From NCBI RefSeq assembly GCF_022447245.1, contig NZ_JAKVBC010000001.1, positions 1 to 64,000 of the forward strand: 64,000 bases of DNA. Reading direction: 5' to 3'. Shown one piece after another: positions 1-64,000 of the stretch. The notes under the pieces are model-generated. The model saw only the letters and a program-made list of their open reading frames with translations, searched no databases and was not told the origin of the DNA. The DNA comes from Kordia sp. Lineage in GTDB: Bacteria; Bacteroidota; Bacteroidia; Flavobacteriales; Flavobacteriaceae. Both the position numbers and the translations under genes were made by a program. Each line of letters opens with the position of its first letter. Position 1 is the stretch's first letter.

Positions 1-27
1 TTTATAGCTAAAACAAATTACTGGTTA

Positions 28-177
28 TCAGTAAGATGAACAATTTTTTCTTTTCAAATCAAAATGCTCAACAGGTTTATAGTTATCTTTATTTAAAGAG
101 CTAGTAAAGTTCCCCTCACTAGAATTAGTTAGTATAAAAACACTTTGTTCTATAAATCCTTGAAACTTAAAATTCAT
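28..177 (-). CDS. possible small ORF, 49 aa, unknown
   Basis: An open frame of 49 codons begins with ATG at 177 and ends with two consecutive stops (TGA, TAA). The peptide is hydrophilic, with no signal peptide, no membrane segment and one cysteine. I do not recognise it. It may be a real small gene, the remains of one (several neighbours are broken), or chance. The rest of 178-467 is AT-rich and shows no gene; a CATCTTTG string near 410 could be a weak -7 box for the next gene. Confidence 0.25.
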   Translation of the reverse strand: MNFKFQGFIEQSVFILTNSSEGNFTSSLNKDNYKPVEHFDLKRKNCSSY

Positions 178-467
178 TCTTTAAAAATATATCGTTATTC
201 CTTTGTTCTTATGTAAAAGTAAGTTGTGAAACTAAGCAAAGGTATTTAGTTTTTGATTAAAAGTATGATAGATAAAACTATTCTTATTGCACTTTTTCTT
301 ATATATATCCAATTGCGATTTCAGTAATTTACAATAATTTTACATTTAAATTTTTAACAAAATCTTATGAAAGGTTCTGAAAATATATGACTAAATCTTA
401 CGTTTTACCCATCTTTGGTAAACATTAATTAAAGTTTAGTATTTTTACTCAAATTAAAGAAATCTTT

Positions 468-1709
468 ATGGATACTCTTATTATTGAAGCTGAGAAGTTT
501 GTTATTGACTTTTTAAACACGAATTTAGATAGCAAATTTGTGTATCATAATTTATCACACACCAAACGTGTCGTTTCAAAAACAGAAGAAATTAGTGAAG
601 GCTTATCGCTTTCTGAGATCGAGAAAGAGCAGTTAATATTAGCAGCTTGGTTTCACGATACAGGATATACAAAAAGCATGGACGATCATGAAGATAAAGG
701 TGTTGCTATTGCCACAGATTTCTTAAAAATGCATTCGGCTACTGAAGAAACCATTACAGCTGTTAGCCAATTAATTATGGCCACAAAAATCGGACACAAA
801 CCACAAACACAACTTGAAAAAGTAATTTGTGATGCAGATTGTTCACATATTGGAAGTAAAAACTTTAGCGATTTAACAGAGTTACTTCGCAAAGAATGGG
901 AACTTACTAAAGATCGAGTTTTAACGGAGAGCGAATGGCTTAGTGAGAATATTGAGTTTTTAACACACTCGCATAAATTCCATACAACATTTGCTTCCAA
1001 AAATTGGGAGAAACAAAAAGGGAAAAATTTAGCGAAGCTTTTAAAAGATAAAAAGAAGATTGAGTTAGAAGGTTCTAAATTAAAGCAGAAAAAAGCAGAG
1101 TTAAAATTTAAACAAGAGAAAATAGAATTGCCAGAACGTGGAATTGAAACCATGTTTCGCGTTGCGTTGCGAAATCACATCACCTTAAGTGATATTGCAG
1201 ATACCAAGGCAAACATACTATTATCGGTAAATGCCATTATTATTTCTATGGTATTATCAAATTTGGTATCTAAACTTGACAATCCTTCAAATGACTATTT
1301 AATTTACCCAACTATTATCTTCGCCACTTTTACGGTGATTTCTATGGTACTTTCTATTTTGGCAACACGACCAAATGTAACACAAGGAAAGTTTAGCAAA
1401 GAAGATGTGGCTAATAAGAAAGTGAATTTATTATTCTTTGGAAATTTCCATCACATGAAATTAGATGATTTTGAATGGGGAATGAATGAAATGATGAAAG
1501 ATCGCGATTATTTATACGGTTCACTTACCAAAGATTTATACTTTTTAGGATTGGTATTGAATAGAAAATATAGTTTGTTACGAACTACTTATACCGTTTT
1601 TATGGTTGGTATTGTAGTTAGTGTATTATCATTCGTAATTGCTTTTTATACAAGAGATCCAGAAGCTGGCAGAAAAGTTCATGAGACTACTACCGCATTA
1701 CTTTATTAA
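468..1709 (+). CDS. HD-domain / PycTM (Pycsar effector-type) membrane fusion protein
   Basis: This 413-residue protein has two parts. Residues 1-180 form an HD-superfamily phosphohydrolase with candidate metal ligands H31, H63-D64 (in FHDTGY) and D122/D124. A charged lysine-rich helical linker (185-222) leads to a C-terminal PycTM-type module (DUF5706, about 225-400) with the typical LSDIADTKANILLSVNA string and about three membrane segments near 251-268, 278-298 and 373-394. PycTM domains are known as membrane-disrupting effectors of the Pycsar cyclic-pyrimidine anti-phage system, while HD domains often cleave nucleotides. No nucleotide cyclase is encoded next to it, so it is either a stand-alone protein or one whose partner lies elsewhere. 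The domain calls are good; the biological role is inferred. It is intact, although the genes just downstream are broken. Confidence 0.8.
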   Translation: MDTLIIEAEKFVIDFLNTNLDSKFVYHNLSHTKRVVSKTEEISEGLSLSEIEKEQLILAAWFHDTGYTKSMDDHEDKGVAIATDFLKMHSATEETITAVSQLIMATKIGHKPQTQLEKVICDADCSHIGSKNFSDLTELLRKEWELTKDRVLTESEWLSENIEFLTHSHKFHTTFASKNWEKQKGKNLAKLLKDKKKIELEGSKLKQKKAELKFKQEKIELPERGIETMFRVALRNHITLSDIADTKANILLSVNAIIISMVLSNLVSKLDNPSNDYLIYPTIIFATFTVISMVLSILATRPNVTQGKFSKEDVANKKVNLLFFGNFHHMKLDDFEWGMNEMMKDRDYLYGSLTKDLYFLGLVLNRKYSLLRTTYTVFMVGIVVSVLSFVIAFYTRDPEAGRKVHETTTALLY

Positions 1710-1794
1710 TGTACGAATGTTTCTATTTTAAAAATATAATAATTTGATAATTCTATGTTCTTTTTGAGAAATGAAAAAGCTCGATTCAAATTGT

Positions 1795-2226
1795 TCAATT
1801 TCTTCCTAAAATATTGGTTTTATATACGTATTCCCATGGCATAAAAATCATTGGCACAATAATTAACATAAAGATTTGTGGCCAATCGGCGGCTTCACTT
1901 CCTTCAAGTGTACCGTTTTTCCACATTGGATACGCAACAAAACATAACCATAATCCTTCGTATAAAAACATAAAGAGCATTATAGGCAATATTTTGAGCG
2001 TATGAATAATTCCCAAGCCTGATAAGGTTGTATACGCTGCTATGACACACCAAGCAACTGCAATTTCAGGATTCCAAGGACCTTCATGTCAAATCAATTC
2101 TATCCATGCGTCTTTGCCTGCTAATACAAACACCATTGCAAAAAATAATTTCATCACATATATTTTGATAGCCCAAATTCCTTGATATTTTTAAGATGGA
2201 GTAAAGAGATGTTGTACGACTTTCAT
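1795..2226 (-). pseudogene. broken small membrane protein gene (two in-frame stops)
   Basis: Reading from ATG at 2226, a 143-codon frame is interrupted by TAA at 2191-2193 (codon 12) and TGA at 2089-2091 (codon 46, just before a HEGPWNPE string), then runs to TGA at 1795. The last 73 codons are open. The reconstructed protein has about four hydrophobic segments and a conserved-looking WKNGTLEGSEAADWPQ stretch between the last two. I do not recognise the family. It follows a broken Crp/Fnr regulator on the same strand; regulator and small membrane protein were probably a functional pair lost together. True pseudogene and sequencing error are both possible, but two separate nonsense codons favour decay. 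Confidence 0.6.
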
Positions 2227-2275
2227 AATAAGATGCTTTAAAAAGTTAAAGATTGGAATTTTAAAGCAGTTTAAA

Positions 2276-2291
2276 CTTCACATTTGTGAAG
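2276..2291. promoter_or_regulatory. 16-bp palindrome between the broken regulator and membrane gene
   Basis: The sequence CTTCACATTTGTGAAG has 7-bp inverted arms around a TT centre. It lies 50 bp upstream of the start of the broken membrane gene and 25 bp downstream of the broken Crp/Fnr gene. It could be an operator for that regulator, though its half-sites face the opposite way to the classical TGTGA-N6-TCACA, or simply a hairpin. Confidence 0.25.
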
Positions 2292-2315
2292 AACTTAAAA
2301 CAAGGGGAATACTAC

Positions 2316-2933
2316 TTATGATACTTCTTGACGAATTCTACTCACACTTCCAGCATTCAACCCTAAATAAGAAGCTGTGTAAACCAAAGGAATATCGTGA
2401 ATGATTGAAGGACTAAATTTCATGAGTTTTAAATAGCATTCTTTTTCTGATAATGTTGTAGGATCAACCATTCTTTGTTTACTTACGTGTAAATAATATT
2501 GAAGAGCTTTTTTTGTATATTCTTGAGATGTTAAACCAATAGCGGCAGCTTTTTCAACATTTTTTCTGGTAATTCGAAGTAATTCACAATCAGTAACGCA
2601 TTGCAATTTTTCATTAGAGACTGTTTGAGAAATGAAATGATTATACGAGGTAAAAAAACGCATTTCATCACTAATTTCTGTAGTAACTTCTTTTCCATTT
2701 TCAGTATGATGGAAATTACGCATATGTCGAGAAACAATAAAGTTATGGTATTTATGTATGGGGCTTTCCGATTACAGAATGGTATTCTTTCTAACAAAAA
2801 CAGGTTCAAATAATTGACGACAATATTCACGATCACTTTTAGGTATATCTACCAAAACTCTAACATAATCAAAGAAAACTTGAAACACCCGAGAGATTTG
2901 ATCTGGATCAGTAATAACAGTACAATGATTCAT
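2316..2933 (-). pseudogene. broken Crp/Fnr-family transcriptional regulator (one in-frame stop)
   Basis: From ATG at 2933 a 205-codon frame runs to the stop at 2316, interrupted only by TAA at 2772-2774 (codon 54, a position consistent with an ancestral CAA glutamine). The N-terminal part resembles the cyclic-nucleotide-binding beta barrel with the flavobacterial HKYHNFIVS-HMRNFHH pattern. The C-terminal part, about residues 140-205, holds the helix-turn-helix ending in YLGLNAGSVSRIRQEVS. Length and pattern fit the short Crp/Fnr proteins common in Flavobacteriaceae. A start at the internal ATG (2723) would give 135 residues lacking half the sensor domain. The downstream membrane gene is also broken. 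Confidence 0.7.
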
Positions 2934-3010
2934 GCAGGCGATAAAATTTAGTCAATCATATTTAAAACTTATCTAAAATTTGAAAAAAATGATAAAAAAA
3001 GAAAGAATTT

Positions 3011-5386
3011 TTACTTGAATTCTTCCATTAATTCATCAATAGTGATGGATGATTTGTCACAAAAATCGTCTTGGTATATAACTTCTACACGTAACGCTCG
3101 CAAACCAGAAACACCTTGCAAATCTTCCAATTCTAGCTTTTCAAGCTTACCAAAATAGTTTTTAGACTGCATGTATTTAATATACTTAATGTATTCACGT
3201 GCATCTTTATCTTGCGAGTATACAATAGCAATTTTTCCTGGAACTGTTAAACGTTCCGTTGTATTTTTGATATTGGCTTTATCAATACGTTTTTTAATGA
3301 TTTCATAGCGAATATTATAAGCGCCATCTACATCAAACTGCTTTTCGTCCATACGGAATTTAATCGCTAACGGATTGCTGTGTACTAAGATTAATGAAGC
3401 TACTTGTAAGTCATGATCCATTTCTTTGCGCGCATTGTGCGCTACTTGCTCCATTTCATACATATTTTGCAACTGCCACAAACGTAAATTATATAAATAC
3501 AATGAGTGGAAAGTTTTGTCGCGCACTAACGATTGCCCAATATACATATTGTACTCAACTCCGTCAGTTTTGTAACGTTCAAAATAATGTGGAAACATTT
3601 TTTGCGCTTCTTCCTGCTTTTTGTCTATGTAATTTGCCAGTTTATTATTTAAAATCGTAACGCTATTCTCATAGGCTTTTCGCTTTTCGTACACTACTTT
3701 TAGATTGTCATCCAAACGATCCATGTAGGTATTTACTAGCTTTGCTATATCTTCGTCTGTATCTTTTAAATGTCTAAAAACTGGATAAATATCTTTCTTT
3801 AAGAATTCTAAAATCCCCAATTCATCTCCCGCATTCAAACCTTCTTTTGTGCTGTCTAAATACTCACTAATTCTAAATGCTAACTCTTCATAAATTGGCA
3901 AGTTTGCCTTTTCTAACGCGCCTTTTAGTACATTAATAGCCAACTCTAATTGAAGCGTTAAATCTTCTTGAATTGCCGTATTTCTTGCGATAGATGAACC
4001 TTTAATGTCGCTTTGTCCAAACAATGGATGCACTTCATCAAAAATGATATCTTCTACCACAGGATTTTCTACATTTTCAGTCAACGCAGCTTGATATTTT
4101 TCGGCAGCTTCATAAAAACGCCATTTTACTGATGGATGAATCGATGTGTAATGTTCTTGAATAGTAGCTTCTAATATATTTTGAAACGATTCTGATTCAC
4201 GAGTTACTGCCGCTTCAAATACTGGAATAATATCTCGTAACTTTTGCTGATTTACAGAATTGAGCTCATATGGTCTTGGTGATGCAATTTCTAATATTGC
4301 CAAATCTCCGTTATCTCTCGCATTAATTGGAATTAAGATAATACTACGTATGTTTATTGCTTTTAAACGCTTGTAGAATTCGTTTTGATGCGTTCGTTCA
4401 CCGTATACATCCACATCCGAAATAGCCATGGTTTCTCTGTTGTGAAATACTCTTTGAGCAATCCCGTCACAGAAAAATGTACTACATGAAATCTCTTTGT
4501 CTTTATTGAAAATTAAGCTTTCAGACTTTTTGATTCGCGTAATATTTTTTCCTCCTTTGGTTCCATTAATGTATACAGAATATCCTAATTCTAAATCTTT
4601 TATATTGAAAAATTCACGCAAATTCTGACGTACATCTTCTAACAGATTGTCATCACTACGTAACAAATTGGCACGAATAGAAGAAAGTGTTTCATCAAAC
4701 GTAACATCAAATAAATTCATGATTCCGAATCCTTTGAAGATATAACTATCTAATGGAAATTTTTCTTTCCAAACATCAATATTGTCATAATTATCAAGCA
4801 ATACTTGTACATCTTCATCAGTGATTTTTGGTGCGTTTTCTGTTGGAATTACTTGACAGAAATCTCCATTAAACGCAACTCGGTAATGTTTTGTTATCCC
4901 TAAATTCACATCAGGAATGTCGAAATAAAATGGGCGTTTTAAATCAACTTTATGACCATAACATACATTCAAAATCAAAACACAGGCATGCAAATACATT
5001 TCCTTTTCAGCTAAGTTTCTAGCTGTAAAGTCATAATCATCTCCTGCATTTTTTAAAATCGTTTTCAGTCTGTTTGTATAATAAAAAGATTGAAACGAGA
5101 ATGGAATCGTTGCCACTTTGATTTCATTATCCGTAAGAATTTGTGGGAACAAACCATCCATTATCAAATGAATTTGATCTTTATATTGTTCAAGTCTAGA
5201 GAAATCTTTGATTCCTTCTCTCAACTCAGGATAATTGTCTAAATATTCAACTATTCCGACCGCTGATTTATGATACGGATGATTTTCATCTTCTACATAT
5301 TTATCATAAAAAGACATTACTTGATCAAAACTGATCAAGAGTTGTAGCGGTAAATGTATATCGTTTTGTGTATGTTTCTTGTCCAT
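3011..5386 (-). CDS. large GAF-domain protein, 791 aa
   Basis: This is a soluble 791-residue protein without signal peptide or clear membrane segments. A GAF-like sensor domain spans roughly residues 230-395, including a region ending in SIILIPINARDNGDLAILEIASP typical of GAF folds. The flanks are mostly helical, and the last 250 residues are rich in charged and coiled-coil-like sequence. Proteins of this size and layout occur widely in Flavobacteriaceae as single genes, annotated only as GAF-domain proteins; ligand and output are unknown. No kinase, cyclase or phosphodiesterase motif is visible. A TATCTTTG -7 box lies about 20 bp upstream of the ATG, so it is transcribed alone with a very short leader. 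Confidence 0.75.
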   Translation of the reverse strand: MDKKHTQNDIHLPLQLLISFDQVMSFYDKYVEDENHPYHKSAVGIVEYLDNYPELREGIKDFSRLEQYKDQIHLIMDGLFPQILTDNEIKVATIPFSFQSFYYTNRLKTILKNAGDDYDFTARNLAEKEMYLHACVLILNVCYGHKVDLKRPFYFDIPDVNLGITKHYRVAFNGDFCQVIPTENAPKITDEDVQVLLDNYDNIDVWKEKFPLDSYIFKGFGIMNLFDVTFDETLSSIRANLLRSDDNLLEDVRQNLREFFNIKDLELGYSVYINGTKGGKNITRIKKSESLIFNKDKEISCSTFFCDGIAQRVFHNRETMAISDVDVYGERTHQNEFYKRLKAINIRSIILIPINARDNGDLAILEIASPRPYELNSVNQQKLRDIIPVFEAAVTRESESFQNILEATIQEHYTSIHPSVKWRFYEAAEKYQAALTENVENPVVEDIIFDEVHPLFGQSDIKGSSIARNTAIQEDLTLQLELAINVLKGALEKANLPIYEELAFRISEYLDSTKEGLNAGDELGILEFLKKDIYPVFRHLKDTDEDIAKLVNTYMDRLDDNLKVVYEKRKAYENSVTILNNKLANYIDKKQEEAQKMFPHYFERYKTDGVEYNMYIGQSLVRDKTFHSLYLYNLRLWQLQNMYEMEQVAHNARKEMDHDLQVASLILVHSNPLAIKFRMDEKQFDVDGAYNIRYEIIKKRIDKANIKNTTERLTVPGKIAIVYSQDKDAREYIKYIKYMQSKNYFGKLEKLELEDLQGVSGLRALRVEVIYQDDFCDKSSITIDELMEEFK

Positions 5387-5406
5387 GATCGAAACTATTT
5401 GATTTA

Positions 5407-5414
5407 CAAAGATA
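5407..5414 (-). promoter_or_regulatory. -7 promoter box (TATCTTTG) of the GAF gene
   Basis: On the minus strand TATCTTTG matches the Bacteroidetes -7 consensus TAnnTTTG and ends 21 bp before the ATG at 5386, giving a predicted leader of about 15 nt. Confidence 0.55.
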
Positions 5415-5662
5415 CGAAATCCTTGGTTGTGCAGCTATGAAAGCTATTTTGAAAGCTTTATGGTGCTATTATTTTTTCTATTTGAAACAGTACAATTTAG
5501 ACGTATTTACAGGTAAAATGTTACAGGTTTTTACGCTTGATTTGCCTTTTTGTTGATTCGGCTATTTACTTGCCTTTTGTTTGAGAAATACTCAATTTTT
5601 TAACATTTATAGACGCAACTATTGTATATGTCGTTCATCTTACAGACATAATAATCAATACC

Positions 5663-6071
5663 ATGATAAAAATATATTTTTTACTTCTTTATCGGATTCA
5701 CACTTTTAAGTTGCTCAAACGATGATGATCAAACAGCTGTTACAGAGCCAAGGATTATTGGAAATAGGAGCTGGATTCAATCTTCTGGAGGAATTGGCGG
5801 CTGGACGAATACGCCAGAATCTACTGGAAATACGCAACAACTTCAAATTTCTGCAACTACCATTAAACGCTATGTAAATAACGAATTGGTTTCAGAAACT
5901 AATTATACTATAGAAACAGGAGAATCTACTATTCTTAGCGGCGAACACGAATTACTGATTGAAGATAGCGGATTTAAAAGCATTATTGAGTTGCATGATG
6001 GCAATTTATTCCTTAGTGGCGATTGTAATGATTGTTTCGTTTCTGAGTATTCTAAGGTGTATGTGTATTAG
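5663..6071 (+). pseudogene. frameshifted lipoprotein gene (lipocalin-like, flavobacterial)
   Basis: ATG at 5663 begins a lipoprotein signal peptide but the frame is lost after CTTCTT near 5689. Removing one T there restores a continuous frame with a lipobox (TLLSC) followed by SNDDD and a mature domain to the TAG at 6069-6071. The mature part (TPESTGNTQQLQ, IKRYVNNELVSETNYTIETGES) resembles the small lipocalin-like lipoproteins that are multicopy in Flavobacteriaceae; function is unknown. The 61-residue open stretch starting at 5886 is only its C-terminal half. The lesion is a single extra base, so it may be recent or a sequencing error. Confidence 0.65.
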
Positions 6072-6142
6072 TTTGTTGGACTTGCTTAGATTTTTATTTT
6101 CTACTTCCAAGCGCTTCTCAACACAAAATTTTACACTAAAAT

Positions 6143-6166
6143 TTCACTCGAAGTGAAGTTTTTTTT
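6143..6166 (+). terminator. terminator-like palindrome with CACTCGAAGTGA core
   Basis: TTCACT and AGTGAA arms (6143-6148 and 6152-6157) around CGA are followed by a run of nine T residues. It lies about 70 bp after the broken lipoprotein gene. The same CACTCGAAGTGA core recurs near 36855, so it may belong to a dispersed repeat family. Confidence 0.5.
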
Positions 6167-6222
6167 TAATTTGACAATGAAGCGATTTGATAATTTGAAA
6201 ATGTAGCAATGTTTTAATAATT

Positions 6223-6244
6223 CGTCATTGCGAACGTAGTGACG
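6223..6244. repeat. short imperfect palindrome (CGTCATTGCGAA type)
   Basis: CGTCA and TGACG arms enclose TTGCGAACGTAG. The string CGTCATTGCGA followed by GTAGTGACG resembles a dispersed intergenic repeat I know from many bacterial genomes. Only this copy was noticed in the window. Confidence 0.35.
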
Positions 6245-6345
6245 TAATTCTACACTTTAATGAATGAGTACATTTTAAAATAAACAGGTTACCACGCTAT
6301 CACTCGTAGAGACGAATCATAATTTTTACAATTGTAATAGCTAAA

Positions 6346-6678
6346 TCAACTCTCAGGAGCCAATTCCACTTCCAAACCTTCCAATTCTGGAGTCATTTGA
6401 ATTTGACAACCTAAACGGCTGTTGTCTTCTACATAAAATGCCTCTGCAAGCATCATGTCTTCATCAACGCTCATTTCTGGCAATTCATGATCAGAGTGTA
6501 CATAACATTGGCAAGAAGCACACATCGCCATTCCACCACAAATTCCAATAGTTCCCTCTGGCGCTAATTCGTACGAACGTACTACTTCCATTAAGTTCAT
6601 TGCCATGTCGGTAGGCGCTACTATTTCGTGAGTAACGCCTTCTCGATCTTTTATTTTTATGCTGATGTCTGCTGACAT
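6346..6678 (-). CDS. [2Fe-2S] ferredoxin, adrenodoxin type
   Basis: A 110-residue ferredoxin that carries electrons through a [2Fe-2S] cluster bound by C47, C53, C56 and C91 (CX5CX2C, then C in SRLGCQI), the spacing of vertebrate-type (adrenodoxin/Isc) ferredoxins. An extra cysteine, C58, sits within the loop. It is the last gene of a same-strand run with a ferredoxin-NADP reductase, a NifU-like protein and an Mrp ATPase. The reductase is its likely electron donor, and the set probably serves Fe-S cluster assembly or related redox reactions. Its 117-bp gap to the reductase allows a separate promoter. Confidence 0.88.
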   Translation of the reverse strand: MSADISIKIKDREGVTHEIVAPTDMAMNLMEVVRSYELAPEGTIGICGGMAMCASCQCYVHSDHELPEMSVDEDMMLAEAFYVEDNSRLGCQIQMTPELEGLEVELAPES

Positions 6679-6795
6679 GATTTTAACCTATGAGACTTTA
6701 TGTATCGATTTTCAGTTCAAAAATAATTAAATAATCTACTACTGATAAAGAGATTGACGTGATTTTCACAAAATCTCTCTGTAATGTTTTAAAGT

Positions 6796-7851
6796 TTAAT
6801 TAATTGCCTTTACTACTGCTTTTGGGGCTTCTTTACGTGATCCATCAAAACCATTAATTCCACTTACCGTTGTGTATTTAAGCACAAACTTTTTATCTGG
6901 ATAGATACGTTGATACGCACTTTGACACATTAAGGTAGCTTCATGGAATCCACAAAGAATCAATTTTAACTTTCCTGGATAGGTATTTACGTCACCAATA
7001 GCATAAATCCCTGGAATATTGGTTTGATAGTCTAGCGTATTATCTACTTTTATAGCGTTCTTCTCAATTTCTAATCCCCAATCGGCAATTGGACCAAGTT
7101 TTGGTGCCAATCCGAATAATGGAATGAAATGATCTGTTTCCAACGTAAACGATTCTTCTCCTTTTTTGGTTACCTCAACACCAGTGACATGATTTTCTCC
7201 ATGAATTGCTGTAATTTCAGCAGGTGTAATTAGATTGATTTTTCCAAGATTTTTAAGCTCCTGTACTTTTTCAACAGAATCTAACGCGCCACGGAATTCT
7301 GTACGTCTGTGAACCAACGTCACTTCTGAAGCAACATCCGTTAAAAAGATACTCCAATCTAAGGCTGAATCTCCTCCACCAGCAATTACTACTCTCTTAT
7401 CTCTATAAATTTCAGGATCACGAATAATGTATTCAACTCCTTTATCTTCGTAGTTCGCTAAGTTTTGAATAGGTGGTTTTCGCGGTTCAAAACTTCCCAA
7501 TCCACCAGCAATGGCAACTATTGGCGCATGATGTTTTGTTCCTCTATTTGTAGTTACGATGAAGGTTCCATCGTCTAGTTTTTCAATGGTTTGAGCGCGT
7601 TCCCCTAAGGTAAATGTAGGTTCAAACGGTTCAATTTGCTTCATTAAATTGTCTACCAAATCACCTGCTAATACTTCTGGATATCCCGGAATATCATAGA
7701 TTGGTTTTTTTGGATAGATTTCTGCACATTGTCCACCAGGTTGTGGAAGCGCATCTATGAGGTGACATTTTAATTTTAATAATCCTGCTTCAAAAACAGT
7801 AAATAGTCCTGTAGGACCAGCTCCAATAATTAGTATATCGGTCTTAATCAT
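6796..7851 (-). CDS. ferredoxin--NADP+ reductase type 2 (thioredoxin reductase-like flavoprotein)
   Basis: This 351-residue FAD/NADPH flavoprotein has an N-terminal FAD-binding GAGPTG (10-15), a PQPGGQC segment near 36-42, a second nucleotide site GGGDSA (158-163) and a C-terminal IYAIGDV FAD motif. It lacks the CxxC redox pair of true thioredoxin reductases, which fits the type 2 ferredoxin-NADP reductase group (YumC-like). It would move electrons between NADPH and the ferredoxin encoded 117 bp downstream. Usual length and all motifs are intact. Confidence 0.85.
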   Translation of the reverse strand: MIKTDILIIGAGPTGLFTVFEAGLLKLKCHLIDALPQPGGQCAEIYPKKPIYDIPGYPEVLAGDLVDNLMKQIEPFEPTFTLGERAQTIEKLDDGTFIVTTNRGTKHHAPIVAIAGGLGSFEPRKPPIQNLANYEDKGVEYIIRDPEIYRDKRVVIAGGGDSALDWSIFLTDVASEVTLVHRRTEFRGALDSVEKVQELKNLGKINLITPAEITAIHGENHVTGVEVTKKGEESFTLETDHFIPLFGLAPKLGPIADWGLEIEKNAIKVDNTLDYQTNIPGIYAIGDVNTYPGKLKLILCGFHEATLMCQSAYQRIYPDKKFVLKYTTVSGINGFDGSRKEAPKAVVKAIN

Positions 7852-7919
7852 TTTGTTTGTGTAATTGTATTGTAAGAAATATTTTTAGTCGTGTCTCATT
7901 CTTAATAACAATTTGACGC

Positions 7920-8159
7920 TTAGTCAACACTTATCACTTTTTCGATTTGTGGCACATGTTTCTTAATCGTCATTTCAACACCAGATTTGAGTGTCATTTG
8001 ATTTACACTACAGCCAGCGCAAGCTCCTTCTAGTTGTACTTTTACCAACGTATCATTCTCTATTTCTACGAGTTTGATATCGCCGCCATCACTTTGTAAA
8101 AAAGGACGAATTTCTTCTAATGCCTTTTCTACGTTGTTTTTTATTTCTTCGCTTGTCAT
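7920..8159 (-). CDS. NifU-like Fe-S scaffold protein
   Basis: A 79-residue NifU C-terminal-domain protein that can carry a nascent Fe-S cluster on the CAGC motif (C47, C50). The pattern LQSDGGDIKLVEI before it is typical of Nfu proteins. The ATG at 8159 was chosen because the residues from there match the family start; an upstream ATG at 8201 would overlap the Mrp gene by 22 bp and add 14 atypical residues. It directly follows the Mrp-type carrier ATPase, consistent with a shared role in Fe-S delivery. Confidence 0.88.
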   Translation of the reverse strand: MTSEEIKNNVEKALEEIRPFLQSDGGDIKLVEIENDTLVKVQLEGACAGCSVNQMTLKSGVEMTIKKHVPQIEKVISVD

Positions 8160-8179
8160 CTGTATATTGTTTACTAGAT

Positions 8180-9307
8180 TTATTTTTTCACGGCTGAACA
8201 TCCAGCCATTGTTGTAATTTTTATAACTTCCGTAGCAGGTAAACTTTCATTACGGTTTACCACTTCTTGCACTACATTTTGTGTCAACTTTTCAAAAGCT
8301 GCTTCAATTAATGTAGCAGTTTGCATTGCTGCTGGTCTTCCAACATCTCCTGCTTCACGAATGCTTTGTACCAATGGAATTTCTCCTAAGAATGGCACCT
8401 CAATATCTTCTGCTAGGTTTTTAGCACCTTCTTTTCCGAAGATGTAATATTTATTATTAGGCAATTCTTCAGGAGTAAAATACGCCATATTTTCTATAAT
8501 TCCCAATACAGGAACGTTAATACTTTCTTGTTGAAACATTGCAACTCCTTTTTTAGCATCTGCCAATGCTACATTTTGCGGTGTACTTACTACAACTGCA
8601 CCAGTTATTGGTAGTGATTGCATAATGCTTAAGTGAATGTCTCCTGTTCCTGGAGGTAAGTCTAACAATAAAAAGTCCAATTCATCCCAAGCAGCATCAA
8701 AGATCATTTGGTTTAAGGCTTTGCTTGCCATTGGTCCACGCCAAACTACTGCTTGATTTGGTTTTGTAAAGAATCCGATGGAAAGAATTTTAACTCCGTA
8801 ACTTTCAACAGGTTTCATTTTAGAAGCACCATCTATACGAACCGCCAAAGGTTTTTCTCCTTCTACATCAAACATGATTGGCATCGATGGTCCGTAAATA
8901 TCAGCATCTAATACACCAACTTTAAAGCCCATTCCCGCCAAGGTCACCGCTAAGTTTGCAGTTACGGTAGATTTACCAACACCACCTTTTCCAGAAGCAA
9001 CTGCAATAATATTTTTGATGTTTGGTAATTGTTTCCCTTTAATTTCTGGTTTTTCTGGTCGTTCTACCTTGATATTCACTTTCACCTTTGCCTCCGCATA
9101 TACTTTTTCACGCATTACAGACGTAATATCTGCTTGCACTTTTTTCTTAGCTTGTAAGGCAGGATTCGTTATGACAATATCTACTACAATTTCATCTGCA
9201 AATGTCATAATATTTCGTACAGCTCCACTAGCAATCATATTAGCACCTTCACCAGGAACGGTAATGGTACTTAATGCTGCTTCTATATCTTTCTTTTGTA
9301 TTTTCAC
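8180..9307 (-). CDS. Mrp/NBP35-family Fe-S carrier P-loop ATPase
   Basis: 375 residues. An N-terminal MIP18/DUF59 domain (about 1-80) is followed by the Mrp ATPase with deviant Walker A GKGGVGKST (107-115), the PPGTGD switch region and a C-terminal half. The extreme C-terminus has a single cysteine in MAGCSAVKK. These proteins bind and transfer Fe-S clusters. It is first gene of the minus-strand run Mrp - NifU - reductase - ferredoxin, with a good -7 box about 45 bp upstream. Length and domains are normal. Confidence 0.88.
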   Translation of the reverse strand: MKIQKKDIEAALSTITVPGEGANMIASGAVRNIMTFADEIVVDIVITNPALQAKKKVQADITSVMREKVYAEAKVKVNIKVERPEKPEIKGKQLPNIKNIIAVASGKGGVGKSTVTANLAVTLAGMGFKVGVLDADIYGPSMPIMFDVEGEKPLAVRIDGASKMKPVESYGVKILSIGFFTKPNQAVVWRGPMASKALNQMIFDAAWDELDFLLLDLPPGTGDIHLSIMQSLPITGAVVVSTPQNVALADAKKGVAMFQQESINVPVLGIIENMAYFTPEELPNNKYYIFGKEGAKNLAEDIEVPFLGEIPLVQSIREAGDVGRPAAMQTATLIEAAFEKLTQNVVQEVVNRNESLPATEVIKITTMAGCSAVKK

Positions 9308-9350
9308 GAAGTCTTATTTTTTATCAATAATGTAAATTGATTATAAATTG

Positions 9351-9358
9351 CAAAGATA
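9351..9358 (-). promoter_or_regulatory. -7 promoter box (TATCTTTG) of the Mrp-NifU operon
   Basis: The minus strand carries TATCTTTG, 43 bp before the Mrp ATG, matching TAnnTTTG. Confidence 0.5.
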
Positions 9359-9470
9359 CTATGAAAAGTTCGGTTTATGAAGTTCCTAAATCAAAATCGT
9401 CTATACTGTCATTTGACAAGCTTATACTTACCAAATAATTTATTATTATTGCGAATATTAAAATCATTTA

Positions 9471-11173
9471 ATGCAAATAAAGATTGTTACCACGCTCTTT
9501 TTTTAACTTTTTCTTTTCTTTTCTTTTTCTCAAAATAAAACAAACGATTATTCGTCAATTCAAACAGATTCACTGTCTACAAAATCAATTAAGGTACTTC
9601 AAGAATTAACTCTAAATCACTTAAAAAGTGATTTGGACAAAGCACGAGTATATACCATTGCATACCTTAAAAAAGTAATAGAAGAAGATGCTAACAAGTA
9701 TTTAAATCACGCTTACTACACGCGTTATTTGGTAGAAGAAAAATCGGGAAACTATGCGTTAGCGCATACAAACATTAAAAAAACCATTTCGTATTATCGA
9801 AATAACAAACCTCAAACTATTATAAAACATTTAATGATGAAAGGAAATCTTGAATCTTTACTTGTTTTAAATGAAGAAGCTATTAATACTTTTTCTCAAG
9901 CATTAGATATTTAGTTATGAGATCAAAGACACAAACTCTCAGGCTTTTATTAAGGATAATATTGCTATCATTAAGTTAGATATTGGTAATTACTTTAAGA
10001 TAGAAGATATTGAGAAGATTTTTAAAAAGAATTAAGTGTATTATGTAAAGGAATATACGGAAACAAAAAAAGAACTTTATTTGATGGCGTCTGTTAAGTC
10101 TCTTTAGTATTTGGGGCTCATAAGTATTTATAAATACAATTATATAAATGCAGTAAAGATATACGAACAAGCTTTAGATATTTGTGAAAAGTACGGTTAC
10201 ACAAAAAGAAAAGTAGTTTTACTCTGCGGATTGGCAAATGCATACACACGATCTAATAGAAATTTTGAAGAAAATGAACTCGCATTAGATTATTTAATGC
10301 AGGCTGAAAAAGTTGCGTATTCCAATCATCAAAAAGAATACATTCCTCTTATCTTATTATTGAAAGGGAGAGCTTTGTATCATCAGGAAAAGTATCAAGA
10401 AGCAATTGATGTATTAGTTGCTATTGAAAAAAATCCGCTCCCAAATGCCAAAGATTTTGAGACACAATAGTTTTTATCAATTTTAACTAATTGTTATTTA
10501 AAATTAGACGATCCTAAAAATGCTAAATCTAGACTTGATCAGTTTACTGAAACGAATAAGAAAAATGAATATCAAAAAGTAAAATTAGCCAATAGAGTAT
10601 TTCAAAAAATTGATCTTCAAGAGGCTACTCAAAAAATTGAAAACCTAGAAAAAAAGTTAGTTGAACGAGATCAAAAAACGTTGTTTCTTGCTTCTCTCAT
10701 TTTTATATTACCAGGGATTGTGTCCCTTATTATTTTCTTCTTCAGAAAAGACAACGCATTTATAGAAATCGTTTTCAAATGTTGGTTGAAAACCTAGAGT
10801 CTAAAACTAAACTTGAAACAACCGAAACTACAAGTCATATTATCTCATACAAAAAAGTACAAGAGATATTAGATAAGCTTATTGCTTTTGAGAACAAAAA
10901 ATTATTTAGGAATAATAAATATACTCTTGGTAGTGTTGCTAAAAAGCTGAACACAAATTCAAGTTATTTATCTAAAATTATTAATGCTCATAAAGAGAAA
11001 ACATTTACTGAATATATTACAGAATTAATAATATTGTAGAGCGCTTACAAAAAGATGCTAAATTACGTTATTTCACCATGCAATCTATTGCTGAAGAAGC
11101 TGGTTTTAGAAAAGCGCAGTCATTTTCTAAGCATTTAAAAACCACACTGGAATTTACCCTTCATTCCTCATAA
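9471..11173 (+). pseudogene. multiply broken TPR-AraC transcriptional regulator
   Basis: From ATG at 9471 a signal-peptide-like start, TPR-type helices, one membrane segment (about 10680-10740) and an AraC helix-turn-helix can be followed across several frames. This layout is that of flavobacterial AraC proteins with N-terminal TPRs. Lesions seen: TAA at 9504-9506; TAG at 9912-9914 together with one extra T (ATTTAGTTAT); TAA at 10033-10035; TAG at 10105-10107; TAG at 10468-10470; loss of one A near 10750 in an AGAAAAGACAA tract; and a frame change near 11025-11035 inside the DNA-binding domain. The protein cannot be made whole. It lies directly upstream of two broken peptide precursor genes and may have regulated them. 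Confidence 0.8.
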
Positions 11174-11280
11174 AAAGAATTGATAATCAACAAAATAAAC
11201 ACTCTTAAAGACACTTTATTTTCATAAAATTAAAGTCCTACTTTTTTCTTTTTTATGAAAAGTAATCTATGTTAGCGTTT

Positions 11281-11292
11281 TAACATTAAAAC
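11281..11292 (+). promoter_or_regulatory. TAACATTAAAAC element, 21 bp before a peptide precursor start
   Basis: The 12-mer TAACATTAAAAC starts exactly 21 bp before the ATG at 11302. The identical 12-mer starts exactly 21 bp before the intact precursor ATG at 60602. It may mark the transcript start or a translation-initiation region shared by this peptide family. Confidence 0.45.
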
Positions 11293-11301
11293 AATTCACA
11301 A

Positions 11302-11502
11302 ATGAGAAAAATGAAAAGATTAAGTTTAGGAAAAGTGAAGGAAGTAACATTTAGTAATTCAAAACAAATTTATGGAGGCTAACAAGGAGTAACTTACTTA
11401 TGTTCCTCGTATACGACACTTGTTAAAACTACATTGCAAAATCAATCGCATAACAGTAACAGTACAGATGATTTATCAGCCGATACTGATTGTATTGTTT
11501 AA
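11302..11502 (+). pseudogene. broken GG-leader peptide precursor (stop right after GG)
   Basis: The 66-codon frame begins with a charged leader and reaches IYGG at codons 23-26, where the next codon is TAA (11380-11382). Beyond it the frame stays open for 39 codons to TAA at 11500-11502, giving a Ser/Thr-rich core with two cysteines (C34, C64). Leader plus GG site is the pattern of Bacteroidetes natural-product (lanthipeptide-like) precursors. With the stop, only the leader would be made. No modification or export gene is nearby. A second broken precursor lies convergently downstream. Confidence 0.6.
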
Positions 11503-11521
11503 AATAGCTTTAAGTTGTATG

Positions 11522-11549
11522 AAAGCCCGCTTTTTTGCAGGCTTTTTTT
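11522..11549 (+). terminator. hairpin terminator between two broken precursors
   Basis: AAAGCCCGC and GCAGGCTTT arms around a T-rich loop are followed by a T-run. It lies just after the plus-strand precursor pseudogene, immediately before the end of the opposing one. Confidence 0.6.
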
Positions 11550-11550
11550 G

Positions 11551-11847
11551 TTAATGCATACAATTCGTTCGCAAACCTGTTTGCAAGCCACAAATTGTTG
11601 GTTGTGTTCCACAACAGACAGAGTTATTCGTTGTTTCACAATTAATAGCGTTTGTCCCATATTGACAGGTTTCAGTATTTGGCGGCAAATCGCAATCTCA
11701 AGAATCTCTTTGAAGTGTTTCTGTACATCTTGTATCTTGCGAAGCTTCTAGGGTAACAGAGGTGTTGTTACCTCCTTAAATACTTTTAAAGTTTACTACC
11801 GAAACTTTTTTAAGTGCTAACTTCCTTGTCAATCTCTTTTTCTTCAT
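11551..11847 (-). pseudogene. broken cysteine-rich GG-leader peptide precursor (two stops)
   Basis: From ATG at 11847 a 98-codon frame runs to TAA at 11551-11553. Two in-frame stops interrupt it: TAA at 11776-11778 (codon 24, directly before the GG at 25-26) and TGA at 11698-11700 (codon 50). The lysine-rich leader begins MKKKRLTRKLALKKVS. The reconstructed core has eight cysteines (positions 41, 52, 61, 70, 78, 79, 86 and 96) and many Ser/Thr. The core shows no frameshift, so inactivation looks recent. The family resembles class I lanthipeptide-like precursors of Flavobacteriaceae; chemistry is unknown. Confidence 0.6.
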
Positions 11848-12084
11848 AATTTGATCATTTAAAAATTATTAATTTGATGATCAAAACTATAACCTAGGAT
11901 ACTCTTCAACAACTCATTACACCTGACTTTCATATAATTCAACTTGATTTTTATAAAAATAAACACCAAAAACAGCTACTAAACAAGCAATCTATTCTAT
12001 TCAAAAAAAGAAAAAAGATTCATGCTCTTTAAACGAGAAAAGAGTTCATTAAGAATGATTTTGATTAAAAAAATAAAGAGAGGT

Positions 12085-12417
12085 TTACAACTCTTGAGAA
12101 GGATCCCAAAAGTATTTTTCAAGATTTTGAATTTGATTTTCAACAACTTGTACACCTTCACTTTCTAGGAGTTGCTGCATCAAATTTGTTCCTTGGAAAT
12201 GATGTTTTCCGGTGAGCAAACCTTTTCTATTTACTACACGATGTGCGGCAATATCTTCATATTTACCAGCTCCATTCATTGCCCAACCAACCATACGAGC
12301 ACTTCTTGCAGCGCCTAAATACTTGGCAATGGCTCCATAACTGGTGACTCTTCCGTAAGGAATTAAACGAGCGACTTCGTATACACGTTCAAAGAAATTT
12401 TGATTTTCTGGTTTCAT
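12085..12417 (-). CDS. MGMT-family alkyltransferase-like protein without the reactive cysteine
   Basis: A 110-residue protein of the O6-alkylguanine-DNA alkyltransferase C-terminal family, with the helix-turn-helix region IPYGRVTSYGAIAKYLG and the active-site loop. The loop reads IAAHRVVNRKG instead of PCHRV, so the methyl-accepting cysteine is alanine. Such alkyltransferase-like proteins bind alkylated DNA and flag it for nucleotide excision repair rather than repairing it. It overlaps the upstream LysE-type gene by 4 bp (ATGA) and is the last gene of the trmB - lysE - ATL operon. Confidence 0.85.
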   Translation of the reverse strand: MKPENQNFFERVYEVARLIPYGRVTSYGAIAKYLGAARSARMVGWAMNGAGKYEDIAAHRVVNRKGLLTGKHHFQGTNLMQQLLESEGVQVVENQIQNLEKYFWDPSQEL

Positions 12418-13064
12418 ACGGAAGTGTCTTTATTGTAAAAAATACGAAACAGCGTTACGATGACTAAAATCAACATTAACACGCTTAAAATATGATCTGA
12501 ATACTTAGAAAAGCTTCCCGATTTGGATTGCGATTTGTTAAAGTAAAAAACATACATATACAACATGGCAAAAGTTCCAAATCCTGTTCCAAATACAAAT
12601 ACAATAATATCAGGAATGGTAAACTCCATCAAACCAGAAGTTCTCCACAAAGCATTTAATCCTACAAAATAAGGAATGGGTAATACATTGAGCATCGCCA
12701 AGAAAATTCCTTTAAAGAAACTTCCCTTTTTGCTCACTTTTACCATACGGATTCGTTTTTCTTTTTCTTTTTTCTTTTGAGCAATGATAAAAAAGTAGAT
12801 TCCTAACAGTCCAAAAATCACCAAGGCAGCTTTTTCCAATACTGCTATAATTTGTTGATTATTGTATAAATATTTGGAAATCATCACCGCAATAATTGCC
12901 TGAATCAATACAACAATAGAAGCTCCAATAGAAAAAACAACGCCATTCATTTTCCCTTTTTGCGTACTAATTTTAGCTGCTGTAATATTAATTAAACCTG
13001 GAGGCACTACACCTAAAAGTGCTGCTGAAAAGGTGATAAAAAAGAGAATAATGAGATCCGTCAT
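12414..13064 (-). CDS. LysE-family membrane exporter
   Basis: A 216-residue membrane protein with about six hydrophobic segments and the N-terminal VVPPGLINI signature of LysE/RhtB amino-acid exporters. A basic cytoplasmic loop (about 97-113, KKKEKEKRIRMVKVSKK) separates the two halves. The substrate cannot be read from the sequence. Start and stop codons overlap with trmB upstream (TAATG) and the alkyltransferase-like gene downstream (ATGA), so the three are translationally coupled. Confidence 0.78.
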   Translation of the reverse strand: MTDLIILFFITFSAALLGVVPPGLINITAAKISTQKGKMNGVVFSIGASIVVLIQAIIAVMISKYLYNNQQIIAVLEKAALVIFGLLGIYFFIIAQKKKEKEKRIRMVKVSKKGSFFKGIFLAMLNVLPIPYFVGLNALWRTSGLMEFTIPDIIVFVFGTGFGTFAMLYMYVFYFNKSQSKSGSFSKYSDHILSVLMLILVIVTLFRIFYNKDTSV

Positions 13065-13738
13065 TACTTGATTTTGAAGTGAATATAAGTAATTGCTTTG
13101 TTAACTTCCAAATATTGTGACTCGTAAAATGTTTGTATATCAGTAACTTCTTCAGGACTTCCTTCATTTGTATACACATCATGATTTGCATATAACACCT
13201 CGTGTCCTGCGCCATGTAAAAGTCCTAGAGTATAGCCGTGCATAAATTCGCTATCCGTTTTTAGGTGCACAGTACCTTCTGCATTTAATATGTTTTTATA
13301 ACGTGCCAAAAATGCTTCATTGGTAAGTCTGTGCTTGGTACGCTTGTATTTAATTTGCGGATCGGGAAATGTAATCCAAATTTCAGCTACTTCATTTTCT
13401 GAAAACATTCCTTCTATCAATTCTATTTGCGATCGGATAAAAGCTACATTTGGCAGTTCTTCTTCAATAGCGGTCTTAGCTCCTCGCCAAAATCGCGCAC
13501 CTTTAATATCAATTCCAATAAAATTTTTGTTTGGAAATTTTTTAGCCAAAGCCACAGTATATTCACCTTTTCCACAACCTAATTCCAATACAATTGGCGC
13601 ATCATTCTTAAAGAAATCACTGTTCCATTTTCCTTTGTATGGAAACTTTTCTGCTACAATTTCCTCACGTGTTGGTTGTATTACATTTGAAAATGTATCG
13701 TTTTCTCTAAAGCGTTTTAGTTTGTTTTTACTTCCCAC
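13064..13738 (-). CDS. trmB: tRNA (guanine-N7-)-methyltransferase TrmB
   Basis: A 224-residue SAM-dependent methyltransferase that makes m7G46 in tRNA. Visible motifs: SAM site VLELGCGKGEYTV, the NFIGIDIKGARFWRG segment, and WITFPDPQIKYKRTKHRL, the TrmB substrate-binding signature. Length and motifs are normal. First gene of a three-gene operon with a LysE exporter and an alkyltransferase-like protein. It diverges from the glycosyltransferase gene at 13810. Confidence 0.93.
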   Translation of the reverse strand: MGSKNKLKRFRENDTFSNVIQPTREEIVAEKFPYKGKWNSDFFKNDAPIVLELGCGKGEYTVALAKKFPNKNFIGIDIKGARFWRGAKTAIEEELPNVAFIRSQIELIEGMFSENEVAEIWITFPDPQIKYKRTKHRLTNEAFLARYKNILNAEGTVHLKTDSEFMHGYTLGLLHGAGHEVLYANHDVYTNEGSPEEVTDIQTFYESQYLEVNKAITYIHFKIK

Positions 13739-13775
13739 AATAGTTTCTTAATATTTTGACAAAACTAAGGAAATC

Positions 13776-13804
13776 TTGCAGACCTTTTTATATTCTTATC
13801 TTTG
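13776..13804 (+). promoter_or_regulatory. full promoter TTG-N18-TATCTTTG, predicted leaderless transcript
   Basis: TTG at 13776-13778 and TATCTTTG at 13797-13804 are separated by 18 bp, matching the Flavobacterium consensus. The ATG of the next gene is at 13810, only 6 bp after the -7 box, so the transcript should start at or next to the start codon. Confidence 0.6.
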
Positions 13805-13809
13805 ATTTT

Positions 13810-14871
13810 ATGAAGAATTCAAAAACTGTGCTGGTTGCTCCACTAAATTGGGGCTTAGGTCACGCCACAAGATGCATCCCGATTATACGAGGTTTGCTTG
13901 CTGAAAATTTCACGCCTGTCATTGGTTCAGATGGAGTTGCGCTTCAATTGTTAAAAAAAGAGTTTCCCGATTTAGAGACTATTACACTACCTGATTATCA
14001 AATTGAATACGCAAAAAAAGGAAAGAATTTTAAGTTGAAAATGCTGAAAGATTCTCCTAAAATGCTAAAAGCTATTGCTGAAGAAAAGAAGATTATCAAG
14101 AAGCTGGTCAAGCAACGTGATTTTTGTGGAATTATTTCTGACAATCGCTTAGGTGTTTACAGTAAAAAAGTACCTTCTGTTTTTATAACGCATCAATTGA
14201 ATGTATTAAGTGGTGCTACGACTTGGTTCAGCAGTAAAATTCATCAAGCTATTATAAAAAAGTTCGACGAATGCTGGGTTCCTGATGTTGCTGGAAAACC
14301 AAATCTTTCTGGGAAATTAGGCCATTTAAAGAATAGCTCGCTTCCTATAAAATATATTGGTCCACTGAGTCGATTACAAGCGAAAGAAATGCCTCTTGTA
14401 TATGATTTAATGGTGATTCTTTCTGGTCCTGAACCACAACGTACGATACTAGAAGAAAAATTATTTGAAGAAGTAAAACACTTCAATGGAAAAGTATTAT
14501 TTGTTCGTGGAAAAATTGAACCAAAACAAGAACATTTTCAGTTTTTGAATTGTGAAGTGTATAATTTTATGCAAAGCGATGAACTTGAAAAAGCATTCAA
14601 CGAAAGTGCTTTTGTATTATCGCGTTCAGGCTATACCACTGTGATGGATTTAGCAAAATTGAATAAGAAAGCCTTTTTTATTCCAACACCTGGACAATTT
14701 GAACAAGAGTATTTAGCCAAACGTTTACAAAAACACAAACTTGTACCTACAGCTAACCAAGATGATTTTTCGATTCATCAATTAGCTCGTGTGGAAGATT
14801 TTGAAGGATTAAGTCAGTTTAATTATGACGAGGATTATAAAGCGCTATTCCACCTTTTCCAAGGTAAATGA
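13810..14871 (+). CDS. glycosyltransferase, MurG/UGT-like (GT-B fold)
   Basis: 353 residues. The N-terminus (VLVAPLNWGLGHATRCIPI) has the GLGHATR signature of MurG-like and DUF354/GT28-related glycosyltransferases. The C-terminal half holds the donor-site region (SRSGYTTVMDLAKLNKKAFFIPTPGQFEQE). Acceptor and donor are unknown; cell-envelope or lipid glycosylation is likely. The ATG at 13810 was preferred to 13756 because the family start fits and the promoter lies between the two. Its 3' end overlaps the convergent histidine kinase gene by 27 bp. Confidence 0.8.
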   Translation: MKNSKTVLVAPLNWGLGHATRCIPIIRGLLAENFTPVIGSDGVALQLLKKEFPDLETITLPDYQIEYAKKGKNFKLKMLKDSPKMLKAIAEEKKIIKKLVKQRDFCGIISDNRLGVYSKKVPSVFITHQLNVLSGATTWFSSKIHQAIIKKFDECWVPDVAGKPNLSGKLGHLKNSSLPIKYIGPLSRLQAKEMPLVYDLMVILSGPEPQRTILEEKLFEEVKHFNGKVLFVRGKIEPKQEHFQFLNCEVYNFMQSDELEKAFNESAFVLSRSGYTTVMDLAKLNKKAFFIPTPGQFEQEYLAKRLQKHKLVPTANQDDFSIHQLARVEDFEGLSQFNYDEDYKALFHLFQGK

Positions 14872-15891
14872 AAACTCTGATCCGACATCGTATTCACTTT
14901 CAACATATATTTTTTCGTTATGTGCTTCAATGATATGTTTTACGATAGAAAGTCCTAAACCAGAACCACCTTCTTTTCGAGCTCTACTTTTATCTACGCG
15001 ATAAAAACGTTCAAACAATCTTGGAATGTTTTCTTTTTCAATTCCCTCTCCATTATCTGTAACACGAACAATTACTTTATTTCGAATTAGGTTTTCGATA
15101 CTAATTTCAGTGGTTCCTTTTTCGCGACCGTATTTGATGGAATTTACAATTAAATTTGTCAATACTTGTTGAATGCGTTCTTTATCAGCAGACACTATAA
15201 TTGGTTTCGTATAATTCATATCAAATGCCAAAGAAATCTCTTTCTTTGTCGCTTTCATTTCTAGCAAATCGAGTACATTTTGTACTAGTTCAACAATATC
15301 AAATTCCTCTACATCCAGATTTAAATCACCTGTTTCCAGTTTGGTAATCATATCCAAATCTTTTACAATATAGATCAATCTTTCAACACCTTTTTCTGCG
15401 CGATTCAAGTATTTTTTACGAATTGCTTTGTCTTCCATGGCACCATCTAACAAGGTCAAAATATAGCCTTGCACCGTAAACAATGGCGTTTTTAATTCGT
15501 GTGAAACGTTTCCAATAAACTCTTTTCGGTAATTTTCTCGAACTTTTAAAGTTTCAATTTCTAATTTTTTATTGGTAGCAAATTTTTCAATTTCTTTGGT
15601 CAAAGTTGCCATGTCTGTTGTAATTGGATAGTTATGAAAGTCACTCACATCCAACAAGGTTACATCATCATATATTTTTTTGACCCTTTTGTAGATAAAT
15701 CGTTCTACTCGAAACTGAATAATAAAAAAACAAAATGCAAAACTTGTGGCAAAAAATAGCATTGGAACTACTATATAATTCTGAATCTCAAAAAAAAATA
15801 GTAAGGCAACTAAGATAGACGTTGTAAACAATGTAATATACAACGACGAACGCAATGCAAAACGATATGATTTCTTAAGCTTTCTAGTCAT
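14845..15891 (-). CDS. PhoR-like membrane sensor histidine kinase
   Basis: A 348-residue kinase with two membrane segments near residues 15-34 and 40-59 and no sizeable periplasmic domain, then a HisKA domain with phosphoacceptor H131 (NVSHELKTPL) and a HATPase_c domain with N (NLIVNSIKYG), G1 (DNGEGI) and G2 (GSGLGLSIVK) boxes. It follows an OmpR-family response regulator on the same strand by about 50 bp, forming the PhoB/PhoR-type pair common in Flavobacteriaceae. A phosphate role is inferred from similarity only. Confidence 0.87.
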   Translation of the reverse strand: MTRKLKKSYRFALRSSLYITLFTTSILVALLFFFEIQNYIVVPMLFFATSFAFCFFIIQFRVERFIYKRVKKIYDDVTLLDVSDFHNYPITTDMATLTKEIEKFATNKKLEIETLKVRENYRKEFIGNVSHELKTPLFTVQGYILTLLDGAMEDKAIRKKYLNRAEKGVERLIYIVKDLDMITKLETGDLNLDVEEFDIVELVQNVLDLLEMKATKKEISLAFDMNYTKPIIVSADKERIQQVLTNLIVNSIKYGREKGTTEISIENLIRNKVIVRVTDNGEGIEKENIPRLFERFYRVDKSRARKEGGSGLGLSIVKHIIEAHNEKIYVESEYDVGSEFSFTLEKVE

Positions 15892-15942
15892 TTTCTTCCT
15901 CTACTTTTGAGATACAATCATTTCTTATTTATACTATTCAAT

Positions 15943-16626
15943 TTAATGTACATATTTGTACCCAACACCTTTTACAGTTTTGAAGTGGTTTTCGCCAATT
16001 TTTTCTCTCAGTTTACGAATATGTACATCAATGGTTCGTCCACCAACAATTACTTCATTTCCCCAAACTTTATCTAAAATTTCTTCTCTTTTAAACACTT
16101 TTCCAGGACGCGAAGCTAACAATGATAATAATTCAAACTCTTTTCTTGGCAAGATGATTTCTTCACCATCTTTTTCAATCTTGTATTCTTCTCTATTAAT
16201 TACAATGTTTCCAACCGTAACAATTTGCGGATTTTCATCATCATCTTTTAATCGACGAAGCAATGCTTTTACCTTACTTACCAACACCTTTGGCTTAATT
16301 GGCTTTGTAATAAAATCATCTGCTCCAGCATCAAAACCAGCTACTTGCGAATAATCTTCTCCTCTTGCCGTTAAAAATGTAATAATGGTATGGGCCAAAC
16401 TGCTATCTTTTCTAATATTTTCACAAGCTTCAATACCATCCATATCGGGCATCATGACATCCATAATGATTAAATGTGGTTTTACTTTTTTTGCTTTTGC
16501 AATCGCATCAACTCCATTAGAAGCTGTTGTTAATTGATAGCCTACAGAAGATAAATTATATCCTACAATTTCTAAGATATCTGGCTCATCATCGACAAGC
16601 AATATTTTAATATCCTTTTTTTTCAT
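15943..16626 (-). CDS. PhoB/OmpR-family response regulator
   Basis: 227 residues: receiver domain with acidic pocket D12-D13, phosphoacceptor D56 (LIIMDVMMP) and K about 108 (ITKPIKP), then a winged-helix DNA-binding domain ending in GVGYKYVH. It pairs with the kinase downstream. The TonB receptor gene diverges 222 bp away and could be a target; no direct repeats of a Pho-box kind were verified. Confidence 0.9.
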   Translation of the reverse strand: MKKKDIKILLVDDEPDILEIVGYNLSSVGYQLTTASNGVDAIAKAKKVKPHLIIMDVMMPDMDGIEACENIRKDSSLAHTIITFLTARGEDYSQVAGFDAGADDFITKPIKPKVLVSKVKALLRRLKDDDENPQIVTVGNIVINREEYKIEKDGEEIILPRKEFELLSLLASRPGKVFKREEILDKVWGNEVIVGGRTIDVHIRKLREKIGENHFKTVKGVGYKYVH

Positions 16627-16682
16627 TGCGTACTGTTTTAGTTTAAGTAGTTGATTTTGTTTCTATTATATCTTCTTTAAAT

Positions 16683-16704
16683 CAAAGATAACTCCACAAA
16701 AGTA
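16683..16704 (-). promoter_or_regulatory. two candidate -7 boxes for the response regulator gene
   Basis: On the minus strand TACTTTTG (16697-16704) and TATCTTTG (16683-16690) both match TAnnTTTG, about 60-75 bp before the ATG at 16626. Confidence 0.4.
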
Positions 16705-16848
16705 AATATAAAATTAATTATTGAAACCTGTTAACACTCTTTTAATATCATAACATTAAGCTAACATACATATTACAAAGTTTTAACCTGCAAGTAACAT
16801 CATCTTTACACTTTGCTCATTTCTTTGCGCTGTGAAATAAAAACTTAG

Positions 16849-19686
16849 ATGAGACAAAAATTTACACTTACGATTCTCCTATTCTTTACCTTTATTATAG
16901 GATTTGCACAAAACGGTTCTATCGTTGGAAAAGTGCAAGATAAAGAAGTTAATAATGAACCATTACCTTTTGCTAATATAACAATTAAAGGTACTACAAA
17001 AGGAACCACTTCTGATTTTGACGGTTTATACCAATTAAACGATGTAGCTCCTGGTACTTATACATTAATATTTAGTTTTGTTGGATACAAGACACAAGAA
17101 GTTGCTAATGTTATTGTAAATCCTGGAAAGATTACAAACGTAGATGTAATTTTATCTGTTAATGCTGCTGCATTAGACGCTATTGTCATTACAGCGACAA
17201 CTCGAAAAGTTTCAGAAGCTGCTACCTTATTAGAGCAAAAGAAATCTAAAGATATCAAGCAAATTATCGGAGCAGAGGAATTGGCTAGAAAAGGTGTAAG
17301 CGATGCTGCTGGTGCCGTAACTAAAATCTCTGGTGTATCAAAACAAGAAGGATCTAGCAACGTGTATGTACGTGGTTTGGGTGACCGTTACTTAAACACT
17401 ACTTTTAATGGATTGCCATTACCATCAAACGATATTAACAAAAAGAATATTGAATTAAGCTTATTTGCTTCTGATGTTATTGAAAATGTAGCTATCAGCA
17501 AAGCGTATTCTGGACAACAATACGGTGATTTTGCTGCTGGTAATGTAAACATCAACTCAAAAGATTACAAAGGAAAAGGATACGTAGAAGCTTTTGCTGG
17601 ATCGAGTGTAAACACAAACGCTATTGGAGAAAACTTTGTAAAAAGTGAAGGTTCTGGTTTCTTTGGAGATTATGCAAGACACAATCAAAACCCTTTTGCC
17701 GTGATTTTATCTCATGGAGTTGACCCAGAAGAGGTAAGCGCACCTATCAATGTTACTTTTGGTGTTTCAGGGGGAAAATCATGGGATTTTGAAAATGATT
17801 CTCGTTTAAGTGTTTTCGGAACAGTTTCTTTTGATAATAGTTACGAATACAGAAGAGGAGAAGCAACAGACTTTACAACAGTTGAGAAGAAAGCTTTCCA
17901 AGATGCAGAAGAGTTTGAATACAGTACCACTACTACTGCTATGGGAACTTTGAATTATAAAATCAATGATAAAAACAAGTTAAAATTCAACTCTTTATTT
18001 ATCAACAGTTCTTCTAATGAAGTTGGATACTTTGGTATTGATGGAAAAGGTAGAAACAGAGATGCTATTTTAAATACAGATGAAGGTTTTTATCAAATGA
18101 ACGCACAGTTTGATCAAAATCAAGTTTTTGTAAACCAATTAATTGGTAATCATAAATCAGGAAAGTTTGAATTGGATTGGGCAACAGGATACAACGTGGT
18201 ATATGCAAAGCAACCAGATCGTAAGCGTATTAGTATTGAAAATTATCAGTTTGCTTTGGATAATGATCCAACAACAAATCCGACATTCTTTAGCAACGTA
18301 GATTATGATAACCAACGTTACTTCCAAGATATTGATGATACAGAATTTAATGGACGTGTAAATACTAAGTATGAAGCTAACGAAAACTTTACCTTAAACT
18401 TTGGTTTCAACGCAAGAAGCAAAGAGCGTAACTTTGAAAACATCCGTTACGGATATGATATCGTAGATTCAGATTTTCAGATTACTGATGTAAACAATTT
18501 AAATAATGTATTTACTCCTGGAAACTTAAACTTAACTTCTGGAGGAATTTACGAAATCAAAGTTATCAATGCATTCCCTGGATTAAGCAATACCAACAGA
18601 CCTGGATTGGCTGAAAACACATACACAGGAAATTTAGACATCTTTGCAGGATATGCTGACGCAGAAATTAAAACTGGTAAATGGTTAATCGTTCCTGGTG
18701 TTCGTGTTGAATCATTTGATCAAAGTATTGCTTATGATGTAATCAACTTAGGAAACAATGGTAACTCTAGCAGAAGTGCTAATGAAAACTTCATCTTACC
18801 AAGTTTAAATATTAAATACGCATTAACTGAAGAACAAAATCTTCGTTTCTCTGCAAGTAGAACGGTTTCATTACCTGAATTTAAAGAAACTGCACCATTC
18901 GTATACATCGATGTAACAAATAGAATTGGTGGTAACCCTGACTTATTAGGAGCTAATGATGCAAGCTTTGTAAACGTAAGTGATAAATCATACTCAAACG
19001 TATTAAACTTCGATGTAAAATATGAGTGGTTCTTTGGAAAAGGTGAAATCTTCTCTGTATCTGCATTCGCAAAACAAATCTCAGATCCTGTAAACCGAGT
19101 AGTTGCTTTTGATGCTACAGGAACACAACGTTACTTTAGAACTGGTGAACAGGCAGATGTATATGGAGTTGAAATTGAAGTTAGAAAGAACTTATTGGAA
19201 AACGAAGATGAAGAAACATTGCTTTCAGCAGGATTGAATACAACATTCATGCATACAGAACAAGATTTATATGATGTCATTCAAGGAACTTACAGTGTAA
19301 ACTTTAGAAATGACAGTGAGCAATTACAAGGAGCATCTCCATTCATTATCAATGCAGATGTAAGCTACTCACCAACATTTGGAAGCTACAAGCCAACTGG
19401 TAACTTAGTATTCTCATACTTCGCAGATAGAATTGATGCTTTAGGTTCTGGACAATTAGGGAATATTGTAGAGAAATCAGTACCGACTTTAGATTTCATC
19501 TTAAGAAATAAAATCACAGACAAGTTCGAAGTGAACTTTAGCCTAAGAAACATATTAAATCCTGACATCAAATACGTTCGTGAAACTAGCGGAGGAGACG
19601 TACTAGTAACATCTACAAATGGTAAAGGAGTCTCTGGATTTGATAGAGGTAGAAATATCGGATTACAATTAAAATACAAATTTTAA
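16849..19686 (+). CDS. TonB-dependent outer-membrane receptor, 945 aa
   Basis: A signal peptide (about 1-21, ending GFAQ) precedes a carboxypeptidase-regulatory-like domain (about 24-110), a plug domain (about 125-235, VYVRGLGDRY) and a long beta barrel ending with the aromatic KYKF typical of outer-membrane proteins. The transported substrate is unknown. The gene lies divergent to the PhoB/PhoR-like pair, and a lipoprotein gene follows 43 bp later, so receptor and lipoprotein probably form an operon, possibly phosphate-linked. Receptors of this length with a beta-helix lipoprotein partner recur in flavobacteria. Confidence 0.85.
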   Translation: MRQKFTLTILLFFTFIIGFAQNGSIVGKVQDKEVNNEPLPFANITIKGTTKGTTSDFDGLYQLNDVAPGTYTLIFSFVGYKTQEVANVIVNPGKITNVDVILSVNAAALDAIVITATTRKVSEAATLLEQKKSKDIKQIIGAEELARKGVSDAAGAVTKISGVSKQEGSSNVYVRGLGDRYLNTTFNGLPLPSNDINKKNIELSLFASDVIENVAISKAYSGQQYGDFAAGNVNINSKDYKGKGYVEAFAGSSVNTNAIGENFVKSEGSGFFGDYARHNQNPFAVILSHGVDPEEVSAPINVTFGVSGGKSWDFENDSRLSVFGTVSFDNSYEYRRGEATDFTTVEKKAFQDAEEFEYSTTTTAMGTLNYKINDKNKLKFNSLFINSSSNEVGYFGIDGKGRNRDAILNTDEGFYQMNAQFDQNQVFVNQLIGNHKSGKFELDWATGYNVVYAKQPDRKRISIENYQFALDNDPTTNPTFFSNVDYDNQRYFQDIDDTEFNGRVNTKYEANENFTLNFGFNARSKERNFENIRYGYDIVDSDFQITDVNNLNNVFTPGNLNLTSGGIYEIKVINAFPGLSNTNRPGLAENTYTGNLDIFAGYADAEIKTGKWLIVPGVRVESFDQSIAYDVINLGNNGNSSRSANENFILPSLNIKYALTEEQNLRFSASRTVSLPEFKETAPFVYIDVTNRIGGNPDLLGANDASFVNVSDKSYSNVLNFDVKYEWFFGKGEIFSVSAFAKQISDPVNRVVAFDATGTQRYFRTGEQADVYGVEIEVRKNLLENEDEETLLSAGLNTTFMHTEQDLYDVIQGTYSVNFRNDSEQLQGASPFIINADVSYSPTFGSYKPTGNLVFSYFADRIDALGSGQLGNIVEKSVPTLDFILRNKITDKFEVNFSLRNILNPDIKYVRETSGGDVLVTSTNGKGVSGFDRGRNIGLQLKYKF

Positions 19687-19729
19687 CAAACACAACAATT
19701 AAGAAATTACAATTAAAACAAAAAACACA

Positions 19730-20929
19730 ATGAAAAATCGCATACTACTTGGATTTGCACTTTTAGCAGCTTTAGCTTTAACTTCATGTGCATCAGATGA
19801 CACTGCAGATATCAATATTACAGATAACAGTGTAACGAACAACACAACAACTGGAGGAGGAAATACTGGAGGACAAACAATCTTCTTATCAGGAACATAT
19901 ACTACTGACTTAACACTTGACGCAAATAACACATATAAAATCAATGGTTCTTTAATCATGGCTGCAGGAACAACATTAACGATTCCTCCATGTATGACAA
20001 TTGAAGCTTTAGCTGGTGGAGCTGATGTTTATATTGCTATCTCTGTAGGTGCTCAAATTGACGCTCAAGGAACTGCTGATTGCCCAATTGTATTTACATC
20101 TGATGCTGCTGCACCTGCTGCTGGTGACTGGGGTGGATTAATTATTTTAGGAAGTGCGCCTATTAACTCTGTATCTGGAAACGCAACAGCAACTTCTGAA
20201 ATTGCAAGTTTACCTTATGGAGGAACAGTAACTAATGATAACTCTGGTACATTACGTTATGTACGTGTACAATATTCAGGAGGATCTGCTGATGGACAGT
20301 CTGAAAACAATGGTGTTTCTTTCTACGGTGTAGGAAATCAAACTACTGTTGAGTATGTACAAGTATTTGAAGGAAAAGATGATGGATTTGAATTCTTTGG
20401 AGGAACGGTAAACGCTGATTATATTTCTGTTGTAAATTCACAAGATGATTCTATCGACTGGACTGAAGGATATACTGGAACTATCACAAATGCATATGTA
20501 AAGCATGGAGCTGATCACGATAAAGGAATCGAAGCTGATGGTTTCAACACTGATATCGGAAACAACTCTAGCCCAATCTTTTTCTCTGCTCCTAATGTAA
20601 CTAACTTAACTATTATTGGATTAGGTTCTGCTAACAGTAGTGAAGCTATCCGTTTAAGAGCTGGAACAAGAGCGATCTTTAACAATGTATTATTAGAAGG
20701 ATACAATGAAGGTTTTGATTTAGATGGAAATGATACTGATAGCCCAACTGGAGCTGGAGTAACGAGTGGAGAAACACAAGTAACTGATATTACATTTACT
20801 GACATCACTACAAAAGTTAAAAATGATACTGGAGTTATGTTTACAGAAGCTGATTTAATCGCTGGTGACGGAAACGGAACTGGAACTGACTATGCAACTT
20901 GGGGAGCTGGTTGGACTGTAGGAAACTAA
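19730..20929 (+). CDS. secreted beta-helix-like lipoprotein, 399 aa
   Basis: A lipoprotein signal peptide ends at C20 (LALTSC). A Thr/Asn/Gly-rich linker (about 28-50) leads to a repetitive domain with many short beta-strand and GN/GG turns (YVRVQYSGG, EYVQVFEGKDDGFEFFGG, NADYISVVNSQDDSIDW), suggesting a right-handed parallel beta-helix. Similar flavobacterial proteins are only called hypothetical or multidrug-transporter-like by automatic annotation. It is predicted to be a surface or outer-membrane lipoprotein working with the TonB receptor just upstream. A strong terminator follows it, so the pair is a unit. Confidence 0.7.
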   Translation: MKNRILLGFALLAALALTSCASDDTADINITDNSVTNNTTTGGGNTGGQTIFLSGTYTTDLTLDANNTYKINGSLIMAAGTTLTIPPCMTIEALAGGADVYIAISVGAQIDAQGTADCPIVFTSDAAAPAAGDWGGLIILGSAPINSVSGNATATSEIASLPYGGTVTNDNSGTLRYVRVQYSGGSADGQSENNGVSFYGVGNQTTVEYVQVFEGKDDGFEFFGGTVNADYISVVNSQDDSIDWTEGYTGTITNAYVKHGADHDKGIEADGFNTDIGNNSSPIFFSAPNVTNLTIIGLGSANSSEAIRLRAGTRAIFNNVLLEGYNEGFDLDGNDTDSPTGAGVTSGETQVTDITFTDITTKVKNDTGVMFTEADLIAGDGNGTGTDYATWGAGWTVGN

Positions 20930-20949
20930 ACTTAAAAAAACATATCTGT

Positions 20950-20982
20950 AAAAAAACACTTTCATTTGAAAGTGTTTTTTTG
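20950..20982 (+). terminator. intrinsic terminator after the receptor-lipoprotein pair
   Basis: CACTTTCA and TGAAAGTG arms with a TT loop, flanked by an A-run and followed by seven T residues. Confidence 0.85.
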
Positions 20983-21068
20983 TTTTATACCTATTAATAC
21001 TTTTGTTATCAAATGGTTAAAACAACCTACAAATACGTAAGTCTAGTGTTTCAATTCGGCTACTTTTG

Positions 21069-21076
21069 TATATTTG
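21069..21076 (+). promoter_or_regulatory. -7 promoter box (TATATTTG) of the T9SS cargo gene
   Basis: TATATTTG matches TAnnTTTG and lies 32 bp before the ATG at 21109. Confidence 0.5.
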
Positions 21077-21108
21077 TGCTATAATTACAAATAGTTAAAA
21101 TTTATCGT

Positions 21109-22926
21109 ATGAACAAAAATTACTTTTTATTAGTTGCATTATTGATCTCTTCTTTGTCATTTGGACAAGTATTGGAAGAGAATTTCGATTATGGAATGAC
21201 GAATGGAGACTTGACTGCAGCTAGTGGAGGTGCATGGGCTCAGCACTCAGGTACTTCAGATCCAGTACAGTATGTGGCAACGCCAAGTTTGACAATGACA
21301 GGATATCCTTCATCAGGAATCGGTGGACATGTATCAGTTTCTGGAACTTCTCAAGATGTGAACAGATCTTTTTCAGGAATTTCATCTGGGACAGTATATG
21401 GAAGTGCACTAGTAAACTTAAGTGCTGTAGGTAGCGGGAACTATTTTATGCACTTTAATATTGCTGGTGGTTTTACTACAAGAATTGGAGCAAGAGATGA
21501 TGGAAGTGGTGGTGTACAATTCGGTGTTGGAACTAGTAGTTCTACCTTAACATACGGAACAACATCGTACGCTTTAAATACTACATACCTTTTAGTATTT
21601 TCTTATGAGGTTTCTTCAGGAGTGTCTAACTTACACGTTTTATCTGCAGTAACTGCTACTGAACCTGCAATGCCAGAAGCTACAAATACTGGTACTACTG
21701 GAAGAACCATAAGTGCTATCGCTATTCGTCAATCTAACAATATTCCAACGTTCCTTATCGATGGTATTCGTGTTGCTGAGAGCTGGACAGAAATTATGAA
21801 CAACTCTTCAATACCTTCTGTAAGTATTGTAACGCCAGGTGACGGCGCTACTTTTGATCCAGGTACTTCTAGTGTTGATGTTTCTTTTACAGTACAAAAC
21901 TTAGACTTAATGGTAGCCGGAAATCAAGTAAATATTACAGTAAACAGTGATCCAACGGATACAGATGTTTCAAGTCCTTACGCAGTTCCTACTATGAACG
22001 GAGGAATGTACAGCGTTACTGTTGAGTTACTGGAAAATAATATAGTTATTGATACAAAGATGGTATCTTTCTCTGTTGCAAGTATCACACAAGTAAGTAG
22101 CATAACAGAGTTGCGAAATGGAAATTTAGGAGATTACTATGAGTTAGATGCGGAAGCTATCATCTCTTACATCGTAACAGAAAATACAAGAAACCAAAAA
22201 TACATCCAAGATAGTGGTGCTGGAATCTTAATTGATGATACTGCTGGAACACTTAGCACTACTTTAGCAGCAGGAGACGGAATCTTCGGATTACAAGGAC
22301 AATTATCTCAATTTAGTGGAGTACTTCAGTTTGTACCTATTTCAAACTTACCTGGAGCTTCTTCTAGTGGAAATTCAATTACACCTTTATTTGTAACTGC
22401 TAACGAATTAGCTACAAATGGAGAAGCATACGAAAGTAGATTAATTAGAGTATTAAACGTAGAGTTCTCAGATATGGGGAATTTTGCGGATAATACAAAC
22501 TACACAGTAACTACTGCTGGTGGTTCAGACACAACTGTTTGTAGAGCATCTTTTGGTGATGAAGACTTAATAGGAACTGCAATCCCTGCTGTACCAGTTG
22601 ATATTATTGGTTTAGGTGGTGAGTTCAACGGATCATACCAAGTTTTGCCAAGATTTTCTAGTGATATTGATACTACATTAAGCACTGAAGAATTTGGAAC
22701 AACTGAATTCAACATGTATCCAAACCCTGCTACTGGAAATATAGTAACTATTGCTTCTGCTTCAAACAATACAAAAGATGTTCAAGTATATAGCATTCTT
22801 GGAAAGCAAGTAATCAACACCACAATTACAAATACATTAAACATTGCTGATTTACAATCAGGAGTATATGTAGTTAAAATTACAGATAACGGTAAATCTG
22901 CTACTAAGAAATTAGTGATCAAGTAA
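21109..22926 (+). CDS. secreted multidomain protein with type IX secretion C-terminal domain
   Basis: 605 residues. A signal peptide (about 1-20, ending SFGQ) is followed by a Gly/Ser-rich N-terminal region (about 21-235), an Ig-like segment (about 240-325) and an OB-fold-like domain resembling DUF5689 (about 330-525). The C-terminus is a T9SS type A sorting domain (about 535-605) with FNMYPNPATG and a final SGVYVVKITD...KKLVIK. It should be exported by the PorSS and attached to or released from the surface. No catalytic motif was recognised. It has its own promoter and terminator. Confidence 0.8.
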   Translation: MNKNYFLLVALLISSLSFGQVLEENFDYGMTNGDLTAASGGAWAQHSGTSDPVQYVATPSLTMTGYPSSGIGGHVSVSGTSQDVNRSFSGISSGTVYGSALVNLSAVGSGNYFMHFNIAGGFTTRIGARDDGSGGVQFGVGTSSSTLTYGTTSYALNTTYLLVFSYEVSSGVSNLHVLSAVTATEPAMPEATNTGTTGRTISAIAIRQSNNIPTFLIDGIRVAESWTEIMNNSSIPSVSIVTPGDGATFDPGTSSVDVSFTVQNLDLMVAGNQVNITVNSDPTDTDVSSPYAVPTMNGGMYSVTVELLENNIVIDTKMVSFSVASITQVSSITELRNGNLGDYYELDAEAIISYIVTENTRNQKYIQDSGAGILIDDTAGTLSTTLAAGDGIFGLQGQLSQFSGVLQFVPISNLPGASSSGNSITPLFVTANELATNGEAYESRLIRVLNVEFSDMGNFADNTNYTVTTAGGSDTTVCRASFGDEDLIGTAIPAVPVDIIGLGGEFNGSYQVLPRFSSDIDTTLSTEEFGTTEFNMYPNPATGNIVTIASASNNTKDVQVYSILGKQVINTTITNTLNIADLQSGVYVVKITDNGKSATKKLVIK

Positions 22927-22946
22927 TTTTATCACACACAATATTC

Positions 22947-22980
22947 AAAAAGCATCTTGAGTTTTCAAGATGCTTTTTTT
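22947..22980 (+). terminator. intrinsic terminator after the T9SS cargo gene
   Basis: AGCATCTTGA and TCAAGATGCT arms around a short loop, with flanking A-run and following T-run. Confidence 0.85.
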
Positions 22981-23014
22981 TATTTTATACTTTTGCAGCA
23001 TAGTTTACATCAAA

Positions 23015-23992
23015 ATGAATTCCAACACTATTTTCAATATTAAAAATGAAGCTGATTTTGAAACCTGCGCATTTCAAACATTTCAGTATCAATTTGAAAA
23101 TAATCGTACTTATCGTTCGTTTTGTGACTTACTATATGTGCACCCAAGCGACATTACAAAAATTGAAGATATTCCGTTTCTTCCCATACAATTTTTCAAG
23201 TCACATGAAATTGTCTCTAATCAGCATCCTTTTCAAGAAACATTTACAAGCTCAGGCACTACAGGAAGTACACCAAGCAAACATCTTGTCACAGATATTT
23301 CCGTCTACGAAGAAAGTTACCGCAAAGGTTTTGAATACTTTTATGGAAACATTGAAAACTATGTCGTTTTAGCTTTATTACCAAACTATTTAGAACGAAA
23401 AGGCTCCTCTTTAGTCTATATGGCAAACGACCTAATACAACGGAGTAAACAGCCTGAAAGTGGATTTTATTTGCATGATATAAAAGCTCTCACTGAAAAA
23501 CTCGTGCAACTCGATCAACAAGGAAAAAAAGTATTGTTAATTGGTGTTTCTTTTGCGTTGTTAGATTTGATTGAAACAACACAATTTAACTTGAAACATA
23601 CCATTGTAATGGAAACTGGCGGTATGAAAGGTCTTAGAAAGGAAATGATTCGTACTGAACTACATCAACAACTCTGTGAAGGTTTTGGAGTCTCAGAAAT
23701 TCATTCCGAATATGGCATGACCGAATTACTTTCGCAAGGCTATTCTAAAGGAGACGGAATCTTTGATACACCGCCTTGGATGAAACTCTACACACGCGAT
23801 CCAGAAGATGCGTTAACCATTCAACCCAAAGGAAAATCAGGAGGAATTAATGTAATTGATTTGGCAAATATCAATTCCTGCGCTTTTATTGCTACACAAG
23901 ACTTAGGTAAAGTACATACTGATGAAACTTTTGAAATCCTCGGACGTTTTGATCATTCTGACATCAGAGGCTGTAATTTGATGGTATTTTAA
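23015..23992 (+). CDS. LuxE-like acyl-protein synthetase / acyl-activating enzyme
   Basis: A 325-residue protein of the LuxE/acyl-protein synthetase group of adenylate-forming enzymes. It carries the P-loop-like FTSSGTTGSTPSKH motif (about residues 82-95) and a later EYGMTELLSQGY segment equivalent to the ANL YGxTE motif. It probably activates a carboxylic acid as an acyl-AMP for transfer; the acid is unknown, and no luciferase or LuxC-like gene is present. The ATG at 23015 was chosen because the upstream ATG (22970) lies inside the preceding terminator. Confidence 0.75.
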   Translation: MNSNTIFNIKNEADFETCAFQTFQYQFENNRTYRSFCDLLYVHPSDITKIEDIPFLPIQFFKSHEIVSNQHPFQETFTSSGTTGSTPSKHLVTDISVYEESYRKGFEYFYGNIENYVVLALLPNYLERKGSSLVYMANDLIQRSKQPESGFYLHDIKALTEKLVQLDQQGKKVLLIGVSFALLDLIETTQFNLKHTIVMETGGMKGLRKEMIRTELHQQLCEGFGVSEIHSEYGMTELLSQGYSKGDGIFDTPPWMKLYTRDPEDALTIQPKGKSGGINVIDLANINSCAFIATQDLGKVHTDETFEILGRFDHSDIRGCNLMVF

Positions 23993-24083
23993 GCCCCAAA
24001 CAGCTCACTTTTACACATTCAGGTATTTCAAAAATATCATTATCTTAACAGTTACAACAACCTAACTGTTAACCACTAAAAAT

Positions 24084-25700
24084 ATGTCAAAAACATGTAT
24101 TGAAATTGCCAAGGTTTCTGCCCTCGAAGAAAAGAAACCTTCACACGCATTAGTGCTCAATACTGATTTAGTTATTATAAAATACGGAGAGGACATTTCC
24201 ATTCTCTATGGAAGATGTTTGCATCGCGGCGCATTAATGTCTGATGGTTTTATACAAGGCAACAATCTTATTTGTGGACTTCACGGTTGGGATTATCGCT
24301 ATGATACAGGAGTTAGCGAATACAATGACGAAGAAAAACTACACAAATTCACCACCTATATTGACAGTGATATCTTAGCTGTTGACGAAGCAGAAATTAA
24401 AGCTTTTCAAACAGAACATCCACAACCTTTTCAGCGAGATGAATACTTAGGAACGTATGCCGATACACATCCTGAAGCAACAGAACCTTATACTGGGTTT
24501 ATTAAAGAGTTGGCTAAAAACAGACTCAAAAATTACGGGCATCACGGACCATCTTCTTCTATGGGAGTTGATAGAAATACTTTGCCTAAATGGGAAGATA
24601 TTCAGTTTTTACCTGCACAACTTTCCAAACGTCCTTTATTAGATCATGAAGGAGTGAATACAGAAGTTACTATTGGTTCGAGAGCAAAAAAACCTTTGTA
24701 TTTAAACATGCCTGTTTTTGTGTCTGACATGAGTTTTGGCGCTTTATCTAGAGAAGCAAAAATTGCCTTATCAAAAGGAGCTGAATTAAGCGGAACTGGA
24801 ATTTGTTCTGGTGAAGGCGGAATGCTTCCAGAAGAACAAGCCAACAATTCACGCTACTTTTACGAACTGGCTTCTGGAAAATTTGGCTTTTCTTGGGATA
24901 AAGTCAAAAAAGCACAAGCTTTTCACTTTAAAGGCGGACAAGGAGCTAAAACAGGAACTGGTGGCCATTTACCAGGAAGCAAGGTTACCAAAGAAATTGC
25001 AGAAGTTCGTGGTTTAAAAGAAGGCGAAGCTGCCATATCACCAGCAGCATTTCCAGATTTATTTACCGTAAATGACTTTAAAGCTTTTGCAGAAGAAGTT
25101 CGCCAACAAACAGATGGAATCCCTATTGGTTTTAAAATTGCCGCGAGTAGAATTGAAGAAGATATCGATTTTGCGCTAGCAGTTGGTGTAGATTATATCA
25201 TTTTAGATGGCCGTGGTGGCGGAACTGGTTCTGCTCCAAATATTTTACGAAACAACATCAATGTGCCAACCATTCCTGCATTAGCAAGAGCCAGAAAACA
25301 TTTAGACAATGTTGGCGCAAAAGATGTAACTTTAGTGATTACAGGTGGATTGCGTGTTGCAGAAGATTTTGCCAAAGCCATGATGCTTGGCGCAGATGCA
25401 ATTGCCGTTTCGAATGCTGCTTTACAAGCTATAGGCTGCTTAGGTATGCGTGCTTGTGGAAGTAATAATTGCCCTGTTGGAATTGCCACTCAAAAAGAAA
25501 ACTTACGTGCACGACTTATTATTGATCAATCAGCAAAACAATTACACAACTTCTTTACTGCTTCCAACGATCTTTTAAAAGTTGTAGCACGATCTTGCGG
25601 ACATGACAATATTAAGAAGTTTAACTTTTCAGATTTAAGTACATTAAACATAGAAATGCACAGACTTACGGGCATACCATACGCTGGTGTAAACCCGTAA
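24084..25700 (+). CDS. Rieske domain fused to FMN-binding glutamate-synthase-type domain
   Basis: 538 residues. The N-terminal 100 residues are a Rieske [2Fe-2S] domain with C45-x-H47 (RCLHRG) and C64-x2-H67 (CGLHGW). From about 150 the protein is a glutamate-synthase central/FMN TIM-barrel domain (PVFVSDMSFGALSREAK, SGEGGMLPEE, KGGQGAKTGTGG, LDGRGGGTGSAP), with cysteines ACGSNNCPVG for an additional Fe-S cluster. There is no glutaminase domain, so it is not a full GltB. Related stand-alone proteins are FMN-binding glutamate-synthase-family oxidoreductases of unsettled substrate. The Rieske part suggests it takes electrons from a ferredoxin or reductase. Confidence 0.85.
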   Translation: MSKTCIEIAKVSALEEKKPSHALVLNTDLVIIKYGEDISILYGRCLHRGALMSDGFIQGNNLICGLHGWDYRYDTGVSEYNDEEKLHKFTTYIDSDILAVDEAEIKAFQTEHPQPFQRDEYLGTYADTHPEATEPYTGFIKELAKNRLKNYGHHGPSSSMGVDRNTLPKWEDIQFLPAQLSKRPLLDHEGVNTEVTIGSRAKKPLYLNMPVFVSDMSFGALSREAKIALSKGAELSGTGICSGEGGMLPEEQANNSRYFYELASGKFGFSWDKVKKAQAFHFKGGQGAKTGTGGHLPGSKVTKEIAEVRGLKEGEAAISPAAFPDLFTVNDFKAFAEEVRQQTDGIPIGFKIAASRIEEDIDFALAVGVDYIILDGRGGGTGSAPNILRNNINVPTIPALARARKHLDNVGAKDVTLVITGGLRVAEDFAKAMMLGADAIAVSNAALQAIGCLGMRACGSNNCPVGIATQKENLRARLIIDQSAKQLHNFFTASNDLLKVVARSCGHDNIKKFNFSDLSTLNIEMHRLTGIPYAGVNP

Positions 25701-25798
25701 AATAAAAATTTTAATAAGCTTGTTTGTAAGGTTTATCGCAACAATACGAACAAACTGTAAGTTTAACATCTTATTAGTTTATTATTTAATAAAATCAA

Positions 25799-25837
25799 AA
25801 CCCTGAATATAGATCCTACTACACTATATTCAGGGTT
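25799..25837. terminator. bidirectional terminator between convergent genes
   Basis: AACCCTGAATATAG and CTATATTCAGGGTT form a 14-bp perfect stem with an 11-base loop. A-rich sequence before and T-rich sequence after allow it to end both the Rieske fusion (plus) and tyrS (minus) transcripts. Confidence 0.8.
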
Positions 25838-25923
25838 ATTTATTTTTAATATCTAAGAGGTAAAGCCGACACTAACAATCTAAAAGCATCAGTGTGTCTA
25901 AAAGGTGAAGCCGAGTCTAAACC

Positions 25924-27222
25924 TTACTTCACAATCAACAAGAAATTTTTCTTCCTTCCGCGTTGAATGGTTATAAATTTATCATTGATTAAATCGTCTG
26001 TAGTGATTTTATAATCTTCCTTTACTTTCGTTTTATTCACTGCTACAGAATTCTCTTTTAAAGCTCTTCTTGCATCTCCATTAGAGTTTAAGAAATTTGT
26101 TTTAGCAGACAATGCAGCAATCATATCTAAACCTTCTTCAATATCAGCTCTATCGATTTCCGCTTGAGGCACACCTTCAAACACATCTAATAAAGTTTGC
26201 TCATCCAATTGCTTGAAATCTTCTGCAGTAGATTTCCCAAATAGAATTTGCGTTGCTTTAATAGCATTTTCTAAAGCTTCCTCCCCATGCACTAAAGTAG
26301 TTACTTCCTGCGCTAAACGCTTTTGTAAAACTCTTGCGTGTGGCGCTTCAGCATGCTCAGCAATCAAACCTTCTACTGTTTCTTTATCTAAAAATGTAAA
26401 GATTTTAATATACTTTTCTGCATCTACATCCGAAGCATTTAGCCAAAACTGGTAGAAACGGTATACCGAAGTTTTATCAGCATCTAACCATACATTTCCT
26501 CCAGCTGTTTTTCCAAATTTAGAACCATCAGCTTTAGTGATTAATGGACAAGTCATGGCGTATGCTTTTGAAGCTTCATCGTTCATTCTACGCACTAATT
26601 CTGTTCCTGTCGTAATATTTCCCCATTGGTCCGATCCTCCCATTTGTAACAAACAGTTGTGCGTTTTATGTAAATGGTAAAAATCGTATCCTTGAATCAA
26701 TTGGTAAGTAAACTCCGTAAACGACATTCCTGCTCCTTCGCTAGAAACACGTTTCTTTACAGAATCTTTTGCCATCATGTAATTTACGGTAATTCGCTTC
26801 CCTACATCACGTGCAAAATCGATAAATGAAAAATCTTTCATCCAATCGTAATTATTCACTAAAATTGGTGCATTATCAGTATTTGAATTAAAATCTAAAA
26901 AGCGAGATAACACACGTTTAATTCCAGCTACATTATGATTTAAAATATCTTCTGTTAACAAGTTACGCTCGTCCGACTTTCCTGAAGGATCTCCAATCAT
27001 ACCTGTTGCGCCTCCAACCAAAGCAATTGGCTTATGTCCAGACTTATACAAATGCATCAACAAGATAATAGGAACCAAACTTCCAATGTGTAATGAATCT
27101 GATGTTGGGTCAAATCCAATATACGCAGTCGTCATTTCTTTGTTCAATTGTTCTTCAGTTCCTGGCATAATATCGTGTATCATTCCTCTCCAACGTAATT
27201 CTTCTACTAAATTGCTATTCAT
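25924..27222 (-). CDS. tyrS: tyrosyl-tRNA synthetase
   Basis: A 432-residue class I synthetase that charges tRNA-Tyr. It shows the HIGH-type motif HIGSL (about 42-46), the tyrosine-specific GGSDQWGN, and a KMSKS equivalent in KFGKT. An S4 RNA-binding domain closes the protein (about 360-432). Length and motifs are those of the bacterial TyrS group with KFGKT. A -7 box lies 24 bp upstream of the ATG. The neighbouring epimerase gene diverges. Confidence 0.96.
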
Positions 27223-27245
27223 TGTATATTCTTTTTAAAGCTCCG

Positions 27246-27253
27246 CAAAGATA
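27246..27253 (-). promoter_or_regulatory. -7 promoter box (TATCTTTG) of tyrS
   Basis: TATCTTTG on the minus strand ends 23 bp before the tyrS ATG, giving a leader of about 18 nt. Confidence 0.55.
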
Positions 27254-27287
27254 TAAAAGTGAAAAGAAAAAAGTTTATTTTAGTGGC

Positions 27288-28301
27288 ATGATATTAGTCA
27301 CTGGAGGAACTGGATTGGTTGGTGCGCATTTATTGGCACATTTAGCACAAACGGAAACGCGTATTCGTGCCATTTATAGAACGTCTGAAAAACTAGAAAC
27401 TGTCAAAACTGTTTTTGGGTATTATTTTGACGATGTTCCTTATTTTTATGATAAGATTGAATGGCATCAAGCAGATGTGACCGATGTTCCTTCCTTAGAA
27501 AATGTATTTCCAGATATTACCTACGTATATCATGTAGCGGCTTTGATTTCGTTTGATCCGAAATTGTTCGAAAAACTCCGTAAAGTCAATATCGAAGGTA
27601 CTGCTAATATTGTGAATTTATCGATTGCACATGGCGTAAAAAAAATCTGTTTTGTAAGCTCTATTGCTGCGATTGGTGAAAATACAGATCCTACTATTCC
27701 AATTACAGAGGAAACACACTGGAATGCTGAAGCTGATAATAGTGTATATGCAATTTCCAAATACGGCTCTGAAATGGAAGTTTGGCGTGGTTCGCAAGAA
27801 GATTTAGACATGGTGATTGTGAATCCCGGAATTATTTTGGGTGCAGGATTTTGGCGTGGTGGCGGAAGTGGTTCCTTGTTCCGAAAAATTGACAAAGGAT
27901 TAAAATATTATACTAAAGGAATTTTAGGCTATGTTGATGTGATAGATGTCGTTTCTGCCATGGTTCAATTGATGAATAGTGATATTAAAAACGAACGCTT
28001 TATTCTAGTTGCCGAAAATTGGAGTTTTGAAAAATTCTCAAATCTCACCGCAAAAACATTGAATGTGCAAGCTCCAAAAAAAGAAGCTAGTTCATTTTTA
28101 CTGGGAATTGCTTGGCGTATGGATTGGTGGCGACAGTTTTTTACAGGAAAACACAGAAGATTGACGCGTTTGATGGCTAAATCAATTCAATCACAAACAC
28201 TTTATGATAGTAGTAAAATTCAAAAAGCATTAGATTTTTCGTTTACACCTGTAGAAGAAACTATTGCACGTGTATGTAAGCGCTATAAAAATAATGTATA
28301 A
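27288..28301 (+). CDS. NAD-dependent epimerase/dehydratase-family (extended SDR) protein
   Basis: 337 residues. Rossmann motif TGGTGLVG at the N-terminus, catalytic pattern S...YAISKYGSE (Y-x3-K) in the middle, and extended-SDR features such as NPGIILG. It reduces or epimerises a nucleotide sugar or a related ketone/alcohol; the substrate is not readable. The ATG at 27288 directly precedes the Rossmann strand; the longer frame from 27222 would start on the tyrS start codon. A small membrane protein gene overlaps its 3' end. Confidence 0.85.
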   Translation: MILVTGGTGLVGAHLLAHLAQTETRIRAIYRTSEKLETVKTVFGYYFDDVPYFYDKIEWHQADVTDVPSLENVFPDITYVYHVAALISFDPKLFEKLRKVNIEGTANIVNLSIAHGVKKICFVSSIAAIGENTDPTIPITEETHWNAEADNSVYAISKYGSEMEVWRGSQEDLDMVIVNPGIILGAGFWRGGGSGSLFRKIDKGLKYYTKGILGYVDVIDVVSAMVQLMNSDIKNERFILVAENWSFEKFSNLTAKTLNVQAPKKEASSFLLGIAWRMDWWRQFFTGKHRRLTRLMAKSIQSQTLYDSSKIQKALDFSFTPVEETIARVCKRYKNNV

Positions 28302-28869
28302 AATGAGATTTTTTAGTGACTTTGTACAGTATGTAAAGCCTTCGATACTTCCAATACTAATTGTGTCAGCACTTATTTTTTTGGATTGGCATATAATGAC
28401 GCCACATATAAAGCAGAAATACTTGTTTATTGACACAGTGAATTTCGAGTACGATTATTGGAAATACTTTTTTATAAGCGCAGGAATTATGTATGCCACA
28501 TTTCTGATTGGTCTTCTATTTGTTAAAAATAAAAAAAGTCTCATTGCGAGTGGTTTTTTAGCAATCTTCCCTGCAATATTTTCAGCTTTCATTTTAGATA
28601 GTTTTGTTGAAAAAACAGTATTATGTGCAAATACTTACTATACTTCAGAGATCATTCAAAAAGAATATAAAATTGAAAGTGACAATACTCAAAAAAAGCT
28701 ACATGCAATTAATGGAGAATACGTTATTTTTAATAAAAGAGAAATATCCATTATTGATGATATCCGTAAAGAAAAAAATCTACCATCAATTTACGATCTA
28801 AAAAACGGAGACACTATCCTCGTAGAGTTTCACAAAGGCTATTTGGACACTAAATATTTCAAACAATAA
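28294..28869 (+). CDS. hypothetical membrane protein, about 191 aa
   Basis: The protein has three hydrophobic segments in its first 110 residues and a hydrophilic C-terminal domain (about 115-191) rich in Lys, Ile and Asn. I do not recognise it. Starts at 28294 (8-bp overlap with the epimerase gene) or 28303 (one base after its stop) are both plausible, and either implies translational coupling to the epimerase. No catalytic motif is visible. Confidence 0.6.
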   Translation: MYKMRFFSDFVQYVKPSILPILIVSALIFLDWHIMTPHIKQKYLFIDTVNFEYDYWKYFFISAGIMYATFLIGLLFVKNKKSLIASGFLAIFPAIFSAFILDSFVEKTVLCANTYYTSEIIQKEYKIESDNTQKKLHAINGEYVIFNKREISIIDDIRKEKNLPSIYDLKNGDTILVEFHKGYLDTKYFKQ

Positions 28870-28873
28870 ATTA

Positions 28874-29341
28874 CTATCCATCATTTGAAGCATCTCCAAA
28901 CTCCGTTTTTGGTTTTGCTTTTGTTAGAGAATCATTCTTTTTCTTGCGTGCTAATTTTTTCGATTTCTGAACAGAATCTCTACGTTTTTGTTCAGCTTCC
29001 AACTCGTCGCCTACTTTTTTTCGTTCTTTAGTTAGCCTAGCCGGAACTATTCCATAAATTTCATTGTATAAAGCTGGATTGGCAGCATAATAATTATTAC
29101 TTGACAAAAACTGTGTGCTATCTGTATCATGTTTTTTGTACAAATAAGTATCTAAATGCATATATCCATCTTCCAATTTCTTTTTATTGACTCCTTTTAT
29201 CGAATTAATCAAGGATATATCATATAAAATTGCTGCCATTCGCTCTTTAGACAGCAAATTATCAGGCTTTGGCACAGCTTCTTCATTACAAGAAACTATT
29301 GTCAACAGTACAGTTAGTAAGCAAATTATATATTTTTTCAT
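28874..29341 (-). CDS. DUF4296 lipoprotein
   Basis: A 155-residue lipoprotein with a signal peptide ending at a lipobox cysteine (TIVSC, about C18). The mature domain (LLSKERMAAILYDISLINSIKG) is the DUF4296 pattern known in Bacteroidetes, followed by a highly charged Lys/Arg tail. Function is unknown. Its ATG overlaps the end of pyrC by 4 bp, so it is the last gene of a GT2 - pyrC - DUF4296 operon, an arrangement I recall as common in Flavobacteriaceae. Confidence 0.82.
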   Translation of the reverse strand: MKKYIICLLTVLLTIVSCNEEAVPKPDNLLSKERMAAILYDISLINSIKGVNKKKLEDGYMHLDTYLYKKHDTDSTQFLSSNNYYAANPALYNEIYGIVPARLTKERKKVGDELEAEQKRRDSVQKSKKLARKKKNDSLTKAKPKTEFGDASNDG

Positions 29342-30672
29342 CTGTTAAATTCTAATTGTTTTCCATGACGTTTTTCAGAAAACGTTCCTTCATGATACGC
29401 CAAGTTACCATTTAAAAATGTGTGCGTAACGACACTATCTAGCGTGACTCCTTCAAATGGCGACCAACCACATTTGTACAATACGTTGTCTCTAGAAACC
29501 GTGTATGATTTTTCTAAATCTACTACAACCAAATCAGCATAATAGCCTTCTTTGATAAAACCTCTTTCTTTTACTTGGAACAATCGTGCTGGATTGTGGC
29601 ACATTTTCTGTACAATTTTCTCCAAAGAAATTTTTCCTTGTTTGTGTGCTTGAATCATAGCGTTTAACGCATGTTGCACTAACGGTCCGCCCGAAGGAGC
29701 ACTTGTGTATGGATTGTCCTTTTCTTCTAAAGTATGAGGAGCATGATCGGTTGCAATAACGTCAATACGATCGTCCAATAAAGCTTCCCACAATTGATCT
29801 CTGTCATTTGCAGTTTTCACCGCAGGATTCCATTTGATATGTGTTCCTTTTCGTTTATAGTCTTCATCCGAAAACCATAAATGATGAATACATACTTCGG
29901 CAGTAATTTTCTTTTTTTCTAACGGAATGGAATTGTCAAACAAATTGGTTTCTTTTCCTGTTGATAAGTGAAATACATGCAAACGCGCACCTGTTTTCTT
30001 TGCCAATTCAATCGCTCTTGAAGAAGATAAATAACATGCTTCTTCACTTCTAATGATCGGATGATACTCAATTGGAATATCATCTCCATATTTCTCTTTG
30101 TATTCTGCTAAATTCTTTCGGATGGTTCCTTCATCTTCACAATGCACAGAAATCACCATATCGGTACTTGAAAATATTTTTTCTAAAACTGCTGCATCAT
30201 CTACCAACATATTTCCTGTAGACGAACCTAAAAATAGTTTTAATCCAGCTACTTGTGTTGGATCAACTTTTAAGATTTCATCTAAGTTGTCATTTGTTCC
30301 TCCAAACATAAATGAATAGTTGGCAAACGAAGTTTTTTTTGCAATGTCTAATTTCTCTTGAAGCTTTTCAACAGTAGTTGTTTGTGGTTTTGTATTTGGC
30401 ATTTCCACAAAAGAAGTAATTCCACCTGCAATGGCTGCTCGTGATTCTGTACCAATATTTGCTTTATGCGTTAATCCTGGTTCTCTAAAATGCACCTGAT
30501 CGTCAATTACGCCTGGGAAAATATGCTTTCCAGTAATATCAATCACTTCATCAGCCTCTTCGGTGAGGTTGACTCCAATTTTAGCAATTCGTTCCCCTTC
30601 AATTAAAATATCAGCCGTTTTTACTTCGACTTCACTAACTAGTTGTGCGTTTTTTAGTAGTATTTTATGCAT
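29338..30672 (-). CDS. pyrC: dihydroorotase (Bacteroidetes type)
   Basis: 444 residues of the amidohydrolase superfamily; it cyclises carbamoyl-aspartate to dihydroorotate in pyrimidine synthesis. Seen: metal-site strand VIDDQVHFREPG (55-66), the probable carbamylated lysine K145 in GLKLFLGSS, HCED (metal histidine), HVFHLSTG and the catalytic aspartate region IATDHAPH. The first DxHxH histidine is glutamine (Q59), which I recall as a feature of the Bacteroidetes branch. It overlaps the upstream glycosyltransferase gene by 8 bp. Confidence 0.88.
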   Translation of the reverse strand: MHKILLKNAQLVSEVEVKTADILIEGERIAKIGVNLTEEADEVIDITGKHIFPGVIDDQVHFREPGLTHKANIGTESRAAIAGGITSFVEMPNTKPQTTTVEKLQEKLDIAKKTSFANYSFMFGGTNDNLDEILKVDPTQVAGLKLFLGSSTGNMLVDDAAVLEKIFSSTDMVISVHCEDEGTIRKNLAEYKEKYGDDIPIEYHPIIRSEEACYLSSSRAIELAKKTGARLHVFHLSTGKETNLFDNSIPLEKKKITAEVCIHHLWFSDEDYKRKGTHIKWNPAVKTANDRDQLWEALLDDRIDVIATDHAPHTLEEKDNPYTSAPSGGPLVQHALNAMIQAHKQGKISLEKIVQKMCHNPARLFQVKERGFIKEGYYADLVVVDLEKSYTVSRDNVLYKCGWSPFEGVTLDSVVTHTFLNGNLAYHEGTFSEKRHGKQLEFNR

Positions 30673-31402
30673 TGCGTTTTGTTTTAGTAAACATACTTCG
30701 AATTTTCATTTTTATAATTCCGAAAAAGGCTTCTGAGAATATAGAGCTATCCATTTTAGATTCTCCCTTGGTTCTATCGGTAAAAATAACTGAAACTTCT
30801 TTGATATTGAAACCGAGTTTCCAAGCTTTGAACTTTAATTCAATTTGAAATGCATATCCGACAAATCGGATATTCTCCAAACCAATGGTTTCGAGCACTT
30901 TTCTATGATAACAGACAAATCCTGCCGTAGTATCATGAATGCGAATTCCTGTAATAAAGCGTACGTACTTTGAGGCAAAATATGACATTAGCACACGATT
31001 CATTGGCCAATTGACTACATTTACACCTTTTACATAACGTGAACCAATAGCAACATCTGCGTCTTCTTCTTGACAAGCAGCCAATAAGCGAACTAAATCT
31101 TTTGGATTATGTGAAAAGTCAGCATCCATTTCAAAAATATATTCATAAGCGCGTGCTAAAGCCCATCGAAAACCATAAATGTAAGCAGTACCCAAGCCTG
31201 TTTTAGCTTCTCTGACTTCTAAAAATAATTGTGTTGGATATTTTTCTTGAAGTTCACTAACTTTTTTGTGAGTTCCGTCAGGAGAATTGTCGTCTACAAT
31301 CAACACATGAAAAGTCCTTTCTTGAGCAAAAACTGCTTCAATAATCGCTTCTATATTATCAATTTCGTTATACGTTGGTATGACTACAATTGCGTCTGAC
31401 AT
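30665..31402 (-). CDS. polyprenol monophosphomannose synthase-like glycosyltransferase (GT2)
   Basis: A 245-residue GT2 enzyme similar to dolichol/polyprenol-phosphate mannose synthases. Seen: VVIPTYNE at the N-terminus, VDDNSPDGT, the DxD-type MDADFSHNP, and KVRSM-like basic C-terminus without membrane spans. It likely transfers mannose (or another hexose) from a nucleotide sugar to polyprenol phosphate for envelope glycosylation. First gene of the operon with pyrC and DUF4296. Confidence 0.87.
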   Translation of the reverse strand: MSDAIVVIPTYNEIDNIEAIIEAVFAQERTFHVLIVDDNSPDGTHKKVSELQEKYPTQLFLEVREAKTGLGTAYIYGFRWALARAYEYIFEMDADFSHNPKDLVRLLAACQEEDADVAIGSRYVKGVNVVNWPMNRVLMSYFASKYVRFITGIRIHDTTAGFVCYHRKVLETIGLENIRFVGYAFQIELKFKAWKLGFNIKEVSVIFTDRTKGESKMDSSIFSEAFFGIIKMKIRSMFTKTKRNA

Positions 31403-31675
31403 TTTCTAAAATTAGGCTAATACCAAATAAACTTTAAAATAACCGATAAATTTGTTTCTAATTCCTTTATATTTTCAATATGAAACAGAACCGTAACTAG
31501 GGCTATGCTTATATTTTCTATTTCATCTAAAGAAACTATAATTCAAATTTTGCATCAATCATTTTAAAGCTTATTGAGCATGACAAAAGTACACAAATTA
31601 TAAGTTCTGCAACTGTCTATAGTATTTTGTCCTAAATTTTTATGTATTATTTAACATACTTGCTAATTTTACCAA

Positions 31676-32335
31676 ATGTTATCTACCGTAGTAAGAAGTG
31701 TAATTTCGAAAGATTGGCTCACATTGTTATTTGTAACGACTTTGTGTTTGCTAGTTATAACACGTTTTGTTTTTCGGAAAAAGTTTGCACTGTTTTTTAC
31801 GTTTCTCTTTTCGAATAAATATCAAACCCAAGTAGAATCGAAGCAAGAAAACATTATCAACGGATTTACCTCTTTGTTATTTTGTGTGCAAGTCATTTCG
31901 TTTTCTATTTTTGGATACATTGCGGTTACTTTTTTCCGTCCGTATTTGATTGATGCGCCATTTTTATTCGTGAAAATTATCTCGTTTATGATGTTTTTCA
32001 TCATGATTAGATACATTTTGGAAAAAATTATGGCAGTTATTTTAGATATCGAAGTGTATATTAACGCTTATAATTTTCACAAAATTAACGCTCGAAACCT
32101 ATTTGGTTTATTATTGATTCCCATCAATTTAGTCCTTGTTTACTACGATTATAAGAATAAGATTATATTTTTCTCAGTAATTTTTATATTTTTCTCCTAT
32201 AACCTCATCGTATTATTTCTTCTACTGAAGAATTATCAAAAATTGATAATCAACAAGTTGTTTTATTTTATTTTGTATCTTTGCGCACTTGAAATTGCCC
32301 CTTATTTAGTTATCTATAAATTATTAATTGAATAA
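31676..32335 (+). CDS. DUF4271 integral membrane protein
   Basis: A 219-residue protein with about six hydrophobic segments and short polar loops, matching the DUF4271 family of Bacteroidetes. Function is unknown. It is followed 21 bp later by hemD, a neighbourhood conserved in Flavobacteriaceae. A promoter for hemD lies inside its 3' end. The 273 bp upstream to the GT2 gene show no gene. Confidence 0.8.
   Translation: MLSTVVRSVISKDWLTLLFVTTLCLLVITRFVFRKKFALFFTFLFSNKYQTQVESKQENIINGFTSLLFCVQVISFSIFGYIAVTFFRPYLIDAPFLFVKIISFMMFFIMIRYILEKIMAVILDIEVYINAYNFHKINARNLFGLLLIPINLVLVYYDYKNKIIFFSVIFIFFSYNLIVLFLLLKNYQKLIINKLFYFILYLCALEIAPYLVIYKLLIE
32276..32283 (+). promoter_or_regulatory. -7 promoter box (TATCTTTG) inside DUF4271, for hemD
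   Basis: TATCTTTG lies within the last codons of the DUF4271 gene, 73 bp before the hemD ATG, suggesting hemD can be transcribed separately. Confidence 0.45.
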
Positions 32336-32356
32336 CGCGACATAAAACATAGGTTT

Positions 32357-33103
32357 ATGAAAGTAAAAACCATTTTAGTTTCTCAACCGGAACCAAAAAT
32401 TGAGAACTCACCTTACTCAAGGCTTATTGATAAGCAAAAGGTAAAAATTGATTTTAGACCGTTCATACACGTTGAAGGTGTAAGCGCAAGAGATGTGCGT
32501 CACCAAAAAATAGATTTGACAAAGTTCACAGCTATCATTTTAACGAGTAGAAACGCCGTCGATCACTTTTTTAGAGTAGCAGAAGAAATGCGCTTCAAAG
32601 TGCCTGATACCATGAAGTATTTCTGTCAATCAGAAGCTGTAGCATACTATTTACAGAAGTATGTAGTTTACAGAAAACGTAAAATTTATGTAGGTAAGCG
32701 TACCTTCCAAGAATTATCTCCGCTTATCAAGAAATACAAAGATGAAACATTTTTGTTACCGTCTTCAGATGCGTTGAAACGTGCAGTTCCAGAGACTTTA
32801 AATTCTTTAAATATTACATGGGAACGTGGAATTTTTTACAAAACTGTAGTTAGTGACCTTTCAGACTTACGCGATGTGTATTATGACATTTTAGTGTTCT
32901 TTAGCCCATCAGGAATTAAGTCCTTATTGGCAAACTTCCCAGACTTTGAACAAAATGACACACGTATTGCTGTATTTGGTAATTCAACCATTAAAGCAAC
33001 TACAGAAGCAGGTTTACGAGTAGATATTAAAGCACCAACTCCTGAAACACCATCAATGACAATGGCATTGGCAAAATACATTGACGAAGTGAATAAGAAA
33101 TAA
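32357..33103 (+). CDS. hemD: uroporphyrinogen-III synthase
   Basis: A 248-residue HemD-family protein that cyclises and flips hydroxymethylbilane to uroporphyrinogen III in haem synthesis. Seen: TAIILTSRNAVDHFF in the first domain and DILVFFSPSGIKSLLANFP with IAVFGNSTIKAT in the second, both typical of HemD. The family is poorly conserved, but length and these strings fit. A terminator follows. Confidence 0.87.
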   Translation: MKVKTILVSQPEPKIENSPYSRLIDKQKVKIDFRPFIHVEGVSARDVRHQKIDLTKFTAIILTSRNAVDHFFRVAEEMRFKVPDTMKYFCQSEAVAYYLQKYVVYRKRKIYVGKRTFQELSPLIKKYKDETFLLPSSDALKRAVPETLNSLNITWERGIFYKTVVSDLSDLRDVYYDILVFFSPSGIKSLLANFPDFEQNDTRIAVFGNSTIKATTEAGLRVDIKAPTPETPSMTMALAKYIDEVNKK

Positions 33104-33123
33104 TTACTTTATACAACAATTAA

Positions 33124-33156
33124 AAAAGCGTTTATCCATTTTAGATAAACGCTTTT
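33124..33156. terminator. bidirectional terminator between hemD and pckA
   Basis: AAAAGCGTTTATC and GATAAACGCTTTT form a 13-bp stem; A-run and T-run flanks serve both convergent genes. Confidence 0.85.
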
Positions 33157-33200
33157 ATGTTTTTTGGTTGGTTACAGTATTTTAAACTGATTGTTTCTTA

Positions 33201-34817
33201 TTAAAATCCATATCGTTGTGGTCCTCCTCTACGGATTTCTTCACTAGCATACGATTCAAACTTTTTAAAGTTTTCTCTAAATGCATTTGTTAGCTTAAAT
33301 GCTGTTTCGTAATATTTTTGATCATCATTCCAAGTTGCTCTTGGACTCAATATAGAATCTGGCACACCAGGACATTTTCTTGGCTGCGCTACTCCAAAAA
33401 CAGAATGTATATGATAATCTTCATACGTGTAGTCACCTAGGGCTCCATCTAAAACAGCGGCAATCATTGCTCTAGTGTATTTTAAAGCCATTCTTTTCCC
33501 TACACCATATTGACCACCAGACCATCCAGTGTTTACAAGCCAAACATTTACACCAGCTTCTTTCATTTTTGCACTTAACATTTCAGCATAAGCTGTTGGA
33601 TGTAATGGCATAAATGGTGCTCCAAAACATGCTGAGAAACTTGGCACAGGTTCTGTTACCCCTGCTTCAGTTCCTGCAACTTTGGCTGTATATCCAGAAA
33701 TAAAGTGATATGCTGCTTGACTAGGCGTAAGCTTTGAGATTGGAGGCAATACTCCAAAAGCATCAGCCGTTAAGAAAAATATATTCTTAGGATTTTTCCC
33801 AATAGAAGGCACCTGAATATTATTTATATGATGAATAGGATAGCTTACACGTGTATTTTGCGTAATAGAGGTATCTTTAAAATCAACGTTTCCATTGTCA
33901 TCCATGATAACGTTTTCAAGAATTGCTCCTTTTTTAATCGCGCCATAAATATCTGGTTCTTTTTCCTCGCTTAAGTCGATCACTTTTGCATAACAACCAC
34001 CTTCAAAATTGAAGACTGTGTTTTCGTTTGTCCATCCGTGTTCATCATCACCAATTAACTTACGATCTGGATCTGCTGATAAGGTAGTTTTTCCTGTTCC
34101 TGATAGTCCGAAGAAAATAGCTGTATCACCATCTTTACCAACATTGGCACTACAGTGCATTGGCAAAGTGTTTTTAAATACTGGAAGAATAAAGTTCAAT
34201 GCAGAGAAAATTCCTTTTTTGATTTCACCTGTATATCCTGTTCCACCAATAAGTGCAATTTTCTTTTCAAAGTTTAAGATTGCAAAGTTATGCTGGCGTG
34301 TTCCATCGACTGCTGGATCTGCCATAAAGCCTGGCGCATTTACAATAAGCCATTCTTCTTTAAAATCTACAAGTTCTGCTTCTGTTGGACGCAAAAACAT
34401 GTTGTGTGCAAACATATTGCTCCAAGGATACTCATTTACGACACGAATATTTAGTTTGTAATTTTCATCAGCACAAGCATAGGCATCACGCACATATACT
34501 TCCTTTTCAGATAAATACGCAACTACTTTATCGTATAGTTTATCAAAAGCAGCTGGCTCAAAAGGAATATTGATGTCTCCCCACCAAATTTTATCTTCTG
34601 TGATGCTGTCTTTCACAATAAATCGGTCCTTAGGGGATCTTCCTGTAAACTCTCCTGTATTTACTGAGATAGCTCCAAAAGAAGTTTCAATTCCCTGTCC
34701 CTTTTGGATTGTTGCATCATGAAGCTGACCTGAGGAAAGTTGGTAGTGTGCTTTCGCATCTTTGATTCCGTATTGATTTAACGAAATCGTTTTCGTTGAG
34801 AAGGTGTTATTCGTCAT
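33201..34817 (-). CDS. pckA: phosphoenolpyruvate carboxykinase (ATP)
   Basis: 538 residues, the normal size of the ATP-dependent enzyme, which converts oxaloacetate to PEP for gluconeogenesis. Seen: P-loop GLSGTGKTTLSAD, the substrate region EFTGRSPKDRF, the metal-binding DDEHGW and the adenine-site region near the C-terminus (NTRVSYPI, TGWSGG). A TACTTTTG -7 box lies 35 bp before the ATG. It is a single-gene unit. Confidence 0.96.
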   Translation of the reverse strand: MTNNTFSTKTISLNQYGIKDAKAHYQLSSGQLHDATIQKGQGIETSFGAISVNTGEFTGRSPKDRFIVKDSITEDKIWWGDINIPFEPAAFDKLYDKVVAYLSEKEVYVRDAYACADENYKLNIRVVNEYPWSNMFAHNMFLRPTEAELVDFKEEWLIVNAPGFMADPAVDGTRQHNFAILNFEKKIALIGGTGYTGEIKKGIFSALNFILPVFKNTLPMHCSANVGKDGDTAIFFGLSGTGKTTLSADPDRKLIGDDEHGWTNENTVFNFEGGCYAKVIDLSEEKEPDIYGAIKKGAILENVIMDDNGNVDFKDTSITQNTRVSYPIHHINNIQVPSIGKNPKNIFFLTADAFGVLPPISKLTPSQAAYHFISGYTAKVAGTEAGVTEPVPSFSACFGAPFMPLHPTAYAEMLSAKMKEAGVNVWLVNTGWSGGQYGVGKRMALKYTRAMIAAVLDGALGDYTYEDYHIHSVFGVAQPRKCPGVPDSILSPRATWNDDQKYYETAFKLTNAFRENFKKFESYASEEIRRGGPQRYGF

Positions 34818-34851
34818 AACTTTTAACTCTTGTTGTGTTTTGTGTAAAGAG

Positions 34852-34859
34852 CAAAAGTA
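34852..34859 (-). promoter_or_regulatory. -7 promoter box (TACTTTTG) of pckA
   Basis: TACTTTTG on the minus strand matches TAnnTTTG, 34 bp before the pckA ATG. Confidence 0.5.
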
Positions 34860-34946
34860 TAAATATTTTTATAGATATCGTATTTTCAAACGATTTAATC
34901 TACTTTAATTAAAAAAAGTATTTGCTTTTCTTAAAATTCTGCATTT

Positions 34947-35345
34947 TCAATTGATTTTCTCAGTTTTAAGTTTGATAAAATTAATAATCAGTGCTATCCA
35001 TCCAATTATTAATAAAGTTCCTCCTATTGGTGTAATAAAACCTACTGAAGAAATATCTATCGAAGTCACATCTTTCGATGCTAATAGATAAATAGAACCT
35101 GAAAAAAGTACAATTCCCCACAAAACAAATACATAGATCAATCGTTGCATTTTAGGTGTGATAAACCCAGAAATTCCAACAATCAATAATAAAAGAGCAT
35201 GATACATTTGGTAACGAACACCTGTTTCAAAAGAATGAAGTTGATCTGCACTTAGTACTTTTTTGAGTCCATGTGCCGCAAAAGCGCCCAGTATAACAGC
35301 CAAACATCCAAGAATTGCACCTGTAATCAATATTTTTTTTCTCAT
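34947..35345 (-). CDS. DUF423 membrane protein
   Basis: A 132-residue protein with four membrane segments and the DUF423 start (GAILGCLAVILGAFAAHGLKK) seen at residues 9-29, here in two parts: GCLAVILGAFAAHGLKK is diagnostic. Function is unknown (YwdK/YgdD-type small membrane protein). It diverges from the saccharopine-dehydrogenase-like gene. Confidence 0.85.
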   Translation of the reverse strand: MRKKILITGAILGCLAVILGAFAAHGLKKVLSADQLHSFETGVRYQMYHALLLLIVGISGFITPKMQRLIYVFVLWGIVLFSGSIYLLASKDVTSIDISSVGFITPIGGTLLIIGWIALIINFIKLKTEKIN

Positions 35346-35394
35346 AAAATCACGAAGTTATTTTTATAAATGTAACAATTTGCTACATTAGTGT

Positions 35395-35402
35395 TATATT
35401 TG
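35395..35402 (+). promoter_or_regulatory. -7 promoter box (TATATTTG)
   Basis: TATATTTG lies 32 bp before the ATG at 35435 and matches TAnnTTTG. Confidence 0.5.
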
Positions 35403-35434
35403 TCATTTTACAAAATTACGCAACAAAACCCACT

Positions 35435-36799
35435 ATGCGAAACATTTTAATTATTGGTGCAGGAAAATCTGCTTCGTACCTTATTAAATATTTTTTAGAT
35501 AAAAGTCATAATGAAAACTTACATATTACTGTTGGAGATATCAACATTAAGAATGCACAAAAATTGGTTGGAGACCACGAAAACGCTTCTGCCATTTTAC
35601 TAGACGTCTTTAATGCCGAAAGTCGAAAAGCAGCTATCGAGAAAGCTTCTATTGTAATTTCGATGCTTCCTGCGCGCTTTCATATTGAAGTCGCAAAAGA
35701 TTGTGTGCATTTTGGTAAAAATATGGTTACAGCATCCTATATCAGCAAAGAAATGCAAGCCTTGGATGAAGCTGTAAAAGAAAAAGGATTGGTGTTTATG
35801 AACGAGATTGGTGTAGATCCAGGAATTGACCACATGAGCGCCATGGAAGTGATTGATCGTATTCGCGACAATGGCGGAAAAATGATTTTGTTTGAGTCGT
35901 TTACAGGTGGATTGGTTGCTCCAGAAAGTGACACAAACCTGTGGAACTACAAGTTTACATGGAATCCAAGAAATGTGGTACTGGCCGGACAAGGCGGAAC
36001 TGCTAAGTTTATTCAAGAAGGAACATACAAGTATATTCCGTACAACCGATTGTTCCGTAGAACAGAATTTTTGAGTGTAGAAGGCTATGGAAAGTTTGAA
36101 GCTTATGCAAATCGTGATTCTTTGAAATACAGAAGCGTATATGGTTTGGATGACATTTTGACTTTGTACCGTGGAACGATTAGAAGAGTTGGATTTTCTA
36201 GAGCCTGGCAAATGTTTGTCATTTTAGGAATGACTGACGATAGCTACACTATTGAAAACTCTGCTGATATGAGCTACCGCGATTTCGTAAATTCATTTTT
36301 ACCTTATAGCCCAACAGACTCTGTTGAGCTGAAAATGCGCCACAATTTAAAGATCGATCAAGATGATACGCTTTGGGAGAAGTTATTAGAACTCGATCTT
36401 TTCAATCCAACTAAAAAAGTAGGTTTAGAGAATGCTACTCCTGCGCAAATTCTACAAAAAATATTAATGGATAGCTGGACATTGGCTCCCGATGATAAAG
36501 ATATGATTGTGATGTATCACAAGTTTGGCTATGAAAAAGATGGCAAGAAGCATCAAATTGACTCCAAGATGGTGATTTTAGGGGAAGATCAAACATATAC
36601 AGCAATGGCTAAAACCGTAGGATTGCCTGTGGCTATAGCTGCTTTAAAGATTTTGAACGAAGAAATCACAACACCAGGTGTACAATTGCCTATTACAAAG
36701 GAAGTATATACGCCAATCTTAAAAGAATTGGAAGATTACGGAGTATTGTTTAAAGAAGAAGAAGTTCCGTATTTTGGGTATAATCATGATAATGTGTAG
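35435..36799 (+). CDS. saccharopine dehydrogenase-like oxidoreductase
   Basis: 454 residues with an N-terminal Rossmann motif (ILIIGAGKSASYLIKYF) and the saccharopine-dehydrogenase C-terminal domain (NEIGVDPGIDHMSAMEVID). The family includes the glutamate-forming saccharopine reductase (Lys9) and carboxynorspermidine-type enzymes; the exact substrate is uncertain, with lysine catabolism most likely. An Lrp/AsnC regulator gene follows 244 bp later, which fits amino-acid metabolism. Confidence 0.82.
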   Translation: MRNILIIGAGKSASYLIKYFLDKSHNENLHITVGDINIKNAQKLVGDHENASAILLDVFNAESRKAAIEKASIVISMLPARFHIEVAKDCVHFGKNMVTASYISKEMQALDEAVKEKGLVFMNEIGVDPGIDHMSAMEVIDRIRDNGGKMILFESFTGGLVAPESDTNLWNYKFTWNPRNVVLAGQGGTAKFIQEGTYKYIPYNRLFRRTEFLSVEGYGKFEAYANRDSLKYRSVYGLDDILTLYRGTIRRVGFSRAWQMFVILGMTDDSYTIENSADMSYRDFVNSFLPYSPTDSVELKMRHNLKIDQDDTLWEKLLELDLFNPTKKVGLENATPAQILQKILMDSWTLAPDDKDMIVMYHKFGYEKDGKKHQIDSKMVILGEDQTYTAMAKTVGLPVAIAALKILNEEITTPGVQLPITKEVYTPILKELEDYGVLFKEEEVPYFGYNHDNV

Positions 36800-36852
36800 A
36801 AACATTTTCAAAGTACTTCTTGATACTATTTTTCTTCACTTCCTTTTAAAAA

Positions 36853-36867
36853 ATCACTCGAAGTGAC
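36853..36867. repeat. second copy of the CACTCGAAGTGA palindrome
   Basis: TCACT-CGA-AGTGA sits in the 244-bp gap before the Lrp gene. The core matches the terminator-like palindrome at 6143 but here lacks a T-run. Confidence 0.35.
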
Positions 36868-37043
36868 CTCAGGAATTTTGTATTAAGAGCTACTTTCTCA
36901 CAAATACCTCGTTATTTTTATAAAACTTCAATTATAAAGTAAATGTGTTGGAAAAATATCAGATTCACTTAAAAAATTAGCAAGCGATTTAGATTTAAAA
37001 CAAAAACCCGTATTTTAGATTTTCATTTGAAAAACAGCTGTTT

Positions 37044-37514
37044 ATGAAAGTGATTAATGAACAAATTGAAATTGACGGAATCGATAAAAAGATACTCCGT
37101 GCCTTGATGAAAGATGCGCGTACACCTATTTTAAGTATTGCGCGAAGCATTGGTATTTCTGGTGCAGCCGTACATCAAAGGCTTCGAAAGTTAGAAGATG
37201 CAAAGTTAATTGTAGGCTCTAAGTTTGTCATTAATCCAAAAGTTTTAGGTTATAAAACAATGGCATTTATTGGTGTGTATTTAGATAAAGCTATGCGAAA
37301 TCCAGATGCGGTGAAGGCTTTGGATCAAATTCCTGAAGTTATGGAAAGCCACTACACCACAGGAAATTGGTCGTTATTGATAAAGATTTTATGTAGAGAT
37401 AATGAGCACTTAATGCACATTTTAAATCACAAAATACAAGCTATCAAAGGCGTTTCTAGAACGGAAACGTTTATCTCTTTAAATCAACAAATTGATCGAC
37501 AGATTAAAGTATAA
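37044..37514 (+). CDS. Lrp/AsnC-family transcriptional regulator
   Basis: 156 residues. An N-terminal helix-turn-helix (LDKKILRALMKDARTPI-like start; ISGAAVHQRLRKLEDAKLI) is followed by a RAM/AsnC ligand-binding domain (GVYLD..., ESHYTTGNWSLLIKI). It senses an amino acid and probably regulates the saccharopine-dehydrogenase-like gene upstream or distant targets. Length is normal. Confidence 0.92.
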   Translation: MKVINEQIEIDGIDKKILRALMKDARTPILSIARSIGISGAAVHQRLRKLEDAKLIVGSKFVINPKVLGYKTMAFIGVYLDKAMRNPDAVKALDQIPEVMESHYTTGNWSLLIKILCRDNEHLMHILNHKIQAIKGVSRTETFISLNQQIDRQIKV

Positions 37515-37547
37515 TTTGCAAACGATATACATCTAAGCTTAACAAAA

Positions 37548-37589
37548 CATAAAAAACCAAATGTTTCTATACATTCAGTTTTTTTTATG
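37548..37589. terminator. weak bidirectional terminator
   Basis: CATAAAAAAC and GTTTTTTTTATG with an inner CAAATG/CATTC pairing form an imperfect stem between the convergent Lrp and peptidase genes. Confidence 0.45.
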
Positions 37590-37606
37590 CCTGTTTATAA
37601 TATAAG

Positions 37607-38317
37607 TTACCTCCGTTTCAAATATTTCATAAAATACACCAAGGTTGCCAAGGAGCCTAAAGCTGCAACCACATAGGTCCTGGCTGCCCATTTAAGTGCG
37701 TCTTGTGAACCAGCATATTCTTCTTGGGTTACCATGTTTTTATCTTTTAACCAACGTAAAGCTCTGTTACTTGCGTCGTATTCTACAGGTAAGGTTACAA
37801 AACTAAAAGCGGTTCCTGTTGCAAACATAATCAATCCAACGATTAAGATATTTTTTCCTATTGTTGTATCGCCTGCTACTTGTTGACTTGCTATCATTGC
37901 AGCACCTGCATAAATGACCCATTGCGAAAATTTAGATGCAATACTTACCAACGGTACTAATTTCGATCGCATCTGCAACCATTTGTAGGAACGTGCATGC
38001 TGAATAGCGTGTCCTACTTCATGTGCTGCAACAGCCGCGGCAGCTGCATTTCGCTCATGATATACAGCTTCACTAAGGTTTACCGTTTTATTTCTTGGGT
38101 TGTAATGATCGGTCAATCTCCCTTTTACATGTGTTATTTCCACATCTCTAATTCCATGATCTGCTAACATTTTTTCAGCGATTTGTGCACCGCTCATTCC
38201 ATTTCGTAAGTGTAGTTTTGAATAGTGTGCAAATTTGCTTTTGAGTTTATTACTCACAAAAATACTTACTAACATAATTACTCCTGCCAGTATAAAATAT
38301 CCGCTATCGTAGGTCAT
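37607..38317 (-). CDS. membrane zinc metallopeptidase (YugP-like)
   Basis: A 236-residue protein of the zinc membrane-peptidase family PF04298. Seen: an N-terminal membrane anchor, HEVGHAIQH (99-107, metal ligands H99 and H103, catalytic E100) and C-terminal membrane segments (about 126-175 and near 220). YPVEYDASNRA-like glutamate region (LPVEYDASNRALRWL) follows as expected for the third ligand. Substrate is unknown; membrane protein quality control is likely. Confidence 0.88.
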   Translation of the reverse strand: MTYDSGYFILAGVIMLVSIFVSNKLKSKFAHYSKLHLRNGMSGAQIAEKMLADHGIRDVEITHVKGRLTDHYNPRNKTVNLSEAVYHERNAAAAAVAAHEVGHAIQHARSYKWLQMRSKLVPLVSIASKFSQWVIYAGAAMIASQQVAGDTTIGKNILIVGLIMFATGTAFSFVTLPVEYDASNRALRWLKDKNMVTQEEYAGSQDALKWAARTYVVAALGSLATLVYFMKYLKRR

Positions 38318-38447
38318 AATCCATATTATTTATTTAATTAAAATACAAAAATCATACTAGTTTAATTTTTACTCAAAAAAGTACTTATTATACTTTGTAA
38401 TCGGAAACCACATTCCTCATTTATTAGACTTTACGATAAAAAATACA

Positions 38448-38474
38448 AAAACCTCGTCAAATAGTCGAGGTTTG
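38448..38474 (-). terminator. terminator of the 38506-39090 gene
   Basis: On the minus strand AAACCTCGACTATTTGACGAGGTTTTT forms an 8-bp stem followed by a T-rich tail. Confidence 0.7.
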
Positions 38475-38505
38475 CTTTATATGATTCTTTTATTGATCTC
38501 AGAAC

Positions 38506-39090
38506 TTAGTCACGTTCTACTTTACGCAAAGTAGCTTTTTGAAGAAATGTTGTATGGTAACTTATAACCGAAAGTTTTTCATCTCCTGTTTTTCTTGCAT
38601 CTGCTTTTTCAGTCACTGTAATTGAGAAGAAAACACGTCCATCATTATTAAATTCTACACGACTATTTAAGATTCTGTTATTAAGTTCGAATGTGCTAAA
38701 TAACGTTTGTCGCATATAATTAGCTCTTAATACTACTCCATTATTTTCATCCAAATCGTATAATCCTTTTTCTTGATCTACTAAGTTCAGCGTATACTTT
38801 CGTTCATCTTTTTTGTTTGAAACAATGTAAGCAAGCGTGTACGAGTATTTCATTGGATCGTCAGTTGGTTCAATAATCAGCTCCATTGGAACATTTTGCA
38901 AAACACCAGTAGCATCTGCTATATTTAGATTTCCAGCATAGGTTCCTACATATTCTTTTGGAAACGCATACTCAGTAGGAAATTCCTTGTCTTCAGAACT
39001 TTTTCCAGCACGCTCTTTTACTTGCTTTTTTTGCGCCATGACATTCGTGGTCATACAAACTAGCGCGATTAAAAAGACGATTTTTTTCAT
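38506..39090 (-). CDS. exported protein of unknown function, 194 aa
   Basis: A signal peptide (about 1-20, ending VMAQ) is followed by a charged linker and a single beta-rich domain (about 35-190) with YVGTYAGNLNI and paired hydrophobic strands, possibly a lipocalin- or calycin-like barrel. I do not recognise the family. It is transcribed from the same strand as leuS, 75 bp downstream of it would be antisense order, so here it is the gene following leuS's 3' neighbour space and has its own terminator. No catalytic motif seen. Confidence 0.6.
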   Translation of the reverse strand: MKKIVFLIALVCMTTNVMAQKKQVKERAGKSSEDKEFPTEYAFPKEYVGTYAGNLNIADATGVLQNVPMELIIEPTDDPMKYSYTLAYIVSNKKDERKYTLNLVDQEKGLYDLDENNGVVLRANYMRQTLFSTFELNNRILNSRVEFNNDGRVFFSITVTEKADARKTGDEKLSVISYHTTFLQKATLRKVERD

Positions 39091-39165
39091 TTTTTTATAA
39101 GTTTTTTACAATATAACAATTATATTTAAAAGTCACATAGCGATTATTATACCAAGTCTGCTATA

Positions 39166-41988
39166 CTAACCAACAATATTGATAATTCTTCCTGGAACTA
39201 CAATCACTTTTTTAGGAGTTCTTCCGTTTAATTGTGCTTGTGTACGTTCGTCTTCCAAGATAATTTTCTCGATTTCTTCTTTTGATAATTCTAATGATAA
39301 TTCTTTCTTGAAACGCATTTTTCCGTTGAACGACACTGGATATTCTTTTGAGCTTTCGACCAAATGTTTTGGCTCAAATTTTGGAAATTTCGCTGTAGCG
39401 ATAGAACCTTCGTTTCCTAGACGCTCCCATAATTCTTCAGCAATGTGTGGTGCATACGGAGAAACTAAAATCGTTAATGGTTCTAGAATTTCTCTGCTGC
39501 TACATTTTTGATCTGTCAATTCATTAACACAAATCATAAAGGTACTTACAGATGTATTGAACGAGAAATTTTCAATGTCTTCCGCTACCTTTTTGATGGT
39601 TTTATGCAAGGTTTTCAAATTGTCTTTTGTTGGTACTGCATCCGTTGCTTTTGACACACCTTCTTCTCCAACATACAACTTCCAAAGTTTCTTTAAGAAT
39701 CCAAAAACTCCTGTAATTCCGGCAGTATTCCAAGGTTTTGATTGCTCTAATGGCCCTAAGAACATTTCATACAAACGTAGACTATCTGCTCCATATTCCT
39801 CACAAATTTCATCTGGGTTTACAACATTAAACCAACGTTTTGACATTTTCTCTACTTCACGACCTACAATGTATTTACCTTCTTCTAAAATAAATTCAGC
39901 GTTTTCAAATTGCGGTTGCCAAGCTTTTAAATCATTTATATCTAATTCATCAGATGTGTTAATCATATTTACATCTACACGAATTTCATCTACTTCATGT
40001 TGGTCTTTTAAACCTTTAGACACATACGTATTTGTTCCAGTAATTCTATACACTAATGCACTCGTTCCTAAAATCATTCCTTGGTTGATCAACTTTTTAA
40101 AGGGTTCATCAACACCAACAAAGGCTCTGTCTTTTAGGAATTTTGTCCAGAAACGCGCATACAACAAGTGTCCTGTAGCATGTTCGCTTCCTCCAATGTA
40201 TAAATCTACATTTTCCCAGTATTTTAAAGCAGCTGAACTTGCAAAATCACCTTCACGAGCTGCTTTTTCCATATAACGGAAGAAATACCAAGAACTTCCT
40301 GCCCAACCTGGCATCGTATTTAATTCTAATGGGAATATAGTTTCGTTGTCAATTTTATCATTACCAACTACTTCATTTGTTTCCGTATTCCAAGCCCAAA
40401 CCTCAGCATTTCCTAATGGTGGCTCACCTGTTTCCGTTGGTAAGTATTTTTCTACTTCTGGCAATGTGATTGGTAAATGCTGTACATCTATCATTTGTGG
40501 CATTCCATTCACATAATACACTGGAAATGGTTCTCCCCAATAACGCTGACGCGAGAATACCGCATCACGCAAACGATAGTTGATTTTCCCTTTTCCAAAA
40601 CCGCGTTGTTCCATTTCATAGATCACGGTTTTCATCGCTTTTCTATAGGTTAAACCATTTAGGAAATCGGAGTTGGCAATTTTTACACCTTCTTTTTCAC
40701 TAAACGCTTCTTCTGAAATGTCTTCATTTTCAAAGATGTTTGGAATCTCTAAACCGAAATGTTTCGCAAAGTCATAATCACGTTGATCTCCACATGGAAC
40801 TGCCATTACGGCTCCTGTTCCATAACTTGCCAAGACATAATCTCCAATCCAGATTTGTATTTTTTCTCCTGTAAATGGATGCAATGCATACGCACCCGTA
40901 AAGACTCCAGAAATGGTTTTTACATCCGCCATACGTTCACGTTCACTACGTTTTGAAGTTGCTTCTACATAGTTTTCTACCGCTTCTTTTTGATCGGCAG
41001 TCGTAATTTTTGCTACTAAATCGTGCTCTGGCGCCAAAGTCATAAAACTTACACCGTAAATAGTATCAGGTCGTGTTGTGAATACATCAATATTTGCATC
41101 GTGCCCATCTACTTTAAACGTCACCATTGCTCCTTGCGAGCGACCAATCCAATTGGTTTGCGAATCTTTTAAAGGTTGTGGCCAATCAATCGTATTCAAA
41201 CCGTCTAATAAACGCTGTGCATACGCGGAAATTCGCATGCTCCATTGCGTCATTTTTTTACGTACTACAGGATGACCTCCACGTTCAGAAACTCCATTCA
41301 CGATTTCGTCATTCGCTAACACAGTTCCCAATGCAGGACACCAGTTTACTTCGGTTTCTGCTAAATACGTAAGTCTATATTTTAATAATATTTCTTGTTT
41401 TTCTTCTGAAGAATAATTGTTCCATTCCGCCGCAGCGAATACAGTTACATCATCATCACAAACTGCTTTTACCGTAGCATTTCCTTCTGCTTCAAATGTA
41501 GCTACAAGCGTGTCAATATGTTCCGCTTTATCTGTTTCAATATTATACCATGAATTGAACAATTCGATAAAAATCCATTGTGTCCATTTATAATATGCTG
41601 GCTCAGACGTACGTACTTCTCTACTCCAATCGAATGAGAAACCGATTTTATCTAACTGCTCGCGGTAACGTTTGATGTTTGTTTTTGTAGTAATTGCTGG
41701 ATGCTGTCCAGTTTGAATTGCATATTGTTCTGCTGGCAATCCAAAACTATCGTATCCTTGTGGATGCAATACATTAAATCCTTGATGACGCTTGTAACGC
41801 GCATAGATATCTGAAGCAATATAACCTAATGGGTGACCAACGTGTAATCCTGCTCCTGATGGATATGGAAACATGTCGAGCACGTAATATTTTGGTTTGT
41901 CAGAATTATTTTCGGCATGAAAGGTTCCGTTTTCTGCCCAATATTTTTGCCATTTGGCTTCAATTTCGTTGAAATTGTACTTCATCAT
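39166..41988 (-). CDS. leuS: leucyl-tRNA synthetase
   Basis: 940 residues, class I synthetase for tRNA-Leu. Seen: HIGH-type HVGH in FPYPSGAGLHVGHPLGY, the CP1 editing domain (about 230-430, TTRPDTIYGVSFM and GTGAVMAVPCGDQRD), KMSKS motif EKMSKR and C-terminal anticodon domain. The KMSKS motif is preceded by an insertion of about 60 residues (SKGLKDQHEVDEIRVDVN) typical of Bacteroidetes LeuRS. A full promoter TTG-N19-TAAATTTG lies just upstream. Confidence 0.96.
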   Translation of the reverse strand: MMKYNFNEIEAKWQKYWAENGTFHAENNSDKPKYYVLDMFPYPSGAGLHVGHPLGYIASDIYARYKRHQGFNVLHPQGYDSFGLPAEQYAIQTGQHPAITTKTNIKRYREQLDKIGFSFDWSREVRTSEPAYYKWTQWIFIELFNSWYNIETDKAEHIDTLVATFEAEGNATVKAVCDDDVTVFAAAEWNNYSSEEKQEILLKYRLTYLAETEVNWCPALGTVLANDEIVNGVSERGGHPVVRKKMTQWSMRISAYAQRLLDGLNTIDWPQPLKDSQTNWIGRSQGAMVTFKVDGHDANIDVFTTRPDTIYGVSFMTLAPEHDLVAKITTADQKEAVENYVEATSKRSERERMADVKTISGVFTGAYALHPFTGEKIQIWIGDYVLASYGTGAVMAVPCGDQRDYDFAKHFGLEIPNIFENEDISEEAFSEKEGVKIANSDFLNGLTYRKAMKTVIYEMEQRGFGKGKINYRLRDAVFSRQRYWGEPFPVYYVNGMPQMIDVQHLPITLPEVEKYLPTETGEPPLGNAEVWAWNTETNEVVGNDKIDNETIFPLELNTMPGWAGSSWYFFRYMEKAAREGDFASSAALKYWENVDLYIGGSEHATGHLLYARFWTKFLKDRAFVGVDEPFKKLINQGMILGTSALVYRITGTNTYVSKGLKDQHEVDEIRVDVNMINTSDELDINDLKAWQPQFENAEFILEEGKYIVGREVEKMSKRWFNVVNPDEICEEYGADSLRLYEMFLGPLEQSKPWNTAGITGVFGFLKKLWKLYVGEEGVSKATDAVPTKDNLKTLHKTIKKVAEDIENFSFNTSVSTFMICVNELTDQKCSSREILEPLTILVSPYAPHIAEELWERLGNEGSIATAKFPKFEPKHLVESSKEYPVSFNGKMRFKKELSLELSKEEIEKIILEDERTQAQLNGRTPKKVIVVPGRIINIVG

Positions 41989-42007
41989 GATCGTTTTTAA
42001 AGAAGCG

Positions 42008-42037
42008 CAAATTTAACGGTTATTGTATGAAAGACAA
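42008..42037 (-). promoter_or_regulatory. full promoter of leuS (TTG-N19-TAAATTTG)
   Basis: On the minus strand TTG, a 19-bp spacer and TAAATTTG match the Bacteroidetes consensus. The -7 box ends 20 bp before the leuS ATG. Confidence 0.7.
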
Positions 42038-42133
42038 AAGATTATTTGGTTGTTTACTCTTACATAATGTTTTATGTTTTTGTTCCTAACAGGCGTATCT
42101 ATTTTTTTCCTTTATTTTTACTTAAAAAATCAG

Positions 42134-42802
42134 ATGAGTTCTAAATACGAATACAATTATGTTCCTGTTGAAAATGATGTTCAAGATACTACTACGGAAG
42201 CATGGGTAAAATTATGTGAATATGTGGAAATAATTGCAGAAAAAGGACTTACAGAATTTAATCTTGGTGAAGCAATCGACGCAAAATATTGGAGTCATAT
42301 CCATACACTACCTCCTTCCATTGCTAAATTAAAAAAGGTTAAAAAACTATTTTTATATGGAAGTAACATTAAAAGAATTCCTCCTGAAATTGGTGAAATG
42401 GATGCTTTAGAAGAGTTTACACCGTACACTTCATACAATTTGCATTGGTTTCCCTATGAAATTACCAATTGCAAAAGATTAAAAAATAGCACTGTAAGTA
42501 CGAGAGCGTTATATGGAAATTATAAATACAGAAAACCTTTTCCTGACTTAAAAGACAATCCAGTAACTTATGATAAAGAAATGATTGCCTGTAGTGTTTG
42601 CAGCAAACCTATCAAACAATCTGAAACCGAGCAATGGTGGATTTCAATTGGCATCGCAACAGATGTGCTACCCTTATTAGTAAATGTATGTTCAAACTCG
42701 TGCAAAAAAGCACTGCCCAAGCCTGCAAAAGGGTATTTACAATATCCACACAAAGGCGCGAAAAATTTAGGTCAACCACCTCGAGATGAATGGTATAGAT
42801 AA
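42134..42802 (+). CDS. leucine-rich-repeat protein with C-terminal four-cysteine (zinc-like) domain
   Basis: 222 residues from the ATG at 42134 (MSSKYEYNY). Two LRR-like units (LPPSIAKLKKVKKLFLYGS, then IPPEIGEMDALEEF) occupy about 77-120. The C-terminal part has CSVCSKPIKQ and, about 40 residues later, CSNSCKKALP, a CxxC...CxxxC set that could bind zinc. An ATG at 42074 would add a 20-residue hydrophobic start; I prefer the later one because the extra part looks like leader sequence. Role is unknown; similar LRR-plus-zinc proteins in flavobacteria are uncharacterised. Confidence 0.6.
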   Translation: MSSKYEYNYVPVENDVQDTTTEAWVKLCEYVEIIAEKGLTEFNLGEAIDAKYWSHIHTLPPSIAKLKKVKKLFLYGSNIKRIPPEIGEMDALEEFTPYTSYNLHWFPYEITNCKRLKNSTVSTRALYGNYKYRKPFPDLKDNPVTYDKEMIACSVCSKPIKQSETEQWWISIGIATDVLPLLVNVCSNSCKKALPKPAKGYLQYPHKGAKNLGQPPRDEWYR

Positions 42803-42954
42803 GAAACTACAAGAATTAAGATGTCATTTATATTTCTTTAAACTATAAGAAAATTCTAGATACGTTCACTCATTAATCCATTGTGTTCACTCATCTGTGA
42901 TTTTTTATGAAATTATAAATCTTAGTTTTGAGTATACCAACGAATACTTTACAG

Positions 42955-43854
42955 ATGAAAAAGACAGTTCTTCTATTATTTTTAGCAATTCCTTTTTTAG
43001 GAATAAGTCAAACCGATTATCTAAGTCTATACCAAGAAGCAAAACAACTTGCTGAAAAAAACCAAGTAGATGCTTCGTATGTAAAATTTAAAGCTCTTGA
43101 GGAAAGAATTCCTAAAAGTGACACTTAATACGAACATATTGTTTGGTATAAAACCGCAACTGCAACGTATTTGGAAGAAACTAATCGTTACCAACAAGAT
43201 TATGATAAGTCTCTTGTATATGGTTTAGCTGCACTTGGCGACATCCGTAAAGGAAGATTTATGTTTGGAGAAAAATTTGCTAAACGCGAATATTTTATGA
43301 TGAAAAATATCATCGTTTCTCACTTTGGCTTGGGCAATTTTGAAGAAGGTAAAAAGTGGAAAGAAAAAATGTATGCTGCTCAAAAAGAAAATAAGCTTCC
43401 TGAAGGATTGGACACTTATTTCAATTTTGACTTTTTTAAGATCGGTGATAAAAATGTTTGGGGTTATGAATGGTTTGAAGAACTTCCAAAAAATAGATTC
43501 TCAAAAAGTTTTACCAAAGTCGTGTATTATGTGTGTACTACAAATCCTGACGGTTCTGATAAGGATCAATTGTACAGATTGCATGTATTAATGTTTCATT
43601 CATCAGATTCGAAGTTTGATCATGTATTAACAAAACGTCTTGAAACTGCTAAAAATGAATTTAGCGGAACACTGTATCAATATACATACCAAGAAGATAT
43701 TGATTTTAAGAAGCTTCAAAACGATGTCAAGGAAATTGTTAGTGGTAATATGAAATCAATTGAAGAGTATTTGGAGGAACAAAAAAGAAAAAGGAATCTT
43801 AGGAGAAAGAAAATTAAACTTTATAACCTTTTATATACGAATTCACTCTTATAG
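42955..43854 (+). pseudogene. exported protein gene broken by one nonsense codon
   Basis: From ATG at 42955 a signal peptide (ending GISQ, about 1-19) and TPR-like helices are followed by TAA at 43126-43128 (codon 58). The same frame continues without other lesion to TAG at 43852. The reconstructed protein of 299 residues looks periplasmic, with a TPR-like N-terminal part and a lysine-rich C-terminus. I do not recognise it. The stop could be a CAA or GAA mutated by one base; a sequencing error or a real nonsense mutation are both possible. Confidence 0.6.
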
Positions 43855-43957
43855 GCGTTTTTTTAGATATACCTGTTTTGAGTAACTGCACTTTTACATT
43901 TAAAATTCGATATTTATAATTATTAATTTATAATTTTACCTAATTAATGCACTGTTT

Positions 43958-44836
43958 ATGAGTTCTTCTTTTGAAAAATATCAAAAAAAACGATTGATTT
44001 CTTCTTATTTTTCTGTGGTATTGAGTACAACGCTAGTACTTTTTTTACTTGGAATTTTAGGATTGTTGGTTCTGAATACAAAAAAAGTAGCCGATTACTA
44101 TAAAGAACAAATTGCACTGACGGTATATTTGAAAGATAGTGCCAAAGATGTAGAAATTAAACAATTACAGAAGATATTGGCACTGGCAGAATATACTAAA
44201 TCTGCCGAGTTTGTCTCTAAAGAAACAGCTGCTGCTAATTTAACCGCTGATATTGGAGAAGATTTTGTAGCATATTTAGGAGAAAATCCATTGTTGAATT
44301 CGCTGGATGTATATTTGAAAACTGATTTTGTTTCTAGTAGTGAATTAGAAGAAATTGCTGCTGAGATTAGTGAAAAGAATTTTGTTGAGGAAGTAACGTT
44401 TGATAAACAATTGGTTTCTAAACTCAATGCCAATATTAAGCGTGTGGGACTTGGTATTTTGATTGCTTGTATCTTTTTTGCTTTTGTGGCTGCTTTGCTG
44501 ATTAATAGCTCTATTCGACTGTCTATTTATGCAAAACGTTTTACGATTAAAACCATGCAAATGGTTGGCGCTACTAAAGGTTTTATTCGCAGACCTTTTA
44601 TTTGGAATAGTGTAAAAATGGGACTTATTGCAACCATTCTAGCTTTAGGAGGAATGGCAGGCGCTTTGTATTATGCCGATAAATCACTTCCTCAATTGCA
44701 ACTAACAAGTGACACTACTAATATCGGAATTGTATTTTCAGGTATTTTAGTAATTGGCGTTTTGATTACCTTAATCAGTAGTTTCTTTGCAACGCAACGT
44801 TTCTTGAATTTACGTACAGATCAGTTGTATTATTAA
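43958..44836 (+). CDS. ftsX: cell-division permease-like protein FtsX
   Basis: 292 residues with the FtsX layout: one N-terminal membrane segment (about 22-45), an extracytoplasmic domain (about 46-165) and three C-terminal segments (168-190, 217-240, 262-282). FtsX works with the ATPase FtsE to activate peptidoglycan hydrolases at the division site. In Bacteroidetes ftsX is usually followed at once by DUF3098, uppP and truB; here an unrelated gene and a long gap intervene. Confidence 0.9.
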   Translation: MSSSFEKYQKKRLISSYFSVVLSTTLVLFLLGILGLLVLNTKKVADYYKEQIALTVYLKDSAKDVEIKQLQKILALAEYTKSAEFVSKETAAANLTADIGEDFVAYLGENPLLNSLDVYLKTDFVSSSELEEIAAEISEKNFVEEVTFDKQLVSKLNANIKRVGLGILIACIFFAFVAALLINSSIRLSIYAKRFTIKTMQMVGATKGFIRRPFIWNSVKMGLIATILALGGMAGALYYADKSLPQLQLTSDTTNIGIVFSGILVIGVLITLISSFFATQRFLNLRTDQLYY

Positions 44837-44873
44837 TTCTGTATTAAAAAATCATTACTTCCTCTTTTATTGA

Positions 44874-45005
44874 GTGTTTTTGATTATTGTCAATTTGGCG
44901 ACTTCTGAAGCTTTAGACAGAGGCTTTTGGATGCGATCGCTTTCGAGTGTTTTGTTGATTCCCGCGATGATTCTTACCATTAAAAGTCAACCGAAAAGGA
45001 ACTAA
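44874..45005 (+). pseudogene. possible remnant of a small membrane protein, 43 codons
   Basis: An open stretch beginning GTG and ending TAA at 45003-45005 encodes a hydrophobic start, an acidic turn and a hydrophobic C-terminal segment ending SQPKRN. It looks like the end of a small membrane protein rather than a whole gene. No ATG start or clear family. Confidence 0.3.
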
Positions 45006-45549
45006 TATCAAGGTTTTACTTTTAAATAATGTGATTTCAACACGACTTTAAATTGAATATATAATATTCGGTTAATTACAACTAATTTAATGATTTCATT
45101 GAAGTTTACAAAGATTTGTAGGTAGTCAAAACTGATTAAGGAGCAAAAGGTATCTTTTAAGATTGCACCATTTTTGAAGCTAATATTGGTTTCCCTTTTT
45201 ATTTACTAGTAATTTAAATAGTTTTCTAATGCGTTGTTCCTATTAGGAATACTTTTTTAGTGCATGCTGCTTTTATAATCATGATATTACGGAATTAAAA
45301 GTTAATACTTGTTTAAGAGACAAGTGAAAAAAATTCCATGTCAAGGAGAATAAGGCATTTCAATTTTTAACGATTCCCTTTTCAAAGATGCTTGATTTTC
45401 TAAACATTAACAAAATTTAACCCTTCATTATAAAATAATTAGGAAAATAGGCTGTTATATTTGTAACAATAAATCAACCCCAAAATTTATATGATGAAAA
45501 TATTTACGTGATTGAATAAGACATTTTAATTTTTAAAAAATTATAAATT
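45006..45549. other. 544-bp gap with no recognised gene
   Basis: AT-rich sequence without an ORF of coding character on either strand, without a convincing hairpin terminator or tRNA. It lies inside the normally compact ftsX-DUF3098 junction and may contain decayed sequence or an untranslated leader for the 45550 gene. Confidence 0.5.
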
Positions 45550-45909
45550 ATGAGAAGATTCACATTTATATTTTTAGGCATAGCACTTGTTGTATTTTTA
45601 GCATATTCGTTCAAGCCAGTAACTGCGGCTAAATCGGACGTTTGTGTACTTATTTCTGGAAAAATAGTTTCTATTAAAAAAGGAGCTTCTAACGATATAC
45701 AAATCCGATTGGAAAACGATAGTCATTATTACTATATCAATCGTGGTTTAGAGAAAGGAATAAATTTAGCGCAATTAAGTTCAAAAGTTTTAAATAAAAC
45801 CGTTACTTTGTATTGTCTGAACCGATGGACAATTGTCAATCCTGACGGAATTGTTCCGCATATTTCAAAAATGGAAAAAGGCACTACCGTTGTTTACAGC
45901 GAATTTTAA
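45550..45909 (+). CDS. small exported protein of unknown function, 119 aa
   Basis: A hydrophobic N-terminal signal or anchor (about 5-20) is followed by a compact beta-rich domain (about 30-115) with ISGKIVSIKKGASNDIQIRL, which could be an OB-like fold. I do not recognise the family. It interrupts the ftsX-DUF3098 junction, so it was probably inserted there. Confidence 0.6.
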   Translation: MRRFTFIFLGIALVVFLAYSFKPVTAAKSDVCVLISGKIVSIKKGASNDIQIRLENDSHYYYINRGLEKGINLAQLSSKVLNKTVTLYCLNRWTIVNPDGIVPHISKMEKGTTVVYSEF

Positions 45910-45963
45910 AACCTTTTTTATTTGATTTATGTTTCGGTTGACACTTTGTAAACTTGAGCGTAC

Positions 45964-46326
45964 ATGAAAAACAAAAAGTCAAAAAGCAACCGCAAGAAAG
46001 CAAAAAATACTCCACAACAAACGGAGCAAGTTGCTGCTACTAAAAATTCACCAAAAGTAGACAGCACGAGTCAACAACAAAAAGATACATTACAAGCTAA
46101 ACATGGATTTGTTTTTGGAAAGAAAAACTATATGTTCATGTTTATTGGTTTGGCTGTCATTGCTTTAGGTTTTATACTTATGGCTGGTGGCGGAAGTGAT
46201 GATCCAAAGGTCTTTAACGAAGACGTCTTTAGTACGCGTAGAATACACATTGCACCTATGGTTGTTATTATTGGATTTATCATAGAAGTGTATGCTATTT
46301 TGTTGAATCCGAATTCAGACTCCTAA
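45964..46326 (+). CDS. DUF3098 membrane protein
   Basis: 120 residues: a charged, Lys/Gln-rich N-terminal tail (1-50), then two membrane segments (about 57-74 and 97-115) with FGKKNYMFMFIGLAVIALGF before the first, the DUF3098 signature. Function is unknown. It precedes uppP by 3 bp and belongs to the conserved ftsX-DUF3098-uppP-truB cell-envelope cluster. Confidence 0.87.
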   Translation: MKNKKSKSNRKKAKNTPQQTEQVAATKNSPKVDSTSQQQKDTLQAKHGFVFGKKNYMFMFIGLAVIALGFILMAGGGSDDPKVFNEDVFSTRRIHIAPMVVIIGFIIEVYAILLNPNSDS

Positions 46327-46329
46327 TTC

Positions 46330-47127
46330 ATGGATACAATTAATGCAATTATCCTTGGTATCATACAAGGACTAACGGAGTTTCTACCTGTTTCATCTAG
46401 TGGCCATATTGAGCTAGGAAAAGTCATTTTAGGTGCCGAAATCAAAGAAGATATGTTATTTACTGTCGTAGTTCATTTTGCAACGGCTTTGAGCACGATT
46501 GTTATTTTCCGAAAAGATATTATGGAGTTACTAAAAGGTATATTCCAGTTTAAATGGAATGAAGAATTTCAATTTGCCTTAAAGGTGTTGATTTCTATGA
46601 TTCCTGCAGCTATCGTTGGTGTGTATTTTGAAGATCAACTAGAGGCCTTGTTTGAAGGAAATCTTTTATTAGTAGGTTGCATGTTGATTATTACTGCAGC
46701 GCTGCTATTTTTTGCAGATAAAGCCAAAAACACCAATAAAAATGTGAGTTATTCCAATGCTGCAATTATTGGTATTTCGCAAGCCATAGCCATGTTACCT
46801 GGAATTTCACGTTCTGGCGCTACTATTTCTACCTCTGTGCTGCTTGGAAATGATAAAACCAAAGCTGCACGCTTTTCATTTTTAATGGTTGTACCGTTAA
46901 TTTTTGGAAAGATTGGGAAAGATATTTTTAGTGGTGAGCTTGCGCTAGAAAGCTCTGATATTTTACCAATGTCACTTGGGTTTATAGCTGCCTTTGTTGC
47001 TGGATTGTTTGCCTGTACTTGGATGATTAACCTAGTAAAGAAAAGCAAACTTACTTACTTCTCTATATATTGTTTGATTGTCGGATTGATCGCAATCGGT
47101 TATGTTGGATACCAAACGCATTTGTAA
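46330..47127 (+). CDS. uppP: undecaprenyl-diphosphate phosphatase
   Basis: A 265-residue integral membrane enzyme that dephosphorylates undecaprenyl diphosphate to recycle the lipid carrier for peptidoglycan and other glycans. Seen: LTEFLPVSSSGHIELG near residues 15-30 and the PGISRSGATIS motif near 157-167, both active-site signatures, plus about seven hydrophobic segments. Confers bacitracin resistance when abundant (BacA). truB starts right behind its stop. Confidence 0.95.
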   Translation: MDTINAIILGIIQGLTEFLPVSSSGHIELGKVILGAEIKEDMLFTVVVHFATALSTIVIFRKDIMELLKGIFQFKWNEEFQFALKVLISMIPAAIVGVYFEDQLEALFEGNLLLVGCMLIITAALLFFADKAKNTNKNVSYSNAAIIGISQAIAMLPGISRSGATISTSVLLGNDKTKAARFSFLMVVPLIFGKIGKDIFSGELALESSDILPMSLGFIAAFVAGLFACTWMINLVKKSKLTYFSIYCLIVGLIAIGYVGYQTHL

Positions 47128-47128
47128 A

Positions 47129-47828
47129 ATGAAGACGCTCGAAGAATACCAAGCTGGACAAACTTTATTGATTGACAAACCATTGACATGGTCTTCGTTT
47201 CAAGCTGTAAACAAAGTGAAATGGGCATTAAAATCAACGTTTAAAGTCAAAAAATTAAAGGTTGGACATGCAGGAACACTTGATCCTTTAGCCACTGGAT
47301 TGTTGATTATTTGTGTTGGAAAAAACACGAAGAAAATTGCAGAATTTCAAGGACAAACTAAAGAATATACAGGAACCATTACTGTTGGCGGTACAACACC
47401 TTCGTATGATTTGGAAAGTGAAATCAATGAAACATTTCCAACAGTTCACATTACTGATCAATTGATTCATGAAGCTGTAAAACAGTTTTTAGGAGAAATT
47501 GATCAAAAACCACCAATATTTTCTGCACTTAAAAAAAGATGGAAAACGCTTATACGAATTAGCGCGTGCTGGCGAAGAAGTAGAAATTCCATCACGAAAA
47601 ATTACGATTCACGAATTTGAAATTACACGTATTGACTTACCAGAAATTGATTTTCGTGTAGTTTGCAGTAAAGGAACATATATTCGTTCCTTGGCGCATG
47701 ATTTTGGAAAAGCGTTAAATTCTGGCGCACATCTTTCGGCATTGCGTCGTACAAAAATTGGAGACTTTGATGTTAAAAATGCCATTTCTCCTGAAGCTTT
47801 CGGAGAAAGTCTGAGAAGTATTGAGTAG
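47129..47828 (+). pseudogene. truB: tRNA pseudouridine(55) synthase gene with one frameshift
   Basis: ATG at 47129 begins a TruB protein (catalytic region VGHAGTLDPLATGLL) that stays in frame to about residue 133 (PPIFSALKK). A run of seven A residues at 47531-47537 then shifts the frame; six A would continue directly into DGKRLYELARAGEEVEIP and on to the normal C-terminus at 47828. So truB makes the Psi55 synthase only if the extra A is ignored. It may be a true mutation, a slippage site, or an assembly error in a homopolymer. Confidence 0.8.
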
Positions 47829-47877
47829 TACTCCTCGACTTCACACATGCACTACATTTTCAATACAATTTGCTTCA

Positions 47878-47910
47878 TAAAAAAGGACTGAAACATACTG
47901 CTTCAATCCT
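47878..47910 (-). terminator. terminator of the thioredoxin-like gene
   Basis: On the minus strand AAGGATTGAA and TTCAGTCCTT arms are followed by a T-run. Confidence 0.65.
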
Positions 47911-47946
47911 TAATCTTGTATTATAATTTTACTAATTCAATATAGG

Positions 47947-48567
47947 CTATATCAATTTCAGTAAATCTGCAACTGTGTTTTGTCCTTTGTCTTTATTGTA
48001 CCAAACTTGTAAATCTTGCTTAAACTCTGGAGTTAACTTTCCGTGTTTAGCTTTGTAATCATGTACCATTTGTGTTGCTATTGAAGGTCTTGGTCCCCAA
48101 TCACCTATTACATTTCCTGAAGTATTATCAATAGCAATTAGCTTTGGAATTGACTTTCCACCATTTGTCAAAAACTCATTCATCAACGCTTCATTTTCAT
48201 CACGCAATACTACTTTCATTGTAATATTATCATTCAATTCTGCTAACTTATTAATTATTGGCATTGTTTGCGCGGCATCACCACACCAACTTTCGGTTAA
48301 TACCAACCAAGTTACATTACCATTATATGCTGTAACTTCGTTAATAGTTTCTTCCGTTAACTTTGTAGTTTTGTCCAAACGCTTCATACGCTTATCATTC
48401 AACATTGAGTAATTAGACAAAGCATCCGTTTGTGTTTCTCCTGTAGATTTTCCTTCAGCGACTAAGTTTTGCACTAAAGTTCTATATTCTTGGTATGAAG
48501 TTGCTTTTAACAAGCTCTCTTCAATTATATTCTTTATTTGTGTGTCTGTTGTGATCATACCATACAT
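47947..48567 (-). CDS. thioredoxin-fold protein with WCGDAAQ motif
   Basis: 206 residues. A thioredoxin fold (about 80-190) includes TESWCGDAAQTMPIINK, where the usual WCxxC becomes WCGDAAQ with one cysteine, and the cis-proline region GGKSIPKLIAID. This is the thioredoxin-like group found in Firmicutes and Bacteroidetes with a single conserved cysteine; it may act as a peroxidase or monothiol redox protein rather than a dithiol reductant. The ATG at 48558 is an alternative start. Confidence 0.75.
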   Translation of the reverse strand: MYGMITTDTQIKNIIEESLLKATSYQEYRTLVQNLVAEGKSTGETQTDALSNYSMLNDKRMKRLDKTTKLTEETINEVTAYNGNVTWLVLTESWCGDAAQTMPIINKLAELNDNITMKVVLRDENEALMNEFLTNGGKSIPKLIAIDNTSGNVIGDWGPRPSIATQMVHDYKAKHGKLTPEFKQDLQVWYNKDKGQNTVADLLKLI

Positions 48568-48721
48568 ACTTTTTACACGAATTCAGTCGTGGTTTTTTAT
48601 AAAACTTACGTTCTTATTTTTCGTTGGGCTTTTGCAGTTTATTTTTAGCGTTGTAAATTTACGAAACGATTCAGTGGAAGCAGCTGATGTTTGTCATGAA
48701 ATGATTAAAAACTAGTACTCA

Positions 48722-49309
48722 ATGAATTTTACTGAAAAAAGAAGATGTGCATGGTGTGGCGATGATCCTTTATATGTTGCCTATCATGATGAAGAATGGG
48801 GCGTTCCTGTATATGACGATGACAAATTATTTGAGTTTTTAATTTTGGAAACGTTTCAAGCAGGTTTGAGCTGGATTACCATTCTTCGGAAGCGTGAAAA
48901 TTTCCGAAAAGCTTTTGATGGTTTTGATTATAAAAAAATTGCGAACTACGGAGAAGATAAATATGAAAGCTTACTACAAGACGCCGGAATCATTAGAAAT
49001 AAACTAAAAGTAAAAGCAGCTATTAGCAATGCGCAAATGTTTCTAAAAGCGCAAGAAGAGTTTGGCAGTTTTTCTAAATATATTTGGCAATTTACAGATG
49101 GAAAGCCGATTCAAAATGCTTTTGTTCGAGAAGAAGATGTTCCTGCAACAAGTGAAATCTCAGATAAAATATCTAAAGACTTAAAAAAGCGAAGTTTTAA
49201 ATTTGTCGGTTCAACCGTTATGTATGCATATATGCAAGCAGTTGGAATTGTAAATGATCATATTGTGAGTTGTTTTAGATATGAAGAAATAAAAAACGGA
49301 CTATCATGA
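48722..49309 (+). CDS. tag: DNA-3-methyladenine glycosylase I
   Basis: 195 residues of the Tag family, which removes 3-methyladenine from DNA. Seen: N-terminal zinc-ligand region RRCAWCGDDPLYVAYHDEEW (residues about 7-26), the hydrophobic glycosylase core LETFQAGLSWITILRKREN and the C-terminal histidine/cysteine region VNDHIVSCFRY. Length and motifs are normal. Its stop overlaps the next gene's ATG by 4 bp. Confidence 0.95.
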   Translation: MNFTEKRRCAWCGDDPLYVAYHDEEWGVPVYDDDKLFEFLILETFQAGLSWITILRKRENFRKAFDGFDYKKIANYGEDKYESLLQDAGIIRNKLKVKAAISNAQMFLKAQEEFGSFSKYIWQFTDGKPIQNAFVREEDVPATSEISDKISKDLKKRSFKFVGSTVMYAYMQAVGIVNDHIVSCFRYEEIKNGLS

Positions 49310-49893
49310 GGTATTTTTGTTTACTACTATTTTTAGGTTTTTCCTTGTGTTGCTCTGCACAAAAAACATACAAACATGAAAAAGAAGAGCGCATTGAAAA
49401 AAAGGTATTTCCTCAAAATGCATTACATCTTTTAGAAGAAACCTTACCTAAAAAAATCAAAAAAGCAAAGTACTATAAAGAACAAGACAGCTCCAAAATT
49501 AGCTACGAAACAAAACTTAAGTATAAGGGGCGAAAATACAGTGTTGAGTTTAGTCAAAAAGGTATTTTGGAAGATGTGGAAGTTACTGTAAAGCAGAAAC
49601 ATATTCCACCAAAAACACTTGAAAAGATAAAGAAACATTTATACAATAACTACAGCGCTTTCCGTTTCATAAAAATACAACGTCAATACAATAACAGCAA
49701 TACTATTGATGCAGAGACAGTCATAAAAAACGCATTTTCAAACGATCGAAAAAGCCCATATTTGTATGAAATCATAGTAGAAGTAAAAACAAAGAAGAAA
49801 CGCTATTTTATTGAAATTACCTTTACTAAGGATGGCGATTTTAAAATGGAAAGAACCATTATTCAAAGCTCATATGATCATATCTTGTATTAA
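49306..49893 (+). CDS. exported protein, possibly PepSY-like, 195 aa
   Basis: A signal peptide (about 1-18, ending CCSAQ) is followed by a Lys-rich region and two halves, each with a short helix and beta strands typical of PepSY-like inhibitor domains (YSVEFSQKGILEDVEVTVKQ). Overlaps tag by 4 bp and directly abuts the DUF2490-like gene, so the three are co-transcribed. Function is unknown. Confidence 0.65.
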   Translation: MRYFCLLLFLGFSLCCSAQKTYKHEKEERIEKKVFPQNALHLLEETLPKKIKKAKYYKEQDSSKISYETKLKYKGRKYSVEFSQKGILEDVEVTVKQKHIPPKTLEKIKKHLYNNYSAFRFIKIQRQYNNSNTIDAETVIKNAFSNDRKSPYLYEIIVEVKTKKKRYFIEITFTKDGDFKMERTIIQSSYDHILY

Positions 49894-50559
49894 AAAAACA
49901 TCCTTTTTGTCTGTCTGATATGTTCATTTGCAGCTTTTTCACAAAACGATTTTACGACATTTTTTGAACCATTATTTGCTGTAAATCATAAAGTAAATGA
50001 TAGTTATAAGGTAAATTTTGCTACTGTTTCAAGAAACTATGTGTATCGTGATAGCGAATTTGAATTTACTACTCGACAGCTTCAATTTGTACATTTTTCT
50101 ACGTTAAGTTTTAACTCTAATCACAGTGTAAGTGCTGGCGTAATGTATCGTTTCCGAGAAAATTTTGAAGACAAAAGCAACGAGTTGCGATTCACACAAC
50201 AATACAATTATGCACATCGTCCGAATATAGTTCGTTTTGGACATCGCTTCCGCACCGAACAACGCATTACTACAAACAATACTGTACATGGTTTCCGTTA
50301 CCGATTTACCATTGACTTACCATTATCTGGAGAAAAGCTAGATGTTGGAGAACCGTATTTTGTCGCCAATACCGAGTCGCTATTAAGTGTTGTAAAAGCG
50401 AGTACACCGCAACTAGATCAACGATTTACTACTCAGATTGGTTGGTTATGGACGAAGTCGTTAAAGTTTCAAACTGGTTTGGAATATCGTTTTGAAAACT
50501 ACAATCAAGACACTAAAGAAATTCTATTTATTCTTACATCTGTGATATTGAAATTGTAG
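49894..50559 (+). CDS. DUF2490-like outer-membrane beta-barrel protein, start codon missing
   Basis: The frame is open from the codon after the previous stop. A signal-peptide-like stretch (KNILFVCLICSFAAFSQ) begins at once, but no ATG, GTG or TTG precedes it in frame; the sequence reads TATTAAAAAAAC where TATG AAA AAC would fit. The first usable start is GTG at 50041, which would remove the signal peptide and first strands. The rest (RFRENFEDKSNELRF, NIVRFGHRFRTEQR) looks like the DUF2490 family barrel, ending in a hydrophobic strand. A mutated start codon is likely. Confidence 0.55.
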   Translation, partial: KNILFVCLICSFAAFSQNDFTTFFEPLFAVNHKVNDSYKVNFATVSRNYVYRDSEFEFTTRQLQFVHFSTLSFNSNHSVSAGVMYRFRENFEDKSNELRFTQQYNYAHRPNIVRFGHRFRTEQRITTNNTVHGFRYRFTIDLPLSGEKLDVGEPYFVANTESLLSVVKASTPQLDQRFTTQIGWLWTKSLKFQTGLEYRFENYNQDTKEILFILTSVILKL

Positions 50560-50603
50560 AGACCAGAATGTATTTTATGTTTTAAGAAATTTCTTTTCTA
50601 AAA

Positions 50604-51233
50604 TCACAAGTACGACAAAAACACTTCTCTAGCAACTTCATACGCGCCTAAACTTGCCAAATGGTTGGTATGCATCTGACAATCGATGATTTGACAACCA
50701 TTTGCTTTTAGTTGTTGTACCAAATGAATGAAGCCAAATTTGCTGGCATTGCTTTCAAAAGCAAACATACTTTCGCCACAAAAAACATGTCCGAGATTCA
50801 CACCGTATATGCCGCCAACAAGCATATTGTCCCGCCACACTTCTACGGAAGTGACATATCCCATTTTGTACAATTCAATATAGGCTTCTTCCATTTCATT
50901 GGTAATCCACGTGTCGTCTTGTCCAGGACGCTCAATCAAGGCACAAGCGCGAATTACATGTTCAAAAGCTGTATTATAGGTTACAGAAAATGTTTCACGA
51001 CGTAGCAACTGCTTCATACTTTTAGAGATTTTTAAATCTTCTGGAAACAATACCATTCGCGGATCTGGCGACCACCAAACGATAGGATCTTCTTCGCTAT
51101 ACCAAGGGAAAATTCCGTTTTGATATGCTAATAATAAACGCTCAGGCTTTAAATCGCCACCTATGGCTAAGATACCTTCTGGCGACGTTTCTGAGACTGG
51201 AGGAAATACGATTTCGTCTGTTAAAAGATACAT
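50604..51233 (-). CDS. aat: leucyl/phenylalanyl-tRNA--protein transferase
   Basis: 209 residues from ATG at 51233. Aat transfers Leu or Phe from tRNA to the N-terminus of Arg/Lys-starting proteins, marking them for ClpS/ClpAP degradation. Seen: VFPPVSETSPEGILAIGGDL at the start, WYSEEDPIVWWSPDPRMV and the catalytic/ligand region GGIYGVNLGHVFCGESMF, with IDCQMHTNHLASLGA near the end. The longer frame to 51263 adds ten residues not typical of the family. Confidence 0.93.
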   Translation of the reverse strand: MYLLTDEIVFPPVSETSPEGILAIGGDLKPERLLLAYQNGIFPWYSEEDPIVWWSPDPRMVLFPEDLKISKSMKQLLRRETFSVTYNTAFEHVIRACALIERPGQDDTWITNEMEEAYIELYKMGYVTSVEVWRDNMLVGGIYGVNLGHVFCGESMFAFESNASKFGFIHLVQQLKANGCQIIDCQMHTNHLASLGAYEVAREVFLSYL

Positions 51234-51399
51234 GTAATTGTTGTTTTCTGAGAGTTCATGCAAGAAAAGAAAGGGTAATTCTTTGATTTTAAGTATTTTT
51301 TCGTCAAATTTGTAATTAGTCTAAATACGTCTAAACATTTATTTTCATCATTGCTTTTTGAATTAGTGTATGAAGACTAAAGCCTAAAACCACAATATT

Positions 51400-51424
51400 A
51401 AGTCCCGTTTTCGGGACTTTTTTT
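51400..51424 (+). terminator. orphan plus-strand terminator hairpin
   Basis: AAGTCCCG and CGGGACTT form an 8-bp stem with a TTTT loop, then a run of seven T. It overlaps by two bases the end of the minus-strand transporter gene. T-run orientation fits a plus-strand transcript, yet no plus-strand gene lies upstream within 800 bp. Confidence 0.7.
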
Positions 51425-52814
51425 ATAGCAATAGCAAGCCTAAAACATATACTAGAATACCAACCAACATTAAAATAATGGTGTATGGTAATATTTCTTT
51501 TGCTTTTAATCGTGTAATGCCCAATAATGGTAATGCCCAAAACGGTTGTAACATGTTTGTTATTTGATCACCATACGATAATGCCATGACTGCTTTTTGC
51601 AACGGCACACCTAATTCTATTGCCGATTGCACTACGATTGGACCTTGTACAGCCCATTGCCCGCCGCCACTTGGTACAAAAATATTGACCAATCCTGCGC
51701 TAAAGAATGTATAAATTGGCAAGGTAGTTTCGTTGGCAATAGCTACAAAACTATCCGAAATCATTCCAATCATTCCTGAACTTTTCATAATGCCCATGAT
51801 TCCAAAATATAAAGGAAATTGAATCAATATACCCGAAGTTCCTTTAATTGCTTCTTCTACTGCATTGAGGAAACTTTTAAAATTTCCATGCAATACAATT
51901 GCCAAACCTAACATAAAAAAGTTCAACATGTTGGGTGAAATTTTTATACTTGAAAGTGAGCTTAAGTTTTTAGCATATTGAATAAAGAATACGATTAATA
52001 GTAGCACACCGAACGCGATGGCAAACACAGAAGAATGATCTAGTTTGTCTGCTCCTTCTATGTCTTCTTTCTCTTTTTTGTTGAATTGATATTTTGGCAG
52101 ATTTAATTTTGTCGGAGCTACTTTTTTAGAAAGCATTGTTAATGTCAAAGGAATCAATACAAGTAATATTCCAAATAAGAGTAAATTCCACCAACTAAAG
52201 ATGGTACTACTTGAGGTAATAACTTCTGGCACTTGTCCAAATTGATCAACAGTCAATACGCCATTCATCATTTCGAGTAGATGTCCTTGTTCTGCTACTT
52301 TTGATGGTGCCGAACCACTGATTCCACCATGCCAGATCATGAGTCCAACATATCCTGCTGCACCTACCAATGGATAATTGATAGGAATATTATTTTCTTG
52401 CGCATGTTCGCCAACTTTCCGAGCTAGAATGGCGCCGAATATCAAACCTAATCCCCAATTGAAAAACGCCACTAACATTGTGGTTACACTAACCAATACA
52501 ACCGCATTTGTCGTATTTGTGACAGACTTTGTTAGAGTCACAATCAGCGAATTCATCGGTTTACTGAGTACTAACACGTGTCCGAGTACCAAAATCAGCA
52601 TCATTTGATAGGCAAAAACTAGCAAGCCAGAATTCCAGATGCCATCTTCCCAAAATGACAGCACTTCAACTAAATGATCAATAGTACTGATACTTTCTGG
52701 TCTGGTAAAAAACGTTGCCAGCACAATCGTAAGCAGCGTTAATAGAACCGCAATGGTAAACGGCGAAGGTAAATATCGCTGAAAAATAGTTTCTATGGTT
52801 TTGGTAATGCGCAT
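51423..52814 (-). CDS. short-chain fatty acid transporter (AtoE family)
   Basis: A 463-residue membrane protein with about ten hydrophobic segments, similar to the AtoE/TIGR00366 short-chain fatty acid carriers. Seen: RYLPSPFTIAVLLTLLTI near the start, NWGLGLIFGAILARKVG and FVPSGGGQWAVQGPI, characteristic strings of the family. It probably takes up butyrate or acetoacetate. It stands alone; no CoA-transferase gene is adjacent. Confidence 0.85.
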   Translation of the reverse strand: MRITKTIETIFQRYLPSPFTIAVLLTLLTIVLATFFTRPESISTIDHLVEVLSFWEDGIWNSGLLVFAYQMMLILVLGHVLVLSKPMNSLIVTLTKSVTNTTNAVVLVSVTTMLVAFFNWGLGLIFGAILARKVGEHAQENNIPINYPLVGAAGYVGLMIWHGGISGSAPSKVAEQGHLLEMMNGVLTVDQFGQVPEVITSSSTIFSWWNLLLFGILLVLIPLTLTMLSKKVAPTKLNLPKYQFNKKEKEDIEGADKLDHSSVFAIAFGVLLLIVFFIQYAKNLSSLSSIKISPNMLNFFMLGLAIVLHGNFKSFLNAVEEAIKGTSGILIQFPLYFGIMGIMKSSGMIGMISDSFVAIANETTLPIYTFFSAGLVNIFVPSGGGQWAVQGPIVVQSAIELGVPLQKAVMALSYGDQITNMLQPFWALPLLGITRLKAKEILPYTIILMLVGILVYVLGLLLL

Positions 52815-52965
52815 GGTTGATTTTTGCGTGAATTTACGATTTTTTTAGACTTGTTTCTATGTAGACAGAAATCTCTTAGATTGCTTACTTTTATCATAGA
52901 AATTGAAGGAGCAACTAAAATATTTTGAATTGAATATATACAATAACCTATTTTTCAAAGTCAAA

Positions 52966-53000
52966 AAAACCTCTTGATGAGTAAGCAATCAAGAGGTTTT
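52966..53000. terminator. terminator downstream of the DUF3127 gene
   Basis: AAAACCTCTTGAT and ATCAAGAGGTTTT form a 13-bp perfect stem, followed by T-rich sequence on both strands. Confidence 0.85.
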
Positions 53001-53020
53001 TTATTTGTTTTACAATTTTC

Positions 53021-53398
53021 TTAGAAAGGCAAATCGTCGTGATCTTCTTCTTTGAAATCGTTTACTGGTTCAAACGCGTCTGCTGGTGGCACTGGCGGCA
53101 TTCCTGCAGGTGGTTGCTGTTGTTGTAAACTTTCAATTCTCCATCCTTGAATAGAGTTGAAATATTTTGTTTCTCCTTGTGGATTTACCCATTCTCTACC
53201 ACGTAAATTGATACTGATTTTTACAGGTTGTCCTACTTGGAAATTGTTTAATAAATCTACTTTATCTTGTACAAATTCCACCATAATGTGTTGTGGATAT
53301 TGCTCTTCTGTTGTTACGACAATTTCACGCTTTCTGAATCCGTTGTTTCCAAACGTCTGCGTTTGCCCGATCATTTTTACTTTTCCCTGTACTTCCAT
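53021..53398 (-). CDS. DUF3127 protein
   Basis: 125 residues, start ATG 53398. The N-terminal part (GKVKMIGQTQTFGNNGFRKR...VVTTEEQYPQHI) is the DUF3127 signature, a small OB-like fold typical of Bacteroidetes; the C-terminus is Pro/Gln-rich and ends acidic (EEDHDDLPF), like the tip of single-stranded-DNA-binding proteins. A DNA-binding or repair role is likely but unproven. It follows the flavin-reductase gene by 5 bp. Confidence 0.83.
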   Translation of the reverse strand: MEVQGKVKMIGQTQTFGNNGFRKREIVVTTEEQYPQHIMVEFVQDKVDLLNNFQVGQPVKISINLRGREWVNPQGETKYFNSIQGWRIESLQQQQPPAGMPPVPPADAFEPVNDFKEEDHDDLPF

Positions 53399-53403
53399 GT
53401 TAT

Positions 53404-54264
53404 TTATTTTGCTAATAAGATTTTCCAAGCAGTTGCTACATCTCCTTTTACCAAAAATGTTTGCGCTGCTTTGTGATTTGTTTCTATACTGTCTGAAATA
53501 TCAATTTCAGTTGTTTGTTTAAATGCTTGTATTTCTGCTTCAGTTGGTAGTTTTTCTACATTTCCTAAGATTCCAAGATCATTTCCAGTCAAGACTTTAC
53601 TAGTTCGAATTTCTGTAGGAATTTGATCCACACCAATTCCTAAAGTGGCAATTGGTTTTGGAATTTCAAAGAATCCGTCTCGTGCTCTGCTATAGAAGCT
53701 TCCTCCTGCTCTGGCTACCAAATCAATTTTGTAATGATCAATGGTTCCGCGATCGTTCAACACGTCTTCACTGATATGCAGTTTTACGACTTCACAAATG
53801 ATTAAATTTCCTGCGCCACCTTCATCTCCTAAAGAAACCACTTCTCGCACTTTGCATTCAAACTGTGCAGGCGATTCTGCTACGCGAAATGGTTTTACTT
53901 TTTCAGAAGGCAGCATTGTCAATCCAGCTTTTTCAAACTCGTTCACACCTTCAGCATATTCTGTACTACTTAAGGACATTTGTTGCACAATAGCATGGTT
54001 CACTACATTAATTACTACTTCTTTTGTAGCAATTGCATTTTCAAGTGTATGTTTTGTAGTGTTATTACGAACTCTACGCGCAGGCGAAAAAATCATAATT
54101 GGCGGATTGGCACTAAACACATTAAAAAAGCTATACGGAGATAAGTTTGGATTTCCTTCAGCATCTACTGTACTTGCAAATGCAATCGGTCTTGGCGCTA
54201 CTGCACCTAATAAATATCCGTGCAATTTTGCTGTTGGAATTTCTTTTGGATCTATTGATAACAT
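53404..54264 (-). CDS. flavin reductase family protein (FMN-binding split barrel)
   Basis: 286 residues, ATG chosen at 54264 where the family start is seen. A flavin-reductase-like split-barrel domain fills residues about 5-200 (GYLLGAVAPRPIAFAST, SPYSFFNVFSANPP, IHYK-like DHYKIDLVARAGGSFYSR). The C-terminal part is helical. Enzymes of this group use reduced FMN in various reductions; the substrate is unknown. It sits just upstream of DUF3127 on the same strand. Confidence 0.8.
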   Translation of the reverse strand: MLSIDPKEIPTAKLHGYLLGAVAPRPIAFASTVDAEGNPNLSPYSFFNVFSANPPIMIFSPARRVRNNTTKHTLENAIATKEVVINVVNHAIVQQMSLSSTEYAEGVNEFEKAGLTMLPSEKVKPFRVAESPAQFECKVREVVSLGDEGGAGNLIICEVVKLHISEDVLNDRGTIDHYKIDLVARAGGSFYSRARDGFFEIPKPIATLGIGVDQIPTEIRTSKVLTGNDLGILGNVEKLPTEAEIQAFKQTTEIDISDSIETNHKAAQTFLVKGDVATAWKILLAK

Positions 54265-54459
54265 TTTTGATGTTTTTAGTGCGACAAAATTAATGTAAAA
54301 AAGCGGAGCAAGCAATAATAGTTATCAACGCAAAAGCAGTGTTTTTAACATGTAAATTTCCTTTGCAGCACTTTTCTATTTTATTGATCTTCAAAAGTTC
54401 AATACAATCACAATAAAACTGCTGCTTTTCGTTTATATTAGTGGTTTCAAAGTATTTGT

Positions 54460-55617
54460 ATGATTTTAAAAAACAGACCTGTTTTAATTCGTTGGATATT
54501 AATCCTAGCTTCTTTTGCAATTGTGTCAGGGATTTTATGGAATACCTATATTTTCTTTCAAGAGTTTAAGAAAGATGAACGCACTAAAATGCAAATTTGG
54601 GTAAGAGCACTAAAATCAATTAATGCTGGAGAAGATTTACTTTTGGCAGGAGACATTATTGCCTCTGAAAATTCAAACCCAAGAATTATCAAAAATTACA
54701 AAGGAGGTATAGAAACACTCAATATCGATGAAGAAAAGATTAATGATTCCATCTATATTCAAGAGAAAATTGTTCAATTCTCCAAAGAGAATCAACCAAT
54801 TGACATCACTTACTTTGACGAGGAATTAAAAAAAGATGTAAAACAAGGAACTTTATATTACGGAAACTCCGAAACCTTAAACAAACTCAAATATTATCCA
54901 CTTGCCTTATTATTGATTATTGTCCTGTTTGCTGGTGTTGCGTACTTCTTTTTTAGCGCTTCCAAAGCTTCCGAACAGAATAAATTGTGGGCAGGAATGG
55001 CAAAGGAAACCGCGCATCAAATTGGTACGCCGCTTTCGTCTTTGGTCGGTTGGACTGAAATTTTAAAGACCGAAAATGTAGATCCGGATTATATTCAAGA
55101 AATTGAAAAAGATATTGACCGTTTGCAAACCATTACAGAACGTTTTTCCAAAATTGGTTCTATTCCAACCTTAGAACGACTTGATATTGTAAAAGAAACG
55201 AAAGATTCCTATGACTATTTACTTTCGCGAACTTCTAAATTGGTCAACTTTACGTTTGAAGCTCCAGAAACACCTATTTTTAGCGAAATTAATGCGCAAT
55301 TGTTTAGTTGGACCATTGAAAATATGGTAAAGAACGCCATTGACGCTATGAAAGGAAAAGGCGATTTGAAACTAGAAATTATGCAAGCAGATACGTATGT
55401 AAAGGTTTTGATCACCGACAATGGAAAAGGAATTCCAAAACGAAACTTCAAAAAGGTTTTTCAACCAGGATTTACTAGTAAAAAACGTGGTTGGGGATTA
55501 GGTTTGTCCCTAGCAAAACGTATAGTTGAGAATTACCACAAAGGAAAAATTAAAGTCTTAAAATCAGAACTTGGCAAAGGAACTACAATGCAGATTTCTT
55601 TAAAAACAGTTGGTTAG
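54460..55617 (+). CDS. orphan sensor histidine kinase
   Basis: 385 residues: two membrane segments (about 11-33 and 147-167) bracket a periplasmic sensor domain of about 110 residues, then HisKA with H186 in the variant box KETAHQIGTPLSSLVGW and a HATPase_c domain (N box NMVKNAIDAM, DNGKGIPK, GWGLGLSLAKR). The H box differs from the usual HELRTPL. No response regulator is adjacent, so its partner is elsewhere. It diverges from the flavin reductase gene. Confidence 0.87.
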   Translation: MILKNRPVLIRWILILASFAIVSGILWNTYIFFQEFKKDERTKMQIWVRALKSINAGEDLLLAGDIIASENSNPRIIKNYKGGIETLNIDEEKINDSIYIQEKIVQFSKENQPIDITYFDEELKKDVKQGTLYYGNSETLNKLKYYPLALLLIIVLFAGVAYFFFSASKASEQNKLWAGMAKETAHQIGTPLSSLVGWTEILKTENVDPDYIQEIEKDIDRLQTITERFSKIGSIPTLERLDIVKETKDSYDYLLSRTSKLVNFTFEAPETPIFSEINAQLFSWTIENMVKNAIDAMKGKGDLKLEIMQADTYVKVLITDNGKGIPKRNFKKVFQPGFTSKKRGWGLGLSLAKRIVENYHKGKIKVLKSELGKGTTMQISLKTVG

Positions 55618-55689
55618 ACTTTTAGACTTGCTTTGCTTTTAGATTATTTTAGATGCGCTTCATTCCGATTCCGTTCAATGTACCCCTTT

Positions 55690-56079
55690 TTAGAGTTCCG
55701 CACGAATTTTAGCTGCAACTGCTTCAAAATCTTCTGGAGATAGTTTTTGACTATTTTTGAAATTCATACTATCCATTCCGTGTAATGGAATTAGATGTAC
55801 ATGTGTATGAGGCACTTCCAAACCAATCACAGTAATTCCAACACGCAAACAAGGAATTGCTTTTTCAATCGCCATTCCCACTTTTCTTGAGAATTGCATT
55901 AATCCCATGTATGTTTCTTCTGGAAGATCAAAAATTTTATCAATTTCTACTTTCGGAATGCATAATGTATGACCAACTGCATTCGGGTTAATATCTAAAA
56001 ATGCATAGAAATTTTCATCTTCTGCAATTTTGTAAGATGGAATTTCTCCGTTTATTATTTTGGTAAAAATTGATGCCAT
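55690..56079 (-). CDS. HIT-family nucleotide hydrolase
   Basis: 129 residues with the histidine triad HTHVHLIPLH (residues about 93-102), the motif of HIT/HINT nucleoside monophosphoramidases. The N-terminus (IINGEIPSYKIAEDE) and GHTLCIPK complete the family pattern. It lies 112 bp downstream of greA on the same strand, after greA's terminator; the greA-HIT neighbourhood is common in Bacteroidetes. Confidence 0.92.
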   Translation of the reverse strand: MASIFTKIINGEIPSYKIAEDENFYAFLDINPNAVGHTLCIPKVEIDKIFDLPEETYMGLMQFSRKVGMAIEKAIPCLRVGITVIGLEVPHTHVHLIPLHGMDSMNFKNSQKLSPEDFEAVAAKIRAEL

Positions 56080-56133
56080 GTGTAGAAATTTGTATGGTTG
56101 GTAAGATAAAAAAGTTCTTGCGTATTTATATAG

Positions 56134-56168
56134 AAAAATCCTTTTTTAACAAGTAAGAAAGGATTTTA
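56134..56168 (-). terminator. terminator of greA
   Basis: On the minus strand AAAATCCTTT and AAAGGATTTT arms form a 10-bp stem followed by TTC-rich sequence, 25 bp after the greA stop. Confidence 0.75.
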
Positions 56169-56191
56169 TAATATATTATTTTTTTGGAATG

Positions 56192-56668
56192 TTAGCCACG
56201 TGTAATTTCTAACACTTCAAATTTCATTGTTCCGTTAGGCACTTGTACATCTGCAATTTCTCCAACAGATTTCCCAAGTAAACCTTTCCCGATAGGAGAT
56301 GTTACTGAAATTTTTCCTGAAGCTAAATCTGCTTCACTTTCTGCTACTAACGTATAGGTCATTTCCATACCATTTACGGTATTTTTGATTTTTACAGTGG
56401 AAAGCACTAACACTTTTGAGGTATCTAATTGACTCTCATCAATGACTCTAGCTGTTGATAAAACGGTTTCCATTTTTGAGATTTTCATCTCTAACAATCC
56501 TTGTGCTTCTTTTGCCGCATCATATTCTGCATTTTCACTCAAATCTCCTTTATCTCTCGCTTCTGCAATTGCCTGAGACGCTTTTGGTCTTTCAACACTT
56601 TTTAAGTGCTCTAACTCGTCTCTTAATTTTTTTAGTCCTTCAGCTGTATAATAAGATACTTTACTCAT
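56192..56668 (-). CDS. greA: transcription elongation factor GreA
   Basis: 158 residues: an N-terminal coiled-coil finger (about 1-77) with the acidic tip region (GDLSENAEYDAAKEAQG) that reaches into RNA polymerase to trigger transcript cleavage, and a C-terminal FKBP-like domain (about 80-158). ATG at 56668 was preferred to 56725 because family start and length (158) fit. An extra hairpin with T-run lies at the 5' end of the predicted transcript. Confidence 0.95.
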   Translation of the reverse strand: MSKVSYYTAEGLKKLRDELEHLKSVERPKASQAIAEARDKGDLSENAEYDAAKEAQGLLEMKISKMETVLSTARVIDESQLDTSKVLVLSTVKIKNTVNGMEMTYTLVAESEADLASGKISVTSPIGKGLLGKSVGEIADVQVPNGTMKFEVLEITRG

Positions 56669-56742
56669 AATTTCTTCGTTTTCTATATGTTCATAGATTT
56701 TTAGTTGCTTAATACACACAGACAAAGTGTATTATATAACGC

Positions 56743-56768
56743 AAAAAAATCCCATTAGAACGGGATTT
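56743..56768 (-). promoter_or_regulatory. terminator-like hairpin at the 5' end of the greA transcript
   Basis: On the minus strand AAATCCC and GGGATTT form a 7-bp stem with an 8-base loop, followed by seven T. It lies immediately downstream of the TATATTTG -7 box and about 75 bp before the greA ATG, so it would form the first 25 nt of the mRNA. Confidence 0.65.
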
Positions 56769-56774
56769 GTTATA

Positions 56775-56782
56775 CAAATATA
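56775..56782 (-). promoter_or_regulatory. -7 promoter box (TATATTTG) of greA
   Basis: TATATTTG on the minus strand matches TAnnTTTG; predicted start of transcription is near 56768-56770. Confidence 0.6.
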
Positions 56783-56866
56783 AGAAAATATTTAAAGTGT
56801 TTGCCTATGTTCGTTTTTAAAAAAATGATTTATGTAAATTTGTAGAACTTTTAAAATTCTTTATAA

Positions 56867-57310
56867 ATGAAACGATTTTTGATGATTTGTTGTGCCGTAG
56901 TATGTTTGATGTCGTGTAGTCAGGATGATGGTGGCGTAAATAACAACCCTTTTATTCCTAATGCATTAGTGCAGTTTCAGATAAATTTGAATTTACCTCA
57001 ATTTGATGATTTACGCTTTGCAGGCGGATCTGTTTATATCTCAAACGGTGGTGGTGTCCGTGGATTTTTTGTGTTTAATTTATCTGGCGATCAGTTCTTA
57101 GCTTGGGAAGCAAGTTGCCCTAACCAAGTTCCTAGCAGCTGTACTACAATGTATATTGAAGGAGTTTTAGCAATATGCCCTTGTGATGATTCTCAATATA
57201 GTTTGGCAACTGGTCAGTTATTAAATCCTGAGGAAGGCACGGAAAGTTACCCAATGGTGAATTATCGTGCAACAAAATCCGGTGATATAGTGACAATCTC
57301 GAATAACTAG
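56867..57310 (+). CDS. Rieske-fold lipoprotein lacking cluster ligands, 147 aa
   Basis: A lipoprotein signal ends at the lipobox (CLMSC, C17). The mature domain (FFVFNLSGDQFLAWEASCPNQVPSS, then ICPCDDSQYSLATGQLL) has the Rieske beta-fold layout, but the two histidines of the CxH...CxxH pattern are missing (CPN and CPCDD). It would be a cluster-free outer-membrane or periplasmic lipoprotein. Similar sequences are common in Flavobacteriaceae as hypothetical proteins. A terminator follows. Confidence 0.65.
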   Translation: MKRFLMICCAVVCLMSCSQDDGGVNNNPFIPNALVQFQINLNLPQFDDLRFAGGSVYISNGGGVRGFFVFNLSGDQFLAWEASCPNQVPSSCTTMYIEGVLAICPCDDSQYSLATGQLLNPEEGTESYPMVNYRATKSGDIVTISNN

Positions 57311-57340
57311 TTATATCCATTTATAATATATACAAAATAA

Positions 57341-57366
57341 AAAAGCGACTCAAAAGAGTCGCTTTT
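57341..57366. terminator. bidirectional terminator between the lipoprotein and TonB receptor genes
   Basis: AAAAGCGACTC and GAGTCGCTTTT form an 11-bp perfect stem with a 4-base loop. Confidence 0.85.
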
Positions 57367-57391
57367 TCAATATGGTAATGGTTGGTATTTC

Positions 57392-59782
57392 CTAGAACTT
57401 CAATGTCATTCCAACTAAAAAGTTTCTAGTGGCTTGTGGATAGAATCCTGCGCCTTCGATGGTTGTTGTTGTACCAGGATTTGTCCATGTATCATCGAAT
57501 GTAAAGAAGTATCCGTTAGATACATATTCTACACCAAAAACATTGTTGATTAATCCTGTAAACGCTATAGATTCAAAGATAGAATTCACTTTGATTTCGT
57601 AATTCAAATTCAAATCATTGATAAAGTAGCTATCTAATTTTGACACATCTGAGTCAATATTCCCCATGTATTGCTCGCCTACATACTTAGACAATAATGA
57701 TACTTGGAAACTACGAGATGGTGCATACGACATAATATTTCCTGCGATGAAGTTAGGAGAAAAAGAAATATTTGTATTTCCTAAATCCACTAAACTTCCA
57801 TCTTTTGATGTAATGAAATCTACATTTTTATTAGTACTGATTGCCACATTCGGACGTACTATAAATTGGTCACTTAACTTTACAGTTGCGTCAATTTCCA
57901 ATCCTAAACGGTAGCTTTTTCCACTGTTTGTACGCAATGGCGTTCCTGTATCATCCAATGCACCAGTTAATACCAATTGATCGTTGTATAACATATAATA
58001 TGCATTTGTATTTACAGTGAAGTTTTCTCCATTCCAACGCCAACCTAATTCAAAGTCATCTAATTGCTCAGACTTTACATTGTTGTTATTTTCAAAGTCG
58101 CTTCTATTTGGCTCTCTGTTTGCTCTTGCATACGAGAAATACAAACTATTATTATCGTTTACTCGATAGTTAATACCTGCTTTTGGATTAAAGAATGTAA
58201 AATCTTCATTAATATTAAAAGGATCTAAATCAGAGTTGATTCCATTCGTTTTATAACTTACCGTACGTAACTGTAGATCTCCAAAAAGACTTACTTTTTC
58301 GTTCAAACGAATTGTTGCTTTGGTAAAGAAGCTTAATTCATTTTTCTTTCCTGTTCCATCATAATAACGATCTCTAATTTCGCTGTCACTTGCAAAACGT
58401 GCCCAGATTACTTCTCCGAAATGATCTCCTTCGTAGATTCCTAAAAAGGCTCCGAAGTCCATATCCAAGTTATTTTTTCTATAGTTTGCATTCGCATTGA
58501 TTACATAGAAATCATTGTCTAACCAACGTCTGCGAATTAAGTCTGTTTCGTTGATCGTAGTTCCATCAATTACTATTTCTTCAAAACCGTATTCATCAAA
58601 AGGTTCATCTTCTTTGTATTGCTCAAAGAAACCTCTTCCTTGTGTATAGTTTAAACCAAGATTTGTTGTCCAGCTATCAGAAATCTTCTCATTCCAGTGA
58701 AATTGGTAGTGATCTTGACGATAATTATCTACTTCATTATCATGGAAACGTACATTTCCGTTTTCATCTGTAAATTGTCCTGAAGGATTGAAGGTACGAT
58801 TGGTTTCTAATGTTTGTCGGTCAATTCCATTCCATGCTTGGTATGTAATTTCGTGTCCTCCAAATGCCAACGCTTTAATCAAAGTAGTTTCTGTTACATA
58901 CGAACCTTGTAAAAAGTACGCGCTTAAATTAGAAGATGCACGATCGATATATCCATCAGATTTAATTTTTGACAAACGTCCTGCCAACTCAAAATTATTA
59001 GCTAGTTTTCCAGTACTAAATTTTACCGTATGTTTTCTGGTGTTGAAGCTACCAAATGAATTTGAGATTTCTCCGTTTGCTTCCTCTGAAACTGCATCTG
59101 TTAATAAACTTAAACTTGCTCCAAAAGCACCAGAACCGTTCGTAGAAGTTCCTACTCCACGTTGCAACTGAATACTTTCTGTTGAAGAAGCCAAATCAGG
59201 CATGTTTACCCAAAAAGTTCCTTGACTTTCAGCATCGTTGTACGGAATTCCGTTAATCGTTACATTGACACGTGTTGCATCGCTACCACGCACACGAATT
59301 CCTGTGTATCCAACACCTGCTCCAGCATCTGAAGTTGTAACTACAGATGGCATGAAGTTCATTAAAATTGGTACGTCTTGCCCCAAATTACGTTCTGCAA
59401 TTTCTTCTTTTTCTATGTTGGAATACGTAATTGGTGAATCGGCATTTACACGAACCGCTGAAATTAATACAGCATCAAGTGCTTCTTGCGAACTAGATAA
59501 GGTAAAGTTTAGCGTAGTGTTTCCTGTAACCGCCACTTTTTTCGTGACAGATCTCATTCCCACAAAAGAGCAAACAATTTCAACATCTCCTTGAGAAATG
59601 CTCAAAGCATATTTCCCATCAGCATCGGTAGTTGTTCCAATAGAAGCTCCTTTTAAGACTACAGTTGCTCCTAATAATGGTGTTCCTTTTTCATCAGAAA
59701 CAGTTCCTGATAAAGTAACGTTTTGCGCTTGCATGCTGACTGAAAGCACGAAAAGGCATAAAAAAGCGAATAAATTCTTCAT
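57392..59782 (-). CDS. TonB-dependent receptor, TPP-riboswitch controlled (probable thiamine uptake)
   Basis: 796 residues: signal peptide (about 1-19), carboxypeptidase-regulatory-like domain (about 22-105), plug (about 125-230, IRVRGSDATRVNVTINGIP) and a barrel ending NFLVGMTLKF. The TPP riboswitch 140-230 bp upstream shows that its expression depends on thiamine status; by analogy with the Bacteroides OMthi receptor it most likely imports thiamine or a thiamine-related compound. Candidate inner-membrane and kinase partners (PnuC-like, NadR-like) and a thiamine-binding protein lie 3-4 kb upstream on the same strand. Confidence 0.85.
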   Translation of the reverse strand: MKNLFAFLCLFVLSVSMQAQNVTLSGTVSDEKGTPLLGATVVLKGASIGTTTDADGKYALSISQGDVEIVCSFVGMRSVTKKVAVTGNTTLNFTLSSSQEALDAVLISAVRVNADSPITYSNIEKEEIAERNLGQDVPILMNFMPSVVTTSDAGAGVGYTGIRVRGSDATRVNVTINGIPYNDAESQGTFWVNMPDLASSTESIQLQRGVGTSTNGSGAFGASLSLLTDAVSEEANGEISNSFGSFNTRKHTVKFSTGKLANNFELAGRLSKIKSDGYIDRASSNLSAYFLQGSYVTETTLIKALAFGGHEITYQAWNGIDRQTLETNRTFNPSGQFTDENGNVRFHDNEVDNYRQDHYQFHWNEKISDSWTTNLGLNYTQGRGFFEQYKEDEPFDEYGFEEIVIDGTTINETDLIRRRWLDNDFYVINANANYRKNNLDMDFGAFLGIYEGDHFGEVIWARFASDSEIRDRYYDGTGKKNELSFFTKATIRLNEKVSLFGDLQLRTVSYKTNGINSDLDPFNINEDFTFFNPKAGINYRVNDNNSLYFSYARANREPNRSDFENNNNVKSEQLDDFELGWRWNGENFTVNTNAYYMLYNDQLVLTGALDDTGTPLRTNSGKSYRLGLEIDATVKLSDQFIVRPNVAISTNKNVDFITSKDGSLVDLGNTNISFSPNFIAGNIMSYAPSRSFQVSLLSKYVGEQYMGNIDSDVSKLDSYFINDLNLNYEIKVNSIFESIAFTGLINNVFGVEYVSNGYFFTFDDTWTNPGTTTTIEGAGFYPQATRNFLVGMTLKF

Positions 59783-59809
59783 ATTCGTAATACAAATTTG
59801 TTACGAATA
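59782..59809 (-). promoter_or_regulatory. 9-bp hairpin abutting the receptor start codon
   Basis: TATTCGTAA and TTACGAATA arms, read on the minus strand as TATTCGTAACAAATTTGTAT and the paired TTACGAATA, end one base into the ATG. It could block ribosome access and act as the expression platform for the riboswitch. Confidence 0.45.
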
Positions 59810-59921
59810 AAAGGGGTAATTATTCTTTGTTAAAAATTAAATATATGATTTTGCTTTGGACTACGAAGTCCTCCCGCTAGCTGGCACTTTCGCTAAAAAT
59901 GTCCACTGGATATTTTTTCGA

Positions 59922-60012
59922 CGCGCAGTCCTCCCTTGGCAGCATTACCTGCCCAGGTTCATTGGGTATAATCTCAGCGTTTTAAACATTGTTCAAGTTG
60001 CACCCCTTTGAG
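59922..60012 (-). promoter_or_regulatory. TPP (thiamine pyrophosphate) riboswitch
   Basis: The minus strand contains, in order, AAAGGGGTGCA, CGCTGAGATTATACCC, AATGAACCTGGGCAGGT, AATGCTGCCAAGGGAGG, matching the conserved THI-box blocks (GGGGTGC, GCTGAGA, ACCC, GAACCTG, TAATGC.GC, GGGA). TPP binding should lower expression of the receptor at 57392. The leader also repeats GGGAGGACT at 59867-59875, exactly 60 bp from the aptamer copy (59927-59935), which may pair alternatively. Confidence 0.93.
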
Positions 60013-60184
60013 ATAGCGCAAAAATACGCCAGTTTTTTTAATTGCCCAGTGTTTTTTTTAACAAATATCATGCAAGTTGACCTTTCAGACTTCTCCTATT
60101 TGTCAGTAAGAAAAATTAACTTTTTAAATGTGAAAATAAACTGAAAATCAGTAACTTTAATTATTAACCAAAAACTTTATAATC

Positions 60185-60406
60185 ATGAAAAAACAAAATT
60201 TTCAAAAGAAGCTAAACTTAAAGAGTAGAAAAATTTCCAATTTAACTACGAAACGTGAAATTATTGGAGGAAGAACACTTACGTGTAATCCTTGTATTAT
60301 TTCTGATGTGGAAACATGTACTTCAATAAAACAGACACAAGCAATACGTTGTGGACATACGATTGGAAATGGTCAAAATCCAGATGGAACTCCGTGTACA
60401 CATTAA
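60185..60406 (+). CDS. GG-leader peptide precursor 1, 73 aa
   Basis: A 29-residue Lys/Ser-rich leader ending IIGG is followed by a 44-residue core with cysteines at core positions 5, 8, 16, 27 and 42 and many Thr/Ser. The last part is RCGHTIGNGQNPDGTPCT, almost identical to that of the next gene. Leader plus double-glycine site is the pattern of Bacteroidetes natural-product (lanthipeptide-like) precursors, and MKKQN starts recall Kordia. No LanB/LanC, radical-SAM or peptidase-ABC gene is in the window, so processing enzymes must be elsewhere or the peptide is used unmodified. A TAACCAAAAAC stretch starts 20 bp before the ATG. Confidence 0.75.
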   Translation: MKKQNFQKKLNLKSRKISNLTTKREIIGGRTLTCNPCIISDVETCTSIKQTQAIRCGHTIGNGQNPDGTPCTH

Positions 60407-60438
60407 TACAATAACATTGTTATTTTAAAATGCATTAC

Positions 60439-60496
60439 AAATTGCATTGATATAGGTTTTAAAAGACTCATTATCAATGCAATTTCTTTTTTTTAA
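60439..60496 (+). terminator. terminator after precursor 1
   Basis: AAATTGCATTGATA and TATCAATGCAATTT arms form a long stem followed by an eight-T run. Confidence 0.8.
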
Positions 60497-60580
60497 GAAC
60501 TATTTCTTACTTCCTTTAATTATCGAATCATGACTTGCTTCCTTTTTATAAACAGCAGAAATGTAGTTGTTTTACCATCG

Positions 60581-60592
60581 TAACATTAAAAC
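60581..60592 (+). promoter_or_regulatory. TAACATTAAAAC element, 21 bp before precursor 2
   Basis: Identical in sequence and in 21-bp distance to the ATG with the element before the broken precursor at 11302. Confidence 0.45.
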
Positions 60593-60601
60593 TTGTTAAG
60601 T

Positions 60602-60799
60602 ATGAAAAAACAAAATTTAAACAACAAATTGTCACTTAAGACTTCAAAAATCTCAAAGTTAGGAAACGCGTCAGAAGTTATTGGAGGAGCTACAACATTT
60701 TGTCCTTCTGCATTTTTATGTGAAATTACGGAGTATCATCGTTGCGGACATACGATTGGAAACGGTCAAAATCCAGATGGAACTCCGTGTACATTCTAA
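60602..60799 (+). CDS. GG-leader peptide precursor 2, 65 aa
   Basis: A 29-residue leader ending VIGG precedes a 36-residue core with cysteines at core positions 5, 11, 19 and 34. The end RCGHTIGNGQNPDGTPCT matches precursor 1 residue for residue up to the last position (F instead of H), and the coding DNA there differs by only two silent-looking bases, pointing to recent duplication or gene conversion. The N-terminal core parts (ATTFCPSAFLCEITEYH versus RTLTCNPC...) are unrelated. The ATG at 60602 is preferred over 60593. The 120 bp after it show no clear terminator. Confidence 0.75.
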   Translation: MKKQNLNNKLSLKTSKISKLGNASEVIGGATTFCPSAFLCEITEYHRCGHTIGNGQNPDGTPCTF

Positions 60800-60923
60800 T
60801 TTTAGAACTTAGAGAAAGTACTGCTGGGAATGATTGATTCATGACAATCAACGATTGTCTCGGCATGCTTTACTGGGAACTGTAAGATTGAAAGATTCAA
60901 TAATACAAGAATTAAAAATTGTT

Positions 60924-62471
60924 TTAGCTTACTTGATGTGTTGGTTTTAGCAAGTCATTGATAGTTTTTACAGGATTGAATGTCACTAAAGGAACCTCCA
61001 CAAAAATAGTATTCCAAAAGGCCATTCCGCCATTCCATAAACCTGGCAACTCTAAGGCTTTTATTTTTTTACCGCTTTTTGATTTGGAAGCGATAAAATA
61101 TGATTTGCGATCTACAAATTTTGTAAGATCGTATTTATTTCCTAGATAATCTTTTACACCACAAACAATATCTACCGGATTAAAATGTGTAGCTAACTTT
61201 TGAATGCTTTGGTGATACTCATTCTTTTTGTCTATTTGTACAGACTCTACAATTTGTAAAGAAATGGAACCATTTTCGTGCTTTACCCAAAACGGTCCAC
61301 CGCCAGGTTCACCTTCATTTTTTACCATACCACAGACACGAATAGGTCTATTTAATTTATCAATGAGGTATTCTATTTGATACTTTTGTGAATATTTTTC
61401 AAATTCTTCACTGATTTGAATATTGAGTTCTTTGTATAGAAATTTTAAAATTGTATGCAATTCTTCACTTGAAACTCCATTGTGCAGCATTTCCATGAAT
61501 TTGAATGCTTTTTGCTGAACAGAAATAAGTTTCCCTGCAAGGATTTTTTTGTAACGCGATATTTCTTCCGAATAGGTTTTTACAACAACATTGTCTATGT
61601 TTTTGATAAAGATTAAGTCTGCATCCATTGCATTCAAATTCTCAATCAAAGCGCCATGTCCGCCAGGTCGAAATACTAGATTTCCTTCCTCATCTAGAAT
61701 TGGTCTATTTTTCGGATCAACTGCAATTGTATCTGTTTCTTCTAATTGATATGAGTATGAAATCTCAAAATCGCAACCCGTTTTCTCTTTAATGCTTGGA
61801 AGAATTTTAGCTTCTATTGCTTTAAATTTATCATAATGTTGTTTAGAAATCGTAAAATGTAATTTTGCTTTTCCTCCTCTACAAGCATAGCTTGCTGCTT
61901 CATATAAGTGTTCTCGAAACGGTGTAGAAAGGTTATTTTTATATTTATGAAAAGGCAACAAGCCTTTTGGATAGTTTCCGTAGTTTAAACCTGTTTCTGC
62001 TAATAGTGTGTGTACAAAATCACGGTCAAATTCGTCTGGTTTTTTGATGCGATCTATCTCTGTCTTATTCATGAGTTTTATTACATCTTTATAAAAAGGG
62101 AACTTTTCCAATCCAATGAAAAACAAGCGAATTTCTGGTTCTTTTTCTTTGTTTATGTACGAGTTAATTGAATCCTTTTTGGGATTGTAATTCTGTAAAA
62201 ATTTATACAAGAATTTAAACATTCGTGTGGCAGCTCCAGAAGCAGGTGTGAACTTGATAATTTCTAAGGTTTGATACTCGTCTTTGTAAGCTTGAATATA
62301 CGCTTCTTCTGTTTCTTCGGTAAGTTTTAAAATACCTCGATGTATACTTGCATGTTCAGTAATATCTGCATACGGTATTTTTTTTTCAAATTTATCGAGT
62401 TGCTCTTCAACTTCAAGCAACGTCAATCCTTTTGCTTCTATTTGCGCTGTATGTTTTTTTGAAAAATTCAA
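60924..62471 (-). CDS. DUF4301 protein, 515 aa
   Basis: A soluble 515-residue protein with the DUF4301 pattern common in Bacteroidetes (TPASGAATRMFKFLYKFL near residue 78; FRPGGHGALIENLNAMDADLIFIKNIDNV near 266, shown here in part). The GGHGALI and ATRMF strings resemble nucleotidyltransferase or sugar-nucleotide-binding loops, so an unknown nucleotide-handling enzyme is possible. Its ATG overlaps the NadR-like kinase stop by 4 bp. Confidence 0.8.
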   Translation of the reverse strand: MNFSKKHTAQIEAKGLTLLEVEEQLDKFEKKIPYADITEHASIHRGILKLTEETEEAYIQAYKDEYQTLEIIKFTPASGAATRMFKFLYKFLQNYNPKKDSINSYINKEKEPEIRLFFIGLEKFPFYKDVIKLMNKTEIDRIKKPDEFDRDFVHTLLAETGLNYGNYPKGLLPFHKYKNNLSTPFREHLYEAASYACRGGKAKLHFTISKQHYDKFKAIEAKILPSIKEKTGCDFEISYSYQLEETDTIAVDPKNRPILDEEGNLVFRPGGHGALIENLNAMDADLIFIKNIDNVVVKTYSEEISRYKKILAGKLISVQQKAFKFMEMLHNGVSSEELHTILKFLYKELNIQISEEFEKYSQKYQIEYLIDKLNRPIRVCGMVKNEGEPGGGPFWVKHENGSISLQIVESVQIDKKNEYHQSIQKLATHFNPVDIVCGVKDYLGNKYDLTKFVDRKSYFIASKSKSGKKIKALELPGLWNGGMAFWNTIFVEVPLVTFNPVKTINDLLKPTHQVS

Positions 62472-63025
62472 TGTCTTCTTAGCAGTTTGTCTATTGTTGC
62501 AACGGCGGTTTGAAAACGCAGTTCTATAGCACCTTTTAACAATAGATGCGGTTGGTTATAGGTTTGTAAGGTTTGCTGAAATTCTAAAAAAGCCTCTTCT
62601 CTTTTATGAGGCAAATCGCGAATTCCATCGTTTTTCCAAGGCGTATCAATATAAGTCAAAAAATAGAAAGTAGCAGTACTTTTTTCTACATATTTTTCCA
62701 GTGTTTTGCTTTTAAATTCAGGGTAATAAATTCGTGCATACGTAAGTGTTTCTAAAATATCTGTATCACAAATGAACATTGTGTTTTCTTCTGCTTGACA
62801 CTCTAAACGCAATTGTCCTTTGGCAATCGGAATTACATCATCGGATGTTAGTATTTCTCCTTTTCGCTGCTTTTCTTCAGCATACATACGCGCATATTCA
62901 GGAACATAAGCTGCATTGTAATGTGCTGCTAGTTGCTTAGCAAGTGTTGTTTTCCCTGTTGATTCAGGACCAAATACTACGATTTTAAAGCGACTTCTGC
63001 CTTGTTGTTCAATGTTTTTCTCCAT
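62468..63025 (-). CDS. NadR-type AAA/kinase-domain ATPase
   Basis: 185 residues. A P-loop GPESTGKTT (about 19-27) and PEYARMYAEE match the ribosylnicotinamide-kinase domain of NadR; the adenylyltransferase half of NadR is absent. Its gene overlaps pnuC-like by 49 bp and DUF4301 by 4 bp, so it is translated together with the transporter. It would phosphorylate the imported vitamin, either nicotinamide riboside or, given the thiamine context, possibly thiamine. Domain call is good; substrate is inferred. Confidence 0.82.
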   Translation of the reverse strand: MEKNIEQQGRSRFKIVVFGPESTGKTTLAKQLAAHYNAAYVPEYARMYAEEKQRKGEILTSDDVIPIAKGQLRLECQAEENTMFICDTDILETLTYARIYYPEFKSKTLEKYVEKSTATFYFLTYIDTPWKNDGIRDLPHKREEAFLEFQQTLQTYNQPHLLLKGAIELRFQTAVATIDKLLRRH

Positions 63026-63684
63026 GCAATGTATCCAAAGATGGCTAAAATTAAGAAAATTGTGAATTGAATTGCTGTGAAACCAAGTCCTTTAACAAAG
63101 TATAACGGTACAGAAATGATATTTCCAAAAATCCAAAACATCCAGTTTTCAATCTTTTTGTTTGCCATGAGCCACATTCCCGAAAAGAAAATCCCTGTAG
63201 TAAATATGTCTAAATATGGTGTAATGGTTTTAATTTCTTCAATGGAACCGAAGCTAGAGAAAAATAAATCGATCGTTTCTGCTACATTTAAGTGAACATC
63301 TATTTTTTCTACTTGGATATACACAACATAGGTAAAAGCTGCGGTGAATAGAAAAATCCCGAGTGTTATGAGTTTTTGTGAAAAATTGGTTCGAGAAATT
63401 TCAAGTTGCACCTCATCTCTAATTCGTGTCCACATATACCAACCATAGATACTCATAATAGAGTAATACACGTTGATAATCATATCTCCATATAAAATAA
63501 AATTATAGCAGATATAGATATAAATCAGTGTACTGATAATTCCTGTGGGATATACCCAAATTTTCTCTTGTTTGGCAAACCAGACACTGGCAATTCCAAA
63601 ACCTGCAGCAAGAATTTCTAAAACTACATCTACCCAAAAGGCACCTTGATACGGCTCCAATAAAAAATCAAAAAACTGGCTCAT
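62977..63684 (-). CDS. PnuC-family vitamin transporter (nicotinamide riboside or thiamine)
   Basis: 235 residues with about seven membrane segments and the PnuC pattern WVYPTGIISTLIYIYICYN and YGWYMW, followed by a conserved W near 165. The family includes PnuC (nicotinamide riboside), RibM (riboflavin) and PnuT (thiamine). It is bracketed by a thiamine-binding MTH1187-family gene upstream (17-bp overlap) and a NadR-type kinase downstream. In other Bacteroidetes the TPP-riboswitch receptor is paired with PnuT, so thiamine is the leading substrate; nicotinamide riboside remains possible because of the kinase. Confidence 0.83.
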   Translation of the reverse strand: MSQFFDFLLEPYQGAFWVDVVLEILAAGFGIASVWFAKQEKIWVYPTGIISTLIYIYICYNFILYGDMIINVYYSIMSIYGWYMWTRIRDEVQLEISRTNFSQKLITLGIFLFTAAFTYVVYIQVEKIDVHLNVAETIDLFFSSFGSIEEIKTITPYLDIFTTGIFFSGMWLMANKKIENWMFWIFGNIISVPLYFVKGLGFTAIQFTIFLILAIFGYIAWRKTLNNKAEVALKS

Positions 63685-63928
63685 AGTTACTTCGGTCTGA
63701 TTTTACAATTTTCATAGTTAGTAGAATGTGTTCTGACTTTTCAAATGCTGTTTTCACTTCAGAAGTCAACAATTTCATAATTTCGTCATAGTCACCATAA
63801 ATTTGCGTGCTTAATGGATTTTCTAACACTGTATACTGAGATGTTCTTAATTTTTTAATAAAGTTGATAATAGGTGTTTCAAAGTCATCTTGCAAAGGTG
63901 TTAAGGTGAGTTCTACTGAGATGTTCAT
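63668..63928 (-). CDS. MTH1187/YkoF-family thiamine-binding protein
   Basis: An 86-residue protein of the DUF77/MTH1187 thiamine-binding family, starting VELTLTPL and including YGDYDEIMKLL. It has no signal peptide and binds thiamine or a related compound in solution. It is first of the minus-strand run thiamine-binding - PnuC-like - NadR-like - DUF4301. The 72 bp remaining upstream in the window show no riboswitch, so the promoter of the run was not fully seen. Confidence 0.82.
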   Translation of the reverse strand: MNISVELTLTPLQDDFETPIINFIKKLRTSQYTVLENPLSTQIYGDYDEIMKLLTSEVKTAFEKSEHILLTMKIVKSDRSNYEPVF

Positions 63929-64000
63929 TTTTTAGGTGTTTGACTATTGATTTGTCTTTTTGTTTATTCTTTGATTTGGCTGGTTGTTAAATGTATCTTC

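Follow-up and report, generated by a model that had tools for sequence, protein, structure and literature searches.

Tandem GG-leader peptides with a common cysteine tail in Kordia: candidate orphan class I lanthipeptide-type precursors with a distant LanB/LanC/C39 gene set

Two short genes that stand in tandem in a Kordia genome encode peptides with different front cores and the same C-terminal tail, and they raise the questions of which enzymes would act on such peptides and how the tail came to be shared. We analyzed them in a window of 64,000 nucleotides (C1:1-64000 of this genome, here called G000) and in comparison with related genomes. With moderate confidence, we favor the reading that the two genes, A and B, are orphan class I lanthipeptide-type precursors, that they would be served by a distant LanB/LanC/C39 set, and that their tails have been exchanged by gene conversion. 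How they would be expressed, modified, closed into rings and exported, and what they would do, we deduce from sequence comparison.

Gene A occupies 60185-60406 on the forward strand (73 amino acids, five cysteines, stop codon counted in the coordinates) and consists of a leader (60185-60271; 29 residues with GG at the end), a front core (60272-60346) and the 18-residue tail RCGHTIGNGQNPDGTPCT (60347-60400), which together with one further residue forms the C-terminal end of both A and B. Gene B, on the same strand at 60602-60799 (65 amino acids, four cysteines, stop codon counted in), has the same three parts: a leader (60602-60688) that is likewise 29 residues long and ends in GG, a front core (60689-60739) and a tail (60740-60793) identical in all 18 residues to that of A. 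The list of open reading frames starts B at a TTG codon (60593); the ATG codon at 60602 yields a leader that matches that of A. Both leaders are basic. The sequence-only reading had described two intact tandem frames with 29-residue GG leaders, five versus four cysteines, and a common tail with about two DNA differences, and all of this was borne out, the tails of A and B in G000 differing at exactly 2 of 54 nucleotides, both silent.

Of 11 Kordia genomes (G000 counted in), 10 have an A-type gene at this site and 5 have a B-type gene. In the ten genomes, the pair, or A alone, is flanked by a TonB-receptor gene on one side and by DUF4301, AAA_28 and PnuC-type transporter genes on the other, all of them read from the opposite strand, and the order of neighbors around A is the same; in G302, a B-like gene precedes A. 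In the eleventh, G301, these neighbors are present with no peptide match between them. A contig pattern search named Kordia algicida OT-1, which carries the A gene, K. aestuariivivens and two uncultured Kordia as relatives of the locus. In the window, the neighbors recognized with Pfam are all on the reverse strand: a TonB-dependent receptor (57392-59782; PF00593, PF07715), DUF4301 (60924-62471), AAA_28 (62468-63025) and an NMN/PnuC-type transporter (62977-63684). A TPP riboswitch candidate (59912-60017, reverse strand; RF00059, 34.1 bits, E 0.00095, under the gathering score of 54.3) precedes the receptor gene, to which it belongs rather than to the pair. Because of this candidate, the neighbors at 57392-63684 are probably a thiamine-uptake locus, within which the peptide genes are read in the opposite direction. 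Between the TonB receptor and A of G303 lies a stretch that resembles a leader but belongs to no intact gene (stretch L127; tblastn E 0.18), perhaps a lost second copy.

Signals around A suggest that the two genes are probably transcribed separately. On the forward strand between A and B, folding revealed a terminator-like hairpin (60439-60485) with a run of eight T (60487-60494), at which the A transcript may end (fold z -3.9, equaled by 1 of 200 shuffles), and an alignment of 10 orthologues revealed conserved blocks before A (60140-60184, forward strand), including TAACTTTA at 60152-60159 and TAACC. By its likeness to Bacteroidota promoters, the latter stretch is a candidate promoter. A consensus terminator scan found none, and missed the hairpin because its stem is A+T-rich; a sigma-70 consensus scan for promoters was uninformative (7 sites versus 4.7 expected).

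If the tail were a common repeat with no part in the maturation of peptides, we would expect to meet it elsewhere in the genomes. A genome search for the tail motif yielded 15 occurrences in the 11 Kordia genomes, every one in an A or B gene, and none for the reversed pattern; a common repeat was thus not what we saw. Nor did any genome outside Kordia carry the tail in the samples searched (299 genomes of the family, 395 of the order, and contig patterns). With B as query, the 299 family genomes gave, beyond two Kordia, 4 matches in 3 genomes, which are leader-type matches with other cores; with the 15-member alignment as query and the best 14 candidates per genome considered, the 395 order genomes gave beyond G000 a single match (G468), also leader-type with another core. 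The contig search with two short patterns reduced 149 candidate stretches to 4 relatives, all Kordia.

All 15 copies of A and B have intact reading frames, and purifying selection acts on every part of both genes, with the tail the most constrained. Among the 10 A genes, pN/pS was 0.34 for the leader, 0.27 for the front core and 0.18 for the tail; among 4 B genes (the B-like gene of G302 excluded), the values were 0.24, 0.37 and 0.13, and all of these ratios are rough because pS was 0.48-0.65. Thus, the claim that the front cores are diversified holds between the paralogues A and B and fails within each type, where the fronts are conserved among orthologues: they are two old types, not hypervariable. 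The proposal that the tail is the unit of modification or recognition fits its constraint, such a role being our interpretation. The core residues invariant in the 15 proteins include C37, T51, C56, H58, T59, G61, N62, G63, G68, P70 and C71 (A numbering), and Thr69 of the tail is not conserved among them. We predict from the sequences that T51-C56 and T59-C71 are candidate thioether ring pairs, the 11-residue gap of Thr59-Cys71 being long for a ring; a C56-C71 disulfide could be an alternative. No known structural unit emerged for the peptides: the single match to PDB profiles was to plexin, at chance level (E 0.37), and a Pfam search of A and B matched no family. A peptide elsewhere in G000 (L153 10938; also L203) has a core start, TAFCISVNFCETIDYTAC, that resembles the B front core and a C-terminal end that differs, a possible further case of module mixing.

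We considered that the tails might be alike either because they were exchanged by gene conversion, as the sequence-only reading had suggested, or through strong purifying selection or convergence alone. A tree of leader and front separates an A clade (10 genes) from a B clade (5 genes) with support of 100/100, whereas the tail data reject A as a single clade (AU p 0.0057). Joining A and B of G000 is rejected by the fronts (p 5e-5) and not by the tails (p 0.42), and for A and B of G302 the corresponding values are p 0.0496 and p 0.25. This conflict between front and tail trees indicates that gene conversion has probably carried tails from one gene to the other. The tail tree itself, built on 54 columns, is poorly resolved (only 1 of 12 inner branches is starred, and it joins B of G299 with A of G305). 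The closest of 105 tail pairs are A and B of G000 (2 differences) and A and B of G302 (4), whereas in G299, G305 and G306 the A and B tails differ by 13, 12 and 11. When A and B were re-paired between genomes, the within-genome pairing was equaled or bettered at third positions of the tail in 3 of 120 cases (itself counted), as against 110 of 120 in a leader control (first 18 codons); with all positions, the counts were 13 and 102 of 120. Against an exchange speaks that, at third positions, A of G000 is equally close to A of G299 and to B of G000 (2 differences each), so that the silent sites give a mixed picture. Amino-acid variants, for their part, cross the line between the types: A of G000 and of G305 has the CGH that is otherwise a B variant, and in G302 the B-like gene has the CTH of A.

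Selection or convergence without gene conversion is an unlikely explanation, though one to be taken seriously. It gains from the strong constraint on the tail, from the 3 of 5 genomes in which the A and B tails are no closer to each other than between genomes, and from the weak outcome of the all-position pairing. However, selection on the protein does not explain agreement at silent sites, seen both in the two silent differences of G000 and in the third-position pairing relative to its leader control, and the variants that cross between A and B also speak against it. The conversion signal is clear in 2 of the 5 genomes that hold both genes, so that the claim stands for some lineages: there, short gene conversion probably acted on the tail, atop strong selection, as far as these sequences tell. 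Among 36 same-strand pairs within 1.5 kb of each other in a set of 88 G000 peptides (described below), tail identity was highest for A and B (0.94) and reached 0.50-0.67 in 5 others; in sampled pairs from different stretches it was 0.33 at the 95th percentile and never above 0.50. Tail sharing among neighboring precursors recurs weakly, with the A/B pair the extreme. Neighbors that share C-terminal ends include L151 1577/2001, L154 14643/14886 and L141 2531/2069.

The leaders place A and B among the other GG-leader peptides of the genome. A profile made from 81 other G000 peptides, with A and B excluded, scored A at 27.1 and B at 20.2 bits and ranked them first and second of the 549 ATG starts in the window, with the third at 6.0 bits; the likeness of their leaders is therefore beyond chance. 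The NCBIfam class I lanthipeptide leader models match both weakly, under their cut-offs: for NF038153 (cut-off 22 bits), A scored 14.6 and B 9.9 bits. The precursors at the LanB locus described below fall just under the same cut-off (20.9 and 19.7 bits). A strict LxLxKx5L motif, present in 54 of 83 GG-ending leaders of G000, is missing from the leaders of A and B.

We found no LanB, LanC, C39 or radical-SAM family among 25 neighboring proteins scanned with Pfam (reaching some 17 kb leftward and 18 kb rightward from the pair), 4 of which were without any match, the scan covering listed and larger open reading frames. The earlier statement that no machinery genes lie within 3.9 kb on either side is right as to these families, although the right edge of the window is only 3.2 kb away, and general peptidases lie farther right: one M3 about 8.8 kb off and two M16 about 15-18 kb off, with nothing that ties either to the pair. 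The further suggestion that A and B are orphan substrates of a distant machine, together with the genome search for LanB, LanC and C39-ABC genes that it called for, led to a single locus on the same contig, at which LanC, LanB and a C39 ABC exporter are found together 167-178 kb from A and B; the nearest matches of LanB and LanC are 167-170 kb away, so that neither adjoins the pair. LanB, LanC and C39 family matches are each present in 11 of 11 Kordia genomes, with one match to PF04738 (the N-part of LanB) in each, that of G000 at C1:228978-230948. The order at the locus is LanC, then LanB, then a separate elimination-type protein (PF14028, TIGR03891), and the same 20 kb hold a sigma factor, a TPR/HTH protein, HlyD and the C39 ABC exporter. 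The LanC has WCYG and CHG motifs, which we take to carry the zinc ligands. Of the small open reading frames there, two encode leader peptides that match our profile and a third does not. Elsewhere in G000, a second, stand-alone LanC match lies at C14:14292-15368, and the C39 family has 6 matches in the whole genome. On another contig (L131 4325-6499, G000:C5), a LanC-like stretch with a stop is followed by an open reading frame that looks nucleotidyltransferase-like by eye and then by a short GG peptide.

Far more peptides of this kind exist in G000 than the pair. With the best 150 of 193 candidates scored, NF038153 matched in at least 117 places at E up to 10, 20 of them above the cut-off. 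The stretches around these matches yielded 103 open reading frames with the leader pattern; 15 of these were dropped for want of a G[GAS] site or a cysteine, leaving 88 that have both, a lower bound in which 5 do not end in GG. They are dispersed over 54 loci on 29 contigs (L132-L196), and for 1 of the 88 a LanB, LanC or C39 match is no more than 10 kb away; the pattern missed two open reading frames of the LanB locus (L117:12171, 12596), with which 3 of 90 are near an enzyme match. Thus, G000 combines a single LanB with many dispersed precursors with like leaders. In one tandem array (L161, G000:C16:59775-65804), at least seven short peptides with GG leaders follow one another, each with 1-3 Cys.

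The cores of this set have Ser or Thr on the N-terminal side of Cys, as do A and B at T51/C56 and T59/C71. Of the 476 cysteines in the 88 cores, 424 have Ser/Thr 2-6 residues before them, compared to 331 (sd 9) when the cores were shuffled with Cys fixed; among other residue classes before Cys, the highest z was 2.7 (Ile/Leu/Val/Met). The pattern is not purely directional, since Ser/Thr after Cys is also enriched (350 versus 291 shuffled). Among the 15 members of the A/B family, 58 of 61 cysteines have Ser/Thr before them, against 42.8 expected, these being related sequences.

Among 299 Flavobacteriaceae genomes, 24 had a PF04738 match and 15 an NF038153 match (E up to 0.002, the best 25 candidates per genome scored), and the two go together: leaders occurred in 13 of the 24 genomes with LanB and in 2 of the 275 without it (Fisher p 1.3e-14). 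These counts take in related genomes, and the leader model itself presumably derives from LanB-linked peptides; counted by genus, the figures are 11 of 22 with LanB versus 2 of 214 without (p 2e-11). LanB is the sole enzyme family so tested. The two leader genomes without LanB are G204, with a match under the cut-off in a 305-residue frame, and G190, with one above it. In G288, leaders lie on five contigs and there is one LanB. In a genome of another genus (G195:C19 76419-84349), nine of ten leader matches crowd into 8 kb, in contrast to the scatter seen in Kordia.

Against a class I reading of A and B stand the scores of both leaders under the NF038153 cut-off, the missing strict motif and the lack of an enzyme gene nearby, and these same leader scores would fit peptides that a C39 exporter cuts and exports unmodified or disulfide-bonded (e.g., Cys56-Cys71), with LanB and LanC serving only the precursors of their own locus. 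Exporters would be at hand, given the six C39 matches, and conserved cysteines that flank a stretch rich in Gly, Asn and Pro fit a disulfide loop. We nevertheless consider an exporter-only fate distinctly unlikely, because leaders of this type track LanB over the 299 genomes, because Ser/Thr before Cys exceeds shuffled expectation in the whole set as well as in the 15 family members, and because the leaders at the LanB locus match the same profile as A and B.

If another RiPP enzyme modified the set, for instance a radical-SAM protein or a second LanC-type protein, the stand-alone LanC match on C14 would be a candidate, and rSAM-type and LanC/nucleotidyltransferase loci are described for Kordia in the parts of a survey available to us (PMC11118758). 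The 25 neighbors gave no radical-SAM match and the co-occurrence of leaders with LanB is strong, albeit with no second enzyme family in that comparison, and we regard this alternative as improbable. Decay or lack of expression of the pair seems to us very improbable indeed: B is missing from 6 of 11 Kordia genomes and A from 1, and in G303 the stretch ahead of A that resembles a leader may be a broken one, but every one of the 15 copies is intact in frame, and pN/pS lies between 0.13 and 0.37 in all parts tested.

In the class I reading that we favor, A and B would be tandem, separately transcribed genes whose products are class I lanthipeptide-type precursors of secreted peptides, two among some ninety dispersed substrates of one enzyme set. 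The split LanB and the LanC, 167 kb away, would recognize the common leader, dehydrate Thr and Ser of the core and close thioether rings onto downstream Cys, and the C39 ABC exporter would cleave after GG and export the core. The tail would be a conserved functional module, with candidate rings Thr51-Cys56 and Thr59-Cys71, joined to two front cores that may have diverged before the species split, and short gene conversions would at times copy it between A and B.

How does this compare to known systems? The precursors of pinensins presumably differ in sequence from A and B. The split LanB of Kordia nonetheless resembles that of the pinensin system of Bacteroidetes, in which the glutamylation and elimination parts are likewise on separate proteins, according to the portion of PMC7268733 that we consulted. 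As described there, Bacteroidetes have class I leaders that end in GG and go with C39 proteases, in a survey limited to within seven genes of a LanC. A and B share with such Bacteroidota precursors (NF038153; PMC7268733, in part) a basic leader with spaced Leu/Ile and a GG end, Ser/Thr before Cys, and a LanB/LanC and C39 exporter in the genome; they differ in falling under the NF038153 cut-off, in lacking the strict LxLxKx5L, and in lying 167 kb from the enzymes.

The many-substrate arrangement recalls the prochlorosins and SyncA peptides of picocyanobacteria, in which one class II synthetase (ProcM or SyncM) acts on many precursors, as the excerpts at hand describe (PMC7268733, PMC10783134, PMC9872173); promiscuous lanthipeptide enzymes, ProcM among them, are also treated in PMC12328550, seen in part. 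In both cases, many precursors have similar leaders and dissimilar cores, and most lie far from the enzyme gene. The picocyanobacterial precursors, by these accounts, have Nif11-type leaders and a single LanM, whereas in Kordia the leader is short and ends in GG, no Pfam family matches A or B, the enzymes are a split LanB plus LanC, and one enzyme for all is putative. That Kordia holds a class I counterpart of the prochlorosins, in which a split LanB and LanC act in trans on some ninety precursors and a ring-bearing tail is passed on by conversion in a modular evolution, is a tentative proposal that we hold with some doubt.

The richness of Kordia in RiPPs is already published: PMC11118758, to the extent consulted, names Kordia as RiPP-rich, describes a Bacteroidota genome with up to 176 RiPP precursors and reports a LanC with a nucleotidyltransferase near Kordia precursors, and many clusters are known from Kordia, including a lanthipeptide cluster in K. 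antarctica (PMC10734526, PMC7477175, both in part). In the sections of these three papers that we saw, we found no mention of the pair, of its common tail, of an exchange of tails, or of scattered leaders that go with one LanB. A literature search over titles and abstract openings, with few subscription journals, found nothing on the pair, on tail exchange or on one LanB with dispersed substrates, and a search of similar journal coverage for gene conversion in lanthipeptide precursors also found none; this is weak evidence of absence from print.

With 1 of 88 peptides so near an enzyme match (10 kb or less from LanB, LanC or C39), mining led by enzyme clusters would overlook nearly all such peptides. 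If one LanB/LanC set indeed serves all of them, Kordia would have class I enzymes of very broad substrate use, which would be useful for libraries of ring-bearing peptides, and it would provide a second case of one enzyme with many substrates, in another phylum and another enzyme class. The common tail of A and B is a concrete test case for the swapping of ring modules in peptide evolution.
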